This document shows, piece by piece, positions 1 through 64,000 of a stretch of DNA of 64,000 bases. The notes under the pieces are model-generated. The model saw nothing but the letters and a program-made list of their open reading frames with translations, did no database searches and was not told the DNA's origin. The stretch's first letter is position 1, and the number at the start of each line of letters is the position of its first letter. The position numbers were made by a program, and so were the translations under genes. This stretch comes from Castellaniella sp. MT123 (GTDB lineage: Bacteria; Pseudomonadota; Gammaproteobacteria; Burkholderiales; Burkholderiaceae_B). The stretch is taken from NCBI RefSeq assembly GCF_039614765.1, contig NZ_CP154879.1, positions 1,116,001 to 1,180,000 of the forward strand. Reading direction: 5' to 3'.

Positions 1-1742
1 GTGATGGATTCCTGGATCTTCACGGCCTTGCGGCCACGGATGACCGGGTTGGCCGACAGCAGCCGCTTGACGGCCTTGCGGCAGATCTTGGAGATTTCCC
101 GTTCCAGCGCACGCACACCCGCCTCGCGCGTGTAGTAGCGCACGATGTCACGGATGGCCGATTCGGTCACCACCAGTTCGCCTTCCTGCACACCGTTGTT
201 CTTCATGAGCTTGGGCAGCAGATGGTCGTAGGCGATGTGAACTTTTTCGTCTTCGGTGTAGCCCGACAGGTGGATGACCTCCATCCGGTCGAGCAGCGCC
301 GGCGGGATGTTCAGCGTGTTGCTCGTGGCGACGAACATGACGTCGGACAGATCGAAATCGACCTCGATGTAATGATCCTGGAACGTGTGATTCTGCTCGG
401 GATCCAGGACCTCCAGCAGAGCCGACGACGGATCGCCACGGAAATCCGCGCCCAGCTTGTCGATCTCGTCGAGCAGGAACAGCGGATTGCGAACGCCGAC
501 CTTGGCCATGTTCTGCAGGATCTTGCCCGGCATGGACCCGATATAGGTACGCCGGTGGCCGCGGATCTCGGCTTCGTCACGCACGCCGCCCAGGGCCATA
601 CGCACGAACTTGCGATTGGTGGCGCGCGCAACCGATTGCCCCAGCGAGGTCTTGCCGACCCCTGGAGGCCCGACCAGGCACAGGATAGGTGCCTTCAGCT
701 TCTCGACGCGCTGCTGCACCGCAAGATACTCGACGATGCGTTCCTTGACTTTTTCCAGGCCATAGTGATCCGCGTTCAGGACCTCCTCGGCATTGCTCAG
801 CGAGTTATTCACGCGGCTTTTCTTGTGCCATGGCAGGCCGATCAGCGTATCGATGTAAGTGCGAACCACCGTGGCCTCGGCCGACATCGGCGACATGAGC
901 TTGAGCTTCTTCAGCTCGCCATCCACCTTTTTCCGGGCTTCCTTCGACATGTGGGCCGAGACGATCTTGCGCTCGAGATCTTCGATATCGGCGCCCTCTT
1001 CGCCCTCGCCGAGTTCCTTCTGGATCGCCTTGACCTGCTCGTTCAGATAGTAGTCGCGCTGGCTTTTCTCCATCTGCTTTTTCACGCGGCCGCGAATGCG
1101 CTTCTCGACCTGCAAGATGTCGATCTCCGATTCCAGCTGCGCGAGCAAGGCCTCCAGGCGCTGCGCGGCACCGATCATGTCCAGCAGGGACTGCTTCTGT
1201 TCGATCTTCAGTGGCAGATGGGCCGCGATCGTGTCGGCCAGGCGGCCGGCATCCTCGATGCCCGACAAGGAGGTGAGGATCTCCTGGGGGATCTTCTTGT
1301 TCAGTTTGACGTACTGCTCGAACTGCGCCAAGACGGCGCGGCGCAGGGCTTCAGCCTCGGCCTGATCGGACTGGTCTTCTTCGATGCCGGTCACATTGGC
1401 CATGAAGTGCGTTTCGGCGTCCGACACCGAATGGACGCGGGCGCGCTGCAGCCCTTCGACCAGCACCTTGACCGTGCCGTCGGGAAGTTTAAGCATCTGC
1501 AGGATGCTGGCCGCGCAGCCGATCTCGTACAGATCCTCGGGGGTCGGCTCGTCCTTGCCCGCGGATTTCTGGGCAACCAGCATGATGCTGTTGCCGGCCT
1601 CCATCGCGAGTTCGAGCGCCTTGATGGAGCGCGGCCGCCCTACGAACAAGGGAATGACCATGTGGGGAAAGACCACGACATCCCGCAGCGGCAGCAGCGG
1701 CAGATCCGCAGGTTCCTGGGTCAGAATCTGGCTAGCAGACAT
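1..1742 (-). CDS. lon: ATP-dependent protease La (Lon), C-terminal part outside window
   Basis: Lon degrades misfolded and regulatory proteins in the cytoplasm, using an N-terminal substrate-binding domain, an AAA+ unfoldase and a Ser-Lys protease domain. Reading the minus strand from the ATG at 1742 gives [11 protein letters not shown] followed by the [19 protein letters not shown] pattern typical of Lon N-termini. The Walker [10 protein letters not shown] lies near residue 360 and Walker [11 protein letters not shown] near residue 424. About 580 codons are visible. The frame is still open at base 1, so the protease domain with its catalytic Ser and Lys is not in the window. It is last in the conserved order tig-clpP-clpX-lon, with a probable heat-shock promoter of its own between clpX and lon. 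Confidence 0.97.
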
Positions 1743-1772
1743 GGTTGCTTCCTAAAATATGTGGTTCCAATA

Positions 1773-1798
1773 AAAAAGGAAGCGCAGGCTTCCTTTTT
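1773..1798 (-). terminator. intrinsic-terminator-like hairpin in the clpX-lon gap
   Basis: On the minus strand the core stem is GGAAGC/GCTTCC with a 4-base loop, extended by an A-run before and a T-run after, so it would work in either direction. It can end clpX transcription. It also lies downstream of the putative lon heat-shock promoter and only ~30 bases before the lon start codon, so it would be in the lon leader. Confidence 0.6.
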
Positions 1799-1818
1799 CG
1801 CGTCTTGCCTGCTTCTCC

Positions 1819-1846
1819 ATATGGAGTCGAGACCGGGTCTTTCAAG
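1819..1846 (-). promoter_or_regulatory. candidate sigma-32 (heat-shock) promoter of lon
   Basis: On the minus strand CTTGAAA (1846-1840) is followed after 13 bases by CTCCATAT (1826-1819). This matches the known RpoH pattern CTTGAAA-N11-16-CCCCATNT with one mismatch in the -10. It lies in the clpX-lon gap and points at lon, about 75 bases before the ATG. The -10 sits in the palindrome CTCCATATGGAG. Confidence 0.65.
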
Positions 1847-1978
1847 ACCTGGTTGTTCCCAGTATATAGGTAGAGTGTCAGGTTCCGGATCGGACTGCCG
1901 GCGGAGCAGGCGGGACGGGATACGCATGTGGACCGACCGAATGGCCCCGCCATGAGAGACGGGGCCCGTCCCGCCGGA

Positions 1979-3274
1979 TCAGGCTGCCGCCGAGCGCAGG
2001 GGTTTTTCCTCTTCAGCCTTGTGGGTGCCCCGCGGTCCTTCGATCAGCGTCGGGGTATCCCGACCCTCGACGGCATCCACATCCAGCACCACGCGATTGA
2101 TGTCCTGCCGCGACGGCAGCTCGAACATCGTTCCCAGCAAAGCCTGCTCGATGATGGAGCGCAAGCCCCGCGCACCAGTGCGACGCTTGATGGCGCGTTG
2201 GGCGATCGCCGTCAACGCCTCGGGCGTGACGTCGAGTTCGACCTCTTCCATCTCGAAGAGCTTCTGGAATTGCTTGACCACCGCGTTACGCGGTTCGGTC
2301 AGGATGCGCACCAGCGTGTCCTCTTTCAGCTCTTCCAGGGTGGCGACCACCGGCAGACGGCCCACGAGTTCGGGAATCAGGCCAAATTTGATCAGGTCTT
2401 CGGGTTCGACCTCGGCGAAGAGTTCGCCCACGCCCCGTTCGGAGCGTGCGCGCACCGTGGCCGAAAAGCCGATGCCGGAGCGTTCGCTGCGGTCACGAAT
2501 GATTTTTTCCAGACCATCGAAGGCGCCGCCCACGATGAACAGGATATTCGTGGTGTCGACCTGGACGAAATCCTGATTGGGATGCTTGCGCCCGCCCTGG
2601 GGAGGAACCGATGCGACCGTGCCTTCGATCAGCTTCAGCAAGGCCTGCTGCACGCCTTCGCCGGACACGTCACGGGTGATCGAGGGATTGTCGGACTTGC
2701 GCGCGATCTTGTCGATCTCATCGATGTAGACGATGGCGCGCTGGGCCTTTTCGACTTCGTAGTTGCAGTTCTGCAGCAGCTTCTGGATGATGTTCTCGAC
2801 GTCCTCGCCCACGTAGCCGGCTTCGGTCAGCGTCGTTGCATCCGCCATGACAAAAGGCACGTCCAGCATGCGCGCGAGCGTCTGGGCCAGCAGTGTCTTG
2901 CCCGACCCGGTGGGGCCGATCAGCAGGATGTTGCTCTTGGACAGTTCCACGTCACCGCTTTTGGCATCCGTATATCGGATGCGCTTGTAGTGGTTGTAGA
3001 CCGCCACCGCCAGATTGCGCTTCGGCGTTTCCTGACCGATCACATAGCCATCCAGGAAGGTCTTGATTTCCAGGGGCGTGGGTAGTTCATTGCGCACGGC
3101 GTCGCGGGCCGCTTCCTGCTTCTCGTCGCGGATGATGTCATTGCACAGACTGATGCATTCATCGCAGATGAAAACGGAAGGGCCGGCGATCAGCTTGTGG
3201 ACTTCGTGCTGGCTTTTGTTGCAGAAGGAGCAGTGCAGGGTCTTATCCTCGCTGGATCCTTTTTTTTCGGTCAT
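1979..3274 (-). CDS. clpX: ATP-dependent Clp protease ATP-binding subunit ClpX
   Basis: ClpX is the hexameric AAA+ unfoldase that feeds tagged substrates to ClpP. The 431-residue product (E. coli ClpX is about 424) begins with the zinc-binding domain: CSFC near residue 20 and CDEC about 25 residues later. It has Walker A GPTGSGKT, Walker [11 protein letters not shown], the pore-loop region and a sensor-2 segment [11 protein letters not shown]. It follows clpP after a 13-base gap on the same strand and probably shares its transcript. No domain is missing. Confidence 0.98.
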
Positions 3275-3287
3275 GGCAAACCTGTGC

Positions 3288-3947
3288 TTATCTGGCTTCG
3301 TTGGCGCGCGAAACCAATACTTTGTCGATCAGCCCGTAGGCCTGAGCCTCGTCGGCGGACATGAAATTGTCGCGCTCGGTGTCCACACCGATACGCTCGA
3401 TATCCTGACCGGTGCGCTCGGCCAGAATGCCGTTGAGGCGTTCACGCAGGCTGAGGATTTCCTTGGCCTGGATCTGGATGTCGGATGCCTGGCCCTGGGC
3501 ACCGCCCGAGGGCTGGTGGATCATGATCCGGGAATTCGGCAGCGCGTAACGCTTGCCCTTTTCCCCCGCAGCCAGCAGGAAGGCACCCATGCTGGCAGCC
3601 AGCCCGGTGCACAACGTAGAGACGGCCGGCTTGACGAACTGCATGGTGTCGAAGATGGCCATCCCGGCGTAGACCGAACCACCCGGGGAATTGATGTACA
3701 GGGAGATGTCCTTGTCGGGGTTCTCCGATTCCAGGAACAGCAGCTGTGCCACGACGAGATTGGCCGACTGGTCGTTGACCGCGCCCACGAAGAAGATCAC
3801 CCGCTCGCGCAGCAAGCGCGAGTAGATGTCGTAGGACCGTTCGCCTCGACCCGACTGCTCGATCACGATGGGCACGTAGCCCAGGCCGGTGGGAACGACG
3901 GATTCCCCACCATACAGCGATGCATAGAAATCGGTGAACCTGGACAT
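3288..3947 (-). CDS. clpP: ATP-dependent Clp protease proteolytic subunit ClpP
   Basis: ClpP is the tetradecameric serine peptidase core that works with ClpX and ClpA, both encoded in this window. The catalytic Ser is in [14 protein letters not shown], the His in [10 protein letters not shown] and the Asp in VDTERDNFM; the oligomer-handle region is also recognisable. I take the ATG at 3947 rather than the TTG one codon upstream because ATG is the stronger codon and shares one base with the tig stop (TGATG), a usual translational-coupling arrangement. This gives 219 residues, a normal length. Confidence 0.97.
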
Positions 3948-5257
3948 CAACGCGTTCCCATCAAGGTATCAAAATCCACGGCTTCGTCGGTGACCTGTGC
4001 CGCCGCCAGCACGTGATCGACGACGTTGTCTTCGAGCACCAGCGATTCGATCTCGGCGCGGCGCTGGCGATCGGACAGATAATACGCCACCACCTGGGCA
4101 GGCTGCTCGTAGCTCTTGGCGAAGTCCTCGATGCGGGCACGCACCTGTTCGGGCTTGGCCTTGAGGTCGGCGGCCTTGATGAGTTCGCCCACCAGCAGCC
4201 CCAGGCGCACGCGGCGCTCGGCTTCGGGGCGGAAGGTGTCTTCCGGGATGGGGATGGAATCGGCGTTGGGCAGACCGCGCTGTTTGAGTTCCTCGCGCGC
4301 GGCGGCCGTACGGTTGGCGACTTCGTCGTCCACCAGCGCCTTCGGCAGATCGAACGAGCAGGCGGCGGCCAGGGCGTCCATTACGCTGGCTTTGGTGCGG
4401 TTCCTGGCACGGGCCTGGGCCTCGCGCTCGACATTGCCGCGCACGTCGGCCAGCAGAGCCTCGACGTTGCCTTCGGCCTGGCCGAGGGACTTGGCGAAAT
4501 CGGCGTCCATTTCGGGCAGTTCGGGTTCGGCGACTTCCTTCACTGTGATCGTGAATTCCGCCTGCTTGCCGGCCACAGCGGCGCTGCCGTAATCCGCAGG
4601 AAAGTCCAGCGGGAAGGTTTTCGACTCACCAGCCTTCAGGCCGGTCGCGGCGGCCTCGAATTCGGGCAGCATGCGGCCCTGACCGAGGACAAAGGGGAAA
4701 TCCTGGGCGGTGCCGCCGTCGAAGGCCACGCCGTCGATGGTGCCGGCGAAATCCAGGGTCACGCGATCGCCGTCCTGCGCGGCGCGGTCGGCGGCGGGCT
4801 TGAAGACGGTACGCTGGCGGCGCAGGATGTCGATGGTCTTTTGCACTTCGGCATCACCCACCTGCGCCGTGCTGCGAGTGATCTTCAGCGAGGACAGATC
4901 CGGCAGGGCGACCTCGGGATAGACCTCGAAGGTGGCGGAAAAGGCCATGACGCCATCGTCCCCGCCTTCGGTCTTGGGCTCGAGATTGGGGGAACCCGCC
5001 ACGCGCAGATTGGCGTCGGCGATGACCTTGTCCAGGGATTTGCCGATCTGGGAATTGATCACGTCATAGCGCACCGAAGGGCCATGGCTGCGTTCGATCA
5101 CGGACAACGGCGCCTTGCCGGGACGGAATCCGTGGACCTTTGCCGTGCGGGCAACGCGTTTGAGTTGTGCCTGGACTTCCTTTTCGATGTCGGCGACTGA
5201 AACGGTCAGATCGACACGGCGCTCCAGGCCGGACAGTTTTTCAACCACGGGCTGCAT
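3947..5257 (-). CDS. tig: trigger factor, ribosome-associated chaperone and peptidyl-prolyl isomerase
   Basis: Trigger factor docks at the ribosomal exit tunnel and shields nascent chains. The 436-residue product has the N-terminal ribosome-binding signature [13 protein letters not shown] (the GFRxGKxP loop, residues ~45-57), a central FKBP-type PPIase domain starting around [14 protein letters not shown], and the long helical C-terminal arms. It is the first gene of the minus-strand group tig-clpP-clpX-lon. The ~110 bases upstream separate it from the divergent tRNA-Leu. Confidence 0.97.
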
Positions 5258-5351
5258 TCGGAACCTATTGATAGTTATGGACAGTAAACAGTCTATTTTA
5301 GCGGAAAGTCGACCGAGGCGTAGAAGGGCCAGGACGTCAGGGATTTCACGC

Positions 5352-5357
5352 TATAAT
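5352..5357 (+). promoter_or_regulatory. -10 box of the tRNA-Leu promoter
   Basis: A perfect TATAAT sits 15 bases before the first base of tRNA-Leu, placing a start site about 7 bases ahead of the tRNA. No good -35 hexamer is visible at the standard spacing. Confidence 0.55.
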
Positions 5358-5371
5358 GGACGGCTTATCTC

Positions 5372-5456
5372 GCGAGCGTGGCGGAATTGGTAGACGCACC
5401 AGATTTAGGTTCTGGCGCCGCAAGGCATGAGAGTTCAAGTCTCTCCGTTCGCACCA
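5372..5456 (+). tRNA. tRNA-Leu, anticodon UAG
   Basis: An 85-base tRNA with encoded CCA. The acceptor GCGAGCG pairs with CGTTCGC and the anticodon stem CCAGA/TCTGG encloses the loop TTTAGGT with anticodon TAG. There is a long class II variable arm (CGCCGCAAGGCAT region), and the T arm is GAGAG/CTCTC with loop TTCAAGT. The long variable arm fits leucine identity. It is transcribed away from tig. Confidence 0.97.
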
Positions 5457-5617
5457 CGGTGCTTAAAGCTGCTGAAAGCATACCATCAATAATTATAAAA
5501 ATCAGTAACTTAGAAGACAGCCCCTGGAATTGCTTGATAGCCTGACGTCGGGTTTTAAACCCATGATTCTGGCAGTATAAGTCGTCATTTCTTTGTCGCC
5601 AGGCATGGGCCACCCAC

Positions 5618-5650
5618 AACACAGCCCGCTTTTGGCGGGCCGTGTTGATT
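5618..5650. terminator. hairpin terminator between tRNA-Leu and the monooxygenase pseudogene
   Basis: AACAC-A-GCCCGC (5618-5629) pairs with GCGGGC-C-GTGTT (5635-5646) around a 5-base loop with one A/C mismatch, followed on the plus strand by GATTTT. It lies between convergent units and could serve the tRNA-Leu transcript or, read in reverse, the pseudogene. The rest of 5457-5670 is comparatively AT-rich and I see no gene in it. Confidence 0.5.
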
Positions 5651-5670
5651 TTCCAAGCGGGTAAGCAGAT

Positions 5671-6331
5671 TTACCGCAGCATGAACCCGCCAAAGAACCG
5701 GCTCAGCTCGGCATGGGCATCGAGCGGCAGGATATTGGCGATGTGCTGGTCCGGGCGTACCACCACCATGCAGCCCTTCTCGCGGTCGATGCCGTGCTGT
5801 TCAAAGACATCGTGAGCCTCGTTCGTCTGGAAGGCCTTTTCGTAATCGCGCAGGCCGTATTTTCCCTTGGCAGGCCACAGAAAATCCGGCATTCCTTCGA
5901 TGCTCAGGTCCCGCTGCTGGAACACGGCGTAGACATCAATCACCGAGTCAACATCCGCCCCGGCCGGAGTGTATTGTTTCACCGGAGAGCTATCCGCGTC
6001 AGCCAGGAATCCGACCAGTCGGGCCGCCTTGGAGGTCGCATCCAGCGGGCTTGGCGCATCGCCAAAGATGAAGATACGCCAGCGGCCATCTGCCTTGTTC
6101 AGGTGCCCCAGCTGTACCGGGCAACCATCCGCCACGCGCACGGCTTGGGCGGAATGGAAACGCTGCCCGATCGGGAGTCCGCCCGCCAGCGCCAGGCCCG
6201 CCGGGCCACAACCGACGATCAGCACATACTTCTTTCGGCAGGTCGACCATCGGCGGCGGAGATGCGGGTTCGCGCGTCTCATCGGCAATCTGGTAATTGC
6301 CGGGTTTGAAACCGTTCAGATGGTACTGCAT
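5671..6331 (-). pseudogene. remnant of an FAD-dependent aromatic monooxygenase (phenol 2-monooxygenase/MobA type)
   Basis: The ATG at 6331 has a strong Shine-Dalgarno (AAAGGAGG, 6 bases upstream) and begins MQYHLNGFKPGNYQIADE, the N-terminus of phenol/3-hydroxybenzoate hydroxylases. After LPKEV the frame shifts; the expected FAD Rossmann motif VLIVGCGPAGLALAG continues in another frame. The text then jumps directly to GQRFHSAQAVRVADGCPVQLGH, the start of the C-terminal thioredoxin-like dimerisation domain, which runs to the end (VVVRPDQHIANILPL). Roughly 300 or more residues of FAD- and substrate-binding core are missing. A two-base loss at the junction (about 6228) would explain the shift. 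The gene cannot make an active enzyme. It lies downstream of an AraC-type gene on the same strand, the usual arrangement for such catabolic genes. Confidence 0.85.
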
Positions 6332-6508
6332 GAGCAGCCTCCTTTTGCCGTGGCCTCGCGGCCGCCGCACCGGCCGGTCGGATGCTCTTCGTCAGCGAGC
6401 AGGTGGTTGCCGCTGCTACGGAATTGATCGGGGTGCATGTTTTCGGGGGGCATGGCAGCTCCGTTATCTCTCATTATTGGAGGCACCATGGTAGAGCACG
6501 GTGGTGAG

Positions 6509-7390
6509 CTACTGAATGCAGCTTTCGCCGTTAAGCTTGGACTTTTCGCAAGGCTCTGCCACAATCACCCGCCGTGACAAGTAGGCGCTCGGTGGCATGC
6601 CGACATGGCGGCTGAAAAATCGTGAAAAGTAGGCCGGGTCGCGAAAACCCAGGGCGAAGCATATCTGGTTGACCGACTGACCGCTGTGCAACAGAAGGCG
6701 CTTGGCCTCCTGCAACTGGCGCTCGAAGATCAGATGCTTGGACGATATGCCAGCCAGGCGTCGACAGATCAGATTGAGCCGCGCCGTGGTCAGACCCAAC
6801 TCGCCAGCATAGCGTTGCAGTGGCCAGTGCTCGGCATAGCGGGCCTCCACCAACTGGTTGAAACGGTGAAACTGCAGCAGGTCATGAGCCGGTATGGGGC
6901 TGTCGCGCTGTGTCTGCTCGACCAGGTGCAGCAGGTTGGCCAGGATCAGTCGCAGCAGAGCCAGCAGGTTGGCCCCGCGACCATCGCGTTGGCAGGCAAA
7001 TTCGTCGGCTACCTGATGGAACAAAGGCGCCAGGTGCCCGGCGACGCGGGCTGCCTCGTCCCGTTGCTCGCCCAGACTGACGCACAACGGCTGGTTCAGC
7101 CGGGGAGACAGAGCGGCTTCGCTCTCGAACAGCTTCCACACCAGTTGCTGGCGCACGGTGATGACCTGGCCTTCGCTGGCTGCATCGGTGACGAAAGCAT
7201 GGGGCACGCCGGGCGGGGTCAAGAAACACAGTGGACCTTCCAAGCGATATTGACGGTCGTCCAGGTAGAGGTGGACATGGCCGTTGTGGATGTAATGAAA
7301 AGGGCGGAACGACTGATACGACAGGGATGGACGCCGCCCGAAGCAAGTCGCAGAATCAGGGTCTCGGAAACCGCTGCAAGGCTGCGCCAT
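6509..7390 (-). CDS. AraC-family transcriptional regulator, N-terminus uncertain
   Basis: The C-terminal ~100 residues are a clear AraC/XylS double helix-turn-helix: LQRYAGELGLTTARLNLICRR and then SVNQICFALGFRDPAYFSRFF. The middle is a cupin-like sensor domain (LYLDDRQYRLEGPLCFLTPPGVPHAF). Relatives regulate aromatic-acid catabolism (HpaA/PobC-like, from general resemblance), and the adjacent same-strand monooxygenase remnant is the likely lost target. The first ~30 residues do not look like the family. The only starts are an ATG at 7390, which overlaps the pirin start on the other strand, and one at 7420 inside pirin. The original N-terminus may have been lost at a rearrangement junction, so the gene may itself be decaying. 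Confidence 0.75.
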   Translation of the reverse strand: MAQPCSGFRDPDSATCFGRRPSLSYQSFRPFHYIHNGHVHLYLDDRQYRLEGPLCFLTPPGVPHAFVTDAASEGQVITVRQQLVWKLFESEAALSPRLNQPLCVSLGEQRDEAARVAGHLAPLFHQVADEFACQRDGRGANLLALLRLILANLLHLVEQTQRDSPIPAHDLLQFHRFNQLVEARYAEHWPLQRYAGELGLTTARLNLICRRLAGISSKHLIFERQLQEAKRLLLHSGQSVNQICFALGFRDPAYFSRFFSRHVGMPPSAYLSRRVIVAEPCEKSKLNGESCIQ

Positions 7391-8273
7391 GAATCTGAAT
7401 CTGCTGATCGAACGCCGCAATCACGACCTGGGCGGCGGCTTCCTGGTGGGACGGTTGCTGCCGCACGCCAGACGCCGTATGGTGGGGCCTTTCACCTTTT
7501 TCGACCACATGGGGCCGCTGGACGTGAAGGCCGGCGCCGACCGCGCCATCGATGTCCGGCCCCACCCCCACATCGGTCTGTCCACCGTCACCTATCTGTA
7601 CAGCGGCGCCATCACGCACCGCGACAGCCTGGGCTCGCATCAGGAGATCCTGCCCGGCGAGGTCAACTGGATGACCGCGGGACGCGGCATCACCCACAGC
7701 GAACGGCTGGAGGCCGCCCGCCGGCGCGGCGCCGTCATGCACGGCGTCCAGGCCTGGGTCGCCCTGCCAAAGGAACAGGAAGACATGGCGCCGGCCTTCT
7801 TTCATCACCAGGGACCCGACGACCTGCCGGAATTCCACGAAGACGGCATTACGGGCCGCCTGATCGCCGGCACCATCGATGGGGTCAGCGCCCGCACGCC
7901 GACGTACTCGCCGCTGTTCTATCTGCACTGGAAGATGGACGCGGGCGCGCGCCGCAGCCTGGGCACCCAATACCCCGAACGGGCGATCTACGTCGCCATG
8001 GGCCAGATCGAAGTGGGAGGACAGCGGGTATCCGCCGGTCAGATGGCCGTGCTGGACCCAGGCCACACGATCCAGGTGGCGGCCCGGCAGCCTTCGACCG
8101 TAATGCTGCTGGGCGGGGAACCGATCGGCGAACGCTTCATGTTCTGGAACTTCGTGTCATCGTCCAAGGCCCGGATCGAGCAGGCCTGCGAGGACTGGCG
8201 CACCCTGCGCATGCCGCTTCCGGTCGGCGACGACCAGGAATTCATCCCCTTGCCCGAGCGACGCAAGGGATGA
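7389..8273 (+). CDS. pirin-family bicupin protein
   Basis: 294 residues with the N-terminal pirin cupin: the metal-binding pattern RPHPHIGLSTVTYLYSG near residues 57-73 and VNWMTAGRGITHSER near 95-109. The C-terminal pirin domain includes FMFWNFVSS. Pirins are iron-binding cupins; some members have quercetinase activity or bind regulators, and no specific role follows from this sequence. The start ATG overlaps the divergent AraC start, so there is no upstream spacer for a private promoter. A weak AAGG lies 8 bases before the ATG. Confidence 0.9.
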   Translation: MNLNLLIERRNHDLGGGFLVGRLLPHARRRMVGPFTFFDHMGPLDVKAGADRAIDVRPHPHIGLSTVTYLYSGAITHRDSLGSHQEILPGEVNWMTAGRGITHSERLEAARRRGAVMHGVQAWVALPKEQEDMAPAFFHHQGPDDLPEFHEDGITGRLIAGTIDGVSARTPTYSPLFYLHWKMDAGARRSLGTQYPERAIYVAMGQIEVGGQRVSAGQMAVLDPGHTIQVAARQPSTVMLLGGEPIGERFMFWNFVSSSKARIEQACEDWRTLRMPLPVGDDQEFIPLPERRKG

Positions 8274-8362
8274 CTTGTTCAGCGCATCCCAGGGAAACCG
8301 GCTGACTGATAAAATCATCGCCTTGCAAATTTTCTCACTCACTGAAGGCCAGGACGTTCTTC

Positions 8363-10353
<1,991 letters not shown>

Positions 10354-10368
10354 AATTATCCACACACC

Positions 10369-11265
10369 ATGGCTGCTCCTCATACCGAACTCCTGACATT
10401 GCGCGATCTGCTGCGCTGGGCCATCACCCGCTTTCGCGGCGCGAACCTGGTCTTCGGCCATGGCAGCGACAACGCCTGGGACGAGGCCGTCTACCTGCTG
10501 CTGCATACCCTGCATCTGCCGCTCGACACACTGGAACCCTTTCTGGATGCGCGCCTGCTGGAACGTGAACGTCAGCGTTGCGTCGATCTGATCCACGAAC
10601 GGGTCAACACCCGCAAGCCGGCCGCCTACCTGACGGGTGAAGCCTGGCTGCAGGGGCAGCGGTTTCTGGTGGATGAACGCGTCATCGTGCCGCGATCGCC
10701 CATCGCCGAACTGCTGGGTGAACAGCTGGCACCCTGGATCGAGGACCCGGAATCCATCACGCGGGTGCTGGATCTCTGCACGGGATCGGGGTGCCTGGCA
10801 ATCCTGGCCGCACAGGCCTTTGAATCCGCACAGGTCGATGCGGCCGACATTTCGACCGATGCGCTGTCGGTCGCCCAGTCGAACATCGCCCTGCACGAGC
10901 TTCAAGATCGGGTGCGCACGCTACGCAGCGACCTGCTGTCGCAAATCCCCGAGAACCGCCGGTACGATTTGATTCTCTGCAACCCGCCCTACGTCAACAG
11001 CCGCGCCATGACGGCGCTGCCCCCCGAGTACCGGCACGAACCGCGCCTGGCGCTGGCCGGTGGCGAGGACGGCATGGACCTGGTCCGCCGCATCCTGGCG
11101 GACGCCCCCCGCCACCTGACCCCGGACGGCCTGCTGGTACTGGAAATCGGCCACGAACAGGCGCATTTCCAGGCGGCCTTCCCCGACCTGGATCCAGTCT
11201 GGCTGAGCACCGAGACCGCCAGCGACCAGATTCTGCTGCTGCGCCAGGCGCAGCTGACGGCGTGA
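10369..11265 (+). CDS. prmB: 50S ribosomal protein L3 N5-glutamine methyltransferase
   Basis: PrmB methylates the side-chain amide of a conserved glutamine in ribosomal protein L3. The 298-residue product has the helical N-terminal domain (WAITRFRGANLVFGHG), the SAM-binding motif LDLCTGSGCLAILAA and the NPPY catalytic motif (LILCNPPYVNSRAM). The paralogue PrmC acts on release factors; the N-terminal domain and total length favour PrmB. It follows dapE by 15 bases and overlaps the next gene (GTGA). Confidence 0.92.
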   Translation: MAAPHTELLTLRDLLRWAITRFRGANLVFGHGSDNAWDEAVYLLLHTLHLPLDTLEPFLDARLLERERQRCVDLIHERVNTRKPAAYLTGEAWLQGQRFLVDERVIVPRSPIAELLGEQLAPWIEDPESITRVLDLCTGSGCLAILAAQAFESAQVDAADISTDALSVAQSNIALHELQDRVRTLRSDLLSQIPENRRYDLILCNPPYVNSRAMTALPPEYRHEPRLALAGGEDGMDLVRRILADAPRHLTPDGLLVLEIGHEQAHFQAAFPDLDPVWLSTETASDQILLLRQAQLTA

Positions 11266-13172
11266 TCCGCGCAACCGGCCTGACCCTGCGCCGCGGCGTC
11301 AAGGTCCTGCTGGAAGACGCGGAGTTCGTCGTCCACCCGGGTGAGCGGGTCGGCATCGTCGGGAAGAACGGCGCGGGGAAATCCACGCTCTTTGCCCTGT
11401 TGCAGGGGCACATCGACCTGGACGCCGGCTCTCTGGATATCCCGGCCGCCTGGCGGCTGGCCAGCGTCGAGCAGATCCTGCACGACACCGACCGACCCGC
11501 GCGCGAGTTCGTCATCGACGGGGATCAGCACCTGCGCAGCCTGCAGGCGCGGCGAGCGGCGCTGACGCACGACCAGGGGCACGCGATCGCCGAACTGGAA
11601 GCTGCCCTGGTGGAAGCCGAGGCCTGGAGCGCACCCTCGCGCGCCGAACAGCTGCTGGCCGGGCTGGGCTTCGCCCCCGACGAATGGGCCCGACCGGTGG
11701 CGAGCTTTTCGGGCGGCTGGCAGATGCGCATCGCATTGGCCCGCGCGCTGATGGCGCCATCGGATCTGCTGCTGCTGGACGAACCCACCAACCACCTGGA
11801 CCTGGATGCCATGCTGTGGCTGGAGCGCTGGCTGAGCAGCTATCCGGGCACCGTCCTGCTGATTTCCCACGACACGGAATTCCTGGATGCGGTCGCCCGC
11901 ACGATCCTGCATTTCGAGCAGGGCAAGCTGGTGCGCTACAAAGGCGGCTACGAAGACTACCTGGAACAACGCGCCGAGCGCCTGCGCCAGAACCAGCTGG
12001 CCCGCGACCGGCAGACTCGCGAAGCCGCCCACCTGCAGTCGTTCATCGACCGCTTCAAGGCCAAGGCCACCAAGGCCAAGCAGGCGCAAAGCCGGGTCAA
12101 GGCCCTGGCCCGCATGCAGACCCTGGCGCCGCTGGCCGTGGAATCCGGTATCGACATCCGCCTGCCCGACCCGCTCCATACGCCCGACGTCCTGCTGCGC
12201 CTGGAAGACGCCACCCTGGGCTATGCCGATCGCGCGGGCGGTTCCCCCCGCACCATCCTGAGCGACGTCAGCCTGATGGTGCGCGGCGGCAGCCGCATCG
12301 GCATCCTGGGGGTCAACGGCGCCGGCAAGAGCACCCTGGTCAAGACCCTGGCCCGGGAACTCGCCCCGCTGTCCGGACTCTACCAGCCGGCCAAGGGGCT
12401 GGAGATCGGCTATTTCGCCCAGCAGCAGCTGGATGTCCTGGACCCGGACTCGACCCCGCTGCAGCATTTCGCCCGCATTGCCCCGGACACGCGCGAGCAG
12501 GAACTGCGCAACATGCTGGGCAGCTTCGGTTTTGGCGGCGACATGGTGAATCAGCCCGTTGCCCCGTTTTCCGGCGGCGAGAAGGCACGCCTGGCCCTGG
12601 CGCTGATCGTCTGGCGCAAACCCAACCTGCTGCTGCTCGACGAACCCAGCAACCACCTGGACGTGGACACGCGCGAAGCCCTGGCCCGGGCACTGGCGGA
12701 ATTCCCCGGCAGCGTGCTGCTGGTGTCCCACGACCGCCACCTGCTGCGCACGACCGTGGATACCTTCTGGATCGTGGCCGACGGCCACATCCAGCCTTTC
12801 GACGGCGACCTGGAGGACTACCGCGACTGGCTGCAGCAGCGCCAGACGCGGCAGAATCAGGCCGCCCGCGTCGCGACCGCGCCTGAAAAAGACCGCAAGG
12901 CCCAGCGTCGCGAACAGGCACAGGTGCGCCAGCAACTGTCGGCCCAGCGCAAACCGCTGGAAACACGCCTGAAAAAGGTCGAGGACGCCATGGCGAAGGC
13001 GCAGGCCCGGTTGACCACGCTGGACGCCCTGATCGCCGACCCGGCGTTCTACACGGACGCGCACAAAGATGACCGCCCCGCCCTGCTGGCCGAACACGGC
13101 GAGCTCAGCAAAACCCTGCAGACCGCCGAAGAGGAATGGCTGGACATCCAGACGGAACTCGAGGCGCTGTAA
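11262..13172 (+). CDS. yheS: ABC-F family ATPase, YheS-like
   Basis: ABC-F proteins are soluble tandem ABC ATPases that act on ribosomes, not transporters. There are two nucleotide-binding domains: GKNGAGKST near residue 38, first signature FSGGWQMR, GVNGAGKST near residue 351 and second signature FSGGEKAR. A linker rich in Lys/Arg lies between them and a charged coiled coil at the C-terminus (EKDRKAQRREQAQVRQQL). The N-terminus RRGVKVLLEDAEF and the 636-residue length match YheS rather than EttA or Uup. The GTG start overlaps the prmB stop by four bases. Confidence 0.9.
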   Translation: MIRATGLTLRRGVKVLLEDAEFVVHPGERVGIVGKNGAGKSTLFALLQGHIDLDAGSLDIPAAWRLASVEQILHDTDRPAREFVIDGDQHLRSLQARRAALTHDQGHAIAELEAALVEAEAWSAPSRAEQLLAGLGFAPDEWARPVASFSGGWQMRIALARALMAPSDLLLLDEPTNHLDLDAMLWLERWLSSYPGTVLLISHDTEFLDAVARTILHFEQGKLVRYKGGYEDYLEQRAERLRQNQLARDRQTREAAHLQSFIDRFKAKATKAKQAQSRVKALARMQTLAPLAVESGIDIRLPDPLHTPDVLLRLEDATLGYADRAGGSPRTILSDVSLMVRGGSRIGILGVNGAGKSTLVKTLARELAPLSGLYQPAKGLEIGYFAQQQLDVLDPDSTPLQHFARIAPDTREQELRNMLGSFGFGGDMVNQPVAPFSGGEKARLALALIVWRKPNLLLLDEPSNHLDVDTREALARALAEFPGSVLLVSHDRHLLRTTVDTFWIVADGHIQPFDGDLEDYRDWLQQRQTRQNQAARVATAPEKDRKAQRREQAQVRQQLSAQRKPLETRLKKVEDAMAKAQARLTTLDALIADPAFYTDAHKDDRPALLAEHGELSKTLQTAEEEWLDIQTELEAL

Positions 13173-13202
13173 AGGCCCAGCACCGCCACAAACCGCGTCA
13201 AG

Positions 13203-13303
13203 CGCCGTGACGAGGGGGCTGCGGGGGCTGTTGGAGCTTACTCGTCCACCCTCGGCGCAGCCGCCGAATCGCGACCGGCCCCCGCGGCCTACTCGTCACG
13301 GCG
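13203..13303. repeat. long imperfect inverted repeat (possible cruciform or MITE-like element)
   Basis: CGCCGTGACGAG at 13203-13214 has its perfect reverse complement at 13292-13303. Pairing continues inward over about 14 more bases with 3 mismatches (GC-rich GGGGGC/GCCCCC tracts), leaving a loop of about 49 bases. It fills most of the 256-base gap between yheS and the next gene. No T-run follows, so it is not a classic terminator, and I see no clear target-site duplication. Confidence 0.55.
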
Positions 13304-13393
13304 ATGAGCTCTCTCCATACACCCCTCTATATTCCAGATCTGAATAATTTAATATTCTTATAGTCGTTCGCTATGAGACCAAGGCTCCTTAGA

Positions 13394-13418
13394 ATGAACA
13401 GGTCTAAACCTTGTTCAT
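13394..13418. promoter_or_regulatory. inverted-repeat operator candidate upstream of the AhpD-like gene
   Basis: ATGAACAGG (13394-13402) and CCTTGTTCAT (13409-13418) are inverted copies differing by one inserted T, separated by 6 bases. The right arm ends 10 bases before the ATG at 13429, a typical place for a repressor to block transcription. No regulator gene is adjacent. Confidence 0.5.
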
Positions 13419-13428
13419 TTCTTCCACC

Positions 13429-13971
13429 ATGAGCCGTCTCCCCATTCAGTCCGTCGAATCCGCCCCCACCGAAGCCCAGGAACGCCTGCGCACCGCCGAA
13501 AAGGCCAGTGGCTTTCTGCCCAATCTGCTGGGCGTACTGGCCAATGCGCCCACAGCCCTGGAAACCTACCAGGTCGTGGGCGCCATCAACGGTCGCAACA
13601 GCTTGACGCCCACCGAACGCGAGATCGTGCAGATCACCGCCGCCACCTACAACGGTTGTGGCTTCTGCGTGGCCGGACACACCAAGATCGCCAAGCTGAA
13701 GCTGCAATGGCCTCAGGAAGTTGTCGATGCCCTGCGCGGCACGCAGGCCCTCTCCGATCCCAAGCTCAATGCCCTGGCCCGATTCACCCTGCAGGTGCTG
13801 GAACACCGGGGCCAGGTCGACGACCAGGATCTGTCCGACCTGCGGGCCGCAGGCTATACCGACGCTCAGGCGCTGGATGTCGTTCTGGGCGTCAGCCTCG
13901 CCACCCTGTGCAACTATGCCAACAACCTGGCCCGCACCCCGATCAACCCGGAACTTCAGGCCTACGCCTGA
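13429..13971 (+). CDS. AhpD-like / carboxymuconolactone decarboxylase-family protein
   Basis: 180 residues with the AhpD-type redox motif ATYNGCGFCVAGHT, i.e. CxxC followed four residues later by His. In the family this supports peroxidase or thiol-disulfide activity. The ATG at 13429 is chosen over the TTG at 13411, because 13411 falls inside the inverted repeat and lacks a ribosome-binding site. It heads an apparent operon with the flavoprotein and ABC importer that follow, with tight spacings. It may detoxify peroxide produced by the flavoprotein; that is inference. Confidence 0.85.
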   Translation: MSRLPIQSVESAPTEAQERLRTAEKASGFLPNLLGVLANAPTALETYQVVGAINGRNSLTPTEREIVQITAATYNGCGFCVAGHTKIAKLKLQWPQEVVDALRGTQALSDPKLNALARFTLQVLEHRGQVDDQDLSDLRAAGYTDAQALDVVLGVSLATLCNYANNLARTPINPELQAYA

Positions 13972-13989
13972 TCGTATCGGAGACCCGAC

Positions 13990-15093
13990 ATGACCCTCGA
14001 GTTCCTGCCCGCCGCTCTGGGCGACGGAATCGACCAACTGATACGCGACACCCTGGCCCCTCAGGTCGAGGCCATCGACCAAGGCCATTTCCCGGCGGAC
14101 TTCATGCACGCGCTGGGACGCCTGGGCGGTTTTTCCGCCGCGCTGCCCACCGGATCCGGCGGCCTGGGTCTGGACCTGCCGGCCCAGATCGACATCATTG
14201 CCCGGATAGCCCGCACCTGCGGCACCACTGCATTCCTGGCCTGGTGCCAGTCCACCTGCGTCTGGTACCTGCAGCACAGCGTAAACCCGGTTGTGCGCGA
14301 GCGCTACCTGCCTCGGCTCGCCCGCGGCGATCTGCTGGCGGGCACCGGCATGTCCAACGCCGTCAAGCATCTGGCCGGCATCGAGCGCATCAATCTCCGC
14401 GCCCGGCGCGATGGCTCAGGCTACCGGGTCAACGGCGCACTGCCCTGGGTATCGAACCTGGCGCCGGGCCACCTGGTGATCGTTGCCGCCGCACTGGAAG
14501 AAGGCGGTTACGTCATGTTTGCCGTTCCACCAGACGCGGAAGGCCTCAGCCTGCGGCCCTGCCCGAATTTCGCCGGCATGGAAGGCAGCGGCACCTTTGG
14601 CGTACGCCTGAAAGATCTCCAGGTTCCAGCCGAGGATGTCCTGGCGGACCCCGAACAGTTCGAGTCCTACGTCGAGCGCTTCAAACCCGGCTTCCTGCTC
14701 ATGCAGGTCGGCATGGGGGCAGGCCTGGTACAGGCCAGCCTGGACACCATCCACGCCACCAACCAGCGCCTGGGCCACGTGAATTGCTATCTGGACGACG
14801 GCGAGGATGATCTGGCACGGGATCTGCGGAACTTGCTGACCGCCACGACGACCCTGGCCCACCAGGGGCAGGCGGCGCCGCTGCTCGACGTGCTGCGTGT
14901 CCGCGCCCAGGGATCGGAACTCAGCCTGCGCGCCACGCAATCGGCTGCCCTGCATGCGGGGGCGGCAGGATACCTGATGAGCAGCCCGACTCAGAGACGC
15001 CTGCGCGAAGCCCTGTTCGTCGCCATCGTCACTCCGGCCCTGAAGCACCTGCGCAAGGAAATCCATGCGCTGGAACAACGACAGGCCGCCTGA
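13990..15093 (+). CDS. acyl-CoA dehydrogenase-like flavoprotein
   Basis: 367 residues with the acyl-CoA-dehydrogenase fold: a helical N-terminus (LGRLGGFSAALPTGSGGLGL), a middle beta-domain (RVNGALPWVSNLAPGHLVIV) and a C-terminal helical domain. It is slightly short for a true fatty acyl-CoA dehydrogenase (~380). The group also contains flavin-dependent monooxygenases of the DszC/SfnB type used for organosulfur compounds, which would fit a sulfonate-type importer next door. The substrate is unknown. It follows the AhpD-like gene by 18 bases and the ABC ATPase start lies inside its end. Confidence 0.8.
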   Translation: MTLEFLPAALGDGIDQLIRDTLAPQVEAIDQGHFPADFMHALGRLGGFSAALPTGSGGLGLDLPAQIDIIARIARTCGTTAFLAWCQSTCVWYLQHSVNPVVRERYLPRLARGDLLAGTGMSNAVKHLAGIERINLRARRDGSGYRVNGALPWVSNLAPGHLVIVAAALEEGGYVMFAVPPDAEGLSLRPCPNFAGMEGSGTFGVRLKDLQVPAEDVLADPEQFESYVERFKPGFLLMQVGMGAGLVQASLDTIHATNQRLGHVNCYLDDGEDDLARDLRNLLTATTTLAHQGQAAPLLDVLRVRAQGSELSLRATQSAALHAGAAGYLMSSPTQRRLREALFVAIVTPALKHLRKEIHALEQRQAA

Positions 15094-15925
15094 CATGGGT
15101 GCCGTCGCGCCGATCAGCGCCGTCCCCGGCCCGAGGATCGAAGACGCTGGCGTCCTGAGCGCCCGCGGCATTTCCCTGAGCTACTCCCAGGGCGTACGGC
15201 ATGCCCCCATCACGGTCCTGGCCGATTTCTCCCTGGAACTGCAACCGGGCGAGATCGTCGCGCTGCTGGGGCCCAGCGGAGTCGGGAAGTCCTCGCTGCT
15301 GCGAGTCCTGGCCGGCCTGCAACCCACCCAAGGCGGCGATATCCAGCTCAAAGGGCAGCGGTTGACCGGACCGTCCCCGGCTCTGGGCATGGTGTTCCAG
15401 GATCCCAGCCTGCTGCCCTGGCTGACCCTGGAGGAAAACGTCGCCTTTGGCCTGGACTTCCGCCACCAGCCGCAGCTGGACGCCGCCACCCGCCAGCAGC
15501 GCGTCCATCAGGCAATTACCGAGGTCGGCCTGCAGTCCGCCCGCACCCGCTACCCTGATGAGCTCTCGGGCGGCATGGCCCAACGCACGTCGCTGGCCCG
15601 CACGCTGGCACGCGCCCCGGAAATCCTGCTGCTGGACGAGCCTTTCAGCGCCCTCGACGAGGTCACCCGGCACGAAATGCAGTCCCTGCTGCTGCAGGTG
15701 ACCGCGCAACACCAGGCGGCCGCTGTGCTGGTGACCCATGACATCGACGAGGCGCTCCTGCTGGCGGACCGCATCCTGCTCATCGGGGGTCAGCCAGGCC
15801 ATTTGATCGACCAATGGTCCGTGACCCAAGCCCACCCCCGGGACGAAACCAGCCAGGATCTGACCGCTTTGCGCGTGAAGATCCTGCAAGCCCTGCGAAC
15901 CGCCCGTCCACCGAGACATCCATGA
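15065..15925 (+). CDS. ABC importer ATP-binding protein (nitrate/sulfonate/taurine class)
   Basis: 286 residues with Walker A GPSGVGKSS, Q-loop VFQDPSLLPW, signature LSGGMAQRTSLAR, Walker B ILLLDEPFSALDE and H-loop VLVTHDIDEA. The QDPSLLPWLT stretch is typical of SsuB/TauB/NrtD ATPases. The ATG at 15065 has a good ribosome-binding site (AAGGAA) and overlaps the flavoprotein gene by 29 bases; an internal ATG at 15095, just after that stop, is an alternative giving 276 residues. It energises the permease at 17151. Confidence 0.9.
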   Translation: MRWNNDRPPDMGAVAPISAVPGPRIEDAGVLSARGISLSYSQGVRHAPITVLADFSLELQPGEIVALLGPSGVGKSSLLRVLAGLQPTQGGDIQLKGQRLTGPSPALGMVFQDPSLLPWLTLEENVAFGLDFRHQPQLDAATRQQRVHQAITEVGLQSARTRYPDELSGGMAQRTSLARTLARAPEILLLDEPFSALDEVTRHEMQSLLLQVTAQHQAAAVLVTHDIDEALLLADRILLIGGQPGHLIDQWSVTQAHPRDETSQDLTALRVKILQALRTARPPRHP

Positions 15926-17148
15926 GCCGCTTCAAGCTTCTTGACTCCTGCTGCGGCACCGCCGATAGCACCCTCGCCCGCCGCCGCCAATTTCTGAAAA
16001 TGTCGGCCCTGTTCACCGCGGCCGGCGCACTGCCCCTGCTGCAGGCAGGGCGACTGGCCCGCGCAGCGGAACCGGATGCGCCGGTGCGTATCGGCTATCT
16101 GCCGATCACCGACGCCACGCCGCTGCTGGTCGCCCACCACAATGGACTGTTCGAACGACAGGGGCTGAAAGTCGCCCCCCCCCGACGCTTTCGCAGCTGG
16201 TCGCAGGTCGTCGAGGCCTTCCTGAGCGGTCAGGTCAACGTGGTGCACCTGCTGATGCCGATGACCATCTGGTCGCGCTACGGCAGCAAGTCCCCCGCCA
16301 AGGTCGTCGCCTGGAACCATACCGAAGGCTCCTGCCTGACGGTGCTGCCCAGTGTGAATTCCCTGGAGGATCTGGGCGGCACCACGGTGGCCATCCCATT
16401 CTGGTATTCCGTGCACAACATCGTGCTGCAAGCCATCCTGCGGCAGGCCGGACTCGAATTCATCAGCGATGGCGAGCCCACGAAGCAGCAAGTGAAGCTG
16501 GTGGTGATGTCGCCGGGCGACATGCTGCCCGCCCTGGGCAGCAAGCGGATCTCCGGCTACATCGTGGCCGAGCCGTTCAATGCCAAGGCCGAGGAACTGG
16601 GCGTGGGCAAGGTCTGGCGCTTTACCGGCGACGTCTGGCGCAATCACGCCTGCTGCGTGGTGACCATGCACGAGCGCGACCTGCAGGAACGCCCCGACTG
16701 GTCGCAAAAGGTCGTCAATGCCATTGTGCAGGCCCAGGCCTGGGCGCGCGATCACCGCGAAGACACGGTCAAGATCCTCGCCCGCAACAACCCGGCCGCC
16801 TATACACCGCATGATCCGTCCACGCTGGCCCGGGTGCTGCTGCCATCGGCCGAGCGCGATGCGGCCTACGAAAAGAGCGGCGCCATCCGGCATGCGGACT
16901 GGCACGAGCTACGCATCGACTTCCAGCCCTTTCCTTATCCCAGCTATACGGAAAAACTGGTGACGCTGCTCAAAGGCACTTACGTACTGGGCGAGAACGC
17001 ATTCCTGAAGGAACTGGACCCTGCCCACGTGGCCCGCGATCTGGTGGACGACCGCTACGTCCGCAAGGCGATCGAGGACCAGGGTGGGCTGTCGGCCTTC
17101 GGCATCACGGGCGGCTACAGCCGCACGGAAACCTTCGAGGTCAGCTGA
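15922..17148 (+). CDS. ABC importer periplasmic substrate-binding protein, Tat-exported
   Basis: 408 residues. The N-terminus has a twin-arginine signal: RRRQFLKMSALFTAAGALPLL followed by a cleavage-like ARA-AEPDAP. The mature part matches SsuA/NrtA/TauA binding proteins (RIGYLPITDATPLLVAHHNG, GLEFISDGEPTKQQ). The start is the ATG at 15922, which overlaps the ATPase stop (ATGA); the open frame further upstream is unused. Use of Tat rather than Sec suggests folding or cofactor loading in the cytoplasm before export. The ligand cannot be deduced. Confidence 0.88.
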   Translation: MSRFKLLDSCCGTADSTLARRRQFLKMSALFTAAGALPLLQAGRLARAAEPDAPVRIGYLPITDATPLLVAHHNGLFERQGLKVAPPRRFRSWSQVVEAFLSGQVNVVHLLMPMTIWSRYGSKSPAKVVAWNHTEGSCLTVLPSVNSLEDLGGTTVAIPFWYSVHNIVLQAILRQAGLEFISDGEPTKQQVKLVVMSPGDMLPALGSKRISGYIVAEPFNAKAEELGVGKVWRFTGDVWRNHACCVVTMHERDLQERPDWSQKVVNAIVQAQAWARDHREDTVKILARNNPAAYTPHDPSTLARVLLPSAERDAAYEKSGAIRHADWHELRIDFQPFPYPSYTEKLVTLLKGTYVLGENAFLKELDPAHVARDLVDDRYVRKAIEDQGGLSAFGITGGYSRTETFEVS

Positions 17149-17150
17149 CC

Positions 17151-17927
17151 ATGAATGCACGATCCCCCGTTCCGTCGTCCCGCCAGCGCCTGGCGCTGAG
17201 CCTGGGCGGCCTGCTCGTCCTCGGCCTGCTGTGGGCCGCCGGAATCGGTCTGTTGGGCCAGGATCTGGCCATAGCGCGGCTGTTCGCCCCAGGCCAGGCG
17301 CTGCCCAGTCTGGCACACCTGATCCTGGACAACCAGCTGACCCTGCACACCCTGGTCAGCCTGCGGCGTGTGGCGGTGGGTCTGTTCTGGGCGCTGGTGT
17401 TCGGTATTCCGTTGGGGCTGGCGATCGGCCTGTCGCGCCGACTGGAATCAGCGACCAGCGGGGCATTTCAGTTCCTGCGCATGGTCTCGCCCTTGTCCTG
17501 GATGCCGATCGCGGTGATGCTGTTCGGTGTGGGCGACGCACCGATCTATTTCCTGCTGAGCTTTGCCGCCGTCTGGCCCATCATCCTGAATACCAGCGCT
17601 GGTGTGCGCCAACTGGATCCCCGCTGGCTGATGCTGGCCCGCAGCCTGAGCGCGACCCGATCCGAAATTCTGTGGAAGGTCGTCATCCCCGGCTCGCTGG
17701 GGCACATCCTGACGGGTTTGCGCCTGGCCATCGGCATCGTCTGGATCATCCTCGTTCCCTGCGAAATGCTGGGCGTGAGTTCGGGCCTGGGCTATTTCAT
17801 CCTGGATACCCGCGACCGGCTGGCCTATTCCGAACTGATGGCCGTCATCGTGCTGATTGGCGCCCTGGGCTTCATGCTGGACGCGACCGCCCAGCGCCTG
17901 CATCGGCGCTGGGGACGGGGGCGGTAA
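17151..17927 (+). CDS. ABC importer permease (nitrate/sulfonate/taurine class)
   Basis: 258 residues with about six transmembrane segments and the binding-protein-dependent permease EAA-type loop (ARSLSATRSEILWKVVIPGS). With the ATPase at 15065 and the binding protein at 15922 it makes a complete importer. The last two genes are separated by two bases, so they are surely co-transcribed. It ends five bases before the convergent uvrD stop, with no visible terminator between them. Confidence 0.9.
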   Translation: MNARSPVPSSRQRLALSLGGLLVLGLLWAAGIGLLGQDLAIARLFAPGQALPSLAHLILDNQLTLHTLVSLRRVAVGLFWALVFGIPLGLAIGLSRRLESATSGAFQFLRMVSPLSWMPIAVMLFGVGDAPIYFLLSFAAVWPIILNTSAGVRQLDPRWLMLARSLSATRSEILWKVVIPGSLGHILTGLRLAIGIVWIILVPCEMLGVSSGLGYFILDTRDRLAYSELMAVIVLIGALGFMLDATAQRLHRRWGRGR

Positions 17928-17931
17928 CCGA

Positions 17932-20292
17932 TCAGGCCAGGATTTCCAGCTTTGCCACACCCAGCGCCAGGGTCTTGGTCCCGGTATCGCGGAACTCGAT
18001 CCGCGCCTGAGCCTCGGTGCCGCTGCCGCTGAGCGCCACGATGGTGCCCTCGCCGAAGCGGCCATGGCGCACCGCCGCACCGATGCGGAAACACTGATCG
18101 CCGACCGTGACATCGGCCGTGCGGGTGCGCGCAGCGCGGGGCGCGAAATCGCTGCCGCCTTCGCCCTGCCAGCCGCCCTGGCTGCGGCGGAAAGCGCCAC
18201 GCCAGGCCGGCTGCTGTTCGGGCGCGGCAGCCCGCTGGCGAGGCGTAATCCATTTCAGATCCTGCTCGGGGATCTCGTCCAGAAAGCGCGACCGCAAGGC
18301 ATAGCGTGTCTGCCCATGCAGCATGCGGCTTTGCGCCAGGGTCAGCGTCAGACGTTCCCGCGCCCGGGTGATGGCTACGTACATCAGGCGGCGCTCTTCC
18401 TCCAGCCCCCCCGCGTCCAGCAGGCTGTTTTCGTGGGGAAACAAGCCTTCTTCCAGACCGGTGATGAAGACGACGTCGAATTCCAGGCCCTTGGCCGCAT
18501 GCACGGTCATGAGTTGCACGGCGTCCTCGCCTGCCTGCGCCTGATTATCGCCCGCTTCCAGCGAGGCATGGCTGAGGAATGCCCCCAGAGGCGACATGAC
18601 GGCGGGTGGCGGAAGACCCGGCCCCGAATCGAAATCGGGTGTCGGCCCTTCGGATGGCGCCACCATACCGGCCGCCGCCTGCGCTTCGGAACCGGACGGT
18701 GCCAGCGCCATGCCGGCATGAGCGGACGATTCCGGAATCCTGCCCGCGATCAGCCCCTGAAATCCTTCCTCGGCGACGAATGCAGCAGCGGCATTGACCA
18801 GTTCCTGCAGGTTCTCGAGACGTTCCTGGCCCTCGCGATCCGCCCGGTAATGGGCTTCCAGGCCGCTGAGGTGCACGACCTGACCGATCAGGTCCGGCAG
18901 ATCCAGCGACTGGGCCGATTCCGCCATGTCCTGGATCAAGGCGGCAAAACGCGCCAGACTGGCGCCCCCTTTGCCCGGCACATAGGGCACAGCGCCAGCC
19001 AGGCTGATGCCGTATTGCGCGGCGGCATCGGACAACTGTTCCAAGGTCCGCGCACCGATGCCGCGCGCCGGGAAATTCACGACCCGCATCCAGGACGTGT
19101 CGTCATTCGGATTGTCGATCAGGCGCAGGTAGGCCAGGACGTGCTTGATTTCCTGGCGTTCGAAAAAGCGCTGGCCCCCATAGACGCGATAGGGCACGCG
19201 GGCGGAAAACAGGGCATGCTCGATCGGCCGGGACTGGGCATTGCTGCGGTACAGGATCGCGATCTGGTGGGCTGAACGCCCCTCGCGCAACAGGGCGCGG
19301 ATTTCATCGACCAGCCATTGGGCCTCCAACATATCGGAAGCCTGCTCGACCACCCGCAGGGGTTCGCCCTCGCCCGCCTCGGTCCACAGGTTCTTGCCCA
19401 GGCGGTTGGTATTGTGCGCGATCAACGCGTTGGCCGCGTCCAGGATATGGCCGTGCGACCGGTAATTCTGTTCCAGCCGGATGACATTGCCCCGCGCATG
19501 GCGCTGCTCGAAATCGGCCATGTTGCCGACGTTGGCCCCCCGGAACGCATAGATGGACTGATCGTCGTCGCCGACGGCGAAGACCGGCGTGTGGCTGCCG
19601 GCCAGCAGCATCAGCCAGCGATACTGCAGGACGTTCGTGTCCTGGAATTCATCGACCAGGATATGCTGGAAGCGGCGCTGGTAGTGTTCGCGGATCGGCG
19701 CTTCGCGCTGCAGCAGTTCGTAGGCGCGCAGCAGCAATTCACCGAAATCGACGACACCTTCGCGTTCGCACTGGTCCTGGTAGCGCTGGTACAGATCAGC
19801 CAGCCGCCGGGCGTGGCTGTCACGCACATCCAGGTCTTTCGGGCGCAGGCCGTCTTCCTTGGCGCCATTGATCATGCGCTGCACGTCGCGCGGGGGGAAA
19901 CGCTCGTCGTCGACGCCGGCCGCCTTCAGCATGCGCTTGATCGCCGACAGCTGGTCCGCGCTGTCCAGAATCTGAAACGCCTGGGGCAGGCCCGCCTCGC
20001 GATGATGCGCGCGCAGCAGCCGGTTGCACAGCCCGTGAAAGGTGCCCACCCACATGCCCCGGGTATTGATGGGCAACAGGGCCGACAGGCGCGCCAGCAT
20101 CTCGCGGGCGGCCTTGTTGGTGAAGGTGACGGCCAGCAGCCCGAAAGGGCTGACCTGCCCGGTCTGGATCAGCCACGCCATGCGGGTGGTCAGCACCCGC
20201 GTTTTGCCGCTGCCCGCCCCCGCAAGGACCAGGGCATGTTGCGCCGGCAGGGTGACGGCGGCGCGCTGTTGTTCGTTCAGACCTTCAATCAT
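17932..20292 (-). CDS. uvrD: DNA helicase II, UvrD/PcrA family
   Basis: A superfamily 1 3'-5' helicase used in nucleotide-excision and mismatch repair. The ATG at 20292 gives 786 residues starting MIEGLNEQQRAAVTLPAQHA. Motifs are GAGSGKTRVL (I), VTFTNKAA (Ia), DEFQDTNVLQYRW (II), GDDDQSIYAFRGA (III) and VMTVHAAKGLEF-type (V region). The C-terminal Tudor-like tail (GAAVRHGRFGEGTIVALSG) is characteristic of UvrD/PcrA rather than Rep. A low-complexity Ala/Pro/Ser insert lies near residues 520-580. The start overlaps the upstream desaturase stop by four bases. Confidence 0.93.
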   Translation of the reverse strand: MIEGLNEQQRAAVTLPAQHALVLAGAGSGKTRVLTTRMAWLIQTGQVSPFGLLAVTFTNKAAREMLARLSALLPINTRGMWVGTFHGLCNRLLRAHHREAGLPQAFQILDSADQLSAIKRMLKAAGVDDERFPPRDVQRMINGAKEDGLRPKDLDVRDSHARRLADLYQRYQDQCEREGVVDFGELLLRAYELLQREAPIREHYQRRFQHILVDEFQDTNVLQYRWLMLLAGSHTPVFAVGDDDQSIYAFRGANVGNMADFEQRHARGNVIRLEQNYRSHGHILDAANALIAHNTNRLGKNLWTEAGEGEPLRVVEQASDMLEAQWLVDEIRALLREGRSAHQIAILYRSNAQSRPIEHALFSARVPYRVYGGQRFFERQEIKHVLAYLRLIDNPNDDTSWMRVVNFPARGIGARTLEQLSDAAAQYGISLAGAVPYVPGKGGASLARFAALIQDMAESAQSLDLPDLIGQVVHLSGLEAHYRADREGQERLENLQELVNAAAAFVAEEGFQGLIAGRIPESSAHAGMALAPSGSEAQAAAGMVAPSEGPTPDFDSGPGLPPPAVMSPLGAFLSHASLEAGDNQAQAGEDAVQLMTVHAAKGLEFDVVFITGLEEGLFPHENSLLDAGGLEEERRLMYVAITRARERLTLTLAQSRMLHGQTRYALRSRFLDEIPEQDLKWITPRQRAAAPEQQPAWRGAFRRSQGGWQGEGGSDFAPRAARTRTADVTVGDQCFRIGAAVRHGRFGEGTIVALSGSGTEAQARIEFRDTGTKTLALGVAKLEILA

Positions 20293-21497
20293 GCGGCATA
20301 GGAGCGTAGTCGGTACGCGAATTGTTCCAGGCCCTCGATGCCGCTGGCCTGAGCCCGCTGGCACCAGGCCCGCAAATCGGCCAGCAACTGGTCGCTGCTG
20401 GCGCTGGAGGATTCCCACAGGGCAGTCAGTTCGCGACGCATCTGCAGCACGGTGGACAAGGCCGGTGCCACCGACAGCGCATGCGCCACCTGGGCACGTT
20501 CGACCGGAGCGAGCGCCGCCTGATCGCGCACCAGCCATTTACGGCAGCGCCGCAGCAGCCGGCGCTCGGCCAGGCTGCGCCGCAGCTTGAGCGCCTTCAG
20601 TTCATGGCCCACCGTGGTCTTGATCATGCGGGAGTAACGCGCCAGCACGTCGTAGCGGTGGGCAATGATCCCCTGCAACTGATCCAGGCTGAGGGATTCG
20701 ATCGCGACCGGACCGCCGGATTGCCACTGAAGGCGCGGAGCCAGACGACGCACCTGGGCCAGACCCAGGGCCCGCAGTACACGGATGTATCCCCATCCCA
20801 AGTCGATTTCATACCACTTGGAAGAGAATTTTGCCGAGGTGCCATAGGCATGATGATTATTGTGCAGTTCCTCGCCGCCGATCAGGATGCCCCAGGGCGA
20901 CACATTGGTGCTGTCGTCCGGACAGGCGAAATTGCGATAGCCCCAGGCATGCCCCAGGCCATTGACCACGCCGGCCGCCCAGAACGGGATCCACGCCATC
21001 TGCACAGCCCAGACGGTCAGCCCGATAACGCCGAACAGCGCCAGATCGATCATCAGCATCAGAACGATGCCCGCCAGGTTGTGCCGGCCATACAGGTGCC
21101 GTTCCAGCCAGTCGTCGGGTGTGCCGTAACCATAGCGCGCCAGCGTGTCGGCGTTGCTCGCCTCGTCGCGGTACAGTTCGGCCCCGCGAAAGAAGACCTG
21201 CGACAGGCCGAAGACAGCGGGCGAATGGGGATCGCCTTCACGTTCGCACTTTGCGTGGTGTTTACGGTGGATGGCAACCCATTCGCGCGTGACCATGCCG
21301 GTGGTCAGCCACAGCCAGAAGCGGAAAAAATGCGCCACGGCCGGATGCAGATCCAGCCCACGGTGGGCCTGGCTGCGGTGCAGGTACAGGGTGACCGCCA
21401 TGATCGTGACGTGCGTCAGGACCAGCGTGACCGCCAGCAAGGCCCAGGGACCCAGCTGCAGGACGCCGCCCTGCAGGAAGGATAGCAAGGTATTCAT
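20289..21497 (-). CDS. membrane fatty acid desaturase (acyl desaturase)
   Basis: 402 residues from the ATG at 21497. The three histidine boxes of membrane diiron desaturases are present: HRSQAH, HRKHH and HNNHH. Hydrophobic segments flank them (LLAVTLVLTHVTIMAVTLYL; two more near LAGIVLMLMIDLALFGVIGL). The family introduces a cis double bond into acyl chains at the inner membrane and helps adjust fluidity, like Pseudomonas DesA. The hydrophilic C-terminal ~130 residues are Arg-rich and beyond the catalytic core. It is translationally coupled to uvrD, an unexpected partner. The open frame upstream of 21497 is not coding. Confidence 0.88.
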   Translation of the reverse strand: MNTLLSFLQGGVLQLGPWALLAVTLVLTHVTIMAVTLYLHRSQAHRGLDLHPAVAHFFRFWLWLTTGMVTREWVAIHRKHHAKCEREGDPHSPAVFGLSQVFFRGAELYRDEASNADTLARYGYGTPDDWLERHLYGRHNLAGIVLMLMIDLALFGVIGLTVWAVQMAWIPFWAAGVVNGLGHAWGYRNFACPDDSTNVSPWGILIGGEELHNNHHAYGTSAKFSSKWYEIDLGWGYIRVLRALGLAQVRRLAPRLQWQSGGPVAIESLSLDQLQGIIAHRYDVLARYSRMIKTTVGHELKALKLRRSLAERRLLRRCRKWLVRDQAALAPVERAQVAHALSVAPALSTVLQMRRELTALWESSSASSDQLLADLRAWCQRAQASGIEGLEQFAYRLRSYAA

Positions 21498-21604
21498 CGC
21501 ATTCGGGCTGCGCCCGCGTGATTCCCGGAATGAGGCTTTCAGTGTAGTCCACTGCAGCCCCTCGCGTGAAGAATGCCGGCCCCCCGTCGAGGAAGCCGGC
21601 ATGC

Positions 21605-23152
21605 CTACACGGATGGATCCGCGGGCGGTTCCTGGTGAACGGCGGGATCCGGGTCGCCCGAGGCTTCCGGACCATCCGGCGCGCCGGCCTGCGGCGTACC
21701 ACGCTGCATCACGGCGGCAAAAAAGCCATCCGTGCCATGGACGTCCGGGCGCAGACGCAGCATGGGACCATCCAGCGTCAGCGGGATGTTGCGCTCGGCC
21801 AGGATGGCCCCCGCATCCAGCAGGGTGAATTCGGGGTGCTCGGCCAGAAATGCCTGCACCTGCTGTTCGTTTTCCTCGGGCAGCAGGCTGCAACTGGCAT
21901 ATACCAGCCGCCCCCCGGGACGCACGCAGGCGGCCGCCTCGCGCAGGATGGCCGCCTGCGTGGCACACAACTGCGCCAGGGATTCCGGATGCTGGCGCCA
22001 CTTCAGATCGGGATTGCGCCGCAGCGTACCCAGACCGCTGCAGGGCGCGTCCACCAACACACGGTGGGCCTTGCCGCGCAAGCGTTTGACCCGCTGGTCG
22101 TGCTGTTCGGCAATGACCACCGGCACCACGTTCGACAGGCCGCTGCGGGCAAAGCGCGGTTTGGCGCGCGCCAGGCGGGCCGCCGACACGTCGAACGCAT
22201 ACAGGCGCCCGGTCGAGCGCATCAGGGCGCCCAGCAGCAGGGTCTTGCCCCCCGCCCCGGCGCAGAAATCGATGACCATTTCGCCGCGCCGGGGCGCGAC
22301 GAGGGCAGCCAGCAGCTGGCTGCCCTCGTCCTGAACTTCGATCTCGCCGCGCTCGAAGGCCCCCCAGCGATTGACCGGCGGACGCCCCTGAATGCGCATG
22401 CCCCAGGGCGAGTACGGGGTCGGCTTCGCGGCCCATCTGGCCTCCGGCCCCTGGGCCCAGGTTGCCAGCACGGCATCCCGGTCCGTCTTGAGCGGATTGA
22501 CCCGCAGATCCAGTGGTGCCGGTCGGTTCAGGGCCTGCAGCAGGGACTCGGCATCCGGCAGAGCCGCCAGACGCGATTCCAGCCAGTCTGGCACGCTGTA
22601 ACGCACGGCGGCAGGCAGCGTAGCGATGGAAAAGCCTTGCACATAATCCAGCCAGGCGCGTTCGTGCTCATCCAAGCCGGTATCCAGCGTCGTGCGCGGC
22701 CAGACGGATGCCAGGCCCAGCACGGCCAGGCGGCGTGTGGCGGCACCCTGCCCGCTTTCGGCGAACTGCCGGTAGCGGCGCAGATGGCGCATCACGTCGA
22801 ACACGGCTTCGGCGATCTCGCCCCGATCCCGCTGGCCCACCTGAGCATGCCCGCGAAACCAGTGCGACAGCACGGCGTCGGCCGGATACTGCCATTGCAG
22901 GACCTCGCCCAGCACCTGGCGGACCTGCTCGATGCGGGCAGCGGCCATGACGTAGGGCCGCGCGGGCGCCTGGGCCGCGCGCGTCGTCCCAGAGGATGGC
23001 CGCGCACGGCGCGTATCGGGCTCGCCCGCAGCCGGACGGCGCTCGCCACGCGGCGTATCCAGACGCGGCTGCCGGGTCTCCGCGCCACGGGGATGCGAAC
23101 GGCCGGTGGCCGGGCGGTTGCGGGGTTTGCCCCGCGATTCATTCGTGCTCAT
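21605..23152 (-). CDS. RsmB/NOP-family RNA (cytosine-5)-methyltransferase
   Basis: 515 residues from the ATG at 23152. It starts with a ~60-residue Arg/Pro-rich disordered stretch, then an N-terminal domain and a Rossmann SAM-binding core. Motifs are DFCAGAGGKTLLLG (SAM), VLVDAPCSGLGTLRRNPDL with the Cys that releases product, and VYASCSLLPEENEQQ with the catalytic Cys. This fits 5-methylcytosine modification of rRNA. E. coli RsmB is ~430 residues and carries a NusB-like domain; the exact orthology here is uncertain, so no symbol is given. It overlaps purN by 14 bases. Confidence 0.85.
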   Translation of the reverse strand: MSTNESRGKPRNRPATGRSHPRGAETRQPRLDTPRGERRPAAGEPDTRRARPSSGTTRAAQAPARPYVMAAARIEQVRQVLGEVLQWQYPADAVLSHWFRGHAQVGQRDRGEIAEAVFDVMRHLRRYRQFAESGQGAATRRLAVLGLASVWPRTTLDTGLDEHERAWLDYVQGFSIATLPAAVRYSVPDWLESRLAALPDAESLLQALNRPAPLDLRVNPLKTDRDAVLATWAQGPEARWAAKPTPYSPWGMRIQGRPPVNRWGAFERGEIEVQDEGSQLLAALVAPRRGEMVIDFCAGAGGKTLLLGALMRSTGRLYAFDVSAARLARAKPRFARSGLSNVVPVVIAEQHDQRVKRLRGKAHRVLVDAPCSGLGTLRRNPDLKWRQHPESLAQLCATQAAILREAAACVRPGGRLVYASCSLLPEENEQQVQAFLAEHPEFTLLDAGAILAERNIPLTLDGPMLRLRPDVHGTDGFFAAVMQRGTPQAGAPDGPEASGDPDPAVHQEPPADPSV

Positions 23153-23849
23153 GACTATCCTGCGAATTGAAAGCAACCACACCGGACCAGGCACGGTGCG
23201 CGACACCGTCGACCCGGACACGCCCATCGTCCCGCAACGCGACACGCCCCTGCGCCAGCCAGCGCAGGACCTGCATATAGAGCTGGTGTTCCACCGGCAG
23301 CAGGCGCAACGCCAGGCTGTCCGACGTATCATTTTCCAGCACCGGGATGACGCCCTGGGCGATGATGGGCCCATGATCGAGCACCGGCGTCACGAAATGC
23401 ACGGTGCAGCCATGCCACTGCACCCCTTGGGCCAGCGCCTGCTGATGCGTATGCAGCCCGGGAAAGGACGGCAGCAGCGACGGGTGGATGTTGATGATGC
23501 GGCCATTGAAATGGCGTACGAAATTGCTGCCCAGCACCCGCATGAAACCGGCCAGCAGGATGTAGTCCGGCGCCAGCGCGTCTAGCCGTTCCAGCAGGGC
23601 CGCGTCGAACGCATCGCGGCTGGCGAAGTCCCGATGCGACAGGGCTTCCGCAGGCAAGCCCCGATCACGGGCCCAATCCAGGCCGGCCGCGTCGGCACGG
23701 TTCGACAGTACCGCGCAGATCCGCACCGGCAGGCGTTCAGCCGCGACGACGTCCACCAGGGCCTGCATGTTCGAGCCCCGGCCCGAGATCAGGATCGCCA
23801 CCCGCAGGGGCCGTTCGGGAGTATGCTCCACGCGCTCGTTCTCCGACAT
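23139..23849 (-). CDS. purN: phosphoribosylglycinamide formyltransferase 1
   Basis: PurN transfers the formyl group of 10-formyl-THF to GAR in purine synthesis. The ATG at 23849 (MSENERVEH) gives 236 residues. Family marks are ILISGRGSNMQALV, FNGRIINIHPSLLPSF with the catalytic Asn/His, and VTPVLDHGPIIAQ with the Asp. An in-frame start at 23909 would run into the divergent ribF promoter and the extra residues are not family-like. It is the first gene of the purN-rsmB-like pair. Confidence 0.95.
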   Translation of the reverse strand: MSENERVEHTPERPLRVAILISGRGSNMQALVDVVAAERLPVRICAVLSNRADAAGLDWARDRGLPAEALSHRDFASRDAFDAALLERLDALAPDYILLAGFMRVLGSNFVRHFNGRIINIHPSLLPSFPGLHTHQQALAQGVQWHGCTVHFVTPVLDHGPIIAQGVIPVLENDTSDSLALRLLPVEHQLYMQVLRWLAQGRVALRDDGRVRVDGVAHRAWSGVVAFNSQDSHEHE

Positions 23850-23898
23850 AAAATTTGGTGCTCTGTCCGGCCAAACATGAAATTGTAAACTGTCCCCC

Positions 23899-24864
23899 GT
23901 GAAAACCATTCCCCGCCTCTACTGCAAGCTGCCCCGACGCGACGCCACCGCGCCCAGCGCCCTGACCATCGGCAATTTCGACGGGGTGCACCTGGGGCAT
24001 CAGGCCATCCTTGCCCGGGTGCGCGCCCAGGCGGACAGCCGCGGACTGGAACCCACGGTCATGACCTTCGTCCCCCACCCCCGGGCCTTTTTCGCCCGAC
24101 GAGGCGGACGACCGGAACTGATCCCCACCCAGATCAGCAGCCTGCGCGACAAAATCGCCCTGCTCGTCGAGCAGGGCATGCGTCAGATCGTCATTCAGCG
24201 CTTCGACCAGCGCCTGGCCGACATGAGCGCCGAGGACTTCATTCGCGACCTGCTGGTTCGCGGCCTGAACACCCGCTGGCTGCTGGTGGGCGAGGACTTC
24301 CGCTATGGCCACAAGCGCAGCGGCGACGTCGATCTGCTGCGGCGCATGGGCCGCAAACACGGATTCACCGTGGACACAATCGCCGACGTCAACGACGCCC
24401 ACGGCCAGCGCATCTCCAGTTCCGCCCTGCGCACAGCGCTGGCGGTCGGCAACCTGACCCACAGCAGCGAACTGCTGGGCGGCCCCTTCCGCATCACCGG
24501 CCATGTCATCCACGGCCAGAAGCTGGGGCGCGACCTGGGCTTTCCCACCCTGAACCTGCGCGTCCCCGCCCCCTGCGCAGCGCGGTCCGGCATCTACATC
24601 GTGCGCGTGCACGGTCTCCAGACCGACCCGCTGCCGGGGGTCGCCAGCCTGGGGGTGCGGCCCACGGTGACCCGCGACGGCCCCTTGTTGCTGGAGACGC
24701 ATATCCTCGATCAGCGCGTGGACGCCTACGGTAAACTGGTATGCGTCGAATTCCTCGAATTCCTGCGCGACGAGGAATCCTTTCCTGATTTAACCACCCT
24801 GATCGCCGCCATCCGCCAGGACGTGCAAGGCGCTCGCGACTATTTCGCCTCCCATGGACTATAG
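23899..24864 (+). CDS. ribF: bifunctional riboflavin kinase / FAD synthetase
   Basis: RibF phosphorylates riboflavin to FMN and adenylates FMN to FAD. The N-terminal FAD-synthetase nucleotidyl-transferase motif is [15 protein letters not shown] (residues ~22-36), with RYGHKRSGD and [10 protein letters not shown] further on. The C-terminal kinase domain has [15 protein letters not shown] and [10 protein letters not shown]. The GTG start at 23899 gives 321 residues, about normal. The purN and ribF starts are only ~50 bases apart and divergent. The ileS start lies inside its 3' end. Confidence 0.96.
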
Positions 24865-27694
24865 AGACACGCTGAATCTGCCCGAATCCCCTTTCCCGAT
24901 GCGGGGCAACCTGGCCAAACGCGAGCCGGGCTGGGTCGCCGCCTGGGAGGAAAACCGGATTTACGCGGCGATTCGGGCGGCGGCTGCGGGACGGCCGAAG
25001 TTCATCCTGCATGACGGCCCACCGTATGCCAACGGCGATATCCACATTGGCCACGCCGTCAACAAGATCCTCAAGGACATCATCGTCAAAAGCCGCGACA
25101 TGGCGGGCTTTGACGCACAGTACGTGCCGGGTTGGGATTGCCATGGCATGCCAATCGAAATTCAGATCGAAAAGAAATACGGCAAGCATCTGCCGGTCGC
25201 CGAGGTCCAGGCCAAGGCCCGCGCCTATGCGACCGAACAGATCGACCGCCAACGCGCCGACTTCAAGCGGTTGGGCGTGCTGGCGGAATGGGACAATCCC
25301 TACCTGACCATGAACCCGCACAACGAGGCCGACGAACTCCGGGCCTTGGCGCGCATCATGGAAAAAGGCTTCGTGTTCCGTGGCCTCAAGCCCGTGAACT
25401 GGTGCTTCGACTGCGGCTCGGCCCTGGCCGAAGCGGAAGTCGAATACGCCGACCGCAAGGATCCCTCGGTCGATGTCGCCTTCGCCTTTGACGACCGCGC
25501 AGCGATCGCGCAGGCATTCGGACTGACCGGCGAGGTCGATCCAGGCGCCATCGTCATCTGGACCACGACCCCCTGGACCATTCCCGCCAACCAGGCGCTG
25601 AATCTGCATCCGGACCACGAATACGCGCTGGTGCACCTGAGCGAACCCCGCGCCACCGGGCCGTTGCTGCTGGTGGCCAGCGAACTGGTCGAATCCTGCC
25701 TGCAGCGTTGGGGCCTGCAAGGCCAGATCGTCGCCCGCGCCCCCGGCCAGGCGCTGGACGGCCTGACCTTCCGCCATCCGCTGTACGATGCGCACGCCGG
25801 CTACCGCCGCCTGTCGCCGGTCTACCTGGGAGACTACGTCACGCTGGAATCCGGCACGGGCGTCGTGCACTCGGCCCCGGCCTACGGGGTAGAGGACTTC
25901 CTGTCCTGCAAAGCGCACAACCTGCCCGACGCCGATATCCTGAACCCGGTGATGGGCAATGGCCACTACGCCGAGAGCCTGCCGCTTTTCGGCGGCGAGC
26001 TCATCTGGAAGGCCAATCCGCGCATCGTGGACGCACTGCGCGAAGCGGGCAGTCTGTTGCACACCGAATCCCACACCCACAGCTACATGCACTGCTGGCG
26101 CCACAAGACGCCGATCATCTATCGCGCCACCAGCCAATGGTTCGCGGGGATGGACGTCCAGCCGTCATCCGGCCCGACACTGCGCGAGATGGCCCTGAAG
26201 GGCGTGGACGATACGGTCTTCTACCCGGCCTGGGGCCGCGCGCGTCTGCACGCGATGATCGCCAACCGCCCCGACTGGACGCTTTCGCGCCAGCGACAAT
26301 GGGGCGTGCCCATGGCATTTTTCGTGCACAAGGAAACCGGCGCCCTGCACCCGCACACCCCGGAACTGCTGGAACAGGTCGCCCGCCGCGTCGAACGCGA
26401 AGGCATCGAGGCCTGGCAAACCCTGGACCCGCGCGACTTGCTGGGTGACGAGGCCGACCTGTACGAAAAGAACCGCGACACCCTGGACGTCTGGTTCGAT
26501 TCCGGCACCACCCATGCGACCGTGCTCGGTGGTCAGGACCACGTCCTGAAAGGCTCCCACGCGGATGAACTTGCCTGGCCCGCCGACCTGTACCTGGAAG
26601 GCTCCGACCAGCACCGCGGCTGGTTCCATTCTTCCCTGCTCACGGGCTGCATGCTCTATGGCCGCCCGCCCTACAAGGCATTGCTGACCCACGGCTTTGT
26701 CGTGGACGGCCAGGGCAAGAAAATGAGCAAATCAGTCGGCAACGTCGTCTTCCCCCAGGAAGTCTCCAACACCCTGGGCGCCGAGATCCTGCGTCTGTGG
26801 ACCGCGTCGACCGACTATTCAGGCGAATTGTCGATCTCCAAACAGATCCTGGACCGCGTGGTCGAGTCCTACCGGCGCATCCGCAACACGCTGAAGTTCC
26901 TGCTGGGCAACCTGGCGGACTTCAACCCGGCGACCGACACGGTCGCGCCCGACTCCCTGTTCGAGATCGACCGCTATGCGCTGCAGATGACGGCCGCCAT
27001 GCAGGCCGAAGTGCTGTCCGCCTACGAACGCTACGAATTCCATACCGCCGTAGCGCGCCTGCAGATCTTCTGCTCCGAAGACCTCGGCGCCTTCTATCTG
27101 GACATCCTCAAGGACCGCCTCTACACCACCGGCAAGGACAGTGTCGCGCGCCGCTCGGCCCAGACCGCGCTGCACCACGTCACACATGCGCTGCTGAAGC
27201 TGCTCGCGCCAATCCTGTCCTTCACGGCCGAGGAAGCCTGGGCCAATCTGGGCGACAACGCCGGCTCGCTCACGATCTTCACTGGGCTCTTTCACGCCGT
27301 GCCGGTGCCGGCCGATGCCGACGCGCTGGCCACCCGCTGGCGCCGCCTGCGCGAGATCCGCGCCGAAACCATGCGCGAACTCGAGGCCGTGCGCACCCGG
27401 GGCGAGATCGGTTCCTCGCTGGCCGCGGAAATCGACTATCACGCAGCCGGCGACGACCTGTCCCTGCTGCAAAGCCTGGGCGACGATCTGCGTTTCGTGA
27501 TGCTGATCTCGCGGGCCGACGTCCATGCGGCCAACGGCGATTTGCGTGTGACGGTACATGCGACGACTCACGACAAGTGCGGCCGCTGCTGGCACCATCG
27601 GGCCGACGTCGGCCGCGATGCACAGCACCCGGAACTCTGCGGCCGCTGTGTGGACAACCTGTTCGGCGAAGGCGAAACCCGCAGCCATGCCTGA
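24854..27694 (+). CDS. ileS: isoleucyl-tRNA synthetase
   Basis: Class I synthetase of 946 residues. The HIGH motif is [12 protein letters not shown] near residue 60 and the KMSKS motif is [10 protein letters not shown] near residue 620. The editing domain contains [15 protein letters not shown]. The C-terminal zinc ribbon has CGRCWHH and CGRCVDN. It overlaps ribF by 11 bases and lspA by 8 bases; ribF-ileS-lspA is a widespread operon. Confidence 0.98.
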
Positions 27695-28310
27695 ACCACA
27701 GCCTGGGCGCGCGCCCGCCACCCCCACCACAGCGTCCGTCACCGGGGCGCCGGGCGCTTTGCGCCATGTCCCGCCCGACGGGATGAAGGGCACGCAGGCA
27801 TCCACGGATGCAACCCCCAGCCGCCGCTGGCGCGCGCTGGGCGGCTGGCTGCTCTGGGCGGCACTCCTGATCGTTCTGGATCAGGGCACCAAGGCCTGGA
27901 TCTCCCAGAGCCTGACCTACGCCGAGCGCATCCACATCCTACCCGTCTTCGATCTGACCCTGCTGTTCAACACGGGCGCCGCCTTCAGTTTTCTGGCCGA
28001 AGGCGGCGGCGCCCAGCGCTGGCTTTTCACCGGCATCGCCCTGATCGCCGCCGCGCTGATCCTGCGCTGGCTCTATACGCACGCCGGCCAGCGGCTACTA
28101 TGCGCGGCCCTGGCCAGCATCCTGGGAGGGGCGCTGGGCAATGCCCTGGACCGGCTGATGCATGGCCACGTCGTGGATTTCCTGCTGTTTTACTGGCGCG
28201 ACTGGTACTTCCCGGCCTTCAACGTCGCCGACGTCGCCATCACCTGCGGCGCCGGGCTGCTGATCCTGGATGAAATCCTGCGCGCGCGCCGCGCGCGCAA
28301 AACCGGATAG
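27687..28310 (+). CDS. lspA: lipoprotein signal peptidase (signal peptidase II)
   Basis: LspA cleaves the signal peptide of diacylglyceryl-modified prolipoproteins in the inner membrane. The core has four transmembrane segments and the aspartic-protease motifs: [15 protein letters not shown] and FNVADVAI, whose Asp residues are the catalytic pair. Starting at 27687 (overlapping the ileS stop) gives 207 residues, with a ~45-residue Pro/Thr-rich extension compared with the usual ~165. The internal ATG at 27783 would give 175 residues and may be the real start. Confidence 0.94.
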
Positions 28311-28319
28311 GAGACCACC

Positions 28320-29516
28320 ATGCCGGATCTGTCGGGCAAACGCATCGTCCTGGGGCTGACAGGCGGGATCGCCTGCTACAAATCCGCCGAACTGCTGCGC
28401 CGTCTGCAGGATGAAGGCGCAACGGTGGACGTGGTCATGACCGAGGCGGCCACCGGCTTCATCACCCCTGCCACGATGCAGGCGCTGTCGGGGCGTCCGG
28501 TCTGGACCGATGCCTGGGACAGCCGCATGGACAACCGCATGGCCCACATCAACCTGACCCGGGGCGCGGACGCGGTGCTGATCGTCCCGGCCAGCACGGA
28601 TTTTCTGGCGAAGCTCGCCCACGGTCTGGCCGACGACCTGTTGGCAACCCTGTGCGTGGCGCGCGGCGCCGTGCCGCTGCTGGCAGCCCCGGCCATGAAC
28701 CACGAAATGTGGACCCATCCGGCGACTCAACGTAACGCGGCGCAACTACGGGCGGACGGCGTCACCCTGATCGGGCCTGCCGAAGGCGACCAGGCCTGCG
28801 GGGAAACCGGGACCGGGCGCATGATGGAACCCGACCAGATCCTGCGTGCCCTGGTCGCCTTTTTCCAGCCCAAGGTGCTGGCCGGGCGGCGCGTACTGCT
28901 GACGGCCGGCCCCACCAGCGAGCCCATCGACCCGGTGCGGGTCCTGACCAACCGCTCGTCCGGCCGCATGGGCTACGCCCTGGCCCGGGCGGCCGCCGAG
29001 GCCGGTGCGACCGTGACGCTGGTGTCCGGCCCGACCGCCCTGCCTTGTCCGGATGATGTCACTCGCATCGGCGTCACCCGCGCCACCGACATGCACGCCG
29101 CCGTCATGGCCCATGCGCCGGGCGCCGACCTCTTCATCGCAGTCGCCGCTGTGGCGGACTGGGGCATCGCCAACCCGTCGGACACCAAGCTGAAGAAAAA
29201 AGCCGGGGGCCAGCCCCCCACCCTGCGGTTCGTCCAGAACCCGGACATCCTGGCCGATGTCGCCGCGCTGTCGGGGGGGCCATGGTGCGTCGGCTTTGCC
29301 GCCGAAACCGATCACCTGCACGAACACGCCCAGGCCAAACGCCAGCGCAAGGGCATCCCGCTGATCGTGGGCAATCTGGCCCAGCAGGTCATGGACGCGG
29401 AAGACGCCGAGTTGATCCTCTTCGACGACGACGGCGCCCACCCGCTGCCCCCACAGCCCAAGCTGCAGGCTGCCCGCCAACTGATCACCTGGATCGCCCA
29501 GCGGCTGCCCGACTGA
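28320..29516 (+). CDS. coaBC: bifunctional phosphopantothenoylcysteine decarboxylase / phosphopantothenate-cysteine ligase
   Basis: CoaBC makes 4'-phosphopantetheine from phosphopantothenate and cysteine for coenzyme A. The N-terminal flavodoxin-like CoaC part has [26 protein letters not shown] and the active-site flap [10 protein letters not shown]. The C-terminal CoaB part has [20 protein letters not shown] and FAAETDHL. 398 residues is full length. It follows lspA by 9 bases. Confidence 0.96.
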
Positions 29517-29595
29517 GCCCCTTCCGGGCCGGCCGAGGCCATGCCGCAGCCAGGCCAGCGCCGATTTTCTTGTCTCTTCCATTCCGGACATCATC

Positions 29596-30063
29596 ATGCA
29601 TCGACGACTCATTCAGGCCCGCATCGTCAACCCTCTGCTGGGTTCGGATGCCATTCCCCTACCCGATTACGCCACCGGCGGCTCCGCCGCCATGGACCTG
29701 CGCGCCTGCCTGGACACGCCCCAAACCCTGCGACCCGGAGAGCGTCTTCCCGTTCCTACCGGCCTGGCGATCAATATGATGGACCCAGGACTGGTCGCGA
29801 TCGTGGCCTCCCGTTCCGGGCTGTCGCTGAAGCACGGCATCCGCGTGGCCCAGGGCATCGGCGTCATCGATGCGGATTACCATGGCGAAATCAAGGTGCT
29901 GCTGACCAACGACAGTGACCAAGCCTACGACATCCAGCCCGGAGAACGGATTGCGCAGCTGCTGTTCCAGCCCGTCATCCAGGTCGGCCTGCATCTGGTC
30001 GACAACTTCGAGACCGAAACCGAGCGCGGCGCCGGCGGCTTCGGCAGCACCGGCCGGCACTAG
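29596..30063 (+). CDS. dut: deoxyuridine 5'-triphosphate nucleotidohydrolase (dUTPase)
   Basis: Dut hydrolyses dUTP to dUMP, keeping uracil out of DNA and feeding dTMP synthesis. 155 residues with the five trimeric-dUTPase motifs, among them AAMDLRA (I), [11 protein letters not shown] (II), [11 protein letters not shown] (III), GERIAQLLF (IV) and the C-terminal [10 protein letters not shown] (V). It follows coaBC by about 80 bases; coaBC-dut is a common neighbouring pair. Confidence 0.97.
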
Positions 30064-30411
30064 CACCCCTCAGAACAAGTCCTCGTGCCATCCTCGACAT
30101 TCAGGCCGCACTCCAGTTAGTGTCTGGTCATATTAGTAAAACCCCTGGTTGTACTCCTTCAACCCAGCTGGTTAAACTTTCACACGATTCTGGTTTCGCC
30201 GATAGGTTGTACCTTTAGCGAAACCCGGATGGACCGGTTCCAGCCGGCCCAGCCCTCGGGCCGCCCTTCGGGGCGGACCGATCGGCCTCAGACTTCCTGG
30301 CATTCAGGCGATCCCTGACCCCCGGGAAGACCCCCATGGTGTAGAGTGCGTGCTGTTAATATATTACGAATATATGGTTCCATCCGGGTCCATGAAAAGG
30401 AGAATCCAGAC
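30064..30411 (+). other. 348-base regulatory gap between dut and the liv operon
   Basis: No gene is visible. The gap contains two GGTTGTAC boxes (30147-30155, 30205-30213) with GGTTAAAC between them (30170-30177). An inverted repeat GGTTTCGC/GCGAAACC (30192-30199, 30218-30225) encloses the second box. A GC hairpin CCGCCC-TTCG-GGGCGG (30261-30276) has a UUCG tetraloop, and a strong Shine-Dalgarno (AAAAGGAG) precedes the ATG at 30412. If transcription starts near 30185, the liv leader is over 200 bases long and structured. Confidence 0.7.
30147..30213 (+). promoter_or_regulatory. candidate liv promoter with paired operator boxes
   Basis: GGTTGTACT (30147-30155) contains a possible -35 TTGTAC; 17-18 bases on is TTAAAC/TAAACT as a weak -10. 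GGTTGTACC at 30205-30213 would lie just downstream of the start. The boxes resemble the GTTGCA-containing operators described for E. coli PutA, and the same set occurs before putA in this window. Confidence 0.5.
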
Positions 30412-31560
30412 ATGAGCAGGCTGACACAACTTTCCACGCTTTCCGCCGCGGTTTCCCTGGCCCTGATGGGTGCGGGCACCGCGGTCGCCGCCAGCGGTCC
30501 CGTCAAGATCGGCGTGCAGGCGCCGATCACCGGGGAATACGCTGCCGAAGGCCAAGGCATCGAAAACGGCGTCAAGCTGATCGCCAAACAGCACAACGAT
30601 GCGGGTGGCGTTCTGGGTCGCAAGATCGAAGTCATCGTTTGCGACGACGAAGGCAAGGCAGCCCAGGCGGCCATCTGCGCACGCAAGCTGGTCAACGATG
30701 GCGTCACCGCCGTGATCGGCACCTACACCAGCGGCGCCGCCCTGGCCGCCGCGCCGATCTACTCGGCCGCCAACGTCATCCAGACCTCGGACGGCACCAG
30801 CGACGAACTGACCCAAAAGGGCTGGAAAACCTTCTTCCGCAATGCGCCGCCCAACAGCGACGAAGCCCAGTTCGTGGCCAACTATTTCGTCAAGGTCAAG
30901 CAATACAAGCGCATCGCCGTCCTGAGCGACCACTCCAGTTACGCCACCGGCCTGGCCAAAGCCACGGTCGATGCCCTCAAGAAAGACGGCGGCAATATCG
31001 TCAGCCAGGATTTCATCAACGCCGGCACCCAGGACTACACCGCCGTGCTGACCAAACTGAAGTCCAAGGACCCGGACGTGCTGTTCTTCTCGGGCTACTA
31101 CACTGACGGCGGGCTGATCCGCGCCCAGATGAAGCAGCTCGGCATGAACGCCGTGTTCGTGGGTGGCGACGCCAACCAGAACGAAAACTTCGCCAAGATC
31201 GCGGGCAACGCCGCCGCAGGCGCGGTCATCGTCAACGTGCCGGCCCCGGAAAACCTTCCCTATCCGGAAGCCAAGCACTTCCTGGCCGACTACACCAAGG
31301 CCTTTGGCGCGCCCCCGCCCAGCATCTACACGTTCACCAACGCCGACGGATTCCGCGCGGTCATCGCCGCCATCGAAAGCACCAAGAGCACGGAAACATC
31401 CAAGCTCATTCCCTGGCTGCACGACATGAAGAAACCCTTCGACGGCCTGACCGGCCCCTTCACCTGGGATGCCAAGGGCGAACGTATCGGCAGCCCGATG
31501 TCCGCCTTCGAAGTCCAGGCGGGCGGCGGCTACAAGACCATCTATCCGGAACCCAAATAA
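30412..31560 (+). CDS. branched-chain amino acid ABC transporter, periplasmic binding protein
   Basis: 382 residues from the ATG at 30412, with AAAAGGAG 8 bases upstream. It has a Sec signal peptide (LSAAVSLALMGAGTAVAAS, cleavage after AVA). The mature protein is a type 1 periplasmic binding fold of the LivJ class (IGVQAPITGEYAAEGQGIENG, AVIGTYTSGAALAAAPIY). LivJ-type proteins bind Leu/Ile/Val but many relatives take other amino acids or amides. The control region looks shared with putA, so proline or a related substrate is possible. It is separated from the permease genes by a terminator-like hairpin, so it is probably made in excess. Confidence 0.9.
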   Translation: MSRLTQLSTLSAAVSLALMGAGTAVAASGPVKIGVQAPITGEYAAEGQGIENGVKLIAKQHNDAGGVLGRKIEVIVCDDEGKAAQAAICARKLVNDGVTAVIGTYTSGAALAAAPIYSAANVIQTSDGTSDELTQKGWKTFFRNAPPNSDEAQFVANYFVKVKQYKRIAVLSDHSSYATGLAKATVDALKKDGGNIVSQDFINAGTQDYTAVLTKLKSKDPDVLFFSGYYTDGGLIRAQMKQLGMNAVFVGGDANQNENFAKIAGNAAAGAVIVNVPAPENLPYPEAKHFLADYTKAFGAPPPSIYTFTNADGFRAVIAAIESTKSTETSKLIPWLHDMKKPFDGLTGPFTWDAKGERIGSPMSAFEVQAGGGYKTIYPEPK

Positions 31561-31570
31561 GCCCACCGGA

Positions 31571-31611
31571 ACGTGACGCCGGCCCGATCAGGTTGCCGGC
31601 GTCACGTATTT
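31571..31611 (+). terminator. hairpin between the binding-protein and permease genes
   Basis: A 13-base perfect stem (31571-31583 with 31595-31607, built on GTGACGCCGGC) around an 11-base loop, followed by ATTTT. It lies inside the operon, 10 bases after the binding-protein stop, and probably gives partial termination or 3'-end protection. A second partial copy of the right arm (GCCGGCGTCAC) lies at 31633-31643. Confidence 0.75.
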
Positions 31612-31708
31612 TCACCGTGACCTCGTCGATCAGCCGGCGTCACTTAATCCCGATACGCGGCAGGCCAATCACCGGCCGCGCACCGGGAATCACCACGGAA
31701 ACCGCTCG

Positions 31709-32611
31709 ATGGACTTTATCCTCCAGCAATTCATCAACGGCGTCACTGTCGGCGGCATCTATGCCCTGATCGCCCTGGGCTATACGATGGTCTACGGGGT
31801 GCTGAAGATGATCAACTTCGCCCACGGCGACTTGTGCATCCTGGGCGCCTTCATCGGACTGACCACACTGACTTCCGGCGCCTTCGGCGGCCTTTCCACG
31901 CCAGTGCTGTTGATCCTGGCCTTCCTGATCGCCATGATCGTGGTCGCGGTCGTCGGCACGCTGCTTGACCAGCTGGCCTACAAACCCCTGCGCAAGGCGC
32001 ACCGGCTCGCGCCGGTGGTGTCGGCCCTGGGTGCCTCGATGCTGATCGAAAACGGCATCATGCTGATCTGGAGCCCCAACGTCCAGGTCTTCCCGAACAA
32101 TCTGCTGCCCAGCATCACCTGGCAGATCGGCGGCGCGTATCTCAGCTTCGTGCAGCTGCTGATCATCATCGGCGCCTTCGTCCTGATGACCGTCCTGTAT
32201 TTCTTCGTCCACCATACCCGGCTGGGGACCGCCATCCGCGCAACCGCCATCGATCAGGATGCCGCCCGCCTGATGGGGATCAACGTCAACCGCGTCATCG
32301 CCCTGGTGTTCATCATCGGTCCGGTGCTGGGTGCCATCGGCGGCCTGTTCATCGGGCTCTACTACCGCCAGACCTATTTCACCATGGGCTGGTCCTACGG
32401 CCTGAGCGCCTTCATCGCAGCGATCATCGGCGGTATCGGCAACATCCCCGGCGCCATGCTGGGCGGTCTGGTGCTGGGTCTGTTCAATGCCTTCGCGGCA
32501 GGCTACATCTCCAGTTCCTGGCAGGACGCAATCACATTTGCCCTGCTGATCGCCATCCTGCTGGTGCGCCCTTCGGGCCTGTTGGGTGAACGGGTTGCGG
32601 AAAAGGTCTAA
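31709..32611 (+). CDS. livH: branched-chain amino acid ABC transporter permease, LivH class
   Basis: 300 residues, almost entirely hydrophobic, with about eight membrane segments. The LivH signatures are GGIYALIALGYTMVYGVLKM and INFAHGDLCILGAFIG at the N-terminus and IGGIGNIPGAMLGGLVLG near the C-terminus. It pairs with the LivM-class permease after a gap of three bases to form the inner-membrane channel. Confidence 0.95.
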   Translation: MDFILQQFINGVTVGGIYALIALGYTMVYGVLKMINFAHGDLCILGAFIGLTTLTSGAFGGLSTPVLLILAFLIAMIVVAVVGTLLDQLAYKPLRKAHRLAPVVSALGASMLIENGIMLIWSPNVQVFPNNLLPSITWQIGGAYLSFVQLLIIIGAFVLMTVLYFFVHHTRLGTAIRATAIDQDAARLMGINVNRVIALVFIIGPVLGAIGGLFIGLYYRQTYFTMGWSYGLSAFIAAIIGGIGNIPGAMLGGLVLGLFNAFAAGYISSSWQDAITFALLIAILLVRPSGLLGERVAEKV

Positions 32612-32614
32612 GCC

Positions 32615-33604
32615 ATGAATCAAGCCAACACTACCAATTCCCGCACCGCGGTCAACCCTGCGGCCCCGTCGCTCAGCACCACCACCCGCATCCTGCGGGT
32701 ACTGGGTCCGGTGCTGTGGATCGCCGGCCTGCTGATCCCCTCGGTCATGGCCCCGGCCTGGATCACGATCGGGGGCATCTTCGCCATCTACGCCATCGTG
32801 GCGCTTTCGCAGGACATCGTCCTGGGCCGCGCCGGCATGTACGACATGGGCCACGCCGTGTATTTCGGCGTCGGAGCCTACACCAGCGCGATCCTGTCGC
32901 TGACCTTCAACTGGCCCATCTTCTGGACGATTCCGGTCGCCATGCTGCTGGCCGCCGCGCTGGGCGCGATTCTGTCCGCCCCCATCGTCAAGCTGCGCGG
33001 CGACTATCTGCTGGTGGTCACCATCGGCTTCAATGCGATCTTCGTGCTCGCCATGAAGAACAACCTGTTTGGCCTGACAGGCGGAGCCGACGGCCTGTTC
33101 GGCGTCAGCGGCCCGACGATCTTCGGTTATCCACTGATGACCCAGAGCGAGCTGTTCTACGTGAACTGGGTATTCATGGCGATCGTGCTGTGGCTGATGC
33201 GCAACCTGGACCGCTCGGCGCTGGGGCGCACCTTCCGCTACATCAAATACGACGAACTAGCCGCGACCACGCTGGGCGTCAATGCCCGCAACTACAAGGT
33301 CGCCGCCTTCGCCCTGTCGGCCGGCATCGCCGGCCTGGCCGGCACGCTGTTCGCCATGCAGCTCTCGGCGGTCAGCCCCGGCTCGTTCCAGTTCACCGAC
33401 TCGGTCGTGCTGTTCGCCATCGTGCTGGTGGGCGGCCAGGCATCCGTGCCGGGCGTGCTGCTGGGCACCGCCATGATGTTCGTGGTGCCCCAGATCTTCA
33501 CCGAATTCGCCCAATACCGCTATCTGGTCTTCGGCATCGCCATGATCCTCGTCATGGTCCTACGGCCGCAAGGCATCTGGCCGGCGCGCAAGGGAATCCT
33601 ATGA
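32615..33604 (+). CDS. livM: branched-chain amino acid ABC transporter permease, LivM class
   Basis: 329 residues. A polar ~30-residue N-terminal extension is followed by the LivM membrane core (LGRAGMYDMGHAVYFGVGAYT, LLVVTIGFNAIFVL, GLTGGADGLFGV). The C-terminal part contains ALSAGIAGLAGTLFAMQL. It overlaps livG by four bases (ATGA). Confidence 0.95.
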   Translation: MNQANTTNSRTAVNPAAPSLSTTTRILRVLGPVLWIAGLLIPSVMAPAWITIGGIFAIYAIVALSQDIVLGRAGMYDMGHAVYFGVGAYTSAILSLTFNWPIFWTIPVAMLLAAALGAILSAPIVKLRGDYLLVVTIGFNAIFVLAMKNNLFGLTGGADGLFGVSGPTIFGYPLMTQSELFYVNWVFMAIVLWLMRNLDRSALGRTFRYIKYDELAATTLGVNARNYKVAAFALSAGIAGLAGTLFAMQLSAVSPGSFQFTDSVVLFAIVLVGGQASVPGVLLGTAMMFVVPQIFTEFAQYRYLVFGIAMILVMVLRPQGIWPARKGIL

Positions 33605-34448
33605 ATCCGCCCCTTTCCTCCTCTCAATCGTCTTCGGCCGACACCCTGCTGGAACTGGACGGCATCGGCATCAGCTTCGGTGGCCTGCGCGCCGTCGACG
33701 AACTCAGCTTCAAGATCCGCCAGGGTGAAATCGTCGGCCTGATCGGCCCCAACGGCGCCGGCAAGACCACGGTTTTCAACATGATCACCGGCGTCTACAA
33801 ACCCACGGACGGCCGCATCCGCTGGCACGGCCACGACGTCACGGGCCTGGCGCCCCACCTGTTGGCCAAAGCCGGCATCCGGCGCACGTTCCAGACCATC
33901 CGCCTGTTTGCCGACATGACCGTGCTGGAAAACGTCATCGCCGGCCAGCATCTGCTGATGCGCCAGTCGTGGTGGCAGGGGCTGTTGCGCACCCCGACCC
34001 AGCGCCACGAGGAACACGCCCTGGTCGAACGCGCCATGGAAGTCCTGCGGCAGCTGGATCTGGCCGATGTCGCCCAGGAGATCGCCACGTCGCTGCCCTA
34101 CGGGGCGCAGCGTCGGGTGGAAATGGCACGCACACTGGTCGCCAAACCGGAACTGATCATTCTGGACGAGCCGGCCGCAGGCCTGAACGAGCAGGAATCC
34201 GCAGTCCTGAACGACACGATCCGCGCCATCCGCGACTCCGGCATCACCGTCATTCTGGTCGAGCACGACATGAGTGTGGTGATGAACGTCACCGACAACA
34301 TCGTCGTCATCAACTTCGGCAAGAAGATCGCCGAGGGCAAACCCGAGGAAATCCGCACCAATCCGCTGGTGATCGAAGCCTATCTGGGCCAGGACGACGA
34401 CGAGGACGACCCCCTGATGAACGCCATCCACGAAGAACAGGCTCAGTC

Positions 34449-34452
<4 letters not shown>
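33601..34452 (+). CDS. livG: branched-chain amino acid ABC transporter ATP-binding protein, LivG class
   Basis: 283 residues. Walker [10 protein letters not shown], the LivG-typical [18 protein letters not shown], the signature region [15 protein letters not shown], Walker [14 protein letters not shown] and HDMSVVMNV. The start at 33601 overlaps the livM stop; the long open frame upstream in this phase is a shadow. A Ser-rich N-terminus and an acidic C-terminus (DDDEDD) extend the usual ~255-residue core. Confidence 0.95.
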
Positions 34453-35159
<707 letters not shown>

Positions 35160-35196
35160 TCCTCCAGCGGCGGATCCGGCTGCCATACGGACACCC

Positions 35197-35237
35197 AACA
35201 CCCCGATGCCGGCCACTCCCGGCATCGGGGTGTTTTT
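35197..35237 (+). terminator. intrinsic terminator after the liv operon
   Basis: A 16-base perfect stem (35197-35212 pairing with 35219-35234) with a 6-base loop, running into a T-run. It is one of the strongest terminators in the window. Confidence 0.9.
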
Positions 35238-35366
35238 GATGGACGGCATGGTCGGCACCAGTGCCATAGGCCGCACCCCCACAGCCGGGCGCTGGGCGAA
35301 ATCATCCGCGGATCCGGGTTATCCTGTCGCATTCCCGATTTCCCATCACACAGCAAGGAGCCATCC

Positions 35367-35648
35367 ATGACTCAAGCCACCGCTCGCCACATTCTGGTCG
35401 ATACCGAAGAGCAATGCCTGCAACTGAAGACCGACATCGAAAACGGTGCGGATTTCGCCGCTGTCGCCCGCGACCATTCCAGCTGCCCGTCCAGCCGTGA
35501 CGGCGGCAATCTGGGCTCCTTCGGCCGCGGTCAGATGGTGCCGGAATTCGATACAGTGGTGTTCAGCGCGCCGGTCGGCGTGGTCCAGGGGCCTGTGCGC
35601 ACACAGTTCGGGTATCACCTGGTGGAAGTGACGGACCGGCAGGACTAA
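35367..35648 (+). CDS. ppiC: parvulin-type peptidyl-prolyl cis-trans isomerase
   Basis: 93 residues forming one minimal parvulin domain, with ARHILVDTEEQC at the start, the GGNLGSFGRGQMVPEFD loop and FGYHLVEVTDRQ at the end. There is no signal peptide, so it is cytoplasmic like E. coli PpiC (93 residues). It has its own transcription unit between the liv terminator and the convergent putA. Confidence 0.93.
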   Translation: MTQATARHILVDTEEQCLQLKTDIENGADFAAVARDHSSCPSSRDGGNLGSFGRGQMVPEFDTVVFSAPVGVVQGPVRTQFGYHLVEVTDRQD

Positions 35649-35663
35649 CGATCCCGGCGAAGA

Positions 35664-35681
35664 AGGGTCCGCAGGGGCCCT
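35664..35681. terminator. weak hairpin between convergent ppiC and putA
   Basis: AGGGTCC pairs with GGGCCCT around a 4-base loop, including one G-T pair, and there is no T-run. It is in the right place between convergent genes but is not a convincing intrinsic terminator. Confidence 0.3.
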
Positions 35682-35694
35682 CCCTCGCCCGGAA

Positions 35695-38600
35695 TCACCC
35701 GACCATCATCAGGCTGGCGTTGCCGCCGGCGGCGGCGGTGTTGATGCAGATGGACACCTCGCGCACCAGCATCTCCAGCGGATAGCCGACGCCACTGGCC
35801 AGCTCGTGAGAGCGCCGTGCCAGGACCGGGATGACCGGTCCCGGGCGCGCAGCGACCGAGCGCGTCAGGGTCAGCAGATCGTCGCCATCGCCTTCGAAGA
35901 GCGCGACTTGGAAATCGGCCGATTCGACGGCATCAGGGGCCACCCAACGGACCGGATCCATCGCGCGATGCTGCTGGTGGAATGCGCGCACATCGGGTGA
36001 GTCCACCCAGAGCATGGCGTTGCCGGTGCGTTGGCAAGCCTGCAGCTGGGCTTGGGCGCCGGCGGCGCTGACCGCCCGGCAGAGCACCGTGCCCCGGGGC
36101 TTCAATCGATAGTGATTGGTCTCGCCCGTGGGACCAGGCAGCTCCAGCGGCTGCGCGTCCTGTCCCACGACACCGTCGACCGGCAGGGCGTTCGTGGACA
36201 CCGACAGCAGTCGATGCAGATACAGCGGCCCACCCGCCTTCGGACCCGTACCCGACAGGCCTTCGCCGCCGAATGGCTGCACGCCCACGGTGGCGCCCAC
36301 GATGTTGCGATTGACGTAGATGTTGCCAACCTGGATGCGACCGGTGACGTGCCGCACGGTTTCATCCAGCCGGGTGTGCACGCCGAAAGTCAGCCCATAG
36401 CCGCGCCCGTTGATAGCGTCGATGACCGCATCCAGATCTTCACGCCGGTAGCGCAGGACGTGCAGCACCGGCCCGAAGACTTCGCGTTCGAGTTCGGCGA
36501 TATCGGAAATCTCGATCAGGGTCGGCGCCACGAAAGTGCCGAAACGCACCTGCTCGTCGTCCAGCGCTTGACGGTCGATGGCGTGGCCAGCGGCCTGCAT
36601 GCCCTGGATGTGGCGCTCGATCATGGCCTGGGCATCGGCATCGATGACCGGACCGATGTCGGTGGACAGCAGTTCCGGACGCCCGACCCGCAATTCGTTC
36701 ATGGCGCCGCGCAACATGCCCAGCGTGCGGTCGGCGCAGTCTTCCTGCACGCACAACACGCGCAAGGCCGAGCAGCGCTGACCGGCGGAATCGAAGGCGG
36801 AACTGAGCACGTCATAGACGACCTGCTCGGTCAGGGCGGACGAATCCACGATCATCGCGTTCTGGCCGCCGGTTTCGGCGATCAGGGGGACCGGATGGCC
36901 CGCGCCATTCAGGCGCTGGGCCAACGTGGCCGCGATAAGTTTGGCGACCTCGGTCGAACCCGTGAACATGACGCCACGCACCACCGGGCTGGCGACCAGT
37001 GCGGCACCCACGGTTTCCCCATGGCCGGGCAGCAACTGTACGGCAGCATGCGGAATACCCGCCCGATGCAGCACCGATACCCCATAGGCGGCGATCAGAT
37101 TGGTCTGTTCGGCGGGCTTGGCCAACACGACATTGCCGGCGGCCAGGGCCGCGCTGACCTGACCGGTGAAGATGGCCAGCGGGAAGTTCCAGGGGCTGAT
37201 GCACAGCACCGGCCCGAGCGGCCGATGACTGTCGTTGGAGAATTCCTCTTCGATGCGCACCGCATAGTAGCGCAGGAAATCCACGGCCTCGCGCACTTCC
37301 GACACGGCATTCGGAAAGGACTTGCCGGCCTCGCGCACGATCAGCCCGATGGACACCTGCATCTCGTCTTCCAGCAGCTGCGCGGCATGGCGCAGGCACT
37401 GCGCACGCTCGGCCACCGGCGTGGCCTGCCAGATGGGCGCGGCATATTCAGCACGCTTCAGGGCCGCCTGGACGTCCGCCTCGTCGGCCTCGACCAGTTG
37501 GCCGACCACATCGCGATGATCGGCGGGGTTCAGGACGGGTTGGGCGCGATCGGACTGCCATTCGCCGGGAGGCGACGCTTGCCAGACCTGGCCGGCGCTA
37601 CCCAGCAGGGCAGCCGCCAGCGATCCCAGCCGATGCTCGTTGCTGAGGTCCAGACCGGCCGAATTGGCCCGATTTTCCCGGGACTGGTACAGATCGCGCG
37701 GCAAGGGAATGCGTTCGTGCGGAGCCCCCAGGGGCTGGATGGCGCGAGCCTTGCGCACCGGATCCTCGATCAAATGATCGATGGGGATGTCCTTGTCACC
37801 GATCTGGTTGACAAAGGACGTATTGGCGCCGTTTTCCAGCAGGCGGCGCACCAGATAGGCCAGCAAGGTTTCGTGCGTGCCCACCGGCGCATAGACGCGG
37901 CAAGGCCGGTTCAGATGGCCCTTGGCCACCGGGCCGACGACTTCCTCGTACAGCGGTTCACCCATGCCGTGCAGGCACTGGAACTCGTACTGCCCGGGAT
38001 AGTAGTTTTCGCCCGCCAGATGATAGATGGATGCGAGCGTCTGGGCGTTGTGCGTGGCGAACTGCGGAAAGACCGCGTCCGGCGCTGACAGGAGCTTGCG
38101 CGCACAGGCCAGGTAGGACACGTCGGTATGCACCTTGCGCGTGTAGACCGGATAGCCTTCCAGGCCGTCGATCTGCGCGCGCTTGATCTCGGAATCCCAG
38201 TAGGCGCCCTTGACCAGGCGCACCATCAGGCGATGTTTGCTGCGGCGGGCCAGATCGATCACGAAATCGATCACGAAGGGTGCCCGCTTCTGGTAGGCCT
38301 GGATCACGAAACCGATGCCGTTCCAGCCGCGCAGGCGCTCATCGAAGCACAGGGCTTCGAGCAGGTCGAGCGAGAGTTCCAGCCGATCGGCCTCTTCCGC
38401 ATCGATGTTCAGACCGATATCGTAGCGCCGCGCCAGGGCCGAGAGTTCGATCATGCGCGGCAACAGTTCGGCCATGACACGGTCGCGCTGCGCGCGGGCA
38501 TAGCGCGGGTGCAACGCAGACAGCTTGATGGAGATGCCGGGGCCTTCGTAGATGCCGCGCCCCTGCGAGGCCTTGCCGATGGCGTGGATCGCCTGCTCGT

Positions 38601-39480
38601 AGGAACGGTAATAGTGGGCGGCGTCTTCCGCCGTGGTGGCCGCCTCGCCCAGCATATCGTAGGAATAGCGAAAGCCGATCTCTTCGAACTTGCGGCTGTT
38701 GGCCAGCGCCGACGAGATCGTCTGGCCGGTGACGAACTGCTCGCCCATCAGGCGCATGGCCATGTTCACGCCGCGCCGGATCAGCGGTTCGCCGCCTTTC
38801 GCGATCAGACGGGTCAGCGCCTGGGACAGGTTCTGTTCGCTGTTGACGCTGACGAGTTTACCGGTGACGAGCAGCCCCCAGGTCGCCGCGTTGACGAACA
38901 TCGACCGGGATTCGCCCACGTGGGCACGCCAGTCGCCGCGGCTGATCTTATCGCGGATCAGCGCATCGCGCGTGGCCTGATCGGGAATACGCAGCAGAGC
39001 CTCGGCCAGACACATCAGGGCAACCCCTTCCTGGCTGGAGAGCGAGAATTCCTGGATCAGGCCCTCGACGCCGCCACCCTTGCGTTTGCTACGCAGCGTC
39101 TGGACCAGGCGCCGGGCCAGGGTCTCGACCTGATCCGCCTGCGGCGAGCCTGCCTGATCGAGCAACATGGCGACGCATTCGGGTTCGGGCCGCCGGTAGG
39201 CGGCTGTGATCGCCGAGCGCAGCACCGATTGCGGCTGGATCTCCTGGGCGAACTCATAGAACGGTGTTTGTGGATCCGGCTCGGTGGGTGCGTCGGATTC
39301 GGCGGTTTCCGAACGATGATCGATGTCGGCCGGCAGCTGGCCACGCTCGATGGCCTCGACATAGGTCAGCAGGGCTTGCTTGTGCAGCCAGTGGGGCGTG
39401 CACCCCAGTTTGTCCGCCTGCAGCCGCAAACGGTCACGCAAGGTCTCATCGACCTTCACACCCAGGGTAACAGTCGCCAT
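35695..39480 (-). CDS. putA: trifunctional PutA: transcriptional repressor, proline dehydrogenase, glutamate-semialdehyde dehydrogenase
   Basis: PutA oxidises proline to P5C (FAD domain) and P5C to glutamate (NAD domain). The 1261-residue product begins with a ribbon-helix-helix DNA-binding domain (VTLGVKVDETLRDRLRLQAD, residues 3-50), so this is the trifunctional kind that also represses its own gene. The PRODH barrel occupies roughly residues 250-560 (SIKLSALHPRYARAQ, RLVKGAYWDSEIKRAQ). The aldehyde dehydrogenase domain is roughly 640-1110, with the Glu in IAETGGQNAMIVDS and the Cys in GQRCSALRVL. The paired operator-like boxes upstream, shared with the liv operon, fit autoregulation. Confidence 0.97.
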   Translation of the reverse strand: MATVTLGVKVDETLRDRLRLQADKLGCTPHWLHKQALLTYVEAIERGQLPADIDHRSETAESDAPTEPDPQTPFYEFAQEIQPQSVLRSAITAAYRRPEPECVAMLLDQAGSPQADQVETLARRLVQTLRSKRKGGGVEGLIQEFSLSSQEGVALMCLAEALLRIPDQATRDALIRDKISRGDWRAHVGESRSMFVNAATWGLLVTGKLVSVNSEQNLSQALTRLIAKGGEPLIRRGVNMAMRLMGEQFVTGQTISSALANSRKFEEIGFRYSYDMLGEAATTAEDAAHYYRSYEQAIHAIGKASQGRGIYEGPGISIKLSALHPRYARAQRDRVMAELLPRMIELSALARRYDIGLNIDAEEADRLELSLDLLEALCFDERLRGWNGIGFVIQAYQKRAPFVIDFVIDLARRSKHRLMVRLVKGAYWDSEIKRAQIDGLEGYPVYTRKVHTDVSYLACARKLLSAPDAVFPQFATHNAQTLASIYHLAGENYYPGQYEFQCLHGMGEPLYEEVVGPVAKGHLNRPCRVYAPVGTHETLLAYLVRRLLENGANTSFVNQIGDKDIPIDHLIEDPVRKARAIQPLGAPHERIPLPRDLYQSRENRANSAGLDLSNEHRLGSLAAALLGSAGQVWQASPPGEWQSDRAQPVLNPADHRDVVGQLVEADEADVQAALKRAEYAAPIWQATPVAERAQCLRHAAQLLEDEMQVSIGLIVREAGKSFPNAVSEVREAVDFLRYYAVRIEEEFSNDSHRPLGPVLCISPWNFPLAIFTGQVSAALAAGNVVLAKPAEQTNLIAAYGVSVLHRAGIPHAAVQLLPGHGETVGAALVASPVVRGVMFTGSTEVAKLIAATLAQRLNGAGHPVPLIAETGGQNAMIVDSSALTEQVVYDVLSSAFDSAGQRCSALRVLCVQEDCADRTLGMLRGAMNELRVGRPELLSTDIGPVIDADAQAMIERHIQGMQAAGHAIDRQALDDEQVRFGTFVAPTLIEISDIAELEREVFGPVLHVLRYRREDLDAVIDAINGRGYGLTFGVHTRLDETVRHVTGRIQVGNIYVNRNIVGATVGVQPFGGEGLSGTGPKAGGPLYLHRLLSVSTNALPVDGVVGQDAQPLELPGPTGETNHYRLKPRGTVLCRAVSAAGAQAQLQACQRTGNAMLWVDSPDVRAFHQQHRAMDPVRWVAPDAVESADFQVALFEGDGDDLLTLTRSVAARPGPVIPVLARRSHELASGVGYPLEMLVREVSICINTAAAGGNASLMMVG

Positions 39481-39552
39481 GATCGGGTTCTCGGTGAATC
39501 AGCGCACACCGTCCCCATGACGAGTGCATGTCAGTCACCGAGCATACTATAA

Positions 39553-39606
39553 GGTTGTACCTCTTCCTACCATTATGGTTAACCCGAAAATCAATCAAGT
39601 ACAACC
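39553..39606 (-). promoter_or_regulatory. candidate PutA operator region of putA
   Basis: On the minus strand GGTTGTACT (39606-39598) is followed after 13 bases by the palindrome GGTTAACC (39584-39577) and then by GGTACAACC (39561-39553), the inverse of GGTTGTACC. Known E. coli PutA sites contain GTTGCA. The first box overlaps the 3' end of pqiC. Confidence 0.55.
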
Positions 39607-40233
39607 GTATTGAGCATTCCCCGAACCCGTCGGTAAACCGTGCGCCCCAGACGCGCGATCCGCCGCCATCAGCGCAGCCAGAGACCACACCGCTTGCCGC
39701 TGGGCATCGACCAGCGCCGGAATCCCCGAGGCGGCTGGAACCCGGATGCGGGCCTGGCAGACCAGTGCCTGGGCAGTGCCGGGCAAACGATCCGTCCAGA
39801 CGGCGGCCAGATCGGCGCCCTGGTTCCACAGCAGGTCGAACCGGGTCACCCGAACCTCGATCTGGCGCACTGGCCTATCCCGGGCGCCAGGCAGACGTTG
39901 CAGGTCCGGCACCCCCAGAGAGGCCGCCACTCGCGCCGCCAGTACCGTCTGGATCTGATCGGCCAGCGGCCCCGCCCACAGGGAATCGTTGAGCACCTGA
40001 ACCGCAGGGTCCGAGGCCGCATCGCGCACCAGCAACTGCGGCCGGTCCGCATCGGCGGGAATCCGCAGGACCTGCAGGCGCAGGCCATAGGATGGCGTGG
40101 CCGGCAACCCGGATGCGGCGCCCGGCGCCTGGACCATCGGCCCGTCCAGGCTGTAATAACGGCTGGGTGCGCCGGCGCAGGCGCCCAGCAGGCTCGTCAC
40201 GCTACAGATCAACACCAGAAACAGTCGTCGCAT
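39595..40233 (-). CDS. pqiC: PqiC-like outer-membrane lipoprotein (ABC-type transport auxiliary family)
   Basis: 212 residues with a lipoprotein signal peptide: LFLVLICSVTSLLGAC, with the lipobox LGAC and the Cys at about residue 19. The mature part starts SRYYSLDGP, as in PqiC/YmbA. PqiC anchors the end of the periplasm-spanning PqiB tunnel at the outer membrane. The ATG at 40233 is 11 bases after the pqiB stop. Its last codons overlap a putA operator box. Confidence 0.9.
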   Translation of the reverse strand: MRRLFLVLICSVTSLLGACAGAPSRYYSLDGPMVQAPGAASGLPATPSYGLRLQVLRIPADADRPQLLVRDAASDPAVQVLNDSLWAGPLADQIQTVLAARVAASLGVPDLQRLPGARDRPVRQIEVRVTRFDLLWNQGADLAAVWTDRLPGTAQALVCQARIRVPAASGIPALVDAQRQAVWSLAALMAADRASGAHGLPTGSGNAQYGCT

Positions 40234-40243
40234 CGGATTTTTC

Positions 40244-41923
40244 CTAACGCAAGCGGTCGGGGCTGCGCCCCCGCAACAGGGATTCGGGATGAGCCTGCAG
40301 GGAATCCACCAGCAGACGCAGCGCCCGGGCTGCCCCGTCCAGCGCCTGCAAGGTATCCTGCAGATTGCCCAGCACCGGGGCATCCGGCCCGAGAACAGCA
40401 CCGACCCGATCCAGCGAGCGCCGCGCCGATTCCAGCGTCTGATTGGCCTGCGGGACCACCTGCGTGTCCAGGCGGCCGAGCAGCTTGCGCAGGTTGGTCA
40501 AGCTGCCCTGCAGCTCGCGCCCCAGGTCTTCGAGCGGCAATTTGTCGAGCTTGGTGACGATGCTGCTCAGCTGACGCTGCAATTGATCGAAATCCCCCGG
40601 CACCGTCGGCAACAGATAGCCGGCGGATGGCGCGTCGCCCGGGATCTGGATCCGGGCATGCGCCTGATCCGGGAAGAAATCCAGCGCCACGTACTGCTGG
40701 CCGGTCAGCAGGCTGGCCGTGCGCAACTGGGCTCGCAGGCCATTCCGGATGAGCGGCCCCAGCAACGCCGCGCCCTGCGCACCATTGACTGATTTCACCA
40801 GATCGCGATACGCCTGGCTGAATCGCATCGGGTAGACCAGCGCGCGCACACGGGAATAAAAGCGTTTGCGTGTCTTGTCGAATTCCAGATCGATATCGAT
40901 CACCTTGCCGATCGGCATACCCCTGAAATCCACATCCGCCCCGACCCGCAACCCACGCACCGACTGGTCAAAGCGCAGCTCGATCTCGGTGGCCGGCCCG
41001 TCCGGATCGGCGAGCGCCTGATCCCGCGTGTCGAACAGCGTATAGCTACTGCCCGCCTTGGCCGGGGTCGAATCCACCGTGCCGTCATAGGAACTGGACT
41101 CGTCCGGCTGGGCGAACGCCACCCCGCCGTTCAGGACGGCCGACAGCCCGCTGGTGCGCAACTGCACCCCTTCCGCCGACAGCGACATGTCGATGCCACT
41201 GTCGTTCCAGAACCGGGTATCCGGCGTCACATAGCGATCATATGGCGCCTGGACGAAAATCTGCAGATCGACCGCTCGGCCGTCGGGGGCCATGGTGTAG
41301 CCGACGACCCGCCCGACCTCGATGCGGCGGTAATACACCCGGGATCCCACCACCAGCGACCCCAAGGAACTGGAAACCAGCTGGAACCGGGTGCCGACCT
41401 GGCCGCTGAGCACTTCGGGCGGATTGGCCAGTCCCTCGAAAAAATAGACGGCGGATCCCTTGGGGGGCGTGGTCGGTGCGTCCACGCTCAGGTACATCCC
41501 CGACAGCAGCGTATCGAGCCCCGACACGCCGGCCAGGCTGACCTGCGGGCGGACAATCCAGAACTTGGCGCCCTTCTGGGTAATGTAGGAGGATCCATCC
41601 CGGTCCAGCTGGACGTCCACCAGCACGTGCTCGCGGTCGTCGGCGACCCGGACGTCCTTGACCAAGCCCACCACAACGTCGCGATAGCGAAGCTTCGTCT
41701 GCCCCGCCTCGATGCCGGCCGCGGACAGGAAACTGATGGTGATGACCGGCCCCGTGCGCACCCAGACCGAAGCCAATAGCGACAGGGCCACGGCCAGCGC
41801 CAGCAGCGGCACCAGCCAGACCCAGGACCAGCGCAGCGACCGGCCAAGCCGGATCGTCGGCGTCAGTGCCGGCTCTGGTGCCTGTGCAGCCTCTAGGTTG
41901 TGCTGCTCCTCGTCAGTCGTCAT
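40244..41923 (-). CDS. pqiB: intermembrane lipid-transport protein PqiB (three MCE domains)
   Basis: 559 residues from the ATG at 41923, close to E. coli PqiB (546). One N-terminal membrane anchor (WVWLVPLLALAVALSLLASV) is followed by three MCE domains, beginning near GPVITISFLSAAGIEAGQ, near PAGTEFQL-like GQVGTRFQLVSS and near ATEIELRFDQSVRGLRVGA. A long C-terminal helical region forms the needle-like channel in the family. It overlaps pqiA by 11 bases. The frame upstream of 41923 is not coding. Confidence 0.94.
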   Translation of the reverse strand: MTTDEEQHNLEAAQAPEPALTPTIRLGRSLRWSWVWLVPLLALAVALSLLASVWVRTGPVITISFLSAAGIEAGQTKLRYRDVVVGLVKDVRVADDREHVLVDVQLDRDGSSYITQKGAKFWIVRPQVSLAGVSGLDTLLSGMYLSVDAPTTPPKGSAVYFFEGLANPPEVLSGQVGTRFQLVSSSLGSLVVGSRVYYRRIEVGRVVGYTMAPDGRAVDLQIFVQAPYDRYVTPDTRFWNDSGIDMSLSAEGVQLRTSGLSAVLNGGVAFAQPDESSSYDGTVDSTPAKAGSSYTLFDTRDQALADPDGPATEIELRFDQSVRGLRVGADVDFRGMPIGKVIDIDLEFDKTRKRFYSRVRALVYPMRFSQAYRDLVKSVNGAQGAALLGPLIRNGLRAQLRTASLLTGQQYVALDFFPDQAHARIQIPGDAPSAGYLLPTVPGDFDQLQRQLSSIVTKLDKLPLEDLGRELQGSLTNLRKLLGRLDTQVVPQANQTLESARRSLDRVGAVLGPDAPVLGNLQDTLQALDGAARALRLLVDSLQAHPESLLRGRSPDRLR

Positions 41924-43154
41924 GATCGTCCTTATCCGGGCGCGCGGCGCGCAGACGTTCCCAGCCTCGACGCGGATCATACCGCAAGGCCGCCCACATC
42001 GTGAGCACCACCACCGCACCGAAATTCAGCGCCGCCGGCCCCACATCGATGCGCGACAGCCCCGGAAAATTCGCCATGGCGGTCATCAGCACCACGACGA
42101 AGACATCCAGCATCGACCACTGGCCGACGAATTCGACTACCGCATACAGGCGCGTGCGCTGTCGTTGAACCCGCACACCGCGCGGTTTGCTGCGCAGCAG
42201 CAGGAAGGACAGGGCCAGCATTTTGGTCACCGGCACCAGGACGCTGGCCACAAACACGATCAGGGCAAGATCCCAGGATCCCAGACGCCAGAGCTCGATC
42301 ACCCCGCCCAAGATCGTGTGATTGCTGGCGCCCAGCAGGGTCTGCACCCGCATGATCGGCAGGGTGTTGGCGGGAATGTAGAAGATGATGGCGGCCAGCA
42401 ACAGTGCCCACACCTGCGCGGCTTCGTCGTGACGCCGCTCGTGCAGGGGAGCATCACAGCGCCGGCAGCGCCCCGACACGGGCGGCGCCTGGACACAGCC
42501 GCAGGACTCGCAGACCGCTCCGGTGCCCAGACGCCCCGACATCAGCACCATGCCGGCATCCTCGGCCTCGCGCCACAGGGCCCGGGCATCCCAGCGGCCC
42601 ATGCCCGACAGCATGAAACTGAGCAGGAAAAACCCCACCAGCCCGGGGCCGATCCGCAACTGTGCCATGCCCGCGAACTTGACCATGGCGACCAGGATCG
42701 CCAGCACCAGGACTGTTGCCATCGACCATGGGGCCAGCCGGGCCAGCCAGCGTAGGGTCCCCCCCAGATCCGGCGGCAGGCGCCGGTTGGCCACAGCCTG
42801 CATCACCCAGAGCGTCAGGGAGATCCACACGAGCGGAAACCAGAACCCGACCAGCCCCGTCATGATCGAAACCCCGTAATAGCCACGGTCCCAGCACAGC
42901 CGCAAGGCCCCCCAGAACGTCAGGCTGACGTCCAGCCCCTGGACCGACAAGATCGCGATGGGAAAGCCTTGAGCGAGGGCGAACACGATCAGCGTCGTCC
43001 ACCCCAGCGCCACCCATTGTCGAAGCGACAGCATGCCCCGGCGATACAGCACCGTCTCGCAACAACGGCAAACGGCCAGACCCCGGGCACCGGGATCCAG
43101 CCGCTCATGCAAGGTATCGCAATGCGGACAGGCGATCAGGGGCCTGCTCGCCAT
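41913..43154 (-). CDS. pqiA: PqiA inner-membrane protein
   Basis: 413 residues. There are two tandem halves, each a zinc-ribbon-like CxxC pair (CPHCDTLHE with CRCCETVLY; CESCGC with CRRCDAP) followed by four transmembrane segments. PqiA is the membrane partner of PqiB and belongs to the paraquat-inducible/lipid-trafficking envelope system. It is the first gene of pqiABC; only 26 bases separate it from the convergent-side clpA stop on the same strand, so readthrough from clpA is possible. Confidence 0.95.
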   Translation of the reverse strand: MASRPLIACPHCDTLHERLDPGARGLAVCRCCETVLYRRGMLSLRQWVALGWTTLIVFALAQGFPIAILSVQGLDVSLTFWGALRLCWDRGYYGVSIMTGLVGFWFPLVWISLTLWVMQAVANRRLPPDLGGTLRWLARLAPWSMATVLVLAILVAMVKFAGMAQLRIGPGLVGFFLLSFMLSGMGRWDARALWREAEDAGMVLMSGRLGTGAVCESCGCVQAPPVSGRCRRCDAPLHERRHDEAAQVWALLLAAIIFYIPANTLPIMRVQTLLGASNHTILGGVIELWRLGSWDLALIVFVASVLVPVTKMLALSFLLLRSKPRGVRVQRQRTRLYAVVEFVGQWSMLDVFVVVLMTAMANFPGLSRIDVGPAALNFGAVVVLTMWAALRYDPRRGWERLRAARPDKDDHDD

Positions 43155-43180
43155 CAGGGCCTGCCCTCGATCATCGGGCC

Positions 43181-45499
43181 CTAATCCACGAGCTCAGGCT
43201 CTGGGTGCGAGGGCGACGGGACCGAGCCGGAATCCACCGGATCATTGGGGAAATTCAGCACCACCTGCCCCTGGGCATCCAGATCGACCTGAACCCGGCC
43301 GCCATGCACCAGGCGGCCGAACAGCAGTTCATCGGCCAGTGCCCGGCGGATCGTGTCCTGAATCAGACGTTGCATCGGGCGCGCACCCATGGCCGGATCG
43401 AAGCCAGCGCTGGCCAGATGATCGCGCAATGCCTGAGTGAAAATCACATCCACGTGCTTTTCATGCAGCTGATCTTCCAGCTGCATGAGGAATTTATCCA
43501 CCACGCGCAGGATGATCTCGCGCGGCAGCGACGAGAAACCGATGATGGCATCCAGGCGATTGCGGAATTCGGGAGTGAACTGGCGCTTGATGTCGGCCAT
43601 TTCATCACCCGTGCGTTCCGGCGTCGCGAACCCGATCGCATTGCGGTTGAGCGTATCGGCCCCCGCGTTGGTGGTCATGACCAGGATGACGTTGCGGAAA
43701 TCGGACTTGCGGCCGTTGTTGTCGGTCAGGGTGCCATGATCCATGACCTGCAGCAGGATGTTGTAGACGTCCGGATGGGCCTTTTCGATTTCGTCGAGCA
43801 GCAGCACGCAATGTGGCTGCTTCGTGACGGCCTCGGTCAGCAAACCGCCCTGATCGAAGCCCACATACCCCGGAGGCGCCCCGATCAGGCGTGACACGGT
43901 ATGGCGTTCCATGTATTCGGACATGTCGAAGCGCAGCAATTCGATGCCCAGCACGAAGGCCAGCTGCCGGGCGACCTCGGTCTTGCCCACGCCCGTCGGC
44001 CCCGAAAACAGGAAGCAGCCGATGGGCTTGTCCGGCCGCCCGAGCCCGGAGCGCGCCATCTTGATCGATGCGGCCAGCGCGGCAATCGCCTGGTCCTGGC
44101 CGAACACGACGGACTTCAGGTCGCGTTCCAAGGTGGCGAGCTTGTTGCGGTCGTCGGTGGATACGTTCTGCGGCGGGATGCGCGCAATGCGCGCCACCGT
44201 GGCCTGGATCTCGGCCCGCCCGATGACCTTTTTCTGGCGCGATTTGGGCAGCAGACGCTGTGCGGCGCCGGCCTCGTCGATGACGTCGATGGCCTTGTCA
44301 GGCAGGAACCGATCGCTGATGTGGCGCGCCGCCAGTTCGGCCGCCGCTGTGATGGCGGCACCCGAATAGCGCACTTGGTGGTGCGCCTCGAAGCGCCCTT
44401 TGAGGCCACGCAGGATGCGGATGGTCTGTTCGACCGACGGTTCGGGGATGTCGATCTTCTGGAAGCGCCGCGCCAAGGCGTGGTCCTTTTCGAAGATGCC
44501 ACGGTATTCGGTGTACGTCGTTGCCCCGATGCACTTCAGATATCCGGAGGACAGCGCAGGCTTCAGCAGGTTCGACGCGTCCAGCGTTCCACCCGACGCC
44601 GATCCAGCCCCGATCAAGGTATGGATCTCGTCGATGAACAGCACCGCATGGCGGTTGTCCTTCAGCGCCTTGAGCACGAGCTTCAGTCGCTGCTCGAAAT
44701 CACCACGGTATTTGGTACCCGCGAGCAAGGCCCCCATGTCCAGAGCGTAGACCTGGGTTTCGTTCAGGACTTCAGGGACGTCGCCCTGCGTGATGCGCCA
44801 GGCCAGGCCTTCGGCGATGGCCGTCTTGCCCACCCCCGCCTCGCCGACCAGCAAGGGATTGTTCTTGCGCCGGCGGCACAAGACCTGGATGACGCGCTCG
44901 ACCTCGTCCTCGCGGCCGATCAACGGATCGATGTGCCCCTTCAGGGCTTCGGCGTTCAGGTCGGTGGCGTAGGTTTCCAGCGGCGATTTCTGCTGATCGG
45001 ATTTCGGATCCGCGGCCGGCGGCTCGAGGCGCGGATTGTCGGCGGATGCGGGCTCGTCGGGCATCTTGGTGATGCCATGCGACAGGTAATTGACGACGTC
45101 CAGGCGCGACACCCCCTGCTGTACCAGGAAATAGACCGCATGCGAGTCCTTTTCGCCGTACATGGCCACCAGGACATTGGCCCCCGTCACGGCGGTCTTG
45201 TTGGAGCCGTTCGAGGACACATGCATGATCGCCCGCTGGATGACCCGCTGGAAACCCAGCGTCGGCTGCGTATCGACTTCGCCATCCCCCGGGAAGACCG
45301 GAGTGTTCTCGACGATGAATTTGCGCAGGTCCTGGCGCAGCAGTTCGACGTCCGCCGCGCACGCGCGCAGAACCTCGATTGCCGAAGCGTTATCCAGCAG
45401 GGACAGCAGCAGGTGCTCCACGGTGATGAATTCATGTCGGGCGGCACGCGCCTCGACGAACGCCATGTGCAGGCTGACTTCAAGTTCTTCGGAAATCAC
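43181..45499 (-). CDS. clpA: ATP-dependent Clp protease ATP-binding subunit ClpA
   Basis: ClpA is a double-AAA+ unfoldase that pairs with ClpP. 772 residues (E. coli 758). The N-terminal repeat domain that binds ClpS begins at residue 1. The first Walker A is VGEAGVGKTAIAEGLA near residue 218, the second FSGPTGVGKTEVARQLA near residue 500, with Walker B VLLLDEIEKAHPDV in the second domain. clpS lies 162 bases upstream on the same strand. Confidence 0.97.
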   Translation of the reverse strand: MISEELEVSLHMAFVEARAARHEFITVEHLLLSLLDNASAIEVLRACAADVELLRQDLRKFIVENTPVFPGDGEVDTQPTLGFQRVIQRAIMHVSSNGSNKTAVTGANVLVAMYGEKDSHAVYFLVQQGVSRLDVVNYLSHGITKMPDEPASADNPRLEPPAADPKSDQQKSPLETYATDLNAEALKGHIDPLIGREDEVERVIQVLCRRRKNNPLLVGEAGVGKTAIAEGLAWRITQGDVPEVLNETQVYALDMGALLAGTKYRGDFEQRLKLVLKALKDNRHAVLFIDEIHTLIGAGSASGGTLDASNLLKPALSSGYLKCIGATTYTEYRGIFEKDHALARRFQKIDIPEPSVEQTIRILRGLKGRFEAHHQVRYSGAAITAAAELAARHISDRFLPDKAIDVIDEAGAAQRLLPKSRQKKVIGRAEIQATVARIARIPPQNVSTDDRNKLATLERDLKSVVFGQDQAIAALAASIKMARSGLGRPDKPIGCFLFSGPTGVGKTEVARQLAFVLGIELLRFDMSEYMERHTVSRLIGAPPGYVGFDQGGLLTEAVTKQPHCVLLLDEIEKAHPDVYNILLQVMDHGTLTDNNGRKSDFRNVILVMTTNAGADTLNRNAIGFATPERTGDEMADIKRQFTPEFRNRLDAIIGFSSLPREIILRVVDKFLMQLEDQLHEKHVDVIFTQALRDHLASAGFDPAMGARPMQRLIQDTIRRALADELLFGRLVHGGRVQVDLDAQGQVVLNFPNDPVDSGSVPSPSHPEPELVD

Positions 45500-45661
45500 G
45501 CTTCCTCCATTGCATATCGGAGCGGACCAAGCAATCCGTTGTGTCTATTCTATGACTAAATCGGCCCGCTGTTCGGCGGAACCGGATTAGAGCGTCACCC
45601 GGGCCACGATGGGAGACCGTCTCTCGACGGCATCGCCCGCATGACACAGGGATCATGTGCA

Positions 45662-45991
45662 TCAAACCAACGGTACCGGTTCCATCAGGCATTGCAGGGG
45701 ATGCTGATCGGCGTGAGCCATGCGCAACACGGCATCGACCCGGGTGGCGGCCACGTCACGCGTGTAGATGCCGCAGACGCCACGCCCTTCGTGGTGTACC
45801 TGCAGCATGATGCGCTCGGCCTCGTCCCCGCCCTTGTGAAAGACCTGTCGCAGGACGCGCACGACGAAATCCATGGGCGTGTAATCGTCATTGAGCAGCA
45901 CGACCTGATACATTGGCGGTGGCGCCAGACGCGTCGGCGCGGTAGCATGCGCCAGTTCATGCTGATTTTGAGTCACGATCGGCATGCACAT
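45662..45991 (-). CDS. clpS: ATP-dependent Clp protease adaptor ClpS
   Basis: ClpS binds the ClpA N-domain and delivers N-end-rule substrates. 109 residues with the core [17 protein letters not shown], whose NDDYTPM segment forms the N-degron pocket, and [18 protein letters not shown] second in-frame ATG two codons inside (45985) is an equally possible start. It is divergent from the cold-shock gene at 46119. Confidence 0.95.
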
Positions 45992-46026
45992 TAAAACCTA
46001 GTGGTTTCCATAGTTGACTGAATGAC

Positions 46027-46038
46027 GCTGAATTCAGC
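46027..46038. promoter_or_regulatory. 12-base palindrome between clpS and the cold-shock gene
   Basis: GCTGAATTCAGC lies in the 127-base divergent gap, ~36 bases upstream of the clpS start. It could be an operator or chance; no known regulator consensus is recognised. Confidence 0.3.
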
Positions 46039-46118
46039 ATGATCGTCGTGTCCGGCGGACCGTTGCCATCACTGGCCGGCCTGGGCCGTTAAACTCTACA
46101 CACACAGAGGCAGTTTGC

Positions 46119-46358
46119 ATGTCGGAATCCATCGAAAATACCGGGGAATCGCAGAAACAGACCGGCACCGTCAAATGGTTCAATGACGCCAAGGGCTTTG
46201 GCTTCATTACTCCTGACAACGGCGGCGAAGACCTTTTTGCTCACTTCTCGTCCATCCAGATGAACGGCTTCAAGACCCTGAAAGAAGGCCAGAAGGTCGC
46301 TTTCAATATCGGGCAGGGTCCGAAAGGCAAACAAGCCCTGAATATTACTGCCGCCTGA
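46119..46358 (+). CDS. cold-shock domain protein (CspA family)
   Basis: 79 residues. A ~13-residue polar N-terminal extension is followed by one cold-shock domain: [18 protein letters not shown] with RNP1 (KGFGFI) and DLFAHFSSI with RNP2. These are single-stranded nucleic-acid chaperones that melt RNA structure. The divergent position beside clpS matches E. coli, where cspD is divergent from clpS, but assignment to the CspD subtype is not certain. Confidence 0.95.
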
Positions 46359-46376
46359 TCCCAGCAGGACATATCG

Positions 46377-46859
46377 TTGTTATTTTACCGCGATGCGGGG
46401 TCCGCCAAGGGCCCCGCCTTTTTGCTTTCCTGCACCGCAACGATCGCGGCCTGCCTGTCGCTGCTGTCGCCATACCCGCCGGCGCTGGCACAAACCTCCC
46501 TACCATCCGTGCATCTTCAGATCGGCACCCACGCCGTGCGCGCGGAACTCGCCGATACCCCGCAAACCCTGCGCGAAGGCCTGATGCACCGAGAGACGCT
46601 GCCCGCCAATAGCGGCATGCTGTTCAAGCTGGGCCCGCCGGACATCTACTGCTTCTGGATGAAGAACACGCTGATTCCCCTATCCATCGCCTTCATCGAC
46701 GATCAGGGGCGGATCGTGGACATCCAGGACATGCGGCCGCACAGCCTGGATCCGCACTGTCCACCGGCGCCAGTCACCAGAGCCCTGGAAATGAACCAGG
46801 GCTGGTTCACGCGAGCGCGCATCCAGGTGGGCGAACCGGTACTCGGGATCCCCAGGTGA
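46377..46859 (+). CDS. DUF192 family secreted protein
   Basis: 160 residues. A hydrophobic signal segment (FLLSCTATIAACLSLLSPY, cleavage near ALAQ-TSL) precedes a DUF192 domain with GLMHRETLPANSGMLF and CFWMKNTLIPLSIAFID, the family hallmarks. The function of the family is not established. The TTG start at 46377 has AGGA seven bases upstream and no better in-frame start exists. It follows the cold-shock gene by 18 bases and is likely co-transcribed. Confidence 0.82.
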   Translation: MLFYRDAGSAKGPAFLLSCTATIAACLSLLSPYPPALAQTSLPSVHLQIGTHAVRAELADTPQTLREGLMHRETLPANSGMLFKLGPPDIYCFWMKNTLIPLSIAFIDDQGRIVDIQDMRPHSLDPHCPPAPVTRALEMNQGWFTRARIQVGEPVLGIPR

Positions 46860-46872
46860 AGCGCACCCAGAT

Positions 46873-46905
46873 ATGAAAAAAGGCAGCCAGGCTGCCTTTT
46901 TTCAT
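46873..46905. terminator. bidirectional terminator between the DUF192 gene and sodB
   Basis: A 15-base perfect stem (46873-46887 with 46891-46905) around a 3-base loop, with A-run and T-run inside the arms. It terminates both convergent genes. Confidence 0.9.
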
Positions 46906-46947
46906 GCGAGACCTCCGGGAAGGGAGGCATCGTGACGCGCCAGGGGA

Positions 46948-47526
46948 TCAGCCCAGGTTGCTGGCAGCGAAATCCCAGTTCACCAGCTTCCAGAAGTGTT
47001 CCAGGTAGGTCGGACGCGCATTGCGGTAGTCGATGTAGTAGGCATGTTCCCAGACGTCACAGGTCAGCAGAGCCTTGTCCTGGGTGTTGACCGTGGTGCC
47101 GGCATTGCTGGTGTTGACGATGTCCAGCGTGCCGTCGGGTTTCTTCACCAGCCAGGTCCAGCCGGAGCCGAAATTGCCCGCTGCGGACTTGGAGAACGCG
47201 TCCTTGAATGCATCGACGCCGCCCCATTTGGCCTCGATCGCCTTGCGCAGCGCGCCGGTGGGCTCGCCACCGCCCTTGGGCGACAGGCTGTTCCAGTAAA
47301 AAGTGTGGTTCCAGACTTGGGCGGCGTTGTTGAACACCCCCCCGCTGGATTTGCGAATGACGTCTTCCAGGCTGAGGGAGGCCAGCTCGGTGCCTTCCAC
47401 GGCTTTATTCAGATTGGTGACATAGGCCTGGTGATGCTTGCCATAGTGGAATTCCAGCGTTTCCTTGGAAATATGGGGAGCAAGCGCATCCATCGCATAC
47501 GGGAGCGGCGGCAGGGTAAAAGCCAT
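46948..47526 (-). CDS. sodB: superoxide dismutase, iron type
   Basis: 192 residues from the ATG at 47526 ([15 protein letters not shown]). Metal ligands lie in [20 protein letters not shown] and [16 protein letters not shown]. The [11 protein letters not shown] and [11 protein letters not shown] wording is typical of Fe-SOD. It is cytoplasmic and removes superoxide. It starts 47 bases after the xseA stop on the same strand. The 371-residue frame extending upstream is not real. Confidence 0.97.
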
Positions 47527-47573
47527 GACATTTCCTTCAAAAAGACAGTGAACGAACCGGAGGGGTCTCGGGC

Positions 47574-48878
47574 CTAGAGCAGCGAGTCGGTACGCACGAC
47601 GTCGGCCTGGGCCCAGCCCTGGCCGAATTCGATATCGATACGCTCTGGAATCTTCAAGTCTAACGCATTTTTGACGATGCTCCCGTCGCTGCGATGCACG
47701 ATCGAATATCCCCGCGTAAGGACCGCGCGGGGGTCCAGCGCACGCAGCGTCCCTTCGGCCACGGCCAGCCGGCGCCCGTCTTTTTGCAGCAGCCGCTCCA
47801 TGCCCGCCTGTGTGCGCCTGGACGCCCAGAGCACAGCCTGCTCGTGCTGGCGCAGGCGCTGCCACAGCGGCGGCAGCAGCCGCTCGTAGGCCGCATCCAG
47901 CCTTTGACGATGCATGCGCAAGCGCTGAGCGGGAGAGATCAATTGGGCCGTCGCGCGATCCAGGCGAATCGCCGCATGCTCCAGCCGGCGACGCTGGTCG
48001 CGCATCAACTGGCTCAGCGCCCCCTGTACGCGACCCAGCGCCTGGTCCCGGCTGTCGCAGCACAGCTCGGCGGCGGCGGTCGGAGTCGGTGCCCGCAGAT
48101 CGGCCACGAAATCGGCGATCGTGAAGTCGGTTTCGTGGCCCACGCCGCTGATGACAGGCACCGGACTGGCTGCGATACGGCGCGCCAGGGCTTCGTCATT
48201 GAAGCACCACAGGTCTTCCAGGCTGCCGCCGCCTCGCACCAGCAACAGCAGATCGACCTCGGCGCGCACCGCCGCCTGATCCAGGGCCGCACACAACTGG
48301 GCGGCGGCTTCGCGCCCCTGGACCGGCGCCGGATAGACGATCACCCGAATGTGTGGAGCGCGGCGCGCCATGACCGAGAGCACGTCACGCAGCGCCGCCG
48401 CCGCCAACGAGGTCACCACCCCGACCGTGCGCGGCATCGCGGGCAGTGGACGCCGACGCGAGGGGTCGATCAGGCCTTCCTGTGTCAGCCGGTCCTTCAG
48501 GCGCAGAAACGCTTCGTGCAGATCGCCGCGCCCAGCGCGCCGCACGGATTCCACCTGCACCTGAAAGTCGCCGCGCGGCTCGTAGAGCGACACCTGGACG
48601 CGAAATTCGTAGCGCCCGCCCACATCGGGCACGAACCCCACCATCTGGGTCCGCCCCCGGAACATCACCGCGCGAACCACGGCGGCCTCGTCCTTGATGG
48701 AGAAGTACCAGTGGCCCGACGCGGCACGCGTGAAGTTGGAGATCTCGCCCACCACCCACAGGCGCGGAATTCCAGTCTCCAGCAGGCGGGCGACCTGGCG
48801 ATTGAGCTGTGACACGGTCAACACCGTGTCGTCCTGCGGAGAACCGCGCTGTTCATACTCTTGACCGATCAGACTCAT
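47574..48878 (-). CDS. xseA: exodeoxyribonuclease VII large subunit
   Basis: 434 residues. The N-terminal OB-fold has [21 protein letters not shown], and the catalytic core has [38 protein letters not shown] and [30 protein letters not shown] (given in parts). A coiled coil and C-terminal cap follow. ExoVII degrades single-stranded DNA from both ends together with XseB, which is not encoded nearby. A structured, DnaA-box-bearing intergenic region lies upstream. Confidence 0.96.
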
Positions 48879-49349
48879 GAAAAGCTATCCACAGAAAACA
48901 CTTTCTTGTCAAACAGGCCTGTTTTCGGGCATGCCCAAGGAGGCCATCAGAAAAAACATCAACAAGAAATCATAAGTTATTGATAAAAATGGATTAATCA
49001 GTGAAAGCAAAAATGTGCAAAAAATAGCCAATGAACCGCAAAGGGGCTTGAAACATGCGCCTGACGATTTTTATACACAGAATTATCCACAGAATCTGTG
49101 GATACTCGGCCAAAAGCCTGATGACACGCCACTTTCTCGGGTAATTTCCTGGGAAAACCGCATCTCATCCGCATCCAGGCCGCAGCGATCGCTGTGGCTA
49201 TTGCAAGGCCGTGCCCCGCCTGTCGCGCTGGCCACTCAGCGGACGGCCCAAAGCCACAAATGTGTGCGACATGGCGACGCGTTCAGAGCATCCCTGAGGA
49301 TAGAATAGGGATCTTCCGTCCACGGCACTGAACTCAAAGGAACTGGATC
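48879..49349. other. 471-base intergenic region with DnaA-box cluster and palindromes
   Basis: No gene is visible. DnaA-box consensus matches are TTATACACA (49071-49079) and TTATCCACA (49083-49091), direct and 12 bases apart; TGTGGATAC (49097-49105), inverted with one mismatch; and CTATCCACA (48885-48893), one mismatch. The second and third form a perfect 9-base inverted repeat with a 3-base spacer. An AT-rich stretch occupies ~48950-49020. There are also two palindromes, AAACAGGCCTGTTT (48911-48924) and GGGCATGCCC (48927-48936). The exbB promoter must lie toward the right end. Confidence 0.65.
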
Positions 49350-49958
49350 TTGCTGGACATCATCCAAGCAGCGGGCTGGCCCATCTGGCTGCTGGTGGCC
49401 ACTTCGGTCATTACGCTGGCGATCATCATAGAACGATTCCTGGCCCTGCGCGCCAGCCAGGTCATGCCCGCCGGCCTGCCCGAGCAGGTGCTGGAACTCA
49501 TGCGCCGCCAGCAGGACGAACCCGACGCGGTGCTACGGCTGGCGCGCGGCAGCCCCATGGGCCGCATTCTGGCGGAAGTCGCCGCACAGCGCGATCAGGA
49601 CGACGACTGGCGCCAGGCGGCCATCGAGGCAGTCGGGCGCGACGTCTCCTGGCGTCTGAACCGCTATCTGTCCGGCCTGGCCACCATTTCCGTCATCGCG
49701 CCGCTGCTGGGCTTGTTCGGCACCGTGGTCGGCATGATCGAGATCTTCGGCGCCTACGACCCAGCGGGCGGCGATCCGGCCCAGCTGGCTCACGGAATTT
49801 CAATTGCGCTCTACAACACCGGATTCGGGATCCTGATTGCCATCCCCGCACTGGCGTTCCACCGCTACTTCCGCTCCCGCGTCGAATATTTCCTGCACAC
49901 GATGGAGCGCGAGGCGGGCGCCCTGAACCGCCTGATCAGCCGTCGCGCCACGCCATGA
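49350..49958 (+). CDS. exbB: MotA/TolQ/ExbB proton-channel family protein
   Basis: 202 residues. Three transmembrane segments: IWLLVATSVITLAIIIERFL, then the conserved SVIAPLLGLFGTVVGMIEIF and GILIAIPALAFHRYF. With ExbD it forms the proton-driven motor that energises TonB-type transport. The TTG start at 49350 is the only sensible start before the first membrane helix. It overlaps exbD by four bases. No tonB is in the window, so TolQR-like use cannot be excluded. Confidence 0.9.
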   Translation: MLDIIQAAGWPIWLLVATSVITLAIIIERFLALRASQVMPAGLPEQVLELMRRQQDEPDAVLRLARGSPMGRILAEVAAQRDQDDDWRQAAIEAVGRDVSWRLNRYLSGLATISVIAPLLGLFGTVVGMIEIFGAYDPAGGDPAQLAHGISIALYNTGFGILIAIPALAFHRYFRSRVEYFLHTMEREAGALNRLISRRATP

Positions 49959-50368
49959 ACTTCCACCACCGCCGCACGCATGACGAGCCGGAGATCAACC
50001 TGATCCCGCTGATCGACGTCCTGCTGGTGATCCTGATCTTCCTGGCGGCCTCGACCTCGTTTACCCAGACCCGCCAGCTGCAGGTCGCCCTGCCCCAGGC
50101 CCAGGCTCAGGCGCTCGACACCGGGCAGGCACTGGACCTGGCCATCAGCCGCGACGGCCTGTATGCCTTGAATGGCCACTATCTGGAAGCCGCCGACGAT
50201 GCCTCGTTGGCCGATGCCCTGCGTCGGGCCGCCGAAGGCCACCCGGACACGGCCTTGCGTATCGACGCCGATGGCCAGGCATCCCACGCATCGGTCGTGC
50301 GCGCACTGGAAGCCGCCCGACTGGCACAGATCAGCCGGGTGCGCTTTCTGACCCAGTCCCGCCCGTGA
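49955..50368 (+). CDS. exbD: ExbD/TolR family biopolymer transport protein
   Basis: 137 residues. A short cytoplasmic tail (EPEINLIPLIDVLLVILIFL) contains the conserved Asp in the single transmembrane helix that carries protons; the rest is periplasmic. It overlaps exbB and lpxK by four bases each, so the motor genes are coupled to lipid A synthesis genes, as in other Alcaligenaceae-like clusters. Confidence 0.92.
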   Translation: MNFHHRRTHDEPEINLIPLIDVLLVILIFLAASTSFTQTRQLQVALPQAQAQALDTGQALDLAISRDGLYALNGHYLEAADDASLADALRRAAEGHPDTALRIDADGQASHASVVRALEAARLAQISRVRFLTQSRP

Positions 50369-51462
50369 CCCCGCCTGCCCTTTCATCCTGGCGACGGCGC
50401 GTGGAAGACCGTCTGCAGGCCGTCTGGCGCTCTCGCGGGCCGGTCAGCACGATGCTGATGCCACTGGCCTGGTTGTACGGCCGGATCGCCGCGCGCCGCC
50501 TGCGCAGGCAGTCGATCCGGGCGTGGCGCGCTCCCGTGCCGGTACTCGTGGTAGGTAACATCCTGGTCGGCGGCACAGGCAAAACGCCGGTCACGGCAGC
50601 CGTCTGCCGGCACCTGCAGGCGGCCGGCTGGCACCCCGGCATCCTCAGCCGTGGCTACGGCATCACCACCGGGGCCGCGCCCCGGCTCAGCGACCAGTCC
50701 GGTGACAGCGCCCATCTAGGCGACGAACCGGCTCTGCTGCATGCCGCCACAGGCGCCCCGATCGCCGCGCATCCCCGCCGTTCGCTCGCCGCCGTGGCCC
50801 TGCTGCGCGCGCATCCTGAGATCGACGTGCTGATTGCCGACGACGGCCTGCAGCACACCGCCCTGGCGCGCGATCTGGAGATCATCGTGCAGGATGCCCG
50901 CGGGACCGGAAACGGCCGCCTGCTGCCAGCCGGCCCCCTGCGTGAACCCCCCGCACGGCTCCGGAATGCCGACTGGTTGATTACCCAACTGGCCCCCGGC
51001 GACGCCCCGCCGCCCGACACGGATCCGGCCAGCGCCGACCGCCCTCACCGCGTGGCCTTGCGCCTGCGCCCCGATCACCTGGTTCACCTGGCCGACGGCC
51101 AGTCGCTGGACTGGGAAACCTGGCGCACGCGGTATGGGCGCGCCCCCTGCAGCGCAGCTGCGGGCATCGGGCAGCCGCAACGCTTTTTCGCCATGCTGGA
51201 GGCCGCCGGGCTATCCCTGGCCCGGACACTGAGCGCGCCCGACCATCAGGCTCCCTCGCCCGCCGACCTGCGGCAATTGCCCTCGGGCCCGATCCTCATC
51301 ACGGCCAAGGATGCCGTCAAATACCCGGCTCCCTGCGACCCGCGGCTCTGGGTGGTGCATGCTTCGCCCGTTTTTTCCGATCCCGACTGGCTACGGGATC
51401 TGGACGCGGCGCTCCATGCGTGCGCCGCAACTTTGCGGCACAAGCCCGGCGCCAGGCATTAA
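50365..51462 (+). CDS. lpxK: tetraacyldisaccharide 4'-kinase
   Basis: LpxK phosphorylates the 4' position of the lipid A disaccharide at the inner membrane. 365 residues from a GTG start at 50365 (overlapping the exbD stop). An N-terminal membrane-associated helix is followed by the P-loop [19 protein letters not shown] and [19 protein letters not shown], both family hallmarks. Length is slightly above the usual ~330. Confidence 0.95.
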
Positions 51463-51499
51463 ACTGTTGTCTTTGCCACTCGACAGAACGCCCGTTTCC

Positions 51500-51688
51500 A
51501 TGGAAAACCGCTTGTTGCAGATCCTCGTCTGCCCCGTGTGCAAGGGCCCGCTGCGCCATGACCGCGAGCACAATGAACTGATCTGCCCGGCCGACCGCCT
51601 GGCCTTCCCCGTTCGCGACGGGGTGCCCGTCATGCTGCCCGGCGAGGCCCGCGAACTCACGCCCCCCCTCGAACCGACGACCGCATGA
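51500..51688 (+). CDS. Trm112-like zinc-ribbon protein
   Basis: 62 residues of the YcaR/Trm112 family: [11 protein letters not shown] near the start supplies CxxC and [19 protein letters not shown] closes the ribbon. The bacterial function is not settled; in eukaryotes Trm112 activates methyltransferases. It sits between lpxK and kdsB, its usual place, and overlaps kdsB by four bases. Only the short frame from the ATG at 51500 is real. Confidence 0.93.
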
Positions 51689-52452
51689 AGTTCACCGTCG
51701 TCATCCCGGCGCGCGCCGCCTCCACCCGCCTGCCAGGCAAACCGCTGCTGGACGTGGGCGGATTGCCCATGGTGATCCGTACGGCGCGCCAGGCCGCGAA
51801 GTCCGGCGCTATCCGGGTGATCATCGCCACCGATCACACCGACATCGCCCAGGCGGCCGCCAGCCATGGGGTCGAGGCCCTGATCACCCGTGCCGACCAC
51901 CCCACGGGCACCGACCGTCTGGCCGAGGTTGCCGAACACCTGAACCTGGATGACGCGGCCATCGTCGTCAACGTCCAGGGCGACGAACCGCTGATCGATC
52001 CCGCGCTCATCGACGCGGTGGCCGCGCTGCTCGAACAGCACCCCGAAGCCGCCATCGCCACCTGCGCCGCTCCCATCCAGGACGCGCAGACGCTCTTTGA
52101 CCCCAACGCGGTCAAGGTCGTCTGCGGCGCGCAGGGCCGCGCCCTGTATTTTTCCCGCGCCCCCATTCCCTGGGCCCGCGACGCGCTGACCGACGGCCAG
52201 CAGCGCCTGGCGCCGGGTCTGCCTGCCTGGCACCACATCGGACTGTACGCATACCGTGCCGGATTCCTGCGCCAGTTTCCCGAACTGCCCCCAGGACAGC
52301 TGGAACGCATCGAATCACTGGAACAGCTGCGCGCGCTGGAACAAGGCTTTCCCATCGTTGTCCATCAGGCAGCGGCCCTGCCCGCGCGCGGAATCGACAC
52401 CCCGGAAGACCTGGCCCGGGTACGCGCCCTGTTTCCGGCCGGGTCCGCCTGA
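51685..52452 (+). CDS. kdsB: 3-deoxy-manno-octulosonate cytidylyltransferase
   Basis: KdsB activates Kdo as CMP-Kdo for lipopolysaccharide inner core synthesis. 255 residues with [17 protein letters not shown] at the N-terminus (nucleotide-binding), [23 protein letters not shown] and YFSRAPIPW. Full length, coupled to the Trm112-like gene; functionally it belongs with lpxK. Confidence 0.97.
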
Positions 52453-52491
52453 CACCGCTGGCGCTGCGCCGATTGCTGCAATGCGGCATAA

Positions 52492-53196
<705 letters not shown>

Positions 53197-53211
53197 CCCC
53201 GGAAAGCCGCC

Positions 53212-53970
53212 ATGGACATCCGTAAGCAAGTCATCCTCATCACAGGTGGCGCCTCCGGCCTGGGCGCTGGCACCGCGCGTGCACTGGCAGCCCAGGGCGC
53301 GCGGGTCGTGCTGGCCGACGTCCAGGACGAGGCCGGCCGTGCGCTGGCCGCCGAACTGGATCAGACCTACGTTCACTGCGACGTGACCTCGGAATCCGAC
53401 GCGCAGGCGGCGGTGGACGCGGCCGTGGCACGCGGGCCACTGCGCGGTCTGATCAATTGCGCCGGCATCGCCCCCGCCTCGCGTATCGTGGGCAAATCCG
53501 GGCCGCACGACCTGGGCCTGTTCCGGCGCGTCATCGATATCAATCTGGTGGGTTCCTTCAATATGGCGCGACTGGCCGCCCAGGCCATGACGGCCAACGA
53601 GCCCCAGACCACCGGCGAGCGCGGCGTGATCATCAACACGGCCTCGGTCGCCGCCTACGACGGCCAGATCGGCCAATGCGCCTATGCCGCCTCCAAGGCC
53701 GGCATCGTCGGCATGACGCTGGCCATTGCACGCGATCTATCCAAGCTCGGTATCCGCTGCATGACGATCGCACCGGGCATCTTCGGCACGCCCATGCTGT
53801 TCGGCATGCCCCAGGAAGTCCAGGATTCCCTGGCGGCCAGCGTGCCCTTCCCGTCGCGTCTGGGTCGTCCGGAAGACTACGCCAAACTGGCGCTCAGCAT
53901 CCTGGACAACGACATGCTCAATGGCGAAACCATCCGTCTGGATGGCGCCATCCGCATGGCGCCAAAGTAA
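53212..53970 (+). CDS. short-chain dehydrogenase, 3-hydroxyacyl-CoA dehydrogenase type 2-like
   Basis: 252 residues of the classical SDR family. The NAD-binding motif is TGGASGLGAGTARAL and the catalytic set is Ser in INTASVAAYDG with YAASK (Tyr/Lys). The wording resembles HSD17B10-like 3-hydroxy-2-methylbutyryl-CoA dehydrogenases (IAPGIFGTPMLFGMPQEVQ), suggesting fatty-acid or isoleucine breakdown; the substrate is inferred only. It starts 15 bases after adk. Confidence 0.88.
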   Translation: MDIRKQVILITGGASGLGAGTARALAAQGARVVLADVQDEAGRALAAELDQTYVHCDVTSESDAQAAVDAAVARGPLRGLINCAGIAPASRIVGKSGPHDLGLFRRVIDINLVGSFNMARLAAQAMTANEPQTTGERGVIINTASVAAYDGQIGQCAYAASKAGIVGMTLAIARDLSKLGIRCMTIAPGIFGTPMLFGMPQEVQDSLAASVPFPSRLGRPEDYAKLALSILDNDMLNGETIRLDGAIRMAPK

Positions 53971-54130
53971 TGATGACCCCCACGCTGCGCAGGCTTGCTG
54001 TCCACATCGCGGCCTGCATGCCGCTCGGATTTGCCAGGCACGGAGCAGTCCGCAGGGACTACTCCGCGTCCGGTCTCATCCCCCAAGGGGGCCGCTTTTG
54101 CCTTGGGGCGGCCCAGCGGCAAAAGGGTTC
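53971..54130 (+). repeat. structured GC-rich intergenic sequence resembling a dispersed repeat
   Basis: It contains GGAG-C-AGTCC/GGACT-A-CTCC as one hairpin, a CCCCCAAGGGGG palindrome, and CTTTTGCC/GGCAAAAG arms flanking a GGGGCGGCC loop. The wording is of a kind I associate with intergenic repeats in Burkholderiales. No second copy is apparent to me in this window, so the repeat status is unproven. Confidence 0.35.
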
Positions 54131-55687
54131 ATGAGCTTATTAAGATCAGCCGCCACCATCAGCGGCCTGACCCTGTTTTCCCGCATTACCGGCATGCTGC
54201 GCGATATTCTCATCGCCAGCGTGTACGGGGCCGGGCCCCTGACGGACGCCTTCTGGGTGGCCTTCCGGATCCCGAACCTGCTGCGGCGGCTGTTTGCCGA
54301 AGGCGCCTTTTCCCAGGCCTTTGTACCTATTCTGGGCGAAGTGCGCCTGCGCGATGACCATGCGACGCTGCGCCGGCTGCTCGACCGCGTGGCCCTGATG
54401 CTGTTCGCCTCGTTGTGCGGAGTGACGCTGCTGGGAACCCTGGGCGCGACGTGGGTGGTGACGGCCATGGCCAGCGGCATGCGCACGGCATCCCGGGCCA
54501 AGGAATTCGAGGAAGCCATCTGGATGACGCGGCTGATGTTTCCCTACATCATCTGCATGTCCCTGGTGGCGTTCGCCTCGGGCGTGCTGAACACCTTCCG
54601 CCGCTTCGCTGTCCCGGCGTTCACGCCGGTCCTGCTCAATCTGTCCATGATCGGCGCCAGCCTGCTGCTGGCCGGTCACCTGGACCAGCCCATCCATGCA
54701 CTGGCGATCGGGGTGATGGCCGGCGGCATCCTGCAGTTGACGGTGCAGTGGATCGCCCTGGCGCGGCTGGGCCTGATGCCGCGCTACGGCGACGGCCTGC
54801 GGGCCGCGTGGCGGGATCCCACCGTCCACCGCATCCTGCGCCAGATGCTGCCAGCCACGCTGGGGGTCTCCGTGGCGCAGCTGTCCCTGCTGATCAACAC
54901 GAACATCGCCACATGGCTGACGCCGGGCAGCGTGACCTGGCTGTCGTTCGCCGACCGGCTGATGGAATTTCCCACTGCCCTGCTGGGTGTGGCACTGGGC
55001 ACGGTGCTGCTGCCCAGCCTGTCCGCAGCCCATGCCCGTGAGGATCACCAAGCCTACAACGCCTTGCTGGACTGGGGCTTGCGCCTGGTGCTGCTGCTGG
55101 GGCTGCCCGCCGCGCTGGGCATGGCGCTGCTGTCCGATGGTCTGGTGGCTACCCTGTTCAACTATGGCGCTTTCTCGGCCCACGACGTGGCACAGACACG
55201 GTTGGCCGTGATGGCATACGCCGCCGGCCTGCTGGGCCTGCTGGCCATCAAGATCCTGGCCCCTGGCTTCTATGCCAAGCAGGACATCCGCACCCCCGTC
55301 AAGATCGCCATCGCCGTCCTGGCCTTCACCCAGCTGATGAACGTCGCCCTGGTACCCTGGCTGGCGCACGCGGGGCTGGCACTGTCCATCGGGCTGGGCG
55401 CCAGCGCCAATGCCCTGAGCCTGGTGATCCTGCTGCGCCGTCGCGGGCTGTATACGCCGCTGCCCGGCTGGCCGGGCTTCATTCTGAAACTGGTGCCGGC
55501 GCTGGCCGCCATCGCGCTGGTTCTGATCTGGACCAACCGGCATCTGGACTGGGTTGCCCTGGGCCCCCATCCGGGACAGCGTGCGGCGTGGCTGCTGGGC
55601 ATCCTGGCCCTGACCGCGCTGGCCTACTTCAGCACCTTGTTTTTATTCGGTTTTCGCCCCAAAGACTTTACACGCAGGCGCTCGTAG
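54131..55687 (+). CDS. murJ: lipid II flippase MurJ
   Basis: MurJ moves lipid II across the inner membrane for peptidoglycan synthesis. 518 residues with 13-14 transmembrane segments of the MOP superfamily. The N-terminus SRITGMLRDILIASVYGAG carries the essential Arg residues, with AFWVAFRIPNLLRRLFAEG and FSQAFVPIL just after. The ATG at 54131 has AAAGGG directly upstream; the open frame before it is a shadow. Confidence 0.96.
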   Translation: MSLLRSAATISGLTLFSRITGMLRDILIASVYGAGPLTDAFWVAFRIPNLLRRLFAEGAFSQAFVPILGEVRLRDDHATLRRLLDRVALMLFASLCGVTLLGTLGATWVVTAMASGMRTASRAKEFEEAIWMTRLMFPYIICMSLVAFASGVLNTFRRFAVPAFTPVLLNLSMIGASLLLAGHLDQPIHALAIGVMAGGILQLTVQWIALARLGLMPRYGDGLRAAWRDPTVHRILRQMLPATLGVSVAQLSLLINTNIATWLTPGSVTWLSFADRLMEFPTALLGVALGTVLLPSLSAAHAREDHQAYNALLDWGLRLVLLLGLPAALGMALLSDGLVATLFNYGAFSAHDVAQTRLAVMAYAAGLLGLLAIKILAPGFYAKQDIRTPVKIAIAVLAFTQLMNVALVPWLAHAGLALSIGLGASANALSLVILLRRRGLYTPLPGWPGFILKLVPALAAIALVLIWTNRHLDWVALGPHPGQRAAWLLGILALTALAYFSTLFLFGFRPKDFTRRRS

Positions 55688-55756
55688 GATAAACTTACCG
55701 TCTTTGCTTCGCAGTCCAAGCAACCGTTTCCAATTACGCAAACCAGATAACACCCT

Positions 55757-56020
55757 ATGGCCAATTCCGCACAAGCCCGTAAACGCGCCCGCCAGGCCGT
55801 TGCCCAGAACAAACACAACGCCAGCATGCGCTCGATGCTGCGCACCGCCATCAAGCGTGTGCGCCAGGCCATCGAAGCGGGTGATCAGACCGCCGCCAAC
55901 GAAGTCTTTCGCAAGACCAGCAGCGTGATCGACCGTGTCGCCGACAAGCAGATCATCCACAAGAACAAAGCCGCCCGCCATAAGAGCCGTCTGTCGGCTG
56001 CGATCAAGGCGCTGGCCTGA
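55757..56020 (+). CDS. rpsT: 30S ribosomal protein S20
   Basis: 87 residues, highly basic and helical, with [18 protein letters not shown] at the start and [17 protein letters not shown] near the end. S20 is a primary binding protein of 16S rRNA. It lies 69 bases after murJ, the order found in many betaproteobacteria, and ends at a very strong terminator. Confidence 0.98.
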
Positions 56021-56037
56021 TCCAAGAAACGCGGCTT

Positions 56038-56084
56038 GCACTGCAACAAAAAAGGCACCATGGGTGCCTTTTTTGTTGCAGTGC
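56038..56084. terminator. very strong bidirectional terminator between rpsT and argF
   Basis: A 22-base perfect stem (56038-56059 with 56063-56084) around a 3-base loop, with internal A6 and T6 runs. It serves both convergent genes. Confidence 0.93.
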
Positions 56085-56167
56085 GCTAAAGGCAGTGCCC
56101 CTACATGGATGCCGTCCGTGCGGACGCGATTCGGCCCAGGCATGCCGGCCCTAGGCCGGCCCCGCCA

Positions 56168-57109
56168 TCAAGCCGGCTGGCGTCCCAGCAGCAGAAATTC
56201 CATCAAGGCCTTCTGCACATGCAGGCGGTTCTCGGCCTCGTCCCAGACCACGCTTTGCGGGCCGTCGATGACCTCTCCGGTGACTTCTTCACCACGATGC
56301 GCCGGCAGGCAGTGCATGAAGAGCGCATCGGGTCGGGCCACCGACATCATCCGCGCATCGACGCACCAGTCGGCAAAAGCCAGGCGGCGGGTTTCGTTCT
56401 CGGTTTCATAACCCATGCTGGTCCAGACGTCGGTCGTGACCAGATCGGCGCCCCGGCACGCATCCGTCGGGTCGTCGAATTCGCGCAGCACGGATTCGGG
56501 CTGCCGCCCCACGCGCAGCGGATCCAGGCGGTAGCCCGCCGGCGCGGACACATGCAGCGTGAAACCCAGCAATTCGGCCGCCTGCAGCCAGGTGTAGGCC
56601 ATATTGTTGGCATCCCCGATCCACGCCACGGTCTTGCCCTGGATCGGCCCGCGATGCTCGACGAAGGTCTGGATGTCCGCCAGGATCTGGCAGGGGTGGA
56701 ATTCATTGGTCAGGCCGTTGATGACCGGCACCCGCGAATGCGCGGCGAACCGTTCGATACGAGTCTGTTCGAAGGTGCGGATCATCACCAGATCGACCAT
56801 CCGGGAAATCACCCGCGCGGTATCCTCGATGGGTTCGGAGCGCCCCAGCTGCGAACCTTCGGTGGTCAGATAGATGACCGAACCGCCCAACTGGTACATG
56901 CCGGCCTCGAACGAGACACGGGTCCGCGTGCTGGCCTTCTCGAACACCATGGCCAGATTGCGGTCGTGCAGCGTGTGATGCGGCTGGTAGCGCTTGAACT
57001 TGTCCTTGATCAGGCGCGCACGGTCGATCACGTAATGGATTTCATCCTCGGAGAAATCGCGCAACTGCAAGAAATGCCGCAAAGGCCCGGTGGGATTGGC
57101 TGCAGACAT
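56168..57109 (-). CDS. argF: ornithine carbamoyltransferase, anabolic
   Basis: ArgF makes citrulline from ornithine and carbamoyl phosphate. 313 residues with the carbamoyl-phosphate motif FEKASTRTRVSFE, the ornithine side HPCQILADIQT and the closing loop MHCLPAHRGEEV. argG, the next enzyme of the pathway, is on the same strand about 0.6 kb upstream beyond the DUF3579 gene. Confidence 0.97.
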   Translation of the reverse strand: MSAANPTGPLRHFLQLRDFSEDEIHYVIDRARLIKDKFKRYQPHHTLHDRNLAMVFEKASTRTRVSFEAGMYQLGGSVIYLTTEGSQLGRSEPIEDTARVISRMVDLVMIRTFEQTRIERFAAHSRVPVINGLTNEFHPCQILADIQTFVEHRGPIQGKTVAWIGDANNMAYTWLQAAELLGFTLHVSAPAGYRLDPLRVGRQPESVLREFDDPTDACRGADLVTTDVWTSMGYETENETRRLAFADWCVDARMMSVARPDALFMHCLPAHRGEEVTGEVIDGPQSVVWDEAENRLHVQKALMEFLLLGRQPA

Positions 57110-57240
57110 GGAAAACCCTATGCAAAGGGACCATCTTACCGTGGTCCCACAGGACGCGCAAAGCGCCGATCGGATACAATGCGCGGCGTAGGGGATGTTG
57201 CGCGTCCGTATCCTGGGCGTGTCCCGTCTATGGAACCCGC

Positions 57241-57555
57241 ATGAACCACCCAGTCCAGCATTTGATCATCCACGGCAAGACCCTGGAGGGTCAGCGATTT
57301 CGCCCCAGCGATTGGGCAGAACGTCTGGCCGGGGTGTTGTCCCAGTTCCGCCCCGCTGGATCCCATCCCAACCCGCTGTCTTATTCCCCTTATGCCATGC
57401 CCCGCTCCATCGACGGAGTGCCCTGCGTCCTGATCGACCATCGCCTGCGCCAGCTCGAGCCCCTGGCCTGGAAGTTCGCCTGCGACTTTGCCGCCAGCAA
57501 CCATCTGCAGACATCGGAATCGGCCCAGCCTGCCGCTGACGCACCAAAGGCATAG
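57241..57555 (+). CDS. DUF3579 family protein
   Basis: 104 residues, with FRPSDWAERLAGVLSQF and the YAMPRSIDGVPCVLID stretch that mark this small betaproteobacterial family. No function is known. It sits on the opposite strand between argG and argF, an arrangement I recall from relatives. The ATG at 57241 is clear. Confidence 0.85.
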   Translation: MNHPVQHLIIHGKTLEGQRFRPSDWAERLAGVLSQFRPAGSHPNPLSYSPYAMPRSIDGVPCVLIDHRLRQLEPLAWKFACDFAASNHLQTSESAQPAADAPKA

Positions 57556-57581
57556 CCCCCGCACCCGACATCCCGTCTTGA

Positions 57582-57615
57582 AAAAAAGCACCGGATATCG
57601 ATCCAGTGCCTTTCT
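57582..57615. terminator. hairpin between DUF3579 gene and argG
   Basis: GCAC-C-GGAT pairs with ATCC-A-GTGC (one mismatch) around ATCG, preceded by an A-run and followed by CTTTCTT. It is a bidirectional terminator between convergent genes. Confidence 0.7.
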
Positions 57616-57678
57616 TGACGGATGGCGCCTGCCAGGATGGCAGGTCGCCGCTCAGTTCAGAACGGCGGCTCCTGATGC

Positions 57679-59043
<1,365 letters not shown>

Positions 59044-59164
59044 TCAAGACAATCCGCCATTATATCGTCGCCCCCAGGGGTGTCTGTCCTGTGCGGGCAT
59101 TCCACGCAGTCGCGATCCGAATATTCCCGCATGAGCAGTCGCACACTGAGAGAAACTTCTATGC

Positions 59165-59170
59165 TAGAAT
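59165..59170 (+). promoter_or_regulatory. -10 box of the tRNA-Ala promoter
   Basis: TAGAAT preceded by TATGC, 12 bases before the tRNA. No clear -35 at standard spacing. Confidence 0.4.
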
Positions 59171-59181
59171 TTCGGTCTTTC

Positions 59182-59257
<76 letters not shown>

Positions 59258-59267
59258 GAACACCCTA

Positions 59268-59297
59268 AACCGCTTGATTTTTCAGGCGGTTTTTTTT
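59268..59297 (+). terminator. intrinsic terminator of tRNA-Ala
   Basis: A 10-base stem (59268-59277 with 59282-59291, one G-T pair) around TTTT, followed by a T-run. It separates tRNA-Ala from the integrase. Confidence 0.85.
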
Positions 59298-59338
59298 CGT
59301 CCGTCGATTTCAGTTGGTAGCAGATTTGGTAGCAACTC

Positions 59339-60784
59339 GTGCTCACCCTGCCCATCTACCCCCGCAACGGCACCTACTACCTCCACACCCGGATCGCAGG
59401 CAGACAGATCAAGCGCTCGCTCGCGACAAGGGACAAGACTGAGGCTATCCTTGTAGGCTCGGAACTTCTCAAAAGGCTCTACAAGGCACTCAAAGCCACT
59501 GGTGGGAGTATGGACAAGGACGATTACAAAAAACTCGATATAGCCTTTCCTACGGGCTTTCAGGCCAAGATCAACACTGATGATGATATGGCCCGGTTTC
59601 AGGAGCTTTTGAAGAACCCTGATTTCTACGACCTGATCAGGCCAAGCACCCCTGCAGCACAACAAGCCAGAGCCTCAGAACAGCCTGTCCAAGCATCAGA
59701 GGCAGAGAACCTTACAGGGGTAAGCATCGCTGAAGTTGCCAGCAGGTATCAGACCAGACACCAGAAGCTCAAAGCCCCAAAAACTCTCTATGAGTATGGC
59801 AACTATCACCAGCATTTCAGCCGGTGGGTGGCTGTGAGGAAGCAGGCAGACCCCTACCCTATCAGGAACATCATCAATGACGACATCGCCGCCTACATTG
59901 ACGACCTGTTAGCAGACGGCAAGCCAGCACAAGCCATCCAGACCAAGTATCTCAGGGCTTTGAATGCTCTTTTTGAGTTTGCCAAGACCCTCGGCGCCTT
60001 CCCAAAGGACGTGCTTATTCCTACTCGTGGGCACAAGGTCTTCAACAAAAACAAACACAGAACCAACCGGAAACCCTTCACCACAGAAGAACTTCAACAG
60101 ATCTTTGAACCCCTGAACCTGAACAGGGCAAGACACCCAGAACAATACTGGTTGCCCTTGCTTGGCATCTTCACAGGGGGCCGCATTTCTGAATTGAGCC
60201 AACTCCAGATTACAGACATCAAGCAAATTGAAGGCGTCTGGACTATCAGCATCAATGACGAAGGCGACAAGCGAGCCAAGACCCTTGCCAGTATTCGCAC
60301 CATTCCTATTCACCCCACCCTTTTGGAAATTGGTTTTCTGGATTATGTAGAGGATATGAAGGGTTTCAATGGTCAACTTTTCCCGGACCTTCACCCCGAC
60401 AAATTCGGCCACTATGGCAAGCAGCCAAGTCAGCGATTTGGTGTTTATCTCGATAAGTTGGGCATTACAGATAGGGCAAAAGTCTTTCACTCATTCAGGA
60501 CAACAGCGAACAATTGTCTGAAACAGCAAGGTGTGCCAGAAGAAACAAGGTGTCAGTTTATCGGCCACGAACACGACACCATCAACAGTGCCACCTATGG
60601 GGAACCTCATAGCATGGCTTACCTGCTGGAGCATGCCGCCACAAAACTAATCTTTGATGTTGATTTCCAAAAAATCAAATATGAAAAAGACAGGTTCAAT
60701 GCCTACCTTGTCAAAGAAATTAGGCGGCAAGAAAGGATGGAAAACCATCAACAGGCAAAAAACTTAATCAAGAAAAAGCAATAA
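59339..60784 (+). CDS. tyrosine recombinase / integrase
   Basis: 481 residues from a GTG start. The N-terminus (YPRNGTYYLHTRIAGRQIKRS) is the DUF6538-type domain seen in many element integrases. A core-binding SAM-like region lies near residues 150-220. The catalytic domain has the Arg in IFTGGRISELSQLQ, HSFRTTANNCL (His-x-x-Arg) and FIGHEHDTINSATYGE with the presumed nucleophile Tyr. It presumably integrates and excises the element at tRNA-Ala. GC content is intermediate between the core genome and the following genes. Two TTGGTAGCA direct repeats lie just before the start. Confidence 0.92.
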   Translation: MLTLPIYPRNGTYYLHTRIAGRQIKRSLATRDKTEAILVGSELLKRLYKALKATGGSMDKDDYKKLDIAFPTGFQAKINTDDDMARFQELLKNPDFYDLIRPSTPAAQQARASEQPVQASEAENLTGVSIAEVASRYQTRHQKLKAPKTLYEYGNYHQHFSRWVAVRKQADPYPIRNIINDDIAAYIDDLLADGKPAQAIQTKYLRALNALFEFAKTLGAFPKDVLIPTRGHKVFNKNKHRTNRKPFTTEELQQIFEPLNLNRARHPEQYWLPLLGIFTGGRISELSQLQITDIKQIEGVWTISINDEGDKRAKTLASIRTIPIHPTLLEIGFLDYVEDMKGFNGQLFPDLHPDKFGHYGKQPSQRFGVYLDKLGITDRAKVFHSFRTTANNCLKQQGVPEETRCQFIGHEHDTINSATYGEPHSMAYLLEHAATKLIFDVDFQKIKYEKDRFNAYLVKEIRRQERMENHQQAKNLIKKKQ

Positions 60785-60813
60785 AATCATCCAAATAAAT
60801 AAGCCATTAAACC

Positions 60814-61869
60814 ATGAGCATAATATCCGAAAAATTCAATTCAAAAATAAATGCCCTAAAGAGCGCCTTTGAGGAAAATAAGGAAATTGAACACCAGGGA
60901 ATTAAAGGGGGGCTAAACGAAATCGAGCTTAGTTCCTTAATAAAAGACATCATCCCAAAAAAATACAGAATCACAAAAGGAATAATTGAAAATTCCAACG
61001 GCGAACAATCCAATGAAACGGACGTCCTCATCTATGATGACGAAATACTTCCGCCATACATCAAGAATGAATTAACCTTTGTTCCAGTAGAAGCAGTAAA
61101 GTATATTTTTGAAGTAAAAAGCATATTAAATTCAACCGAACTCAAGACAACCATCAAAAAATTCGAAAACTACAAATCAATTGGAGGTCGCTCACCAACA
61201 GTGCTATTCGCTTTTTCCAGTGATATTAACGGAAGCGAACTATTGCGCTATTATAAAAACGACACCAATTTTTTTACGAACCCAGCAATAACTGTTTTGT
61301 GTTCCTCCAACAAAAGTTATTATTACAAACACGTTGAAGAACACTATCTTAAGGATCATTTGTCAGCAAGCGACTTCATAAATAATTTCAGCAAATCCAT
61401 TGGCCTAGAGGATTCAGCAGACCATTTTCCAAGTCTGAGGAAAAACAGTCACACACTAGATCAAATGACTCGATCTGAATTTGCCGCACTAATTGAAACA
61501 TCCATTAAAATAAAAGACTCAATAAGGAATCTGGACAATGAAAAACTGACTGTAAACGGAATCAGATATTCCGAAATTAAATACAAGATTCACAAATGGA
61601 TTGGAGTAGAAAGTCCAGATAACAATGTAGATTTATGCTTTCTATCAGGCATCTCAAACACCCTGTCTAAACAGAGCTTTGGAAGCTATTTACTTAACAA
61701 AAAAGAAATAGAATATAAAACACTTGCCATATGTTGTGAAGACATGTGGGGAAACATAAGTTGCCAAGATTTCGACAAACTAGGTCTAAATTACGACACC
61801 AATAAATTCAAGTTTAATTTTGAGAGCAATCATGAGTCTCACAAAATTACATTTACGGTTGACAAGTGA
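60814..61869 (+). CDS. DUF6602-like protein with a PD-(D/E)XK nuclease-type motif
   Basis: 351 residues, clearly AT-rich and Lys/Asn/Ile-rich compared with the core genome. The N-terminal third reads GLNEIELSSLIKDIIPKKYR, then NETDVLIYDDE and, after a gap, VEAVKYIFEVKS. Asp70 with Glu100-x-Lys102 forms the D...ExK signature of the PD-(D/E)XK nuclease fold; the layout matches what I know as DUF6602. The C-terminal ~200 residues are not recognised. It starts 29 bases after the integrase on the same strand and could share its transcript. Position behind an integrase is typical of defence cargo, but the function is inferred only. Confidence 0.65.
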   Translation: MSIISEKFNSKINALKSAFEENKEIEHQGIKGGLNEIELSSLIKDIIPKKYRITKGIIENSNGEQSNETDVLIYDDEILPPYIKNELTFVPVEAVKYIFEVKSILNSTELKTTIKKFENYKSIGGRSPTVLFAFSSDINGSELLRYYKNDTNFFTNPAITVLCSSNKSYYYKHVEEHYLKDHLSASDFINNFSKSIGLEDSADHFPSLRKNSHTLDQMTRSEFAALIETSIKIKDSIRNLDNEKLTVNGIRYSEIKYKIHKWIGVESPDNNVDLCFLSGISNTLSKQSFGSYLLNKKEIEYKTLAICCEDMWGNISCQDFDKLGLNYDTNKFKFNFESNHESHKITFTVDK

Positions 61870-61876
61870 ACTATGG

Positions 61877-63859
61877 TTAAGCAGCCAACCTATCAGCCTT
61901 AAATTTGAACTCTGTCTTTGTTTTATCCATAGATTTCCTCACCTCAAATATAAGCCATTCAGGATCTATTCCAAGATCAGATAGTATCTTTTGCCTACCA
62001 TTTTCCCAAGAGGTTTGGTGGTAGTCAGTCACATACTCATTCCAGTTCCCCCCAACGACATAGCCATTAACAATGATGGCTTGGCCGTCTTCAGTAGAAG
62101 GTGAGAACAACGGAGTATCGTAAGACAGCCCTTCTATCTCATAGATCTCTTTACCAGCAAAGCCATCCAATCCAGCAAATTCAATATCCTCAATGGGACA
62201 ATCACTTATTCCATAAATGTCCTTTAGTCCGCCTTGATATTTTTTGCTGAAATCTCCAACGCCCCCCATCTCTTCTTCCATTTCGCTGATCCAGCGGGCC
62301 ACATTAGCAGACCAAGGCCATTCTTTCCCAGTCTTCCTATTCCTTACCCAATGGCCGTGTTCTTCACTCCAGATATGGGTTCCATCCTTGAAAGCCAATA
62401 CTCGCCTATCGCCAAGAATAGGTTTTAGGGTTTTCTTCACTCTTGTTGGCCTTCCTTCAATTCCCATGACCATATCACCAACCACAATCTCTTGTATTGC
62501 TTTCAATGATCCATTTGCCATTAGAACTAATGAGTTTAATGGGAAACAGCAACCAGGTTCATAAACACAACTATCATCCCAGGACTTATTCTGCCCCAAA
62601 TAGGATACTGTACTATCTGAACAGTGATATTGATTATAATAATTCCAACCTGAACAACCACCGGTGTAATGGCTAAAAACATTCCAAGTAGATCCATTCG
62701 CATACCAGTAAATAGCACCACTTCTATTTTGACCGCACAGTCCTTCTAGCCCACTCATATCTAATGTCATCTGTTTCCAAATACCACTTTGACATGAAAG
62801 AATTTTTCCATCAGCATCTTTGGCAATTGTTCCATTAGTCACACCGGCACCACAAGCGGCATTTTTTGATACTACCTTATTTGGCAATAAGGTTTGGGCG
62901 TCAATTTGAGTATTCGCCGATATAGCTTTGGCATATATACTGCCAGGTGCCGTAGCCTTATTAACAAAATCAGCACCAACAACAATATCTCTATTGGTCA
63001 ATCCAGGAGCAGAGTTCATCTCATTTGTATTCACAGATCCTGAATATATAATTTCAGAATTCATGCTATCCGTATATAAATCGCCAGAATTATAAATGGT
63101 TTGAGTTCTCATATTCTGAAAATAGGCGCTCTGACTAGCCACATAAGTATCAACAGTCAGACTATTTACATTCTTGATGTTATTATTCCCCAGCAATAAA
63201 TCTCCAGTCATTTCATTTGAGCCATCACGTCTCAAATAACTACCATCATAATCATTAATTCCATTTGTTCTATAAGCCAGTATTCCAGCCTCACCGCCAT
63301 AAGGTAGATCAATATTTTGAATGGCCCAACCACCATTTAAGCCATTTATTTGAGTTCCTGTATCATCAGAAAATCCAACAGTATTACCAGCCTCTTTTGT
63401 GGCAATTCCAAGCAAATCATACCTAGGCTCATTATCACCAACAACAACAGGGCCGTCGGTGAAAACCAAACCTTCAATAGATTTGTTATCAACGTTTTTT
63501 AGGGCAATTTTATATCCGGTTTGGAGTAGCGAGTCATTAGTAAATGTTTGTGGCAATACTTCCTCAACAGGAACGCCATCAGGCACACAATCAACAGCAT
63601 TTGTGAGAATACAAATATCTAATGTCTTTGTATCACCAGACGCAATGGCAGCCAATAATGCCGACTTATTATTACTAACATAAGACTGCAGAGCATTACC
63701 CAATTCCTTTATCTTTTCACCCGCATTTTTTGCTTTTGTTTTCTCAGCATTTCTTTGAAGCTGAAGCATTACCCCAATCGAAATTAACGCCATAATTCCA
63801 ATCACAACTAACGTTTCAATTAACGTAAATGCCTCTTTTGTTTTTCTTATTATTCTCAT
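61877..63859 (-). CDS. PilV-like type IVb prepilin/adhesin with C-terminal Hint domain
   Basis: 660 residues, low GC. Residues 8-31 are a class III prepilin leader: processing after KEA10, Phe11 at +1, Glu15 at +5, then a hydrophobic helix (TLVVIGIMALISIGVML). Residues ~40-365 resemble the constant part of PilV minor pilins of IncI-type conjugative pili, ending in the familiar TNGTIAKDADGKILSCQSG pattern (341-359). A Cys-rich segment (375-431) follows. From Cys437/Cys438 (CFPLNSLVLMANGSLKAI) to VVNG-type IIVNGYVVGGN605 the sequence is a Hint (hedgehog/intein) domain, with a block-B-like WSEEHGHWV at 497-505. A 55-residue tail ends the protein. In classical PilV the C-terminus binds recipient LPS and is swapped by a shufflon; no shufflon repeats or rci gene are visible here. 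The start at 63859 has GAAGG 8 bases upstream. It converges on the PD-(D/E)XK gene with 7 bases between. Confidence 0.82.
   Translation of the reverse strand: MRIIRKTKEAFTLIETLVVIGIMALISIGVMLQLQRNAEKTKAKNAGEKIKELGNALQSYVSNNKSALLAAIASGDTKTLDICILTNAVDCVPDGVPVEEVLPQTFTNDSLLQTGYKIALKNVDNKSIEGLVFTDGPVVVGDNEPRYDLLGIATKEAGNTVGFSDDTGTQINGLNGGWAIQNIDLPYGGEAGILAYRTNGINDYDGSYLRRDGSNEMTGDLLLGNNNIKNVNSLTVDTYVASQSAYFQNMRTQTIYNSGDLYTDSMNSEIIYSGSVNTNEMNSAPGLTNRDIVVGADFVNKATAPGSIYAKAISANTQIDAQTLLPNKVVSKNAACGAGVTNGTIAKDADGKILSCQSGIWKQMTLDMSGLEGLCGQNRSGAIYWYANGSTWNVFSHYTGGCSGWNYYNQYHCSDSTVSYLGQNKSWDDSCVYEPGCCFPLNSLVLMANGSLKAIQEIVVGDMVMGIEGRPTRVKKTLKPILGDRRVLAFKDGTHIWSEEHGHWVRNRKTGKEWPWSANVARWISEMEEEMGGVGDFSKKYQGGLKDIYGISDCPIEDIEFAGLDGFAGKEIYEIEGLSYDTPLFSPSTEDGQAIIVNGYVVGGNWNEYVTDYHQTSWENGRQKILSDLGIDPEWLIFEVRKSMDKTKTEFKFKADRLAA
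62045..62551 (-). other. Hint (hedgehog/intein) domain coding segment
   Basis: Encodes residues 437-605 of the prepilin. Block A is CFPLNSLVLMANG followed by IVVGDMVMGIEG. The block B His is in EEHGHWV. The last strand is EIYEIEGLSYD...IIVNGYVVGGN. The downstream residue after Asn605 is Trp, not Cys/Ser/Thr, so full protein splicing is unlikely; cleavage or hedgehog-like transfer is more plausible. Confidence 0.7.
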
Positions 63860-63898
63860 TTTTCAGCCTTCAACATCTTTATTATTTATCTTATTATT

Positions 63899-64000
63899 TT
63901 ACTGAATATTATCCGATCTCTCAAATGAATTAGATTTATTTCCATCAGCTAATGGGTTAATAATTTCATCTTGTTTTTTATTTTCATTCACTGCATTTTT
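63899..64000 (-). CDS. C-terminal fragment of an unidentified protein, cut by window edge
   Basis: On the minus strand a frame is open from the window edge to a TAA at 63899. The last 33 residues end NSFERSDNIQ and are polar and Asn/Lys-rich. It lies 39 bases upstream of the prepilin start and would be the preceding gene of the same operon, where pil genes are expected. Too short to identify. Confidence 0.4.
   Translation of the reverse strand, partial: KNAVNENKKQDEIINPLADGNKSNSFERSDNIQ

Follow-up and report, generated by a model that had tools for sequence, protein, structure and literature searches.

A cluster of DnaA boxes beside an AT-rich stretch, in the gap between xseA and a gene labelled exbB in Castellaniella sp. 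MT123, raises the question of what the initiator DnaA would do there. The window, by which we mean the whole 64,000-nucleotide stretch of DNA that was analysed (1,116,001-1,180,000 of a single contig), had been given a preliminary description that listed three options, namely a replication origin, a datA- or DARS-like site and a DnaA-controlled promoter, and that leaned towards titration or regulation. DARS function was worked out in E. coli. We conclude that the cluster is probably a DARS-type element, a non-coding site turning ADP-DnaA into ATP-DnaA. Within the earlier list, box geometry and a phased IHF site single out DARS, and GC skew removes the origin; the geometry of E. coli datA is different.

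The features are collected in Table 1. The three-box core occupies the noncoding gap between two divergent genes, xseA and a neighbour whose exbB label holds at the level of the ExbB/TolQ family, its score falling under the NCBIfam cut-offs for both TolQ and ExbB.

Table 1. Features of the DnaA box cluster and its flanks, in window coordinates
Feature	Position	Strand	Remark
xseA, exonuclease VII large subunit, divergent neighbour	47574..48878	-	TIGR00237, 436.6 bits, cut-off 180
Outlying DnaA box CTATCCACA, 1 mismatch	48885..48893	+	Adjoins xseA start
AT-rich stretch, 75% A+T	48946..49032	.	Encloses predicted IHF site
IHF consensus TAAGTTATTGATA, 0 mismatches	48973..48985	+	98 bp upstream of box III; phase kept in relatives
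TTTTGCACA, matches TTWTNCACA	49014..49022	-	Between predicted IHF site and core
DARS-type core (probable), boxes III-II-I	49071..49105	+	Single genome copy at ≤3 mismatches; E. coli comparison
DnaA box III, TTATACACA	49071..49079	+	Same position as box III of DARS1/DARS2
DnaA box II, TTATCCACA	49083..49091	+	Starts 3 bp past box III
DnaA box I, GTATCCACA, 1 mismatch	49097..49105	-	Inverted, 5 bp past box II
ExbB/TolQ-family gene, divergent neighbour	49350..49958	+	Below NCBIfam cut-offs of TolQ and ExbB

The sequence elements first reported here were all recovered: two consensus boxes (III and II) in direct orientation, 12 bp apart from start to start, at 49071(+) and 49083(+); an inverted third box forming a 9-base palindrome with the second (a 9-bp inverted repeat of boxes II and I at 49084-49104, loop 3 nt); a fourth near-match with one mismatch beside xseA; and an adjacent AT-rich block, whose 75% A+T compares with 37% for the whole window and is equalled by 0.19% of stretches of the same length. 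The core has the layout III -3 bp- II -5 bp- I(inverted) and reads TTATACACA-GAA-TTATCCACA-GAATC-TGTGGATAC. A terminator-like hairpin can also be drawn at 49084-49104; because 0.9 such hairpins are expected in shuffles, the 1 found is no evidence of a terminator.

Perfect DnaA boxes number 3 in the window against 0.56 expected, and genome-wide they show no enrichment when counted singly (20, versus 21 for the reversed pattern). A solitary perfect box, TTATCCACA(+), lies at window 10356-10364. The tandem pair of boxes III and II occurs once in the 3,366,678-bp genome. The full layout, TTATNCACA-3-TTATCCACA-5-TGTGNATAA, is a pattern of 25 specified bases that likewise has one genome occurrence at ≤3 mismatches, this copy having 1 mismatch; the analytic expectation by base composition is 8e-9 at ≤1 mismatch and ~1e-5 at ≤3, and the closest match in 279 further segments of 1.4 kb from this genome has 7 mismatches.

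Two E. coli elements provide the comparison: the DARS1 core, TAATACACA-TGG-TTATCCACA-GGAAT-AGTGGATAA, and the DARS2 core, TTCTTCACA-ACT-CTATCCACA-GAAAA-GGTGAATAA. The window core is identical to the former at 26/35 positions and to the latter at 24/35, and the two E. coli cores agree with each other at 24/35. Both DARS share one box spacing with box I opposed (PMC5742627), and the window core has this spacing, with box I opposite II and III; it also occupies a non-coding site, the xseA-exbB gap, away from the likely oriC at ~2.48 Mb. At E. coli control loci the closest trios have 9 mismatches (oriC-mioC), 6 (datA) and 8 (purH). We favour the DARS-type reading because spacing and orientation are those of both E. 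coli DARS cores and are absent from E. coli oriC, datA and purH.

The likeness to DARS1, which lies upstream of uvrB, consists of identical box geometry and the higher core identity, with different neighbours; in the available text of PMC5742627, DARS1 is a box core with a short flank and carries no IHF requirement. DARS2, in the rppH-mutH intergenic region, shares with the window both the III -3- II -5- I(inverted) order and a same-strand IHF consensus upstream of box III, but differs in its neighbours, rppH and mutH rather than xseA and exbB. With xseA and an ExbB/TolQ-family gene at its sides in place of uvrB or mutH, the element is DARS-type and is not assigned as an orthologue of DARS1 or DARS2.

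Conservation of the boxes at this locus in relatives, which the preliminary description had proposed as a check, was assessed in 80 exbB loci chosen by protein, not by box; the nearest ExbB relatives come from Castellaniella. An exact TTATCCACA lies ≤420 bp upstream of exbB in 58/80 loci, in 57 on the exbB strand. Allowing ≤5 mismatches, the core is present in 60/80: 52 loci carry a single core and 8 carry arrays. When offsets over ±60 bp were compared in 52 non-redundant loci with that exact TTATCCACA, a partner box stood at -12 on the same strand in 45/52 (≥6/8 bases) and at +14 on the opposite strand in 37/52, the next best offset reaching 12/52. Part of the core misses are shortened or rearranged stretches, xseA being without a match in the retrieved sequence of 11 of the 80 loci; in the three Pandoraea loci xseA is present and the core was not found at ≤5 mismatches. 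On a wider scale, the core occurs at ≤3 mismatches in 232/300 Burkholderiales genomes and at ≤2 mismatches in 174/274 genomes of the class, with 0 occurrences of the reversed pattern in either set. Distance from dnaA is not conserved, ranging from 0.29 to 0.84 of half genome in nine single-contig genomes with sizes rounded.

Within the AT-rich stretch lies a sequence that fits the IHF consensus TAAnnnnTTGATW (PMC8682772) without mismatch, and this consensus followed by TTATCCACA at ~98-bp range has a single occurrence in the genome. E. coli DARS2 has TAATGCATTGACT at -88 on the same strand and, 3 bp beyond it, a weaker second match; its IHF sites have been described as IBS1-2 (PMC4245941). The window thus shows a DARS2-type same-strand IHF match upstream of box III, but as a single match, at -98 instead of -88, a difference of 10 bp or one helical turn more; because of this distance we do not regard it as DARS2 proper. 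One loose-consensus Fis match, at 49015, falls between the IHF match and the core; the Fis site of E. coli DARS2 lies beyond the IHF site. A locus with an IHF match at -87 (L163) was considered as a DARS2 orthologue and set aside, its flanking frames having no NCBIfam family match.

The phase of the IHF site is kept in relatives. Among single-core exbB loci, a plus-strand match (≤1 mismatch) at -99..-96 occurs in 31/52, where 115 control windows gave a mean of 0.07 and a maximum of 1. A second set, drawn from the order and the class and picked by core alone (58 loci, of which 54 had full flanks and 51 were non-redundant), has IHF at -99..-96 in 29/51 against 0.22 expected. The mismatch limit was introduced on repeating the offset test, as partial matches inside the core had ranked highest in the earlier scan, in which, among the matches listed, -96 alone had at least 8/9 bases (9 loci). 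Across aligned core loci, mild conservation extends over columns -67 to -41 before box III, with AT-rich and CAAT-like positions to which no Fis site or weak DnaA box could be assigned.

Copies of the core also occur beside other genes. In the set picked by core alone, 37 flanking frames were scanned, several of which matched no family. The most frequent flank is priA, which encodes the replication-restart helicase (13 of those identified); prfB, parE, xerD, proS, a histidine-kinase gene and further genes occur once each, xseA being found as well. The priA-side cores come from Burkholderiales (L150, L154) and from the class (L159, L161, L172-L175, L184, L185, L170, L179), and several of them also have an IHF match at -96..-99. 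A module found beside unrelated genes, priA above all, fits a portable site.

In Duganella, Massilia, Pseudoduganella and Herbaspirillum the xseA-exbB gap holds arrays of cores. These make up 8 of nine loci from genera that we take to belong to the family Oxalobacteraceae; the ninth, from Oxalobacter formigenes (L060), has no core at ≤5 mismatches. The arrays (L041, L043, L058, L064, L065, L067, L073 and L076) comprise 4, 5, 7, 7, 8, 5, 7 and 6 cores, spaced mostly 117-275 bp apart, with a 1797-bp gap between the seventh and eighth core of L065; 10 shuffles of each gave 0. A minus-strand IHF-like site (≤2 mismatches), here at -31..-28, accompanies 48/49 array cores. What looked like paired changes on either side of the middle box had suggested an RNA or single-stranded DNA hairpin in these repeats, a reading that was dropped because fixed 12/14-bp box spacing and IHF phase explain the changes better. 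Taking the module as a plus-strand IHF site 96-99 bp before box III followed by III-3-II-5-I, we see an even balance for and against the broader proposal that it is a portable, IHF-phased DnaA-recharging unit of Gammaproteobacteria including Burkholderiales, placed at xseA, priA and other genes, which Oxalobacteraceae amplified into multi-DARS arrays with a second IHF layout.

In E. coli, ADP-DnaA interacts head-to-head on boxes I and II, loses its ADP and, as apo-DnaA, takes up ATP again; box III helps, as do IHF and Fis at DARS2 (PMC8682772, PMC5742627, PMC10380432). The source genome encodes DnaA, Hda (TIGR03420, above cut-off) and IHF-alpha, and has an open frame of 120 aa that carries a Fis-type domain. 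From E. coli biochemistry we infer DnaA binding, ADP release and an effect on initiation timing at the window element, and its architecture suggests the recharging role. DnaA would bind boxes I, II and III, a head-to-head pair forming on I and II and a third molecule, on III, stabilising both; IHF, ~98 bp upstream, would bend the DNA and aid formation of the complex; ADP would then be lost, and empty DnaA would detach and pick up ATP again, ready for the following round of initiation at oriC, 1.3 Mb distant. The DARS-type reading is further preferred because the core is unique in the genome, the IHF site is phased, relatives conserve the module, Hda and IHF-alpha are present, and oriC lies elsewhere. 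Counting against it are the IHF distance of 98 rather than 88 bp, a Fis match limited to one loose-consensus site, the variable distance from dnaA, the 20/80 exbB loci without a core, the 21/52 single-core loci in which an IHF match at -99..-96 is absent, and a fairly constant core-xseA distance, which would suit a promoter too.

That distance also speaks for the main alternative, which we consider unlikely: a DnaA/IHF-controlled operator for xseA (or exbB), at which trio-bound DnaA would repress or activate the divergent promoters and so couple the level of exonuclease VII to the replication cycle. We keep it in view because the genes flanking the core diverge and because the spacing of the core from xseA varies rather little. 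A search for xseA covered 80 genomes, 79 among the listed core matches (eight more listed ones were left out) plus the source genome, and found the gene in 79. Conditional on the core being among the matches listed, it lies ≤1.5 kb upstream of xseA in 58/79 genomes; the 68 cores in those 58 genomes all have one orientation and are mostly 213-290 bp from xseA. It is the distance to exbB that varies instead, between 92 and 399 bp in loci with one core, and other copies adjoin replication or repair genes, such as priA. However, E. coli guaB-xseA and priA-rpmE have no trio at ≤9 mismatches, so the trio is not tied to those genes. Boxes III and II, direct and 3 bp apart, do resemble the E. coli ‘double DnaA box’ sites of purH, polA and datA, the 3-bp double box being a DnaA dimer site preferred in vivo in E. 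coli (PMC11317965), but the two that were compared, those of purH and datA, are pairs of direct boxes lacking an inverted box I at +5 bp. Arrays of 4-8 cores exceed what an operator needs, and a search of 48700-49450 for a sigma-70-like promoter gave none, which weighs little in a GC-rich genome. A link to a DnaA box at E. coli guaB-xseA, as a box following xseA across orders, was rejected, guaB-xseA being without a trio; DnaA binding within guaB was not seen in E. coli (PMC11317965). DARS and promoter roles may both hold at once: DARS1 lies upstream of uvrB, which is among the genes regulated by DnaA (PMC11317965).

We judge decidedly improbable a datA-like sink that would titrate DnaA, binding it or speeding ATP hydrolysis once the locus has been replicated. 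Strong clustered boxes with an IHF site recall E. coli datA, with its multiple DnaA boxes and IHF site, and the multi-core arrays of Oxalobacteraceae would bind much DnaA; yet E. coli datA lacks the trio geometry (6 mismatches), one trio binds few DnaA molecules, and the locus is far from oriC, at 0.80 of half genome. The window has a box-IHF-box order (48885, 48973, 49071); in datA, DnaA boxes 2 and 3 lie at set distances on either side of an IHF site.

That the cluster is the chromosomal replication origin, for which the DnaA boxes adjoining a 75% A+T stretch would speak, has next to no probability, the AT-rich stretch being a predicted IHF site whose position is kept in relatives. The genome GC-skew check named in the preliminary description contradicts this option. 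Sampled in 20 stretches of 20 kb across the genome, skew is negative between ~0.85 Mb and ~2.37 Mb, is otherwise positive, and comes close to zero at base 1, 0.84, 1.01 and 1.85 Mb; it reverses sign near 0.85 Mb and near 2.48 Mb and nowhere else, and it is negative on both flanks of the box cluster. The switch from minus to plus thus falls at ~2.480 Mb, not at 1.165 Mb, and there, at 2479850-2480560, seven DnaA boxes at ≤1 mismatch lie in 570 bp with AT-rich segments, next to an aminotransferase gene and a phosphatase-like gene. This second cluster, ~25 kb from dnaA (2.505 Mb), is the likely oriC, and no three-box core was found there at ≤6 mismatches. The cluster beside xseA is ~1.3 Mb from it and 1.34 Mb from dnaA (0.80 of half genome); it is because of this distance, the skew switch and the second box cluster near 2.48 Mb that we do not take it for oriC.

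The DARS-type reading extends a picture in which sequences resembling DARS are conserved across many proteobacteria (PMC10380432), beta-proteobacteria are mentioned for DARS (PMC5742627) and the DARS2 core is tied to gamma-proteobacteria related to E. coli (PMC4245941). In the literature searched (titles, the beginnings of abstracts, few subscription papers) we recognised no description of a DARS at xseA-exbB, and in the same scope no DARS or core-plus-IHF layout in Burkholderiales and no multi-core arrays. DARS are a known kind of element, and the arrays are a possible new variant. A rule of the form ‘trio plus IHF at ~-98’ would make it possible to identify DARS sites in hundreds of genomes, those of Bordetella and Achromobacter among them, and the arrays, as natural variants in core number, would serve for studying recharging capacity against initiation timing.

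Follow-up and report, generated by a model that had tools for sequence, protein, structure and literature searches.

A PilV-like prepilin with a C-terminal Hint domain on a putative integrative mobilizable element of Castellaniella sp. MT123

The DNA analysed here, referred to as the window, is a stretch of 64,000 nucleotides from the chromosome of Castellaniella sp. MT123, and positions are counted from its first letter unless stated otherwise. Near its end, a minus-strand frame at 61877-63859 runs without interruption across 660 residues and encodes a PilV-like prepilin with a C-terminal Hint domain (pilV-hint), an assignment that draws on the intact frame, tblastn, phage Hint matches and alignment. 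The protein opens with a prepilin leader and N-terminal helix (residues 1-30, MRIIRKTKEA/FTLIE; 63770-63859, on the minus strand like every part of the gene), where the Pfam model N_methyl matches residues 6-30 with an E-value of 4.7e-4 and 20.1 bits, 1.1 bits below its cut-off of 21.2. Judged by its sequence, KEA/FTLIE is an ordinary type IV prepilin/pseudopilin leader and not a 'class III' leader, as it had been called in the original prediction. The PilV-like stalk (residues 31-361; 62777-63769) ends in LSCQSGIW and is followed by a Cys-containing segment of 76 residues (362-437; 62549-62776), which has the position and length of an exchangeable PilV tip. The Hint domain (residues 438-604; 62048-62548), recognized through Pfam, phage matches, alignment and predicted fold, begins with Cys438, the predicted catalytic nucleophile of block A (codon 62546-62548), and contains His501, the predicted block B histidine within the motif WSEEH (codon 62357-62359). 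A C-terminal extension (residues 605-660; 61880-62047) completes the protein.

In tblastn searches of plasmids, residues 1-361 matched the annotated PilV of the E. coli record CP088875 with an E-value of 4e-21 over residues 8-361; 11 plasmid records were matched, six of which cover at least 80% of residues 1-361. The whole 660-residue protein reached an annotated PilV with an E-value of 2e-20, and 580 records at E ≤0.01. A multiple alignment places LSCQSGIW at the junction that precedes the variable tip, as LSCQSGxW, in all PilVs compared. The Pfam model Shufflon_N (PF04917) gave no significant match (none at E 1 with hmmscan; 11.6 bits and E 0.29 in a genome search), and for this reason the protein is filed as PilV-like and not as a Shufflon_N member, its stalk being assigned by pairwise matches. 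The fusion of a PilV-like prepilin with a Hint domain placed behind the tip, as originally predicted, is confirmed by the tblastn matches, the junction and the predicted Hint fold, and lies far beyond chance. The PilVs compared measure 333-487 residues, their tips 55-80 residues (10 in one case), and their last Cys lies one to four residues from the end, often as CC. In PilV-Hint the stretch from the junction to Cys438 is 76 residues long and reads ...PGCC at this point; searched by itself, the tip segment (residues 362-437) found no relatives in plasmids. Given a tip of this length and the anatomy of PilVs, removal of the Hint domain would therefore leave a PilV of ordinary overall length (437 residues) and ordinary tip length, and on this anatomical argument trimming before Cys438 is the reading that we favour.

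From Cys438 onwards the protein matches the Pfam model Hom_end_hint with an E-value of 6.9e-7 and 29.9 bits, just below the cut-off of 32.1. AlphaFold2 modelled the domain with a pTM of 0.70 from seven sequences and 0.85 from 14 (mean pLDDT 84). Foldseek matched the predicted domain to inteins, bacterial intein-like (BIL) domains and Hedgehog proteins (best E 1.3e-6; 39 chains at E ≤0.001), and structural alignment retrieved 79 PDB chains with Z of at least 8, the 50 of these 79 that were listed all being inteins, BIL or Hedgehog. The BIL2 structure 6y75 aligned with Z 15.5 over 142 residues at 2.6 A, the Clostridium thermocellum BIL with Z 13.6 and Hedgehog 1at0 with Z 12.7. As modelled, the Hint fold is present and intact, in line with the structural check that had been suggested. 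The nucleophile had been given as C437/C438; C438 is the predicted catalytic residue, falling in the structural alignment (as model residue 7) on residue 1 of several inteins and on Hedgehog Cys258, and C437 is not. Conservation of Cys and His among the homologues was also borne out: Cys438 and His501 are invariant in the 14-member alignment, along with Trp504, Asp536, Gly599 and Tyr600, and so are Tyr613 and Trp618 behind the domain (14/14). Aromatic residues strongly conserved in the family include W497, W504, W514 and Y600.

None of the 14 aligned family members has the terminal His-Asn that inteins carry, and splicing is therefore not expected; in the Hint model the position of the intein terminal Asn falls on Gly604. 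A splicing intein or BIL type A domain was accordingly rejected, and IIVNGYVVGGN can no longer be read as a splicing end. Hint chemistry starts with an N-to-S acyl shift that yields a thioester at Cys1 and, by this established chemistry, a domain that keeps Cys1 and has lost His-Asn could carry out the first step but not splice (PMC7765530). BIL type B domains are described as having intein-like motifs without a C-terminal motif and as cleaving N-terminally (PMC7765530); the motif pattern of our Hint domain, set beside this description only, fits it. In Hog (Hedgehog) domains a nucleophile is recruited by an extension following the Hint; the candidate counterpart here is the conserved extension carrying Tyr613 and Trp618.

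Where else does this Hint domain occur? In tblastn searches of phages it matched gp028 of Achromobacter phage JWF (E 6e-24) and a protein of Providencia phage PSTNGR1 (E 1e-11). The former gene lies in the tail region, two genes behind the central tail fibre, and the latter directly behind a tail fibre gene with a T7-type N-terminus and an S74 chaperone. Scanning viral contigs with a single sequence yielded no Hint relatives, whereas alignment-based scans, with the whole domain first and its C-terminal motif second, did add members; those viral-contig relatives with readable context look like tail-fibre C-termini. A Shufflon_N match in JWF gp028 (E 5.3e-7) shows that the kinship of tail fibres and pilus tips goes beyond the Hint domain. 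In a tree of 29 Hint domains the PilV Hint falls among fibre Hints (support 82/88, then 89/91) and apart from those of polymorphic toxins, a grouping in which we have moderate confidence, as its branches are long and the bootstrap is rough. Among the genomes searched, a single fusion to PilV was encountered: a search of the plasmid collection with the Hint domain returned nothing better than E 0.1, and no further PilV-Hint fusion turned up in plasmids, in partly overlapping sets of 200 relatives and of 369 class, 399 order and 398 phylum genomes, or in GTDB contigs as far as the limited reach of one pattern extends. The homologues surveyed thus supply no second fusion from which conservation might be judged. 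In JWF a Cys-Asn repeat, CNCDCNCNC (L007:8077-11598), stands in front of the tail-fibre Hint, and two genes after this Hint lies a radical SAM protein, which might modify the Cys-rich segment. Bacterial contigs (L112 and L115 of genome G739, L041, L035) carry further Hints that lack His-Asn and lie C-terminally, following Cys-Asn or collagen-like repeats; in G739 such genes are two near-identical neighbours.

The surroundings of pilV-hint are those of a small inserted element. A tRNA-Ala (CGC) gene predicted by ARAGORN (59182-59257, plus strand) is the insertion site; its last 18 bases, TCCTCCTCGTCTCCACCA, form attL (59240-59257, plus strand), and an exact 18-base copy, attR, lies beyond the window at 70581-70598 as counted from its start. 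From the 3' end of the tRNA gene to attR the element measures 11.4 kb, and for the greater part its G+C content is 33-44%, compared with roughly 60-65% in the flanking DNA. A tyrosine integrase follows the tRNA gene (59339-60784, plus strand; Pfam Phage_integrase E 8.7e-6, NCBIfam XerA-like E 6.6e-9). Next comes a cargo gene (60814-61869, plus strand), convergent with pilV-hint, for a DUF6602 protein (Pfam E 1.1e-24) similar to PD-(D/E)xK and NucC-like nucleases (PADLOC PD_DExK E 3e-33, NucC E 1.4e-22); from these PADLOC model matches it might be a defence effector. Directly upstream of pilV-hint is the 3' part of a minus-strand frame of 92 residues (63899-64000, continuing beyond the window; L002:900-1178), possibly a small regulator, with no family match above cut-off. 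The element further encodes a NikA-like protein, an MbeA-like relaxase with only distant relatives in plasmids, a replicase/PriCT (Rep) protein, a protein with an H-NS C-terminal domain, and small membrane and regulator proteins. The 11.4 kb yielded neither mating-pair genes nor any further pilus gene, and for want of the former a complete conjugative element was rejected. Genome G641, of the same species, joins the tRNA locus up to 59,303 directly to 82,345 and lacks both the element and a second island. By its gene content, with integrase, att repeats and relaxase and no mating-pair genes, the carrier is a putative integrative mobilizable element, of which pilV-hint is cargo. The second island lies right behind it, past the window end (L002:7986-19048), and holds type I restriction-modification genes with a PDC-S02 protein, as well as TGT-like, QueC-like and TIR (ThsB-like) genes.

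The original interpretation is supported in part: the PilV kinship survives, but neither a linked pilus operon nor a shufflon is present, the gene being element cargo. No sfx-like site was seen at the 3' end of pilV-hint with the consensus used, there are no strong inverted repeats at the gene and no Rci beside it, and the integrase on the tRNA side of the element is the only recombinase seen; lacking recombination repeats and Rci, a shufflon system was rejected. A type IVb pilus operon lies elsewhere on the same chromosome (chromosomal positions 1,321,762-1,330,660), with a PilN-family secretin (E 1.3e-58), an ATPase, a PilS-like pilin and a TcpQ-domain protein, so that the chromosome offers a pilus that could take an extra tip. 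The operon has its own PilV-like tip gene, with a 68-residue tip and four Cys, and this gene occurs in nine of the ten genomes of the genus; the chromosome also has two loci with VirB4-family ATPases. That PilV-Hint pairs with the resident pilus we infer solely from the genome they share.

Lone pilV genes are found in other bacteria. The nearest stalk relative, in CP088875, sits not in a plasmid pil operon but amid E. coli chromosome (dcm, hchA, zinT), next to an integrase, a PilS-domain pilin, a TraD-family protein and a MobA/MobL relaxase (L144:13474-22556). Listed as an E. coli plasmid, this record includes ordinary E. coli chromosome over a long distance; its label is probably wrong. E. 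coli ATCC 25922 shows the same arrangement next to zinT (L145:8539-16733). The orphan gene was detected in 564 of 5,426 complete E. coli genomes and is always chromosomal, its context having been read in one of them and in CP088875. Another lone PilV-like gene lies with mobC on the 5.8-kb Klebsiella aerogenes plasmid pMB5632_6 (L140:1013-2185). The mobilizable island SGI1 swaps subunits in the mating apparatus supplied by its helper for versions of its own and profits from this (PMC5389848); which recipient is chosen in liquid is determined by the PilV tip (PMC9045228, PMC5430464, PMC10654706). From the orphan pilV cargo, the SGI1 precedent and recipient choice by PilV together follows the role that we propose, the steering of a borrowed pilus.

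Based on these observations, we propose a model in which pilV-hint encodes an orphan PilV-type tip adhesin that matures itself through a non-splicing Hint domain and is loaded on a resident or helper pilus, a reading that we consider probable, if by no great measure. The precursor would be a PilV-type pilus-tip adhesin bearing a C-terminal, bacterial-intein-like Hint domain that does not splice. An N-to-S acyl shift at the Cys437-Cys438 bond would generate a thioester, to be resolved by water or another nucleophile, and the Hint domain would be shed, leaving a PilV of 437 residues ending in Cys. Either the type IVb machine encoded on the host chromosome or the pilus machine of a helper element may then take up the trimmed adhesin, and the mobilizable element would thereby set the tip specificity of a pilus encoded elsewhere. 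Release of the tip or its covalent transfer, as envisaged in the original prediction, would both be reasonable outcomes. Against trimming, Cys437 and Cys438 could be engaged in disulfides outside the cell, and phage tail fibres with a Hint domain need not be processed either.

Might the Hint domain be catalytically silent and instead bind receptors at, or cap, the ends of fibres and pili? The extreme C-terminus is where receptor-binding domains of fibres lie, and the strongly conserved aromatics W497, W504, W514 and Y600 would suit such a function; however, a silent module would not need Cys438 and His501, both invariant in 14 diverse members, and we regard this as rather unlikely. Alternatively, the C-terminus of the tip, once activated by the domain, could be handed to a nucleophile on another part of the pilus or on the surface of the recipient, with Hedgehog cholesterol transfer as the model and the Tyr/Trp extension as acceptor-binding element, an idea akin to the 'chemical harpoons' that Gram-positive adhesins form with internal thioesters (PMC4450167). 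Retention of Cys1 and His despite loss of the splicing end is consistent with such covalent attachment, as are the extension conserved behind the domain (Tyr613 and Trp618, 14/14), of a kind that Hedgehog also has, and the location of family members with readable context at the tips of host-recognition fibres. Against this, no acceptor is known, the thioester would have to last until contact, and the extension gives no direct sign of an acceptor-binding fold; covalent attachment appears to us unlikely.

Hint domains often precede toxin domains in secreted bacterial proteins, and L037, L039 and L079 hold candidates of this kind. Release of a C-terminal toxin into a target cell would nonetheless have to make do with the 56 residues behind the Hint domain, whose conserved part is common to phage tail fibres; moreover, the neighbouring gene is the convergent DUF6602 gene instead of a same-strand immunity gene behind pilV-hint, and the tree sets the domain with fibre Hints and not with polymorphic toxins, all of which makes the toxin logic highly improbable. 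A functionless, degenerate intein remnant or an assembly chimera would explain why a single instance was found in the genomes searched. Yet the frame is open with no stop, the core is conserved, the assembly is one contig representing a complete chromosome, and the Hint domain sits exactly behind a segment of tip length, so that we give such an origin scarcely any credence.

What are the implications of a self-maturing PilV-type adhesin? PilV tips decide which recipients a donor holds in liquid. A predicted self-processing domain at this very place, common to tail fibres and a pilus tip, points to a shared post-translational step by which tips mature or act. The setting further suggests that tip adhesins are carried by mobilizable elements lacking a pilus as a means of steering the pili they borrow. 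A bolder generalization, a class of fibres with a 'reactive tip' in which the shared Hint subfamily forms a thioester at the fibre end and joins it covalently to the target surface while the mobilizable element re-aims a borrowed pilus, strikes us as decidedly doubtful. None of the components, be it the Hint domain, the PilV adhesin or the mobilizable island, is new in itself. The claim that no PilV-Hint system had been described held in that no paper combining PilV with a Hint domain was found in the open literature searched; it did not extend to the Hint domain itself, which is not unique and has kin at phage tail-fibre C-termini. The open papers searched gave no description of Hint domains at tail-fibre tips, and we found no earlier account there of the PilV-Hint fusion or of a Hint subfamily common to the tips of tail fibres and pilus adhesins.

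The system that we describe shares features with several known ones. The PilVs of IncI1/IncI2 plasmids (R64, R721, TP114) have the same prepilin leader, stalk, LSCQSGxW junction and variable, Cys-containing tip; unlike them, PilV-Hint has neither shufflon repeats and Rci nor a linked pil operon, and bears a Hint domain behind its tip. The tail-fibre Hints of Achromobacter phage JWF (gp028), phage 2-1, Providencia phage PSTNGR1 and several IMG/VR contigs belong to the same subfamily, mostly at 30-42% identity, with the same C-terminal placement and invariant residues, but they are fused to tail fibres, partly behind a Cys-Asn repeat (CNCNC), and not to a pilin. BIL type B domains and the Hedgehog Hog domain have in common with PilV-Hint the Hint fold, the N-terminal Cys and the want of a terminal His-Asn (PMC7765530), and differ from it in sequence subfamily and host protein, our domain being known from sequence and model. 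The orphan pilV (and pilS) islands of E. coli resemble the Castellaniella element in having an integrase and a relaxase beside the gene and no pilus operon, whereas their PilV has an ordinary tip without a Hint domain and a PilS-like pilin adjacent. Finally, SGI1 with its TraN, TraH and TraG is a mobilizable island that brings replacement subunits for the mating apparatus of its helper (PMC5389848), as proposed here; in SGI1 these are mating-pore subunits demonstrated by experiment, whereas in Castellaniella the inferred replacement would be the tip of the pilus.
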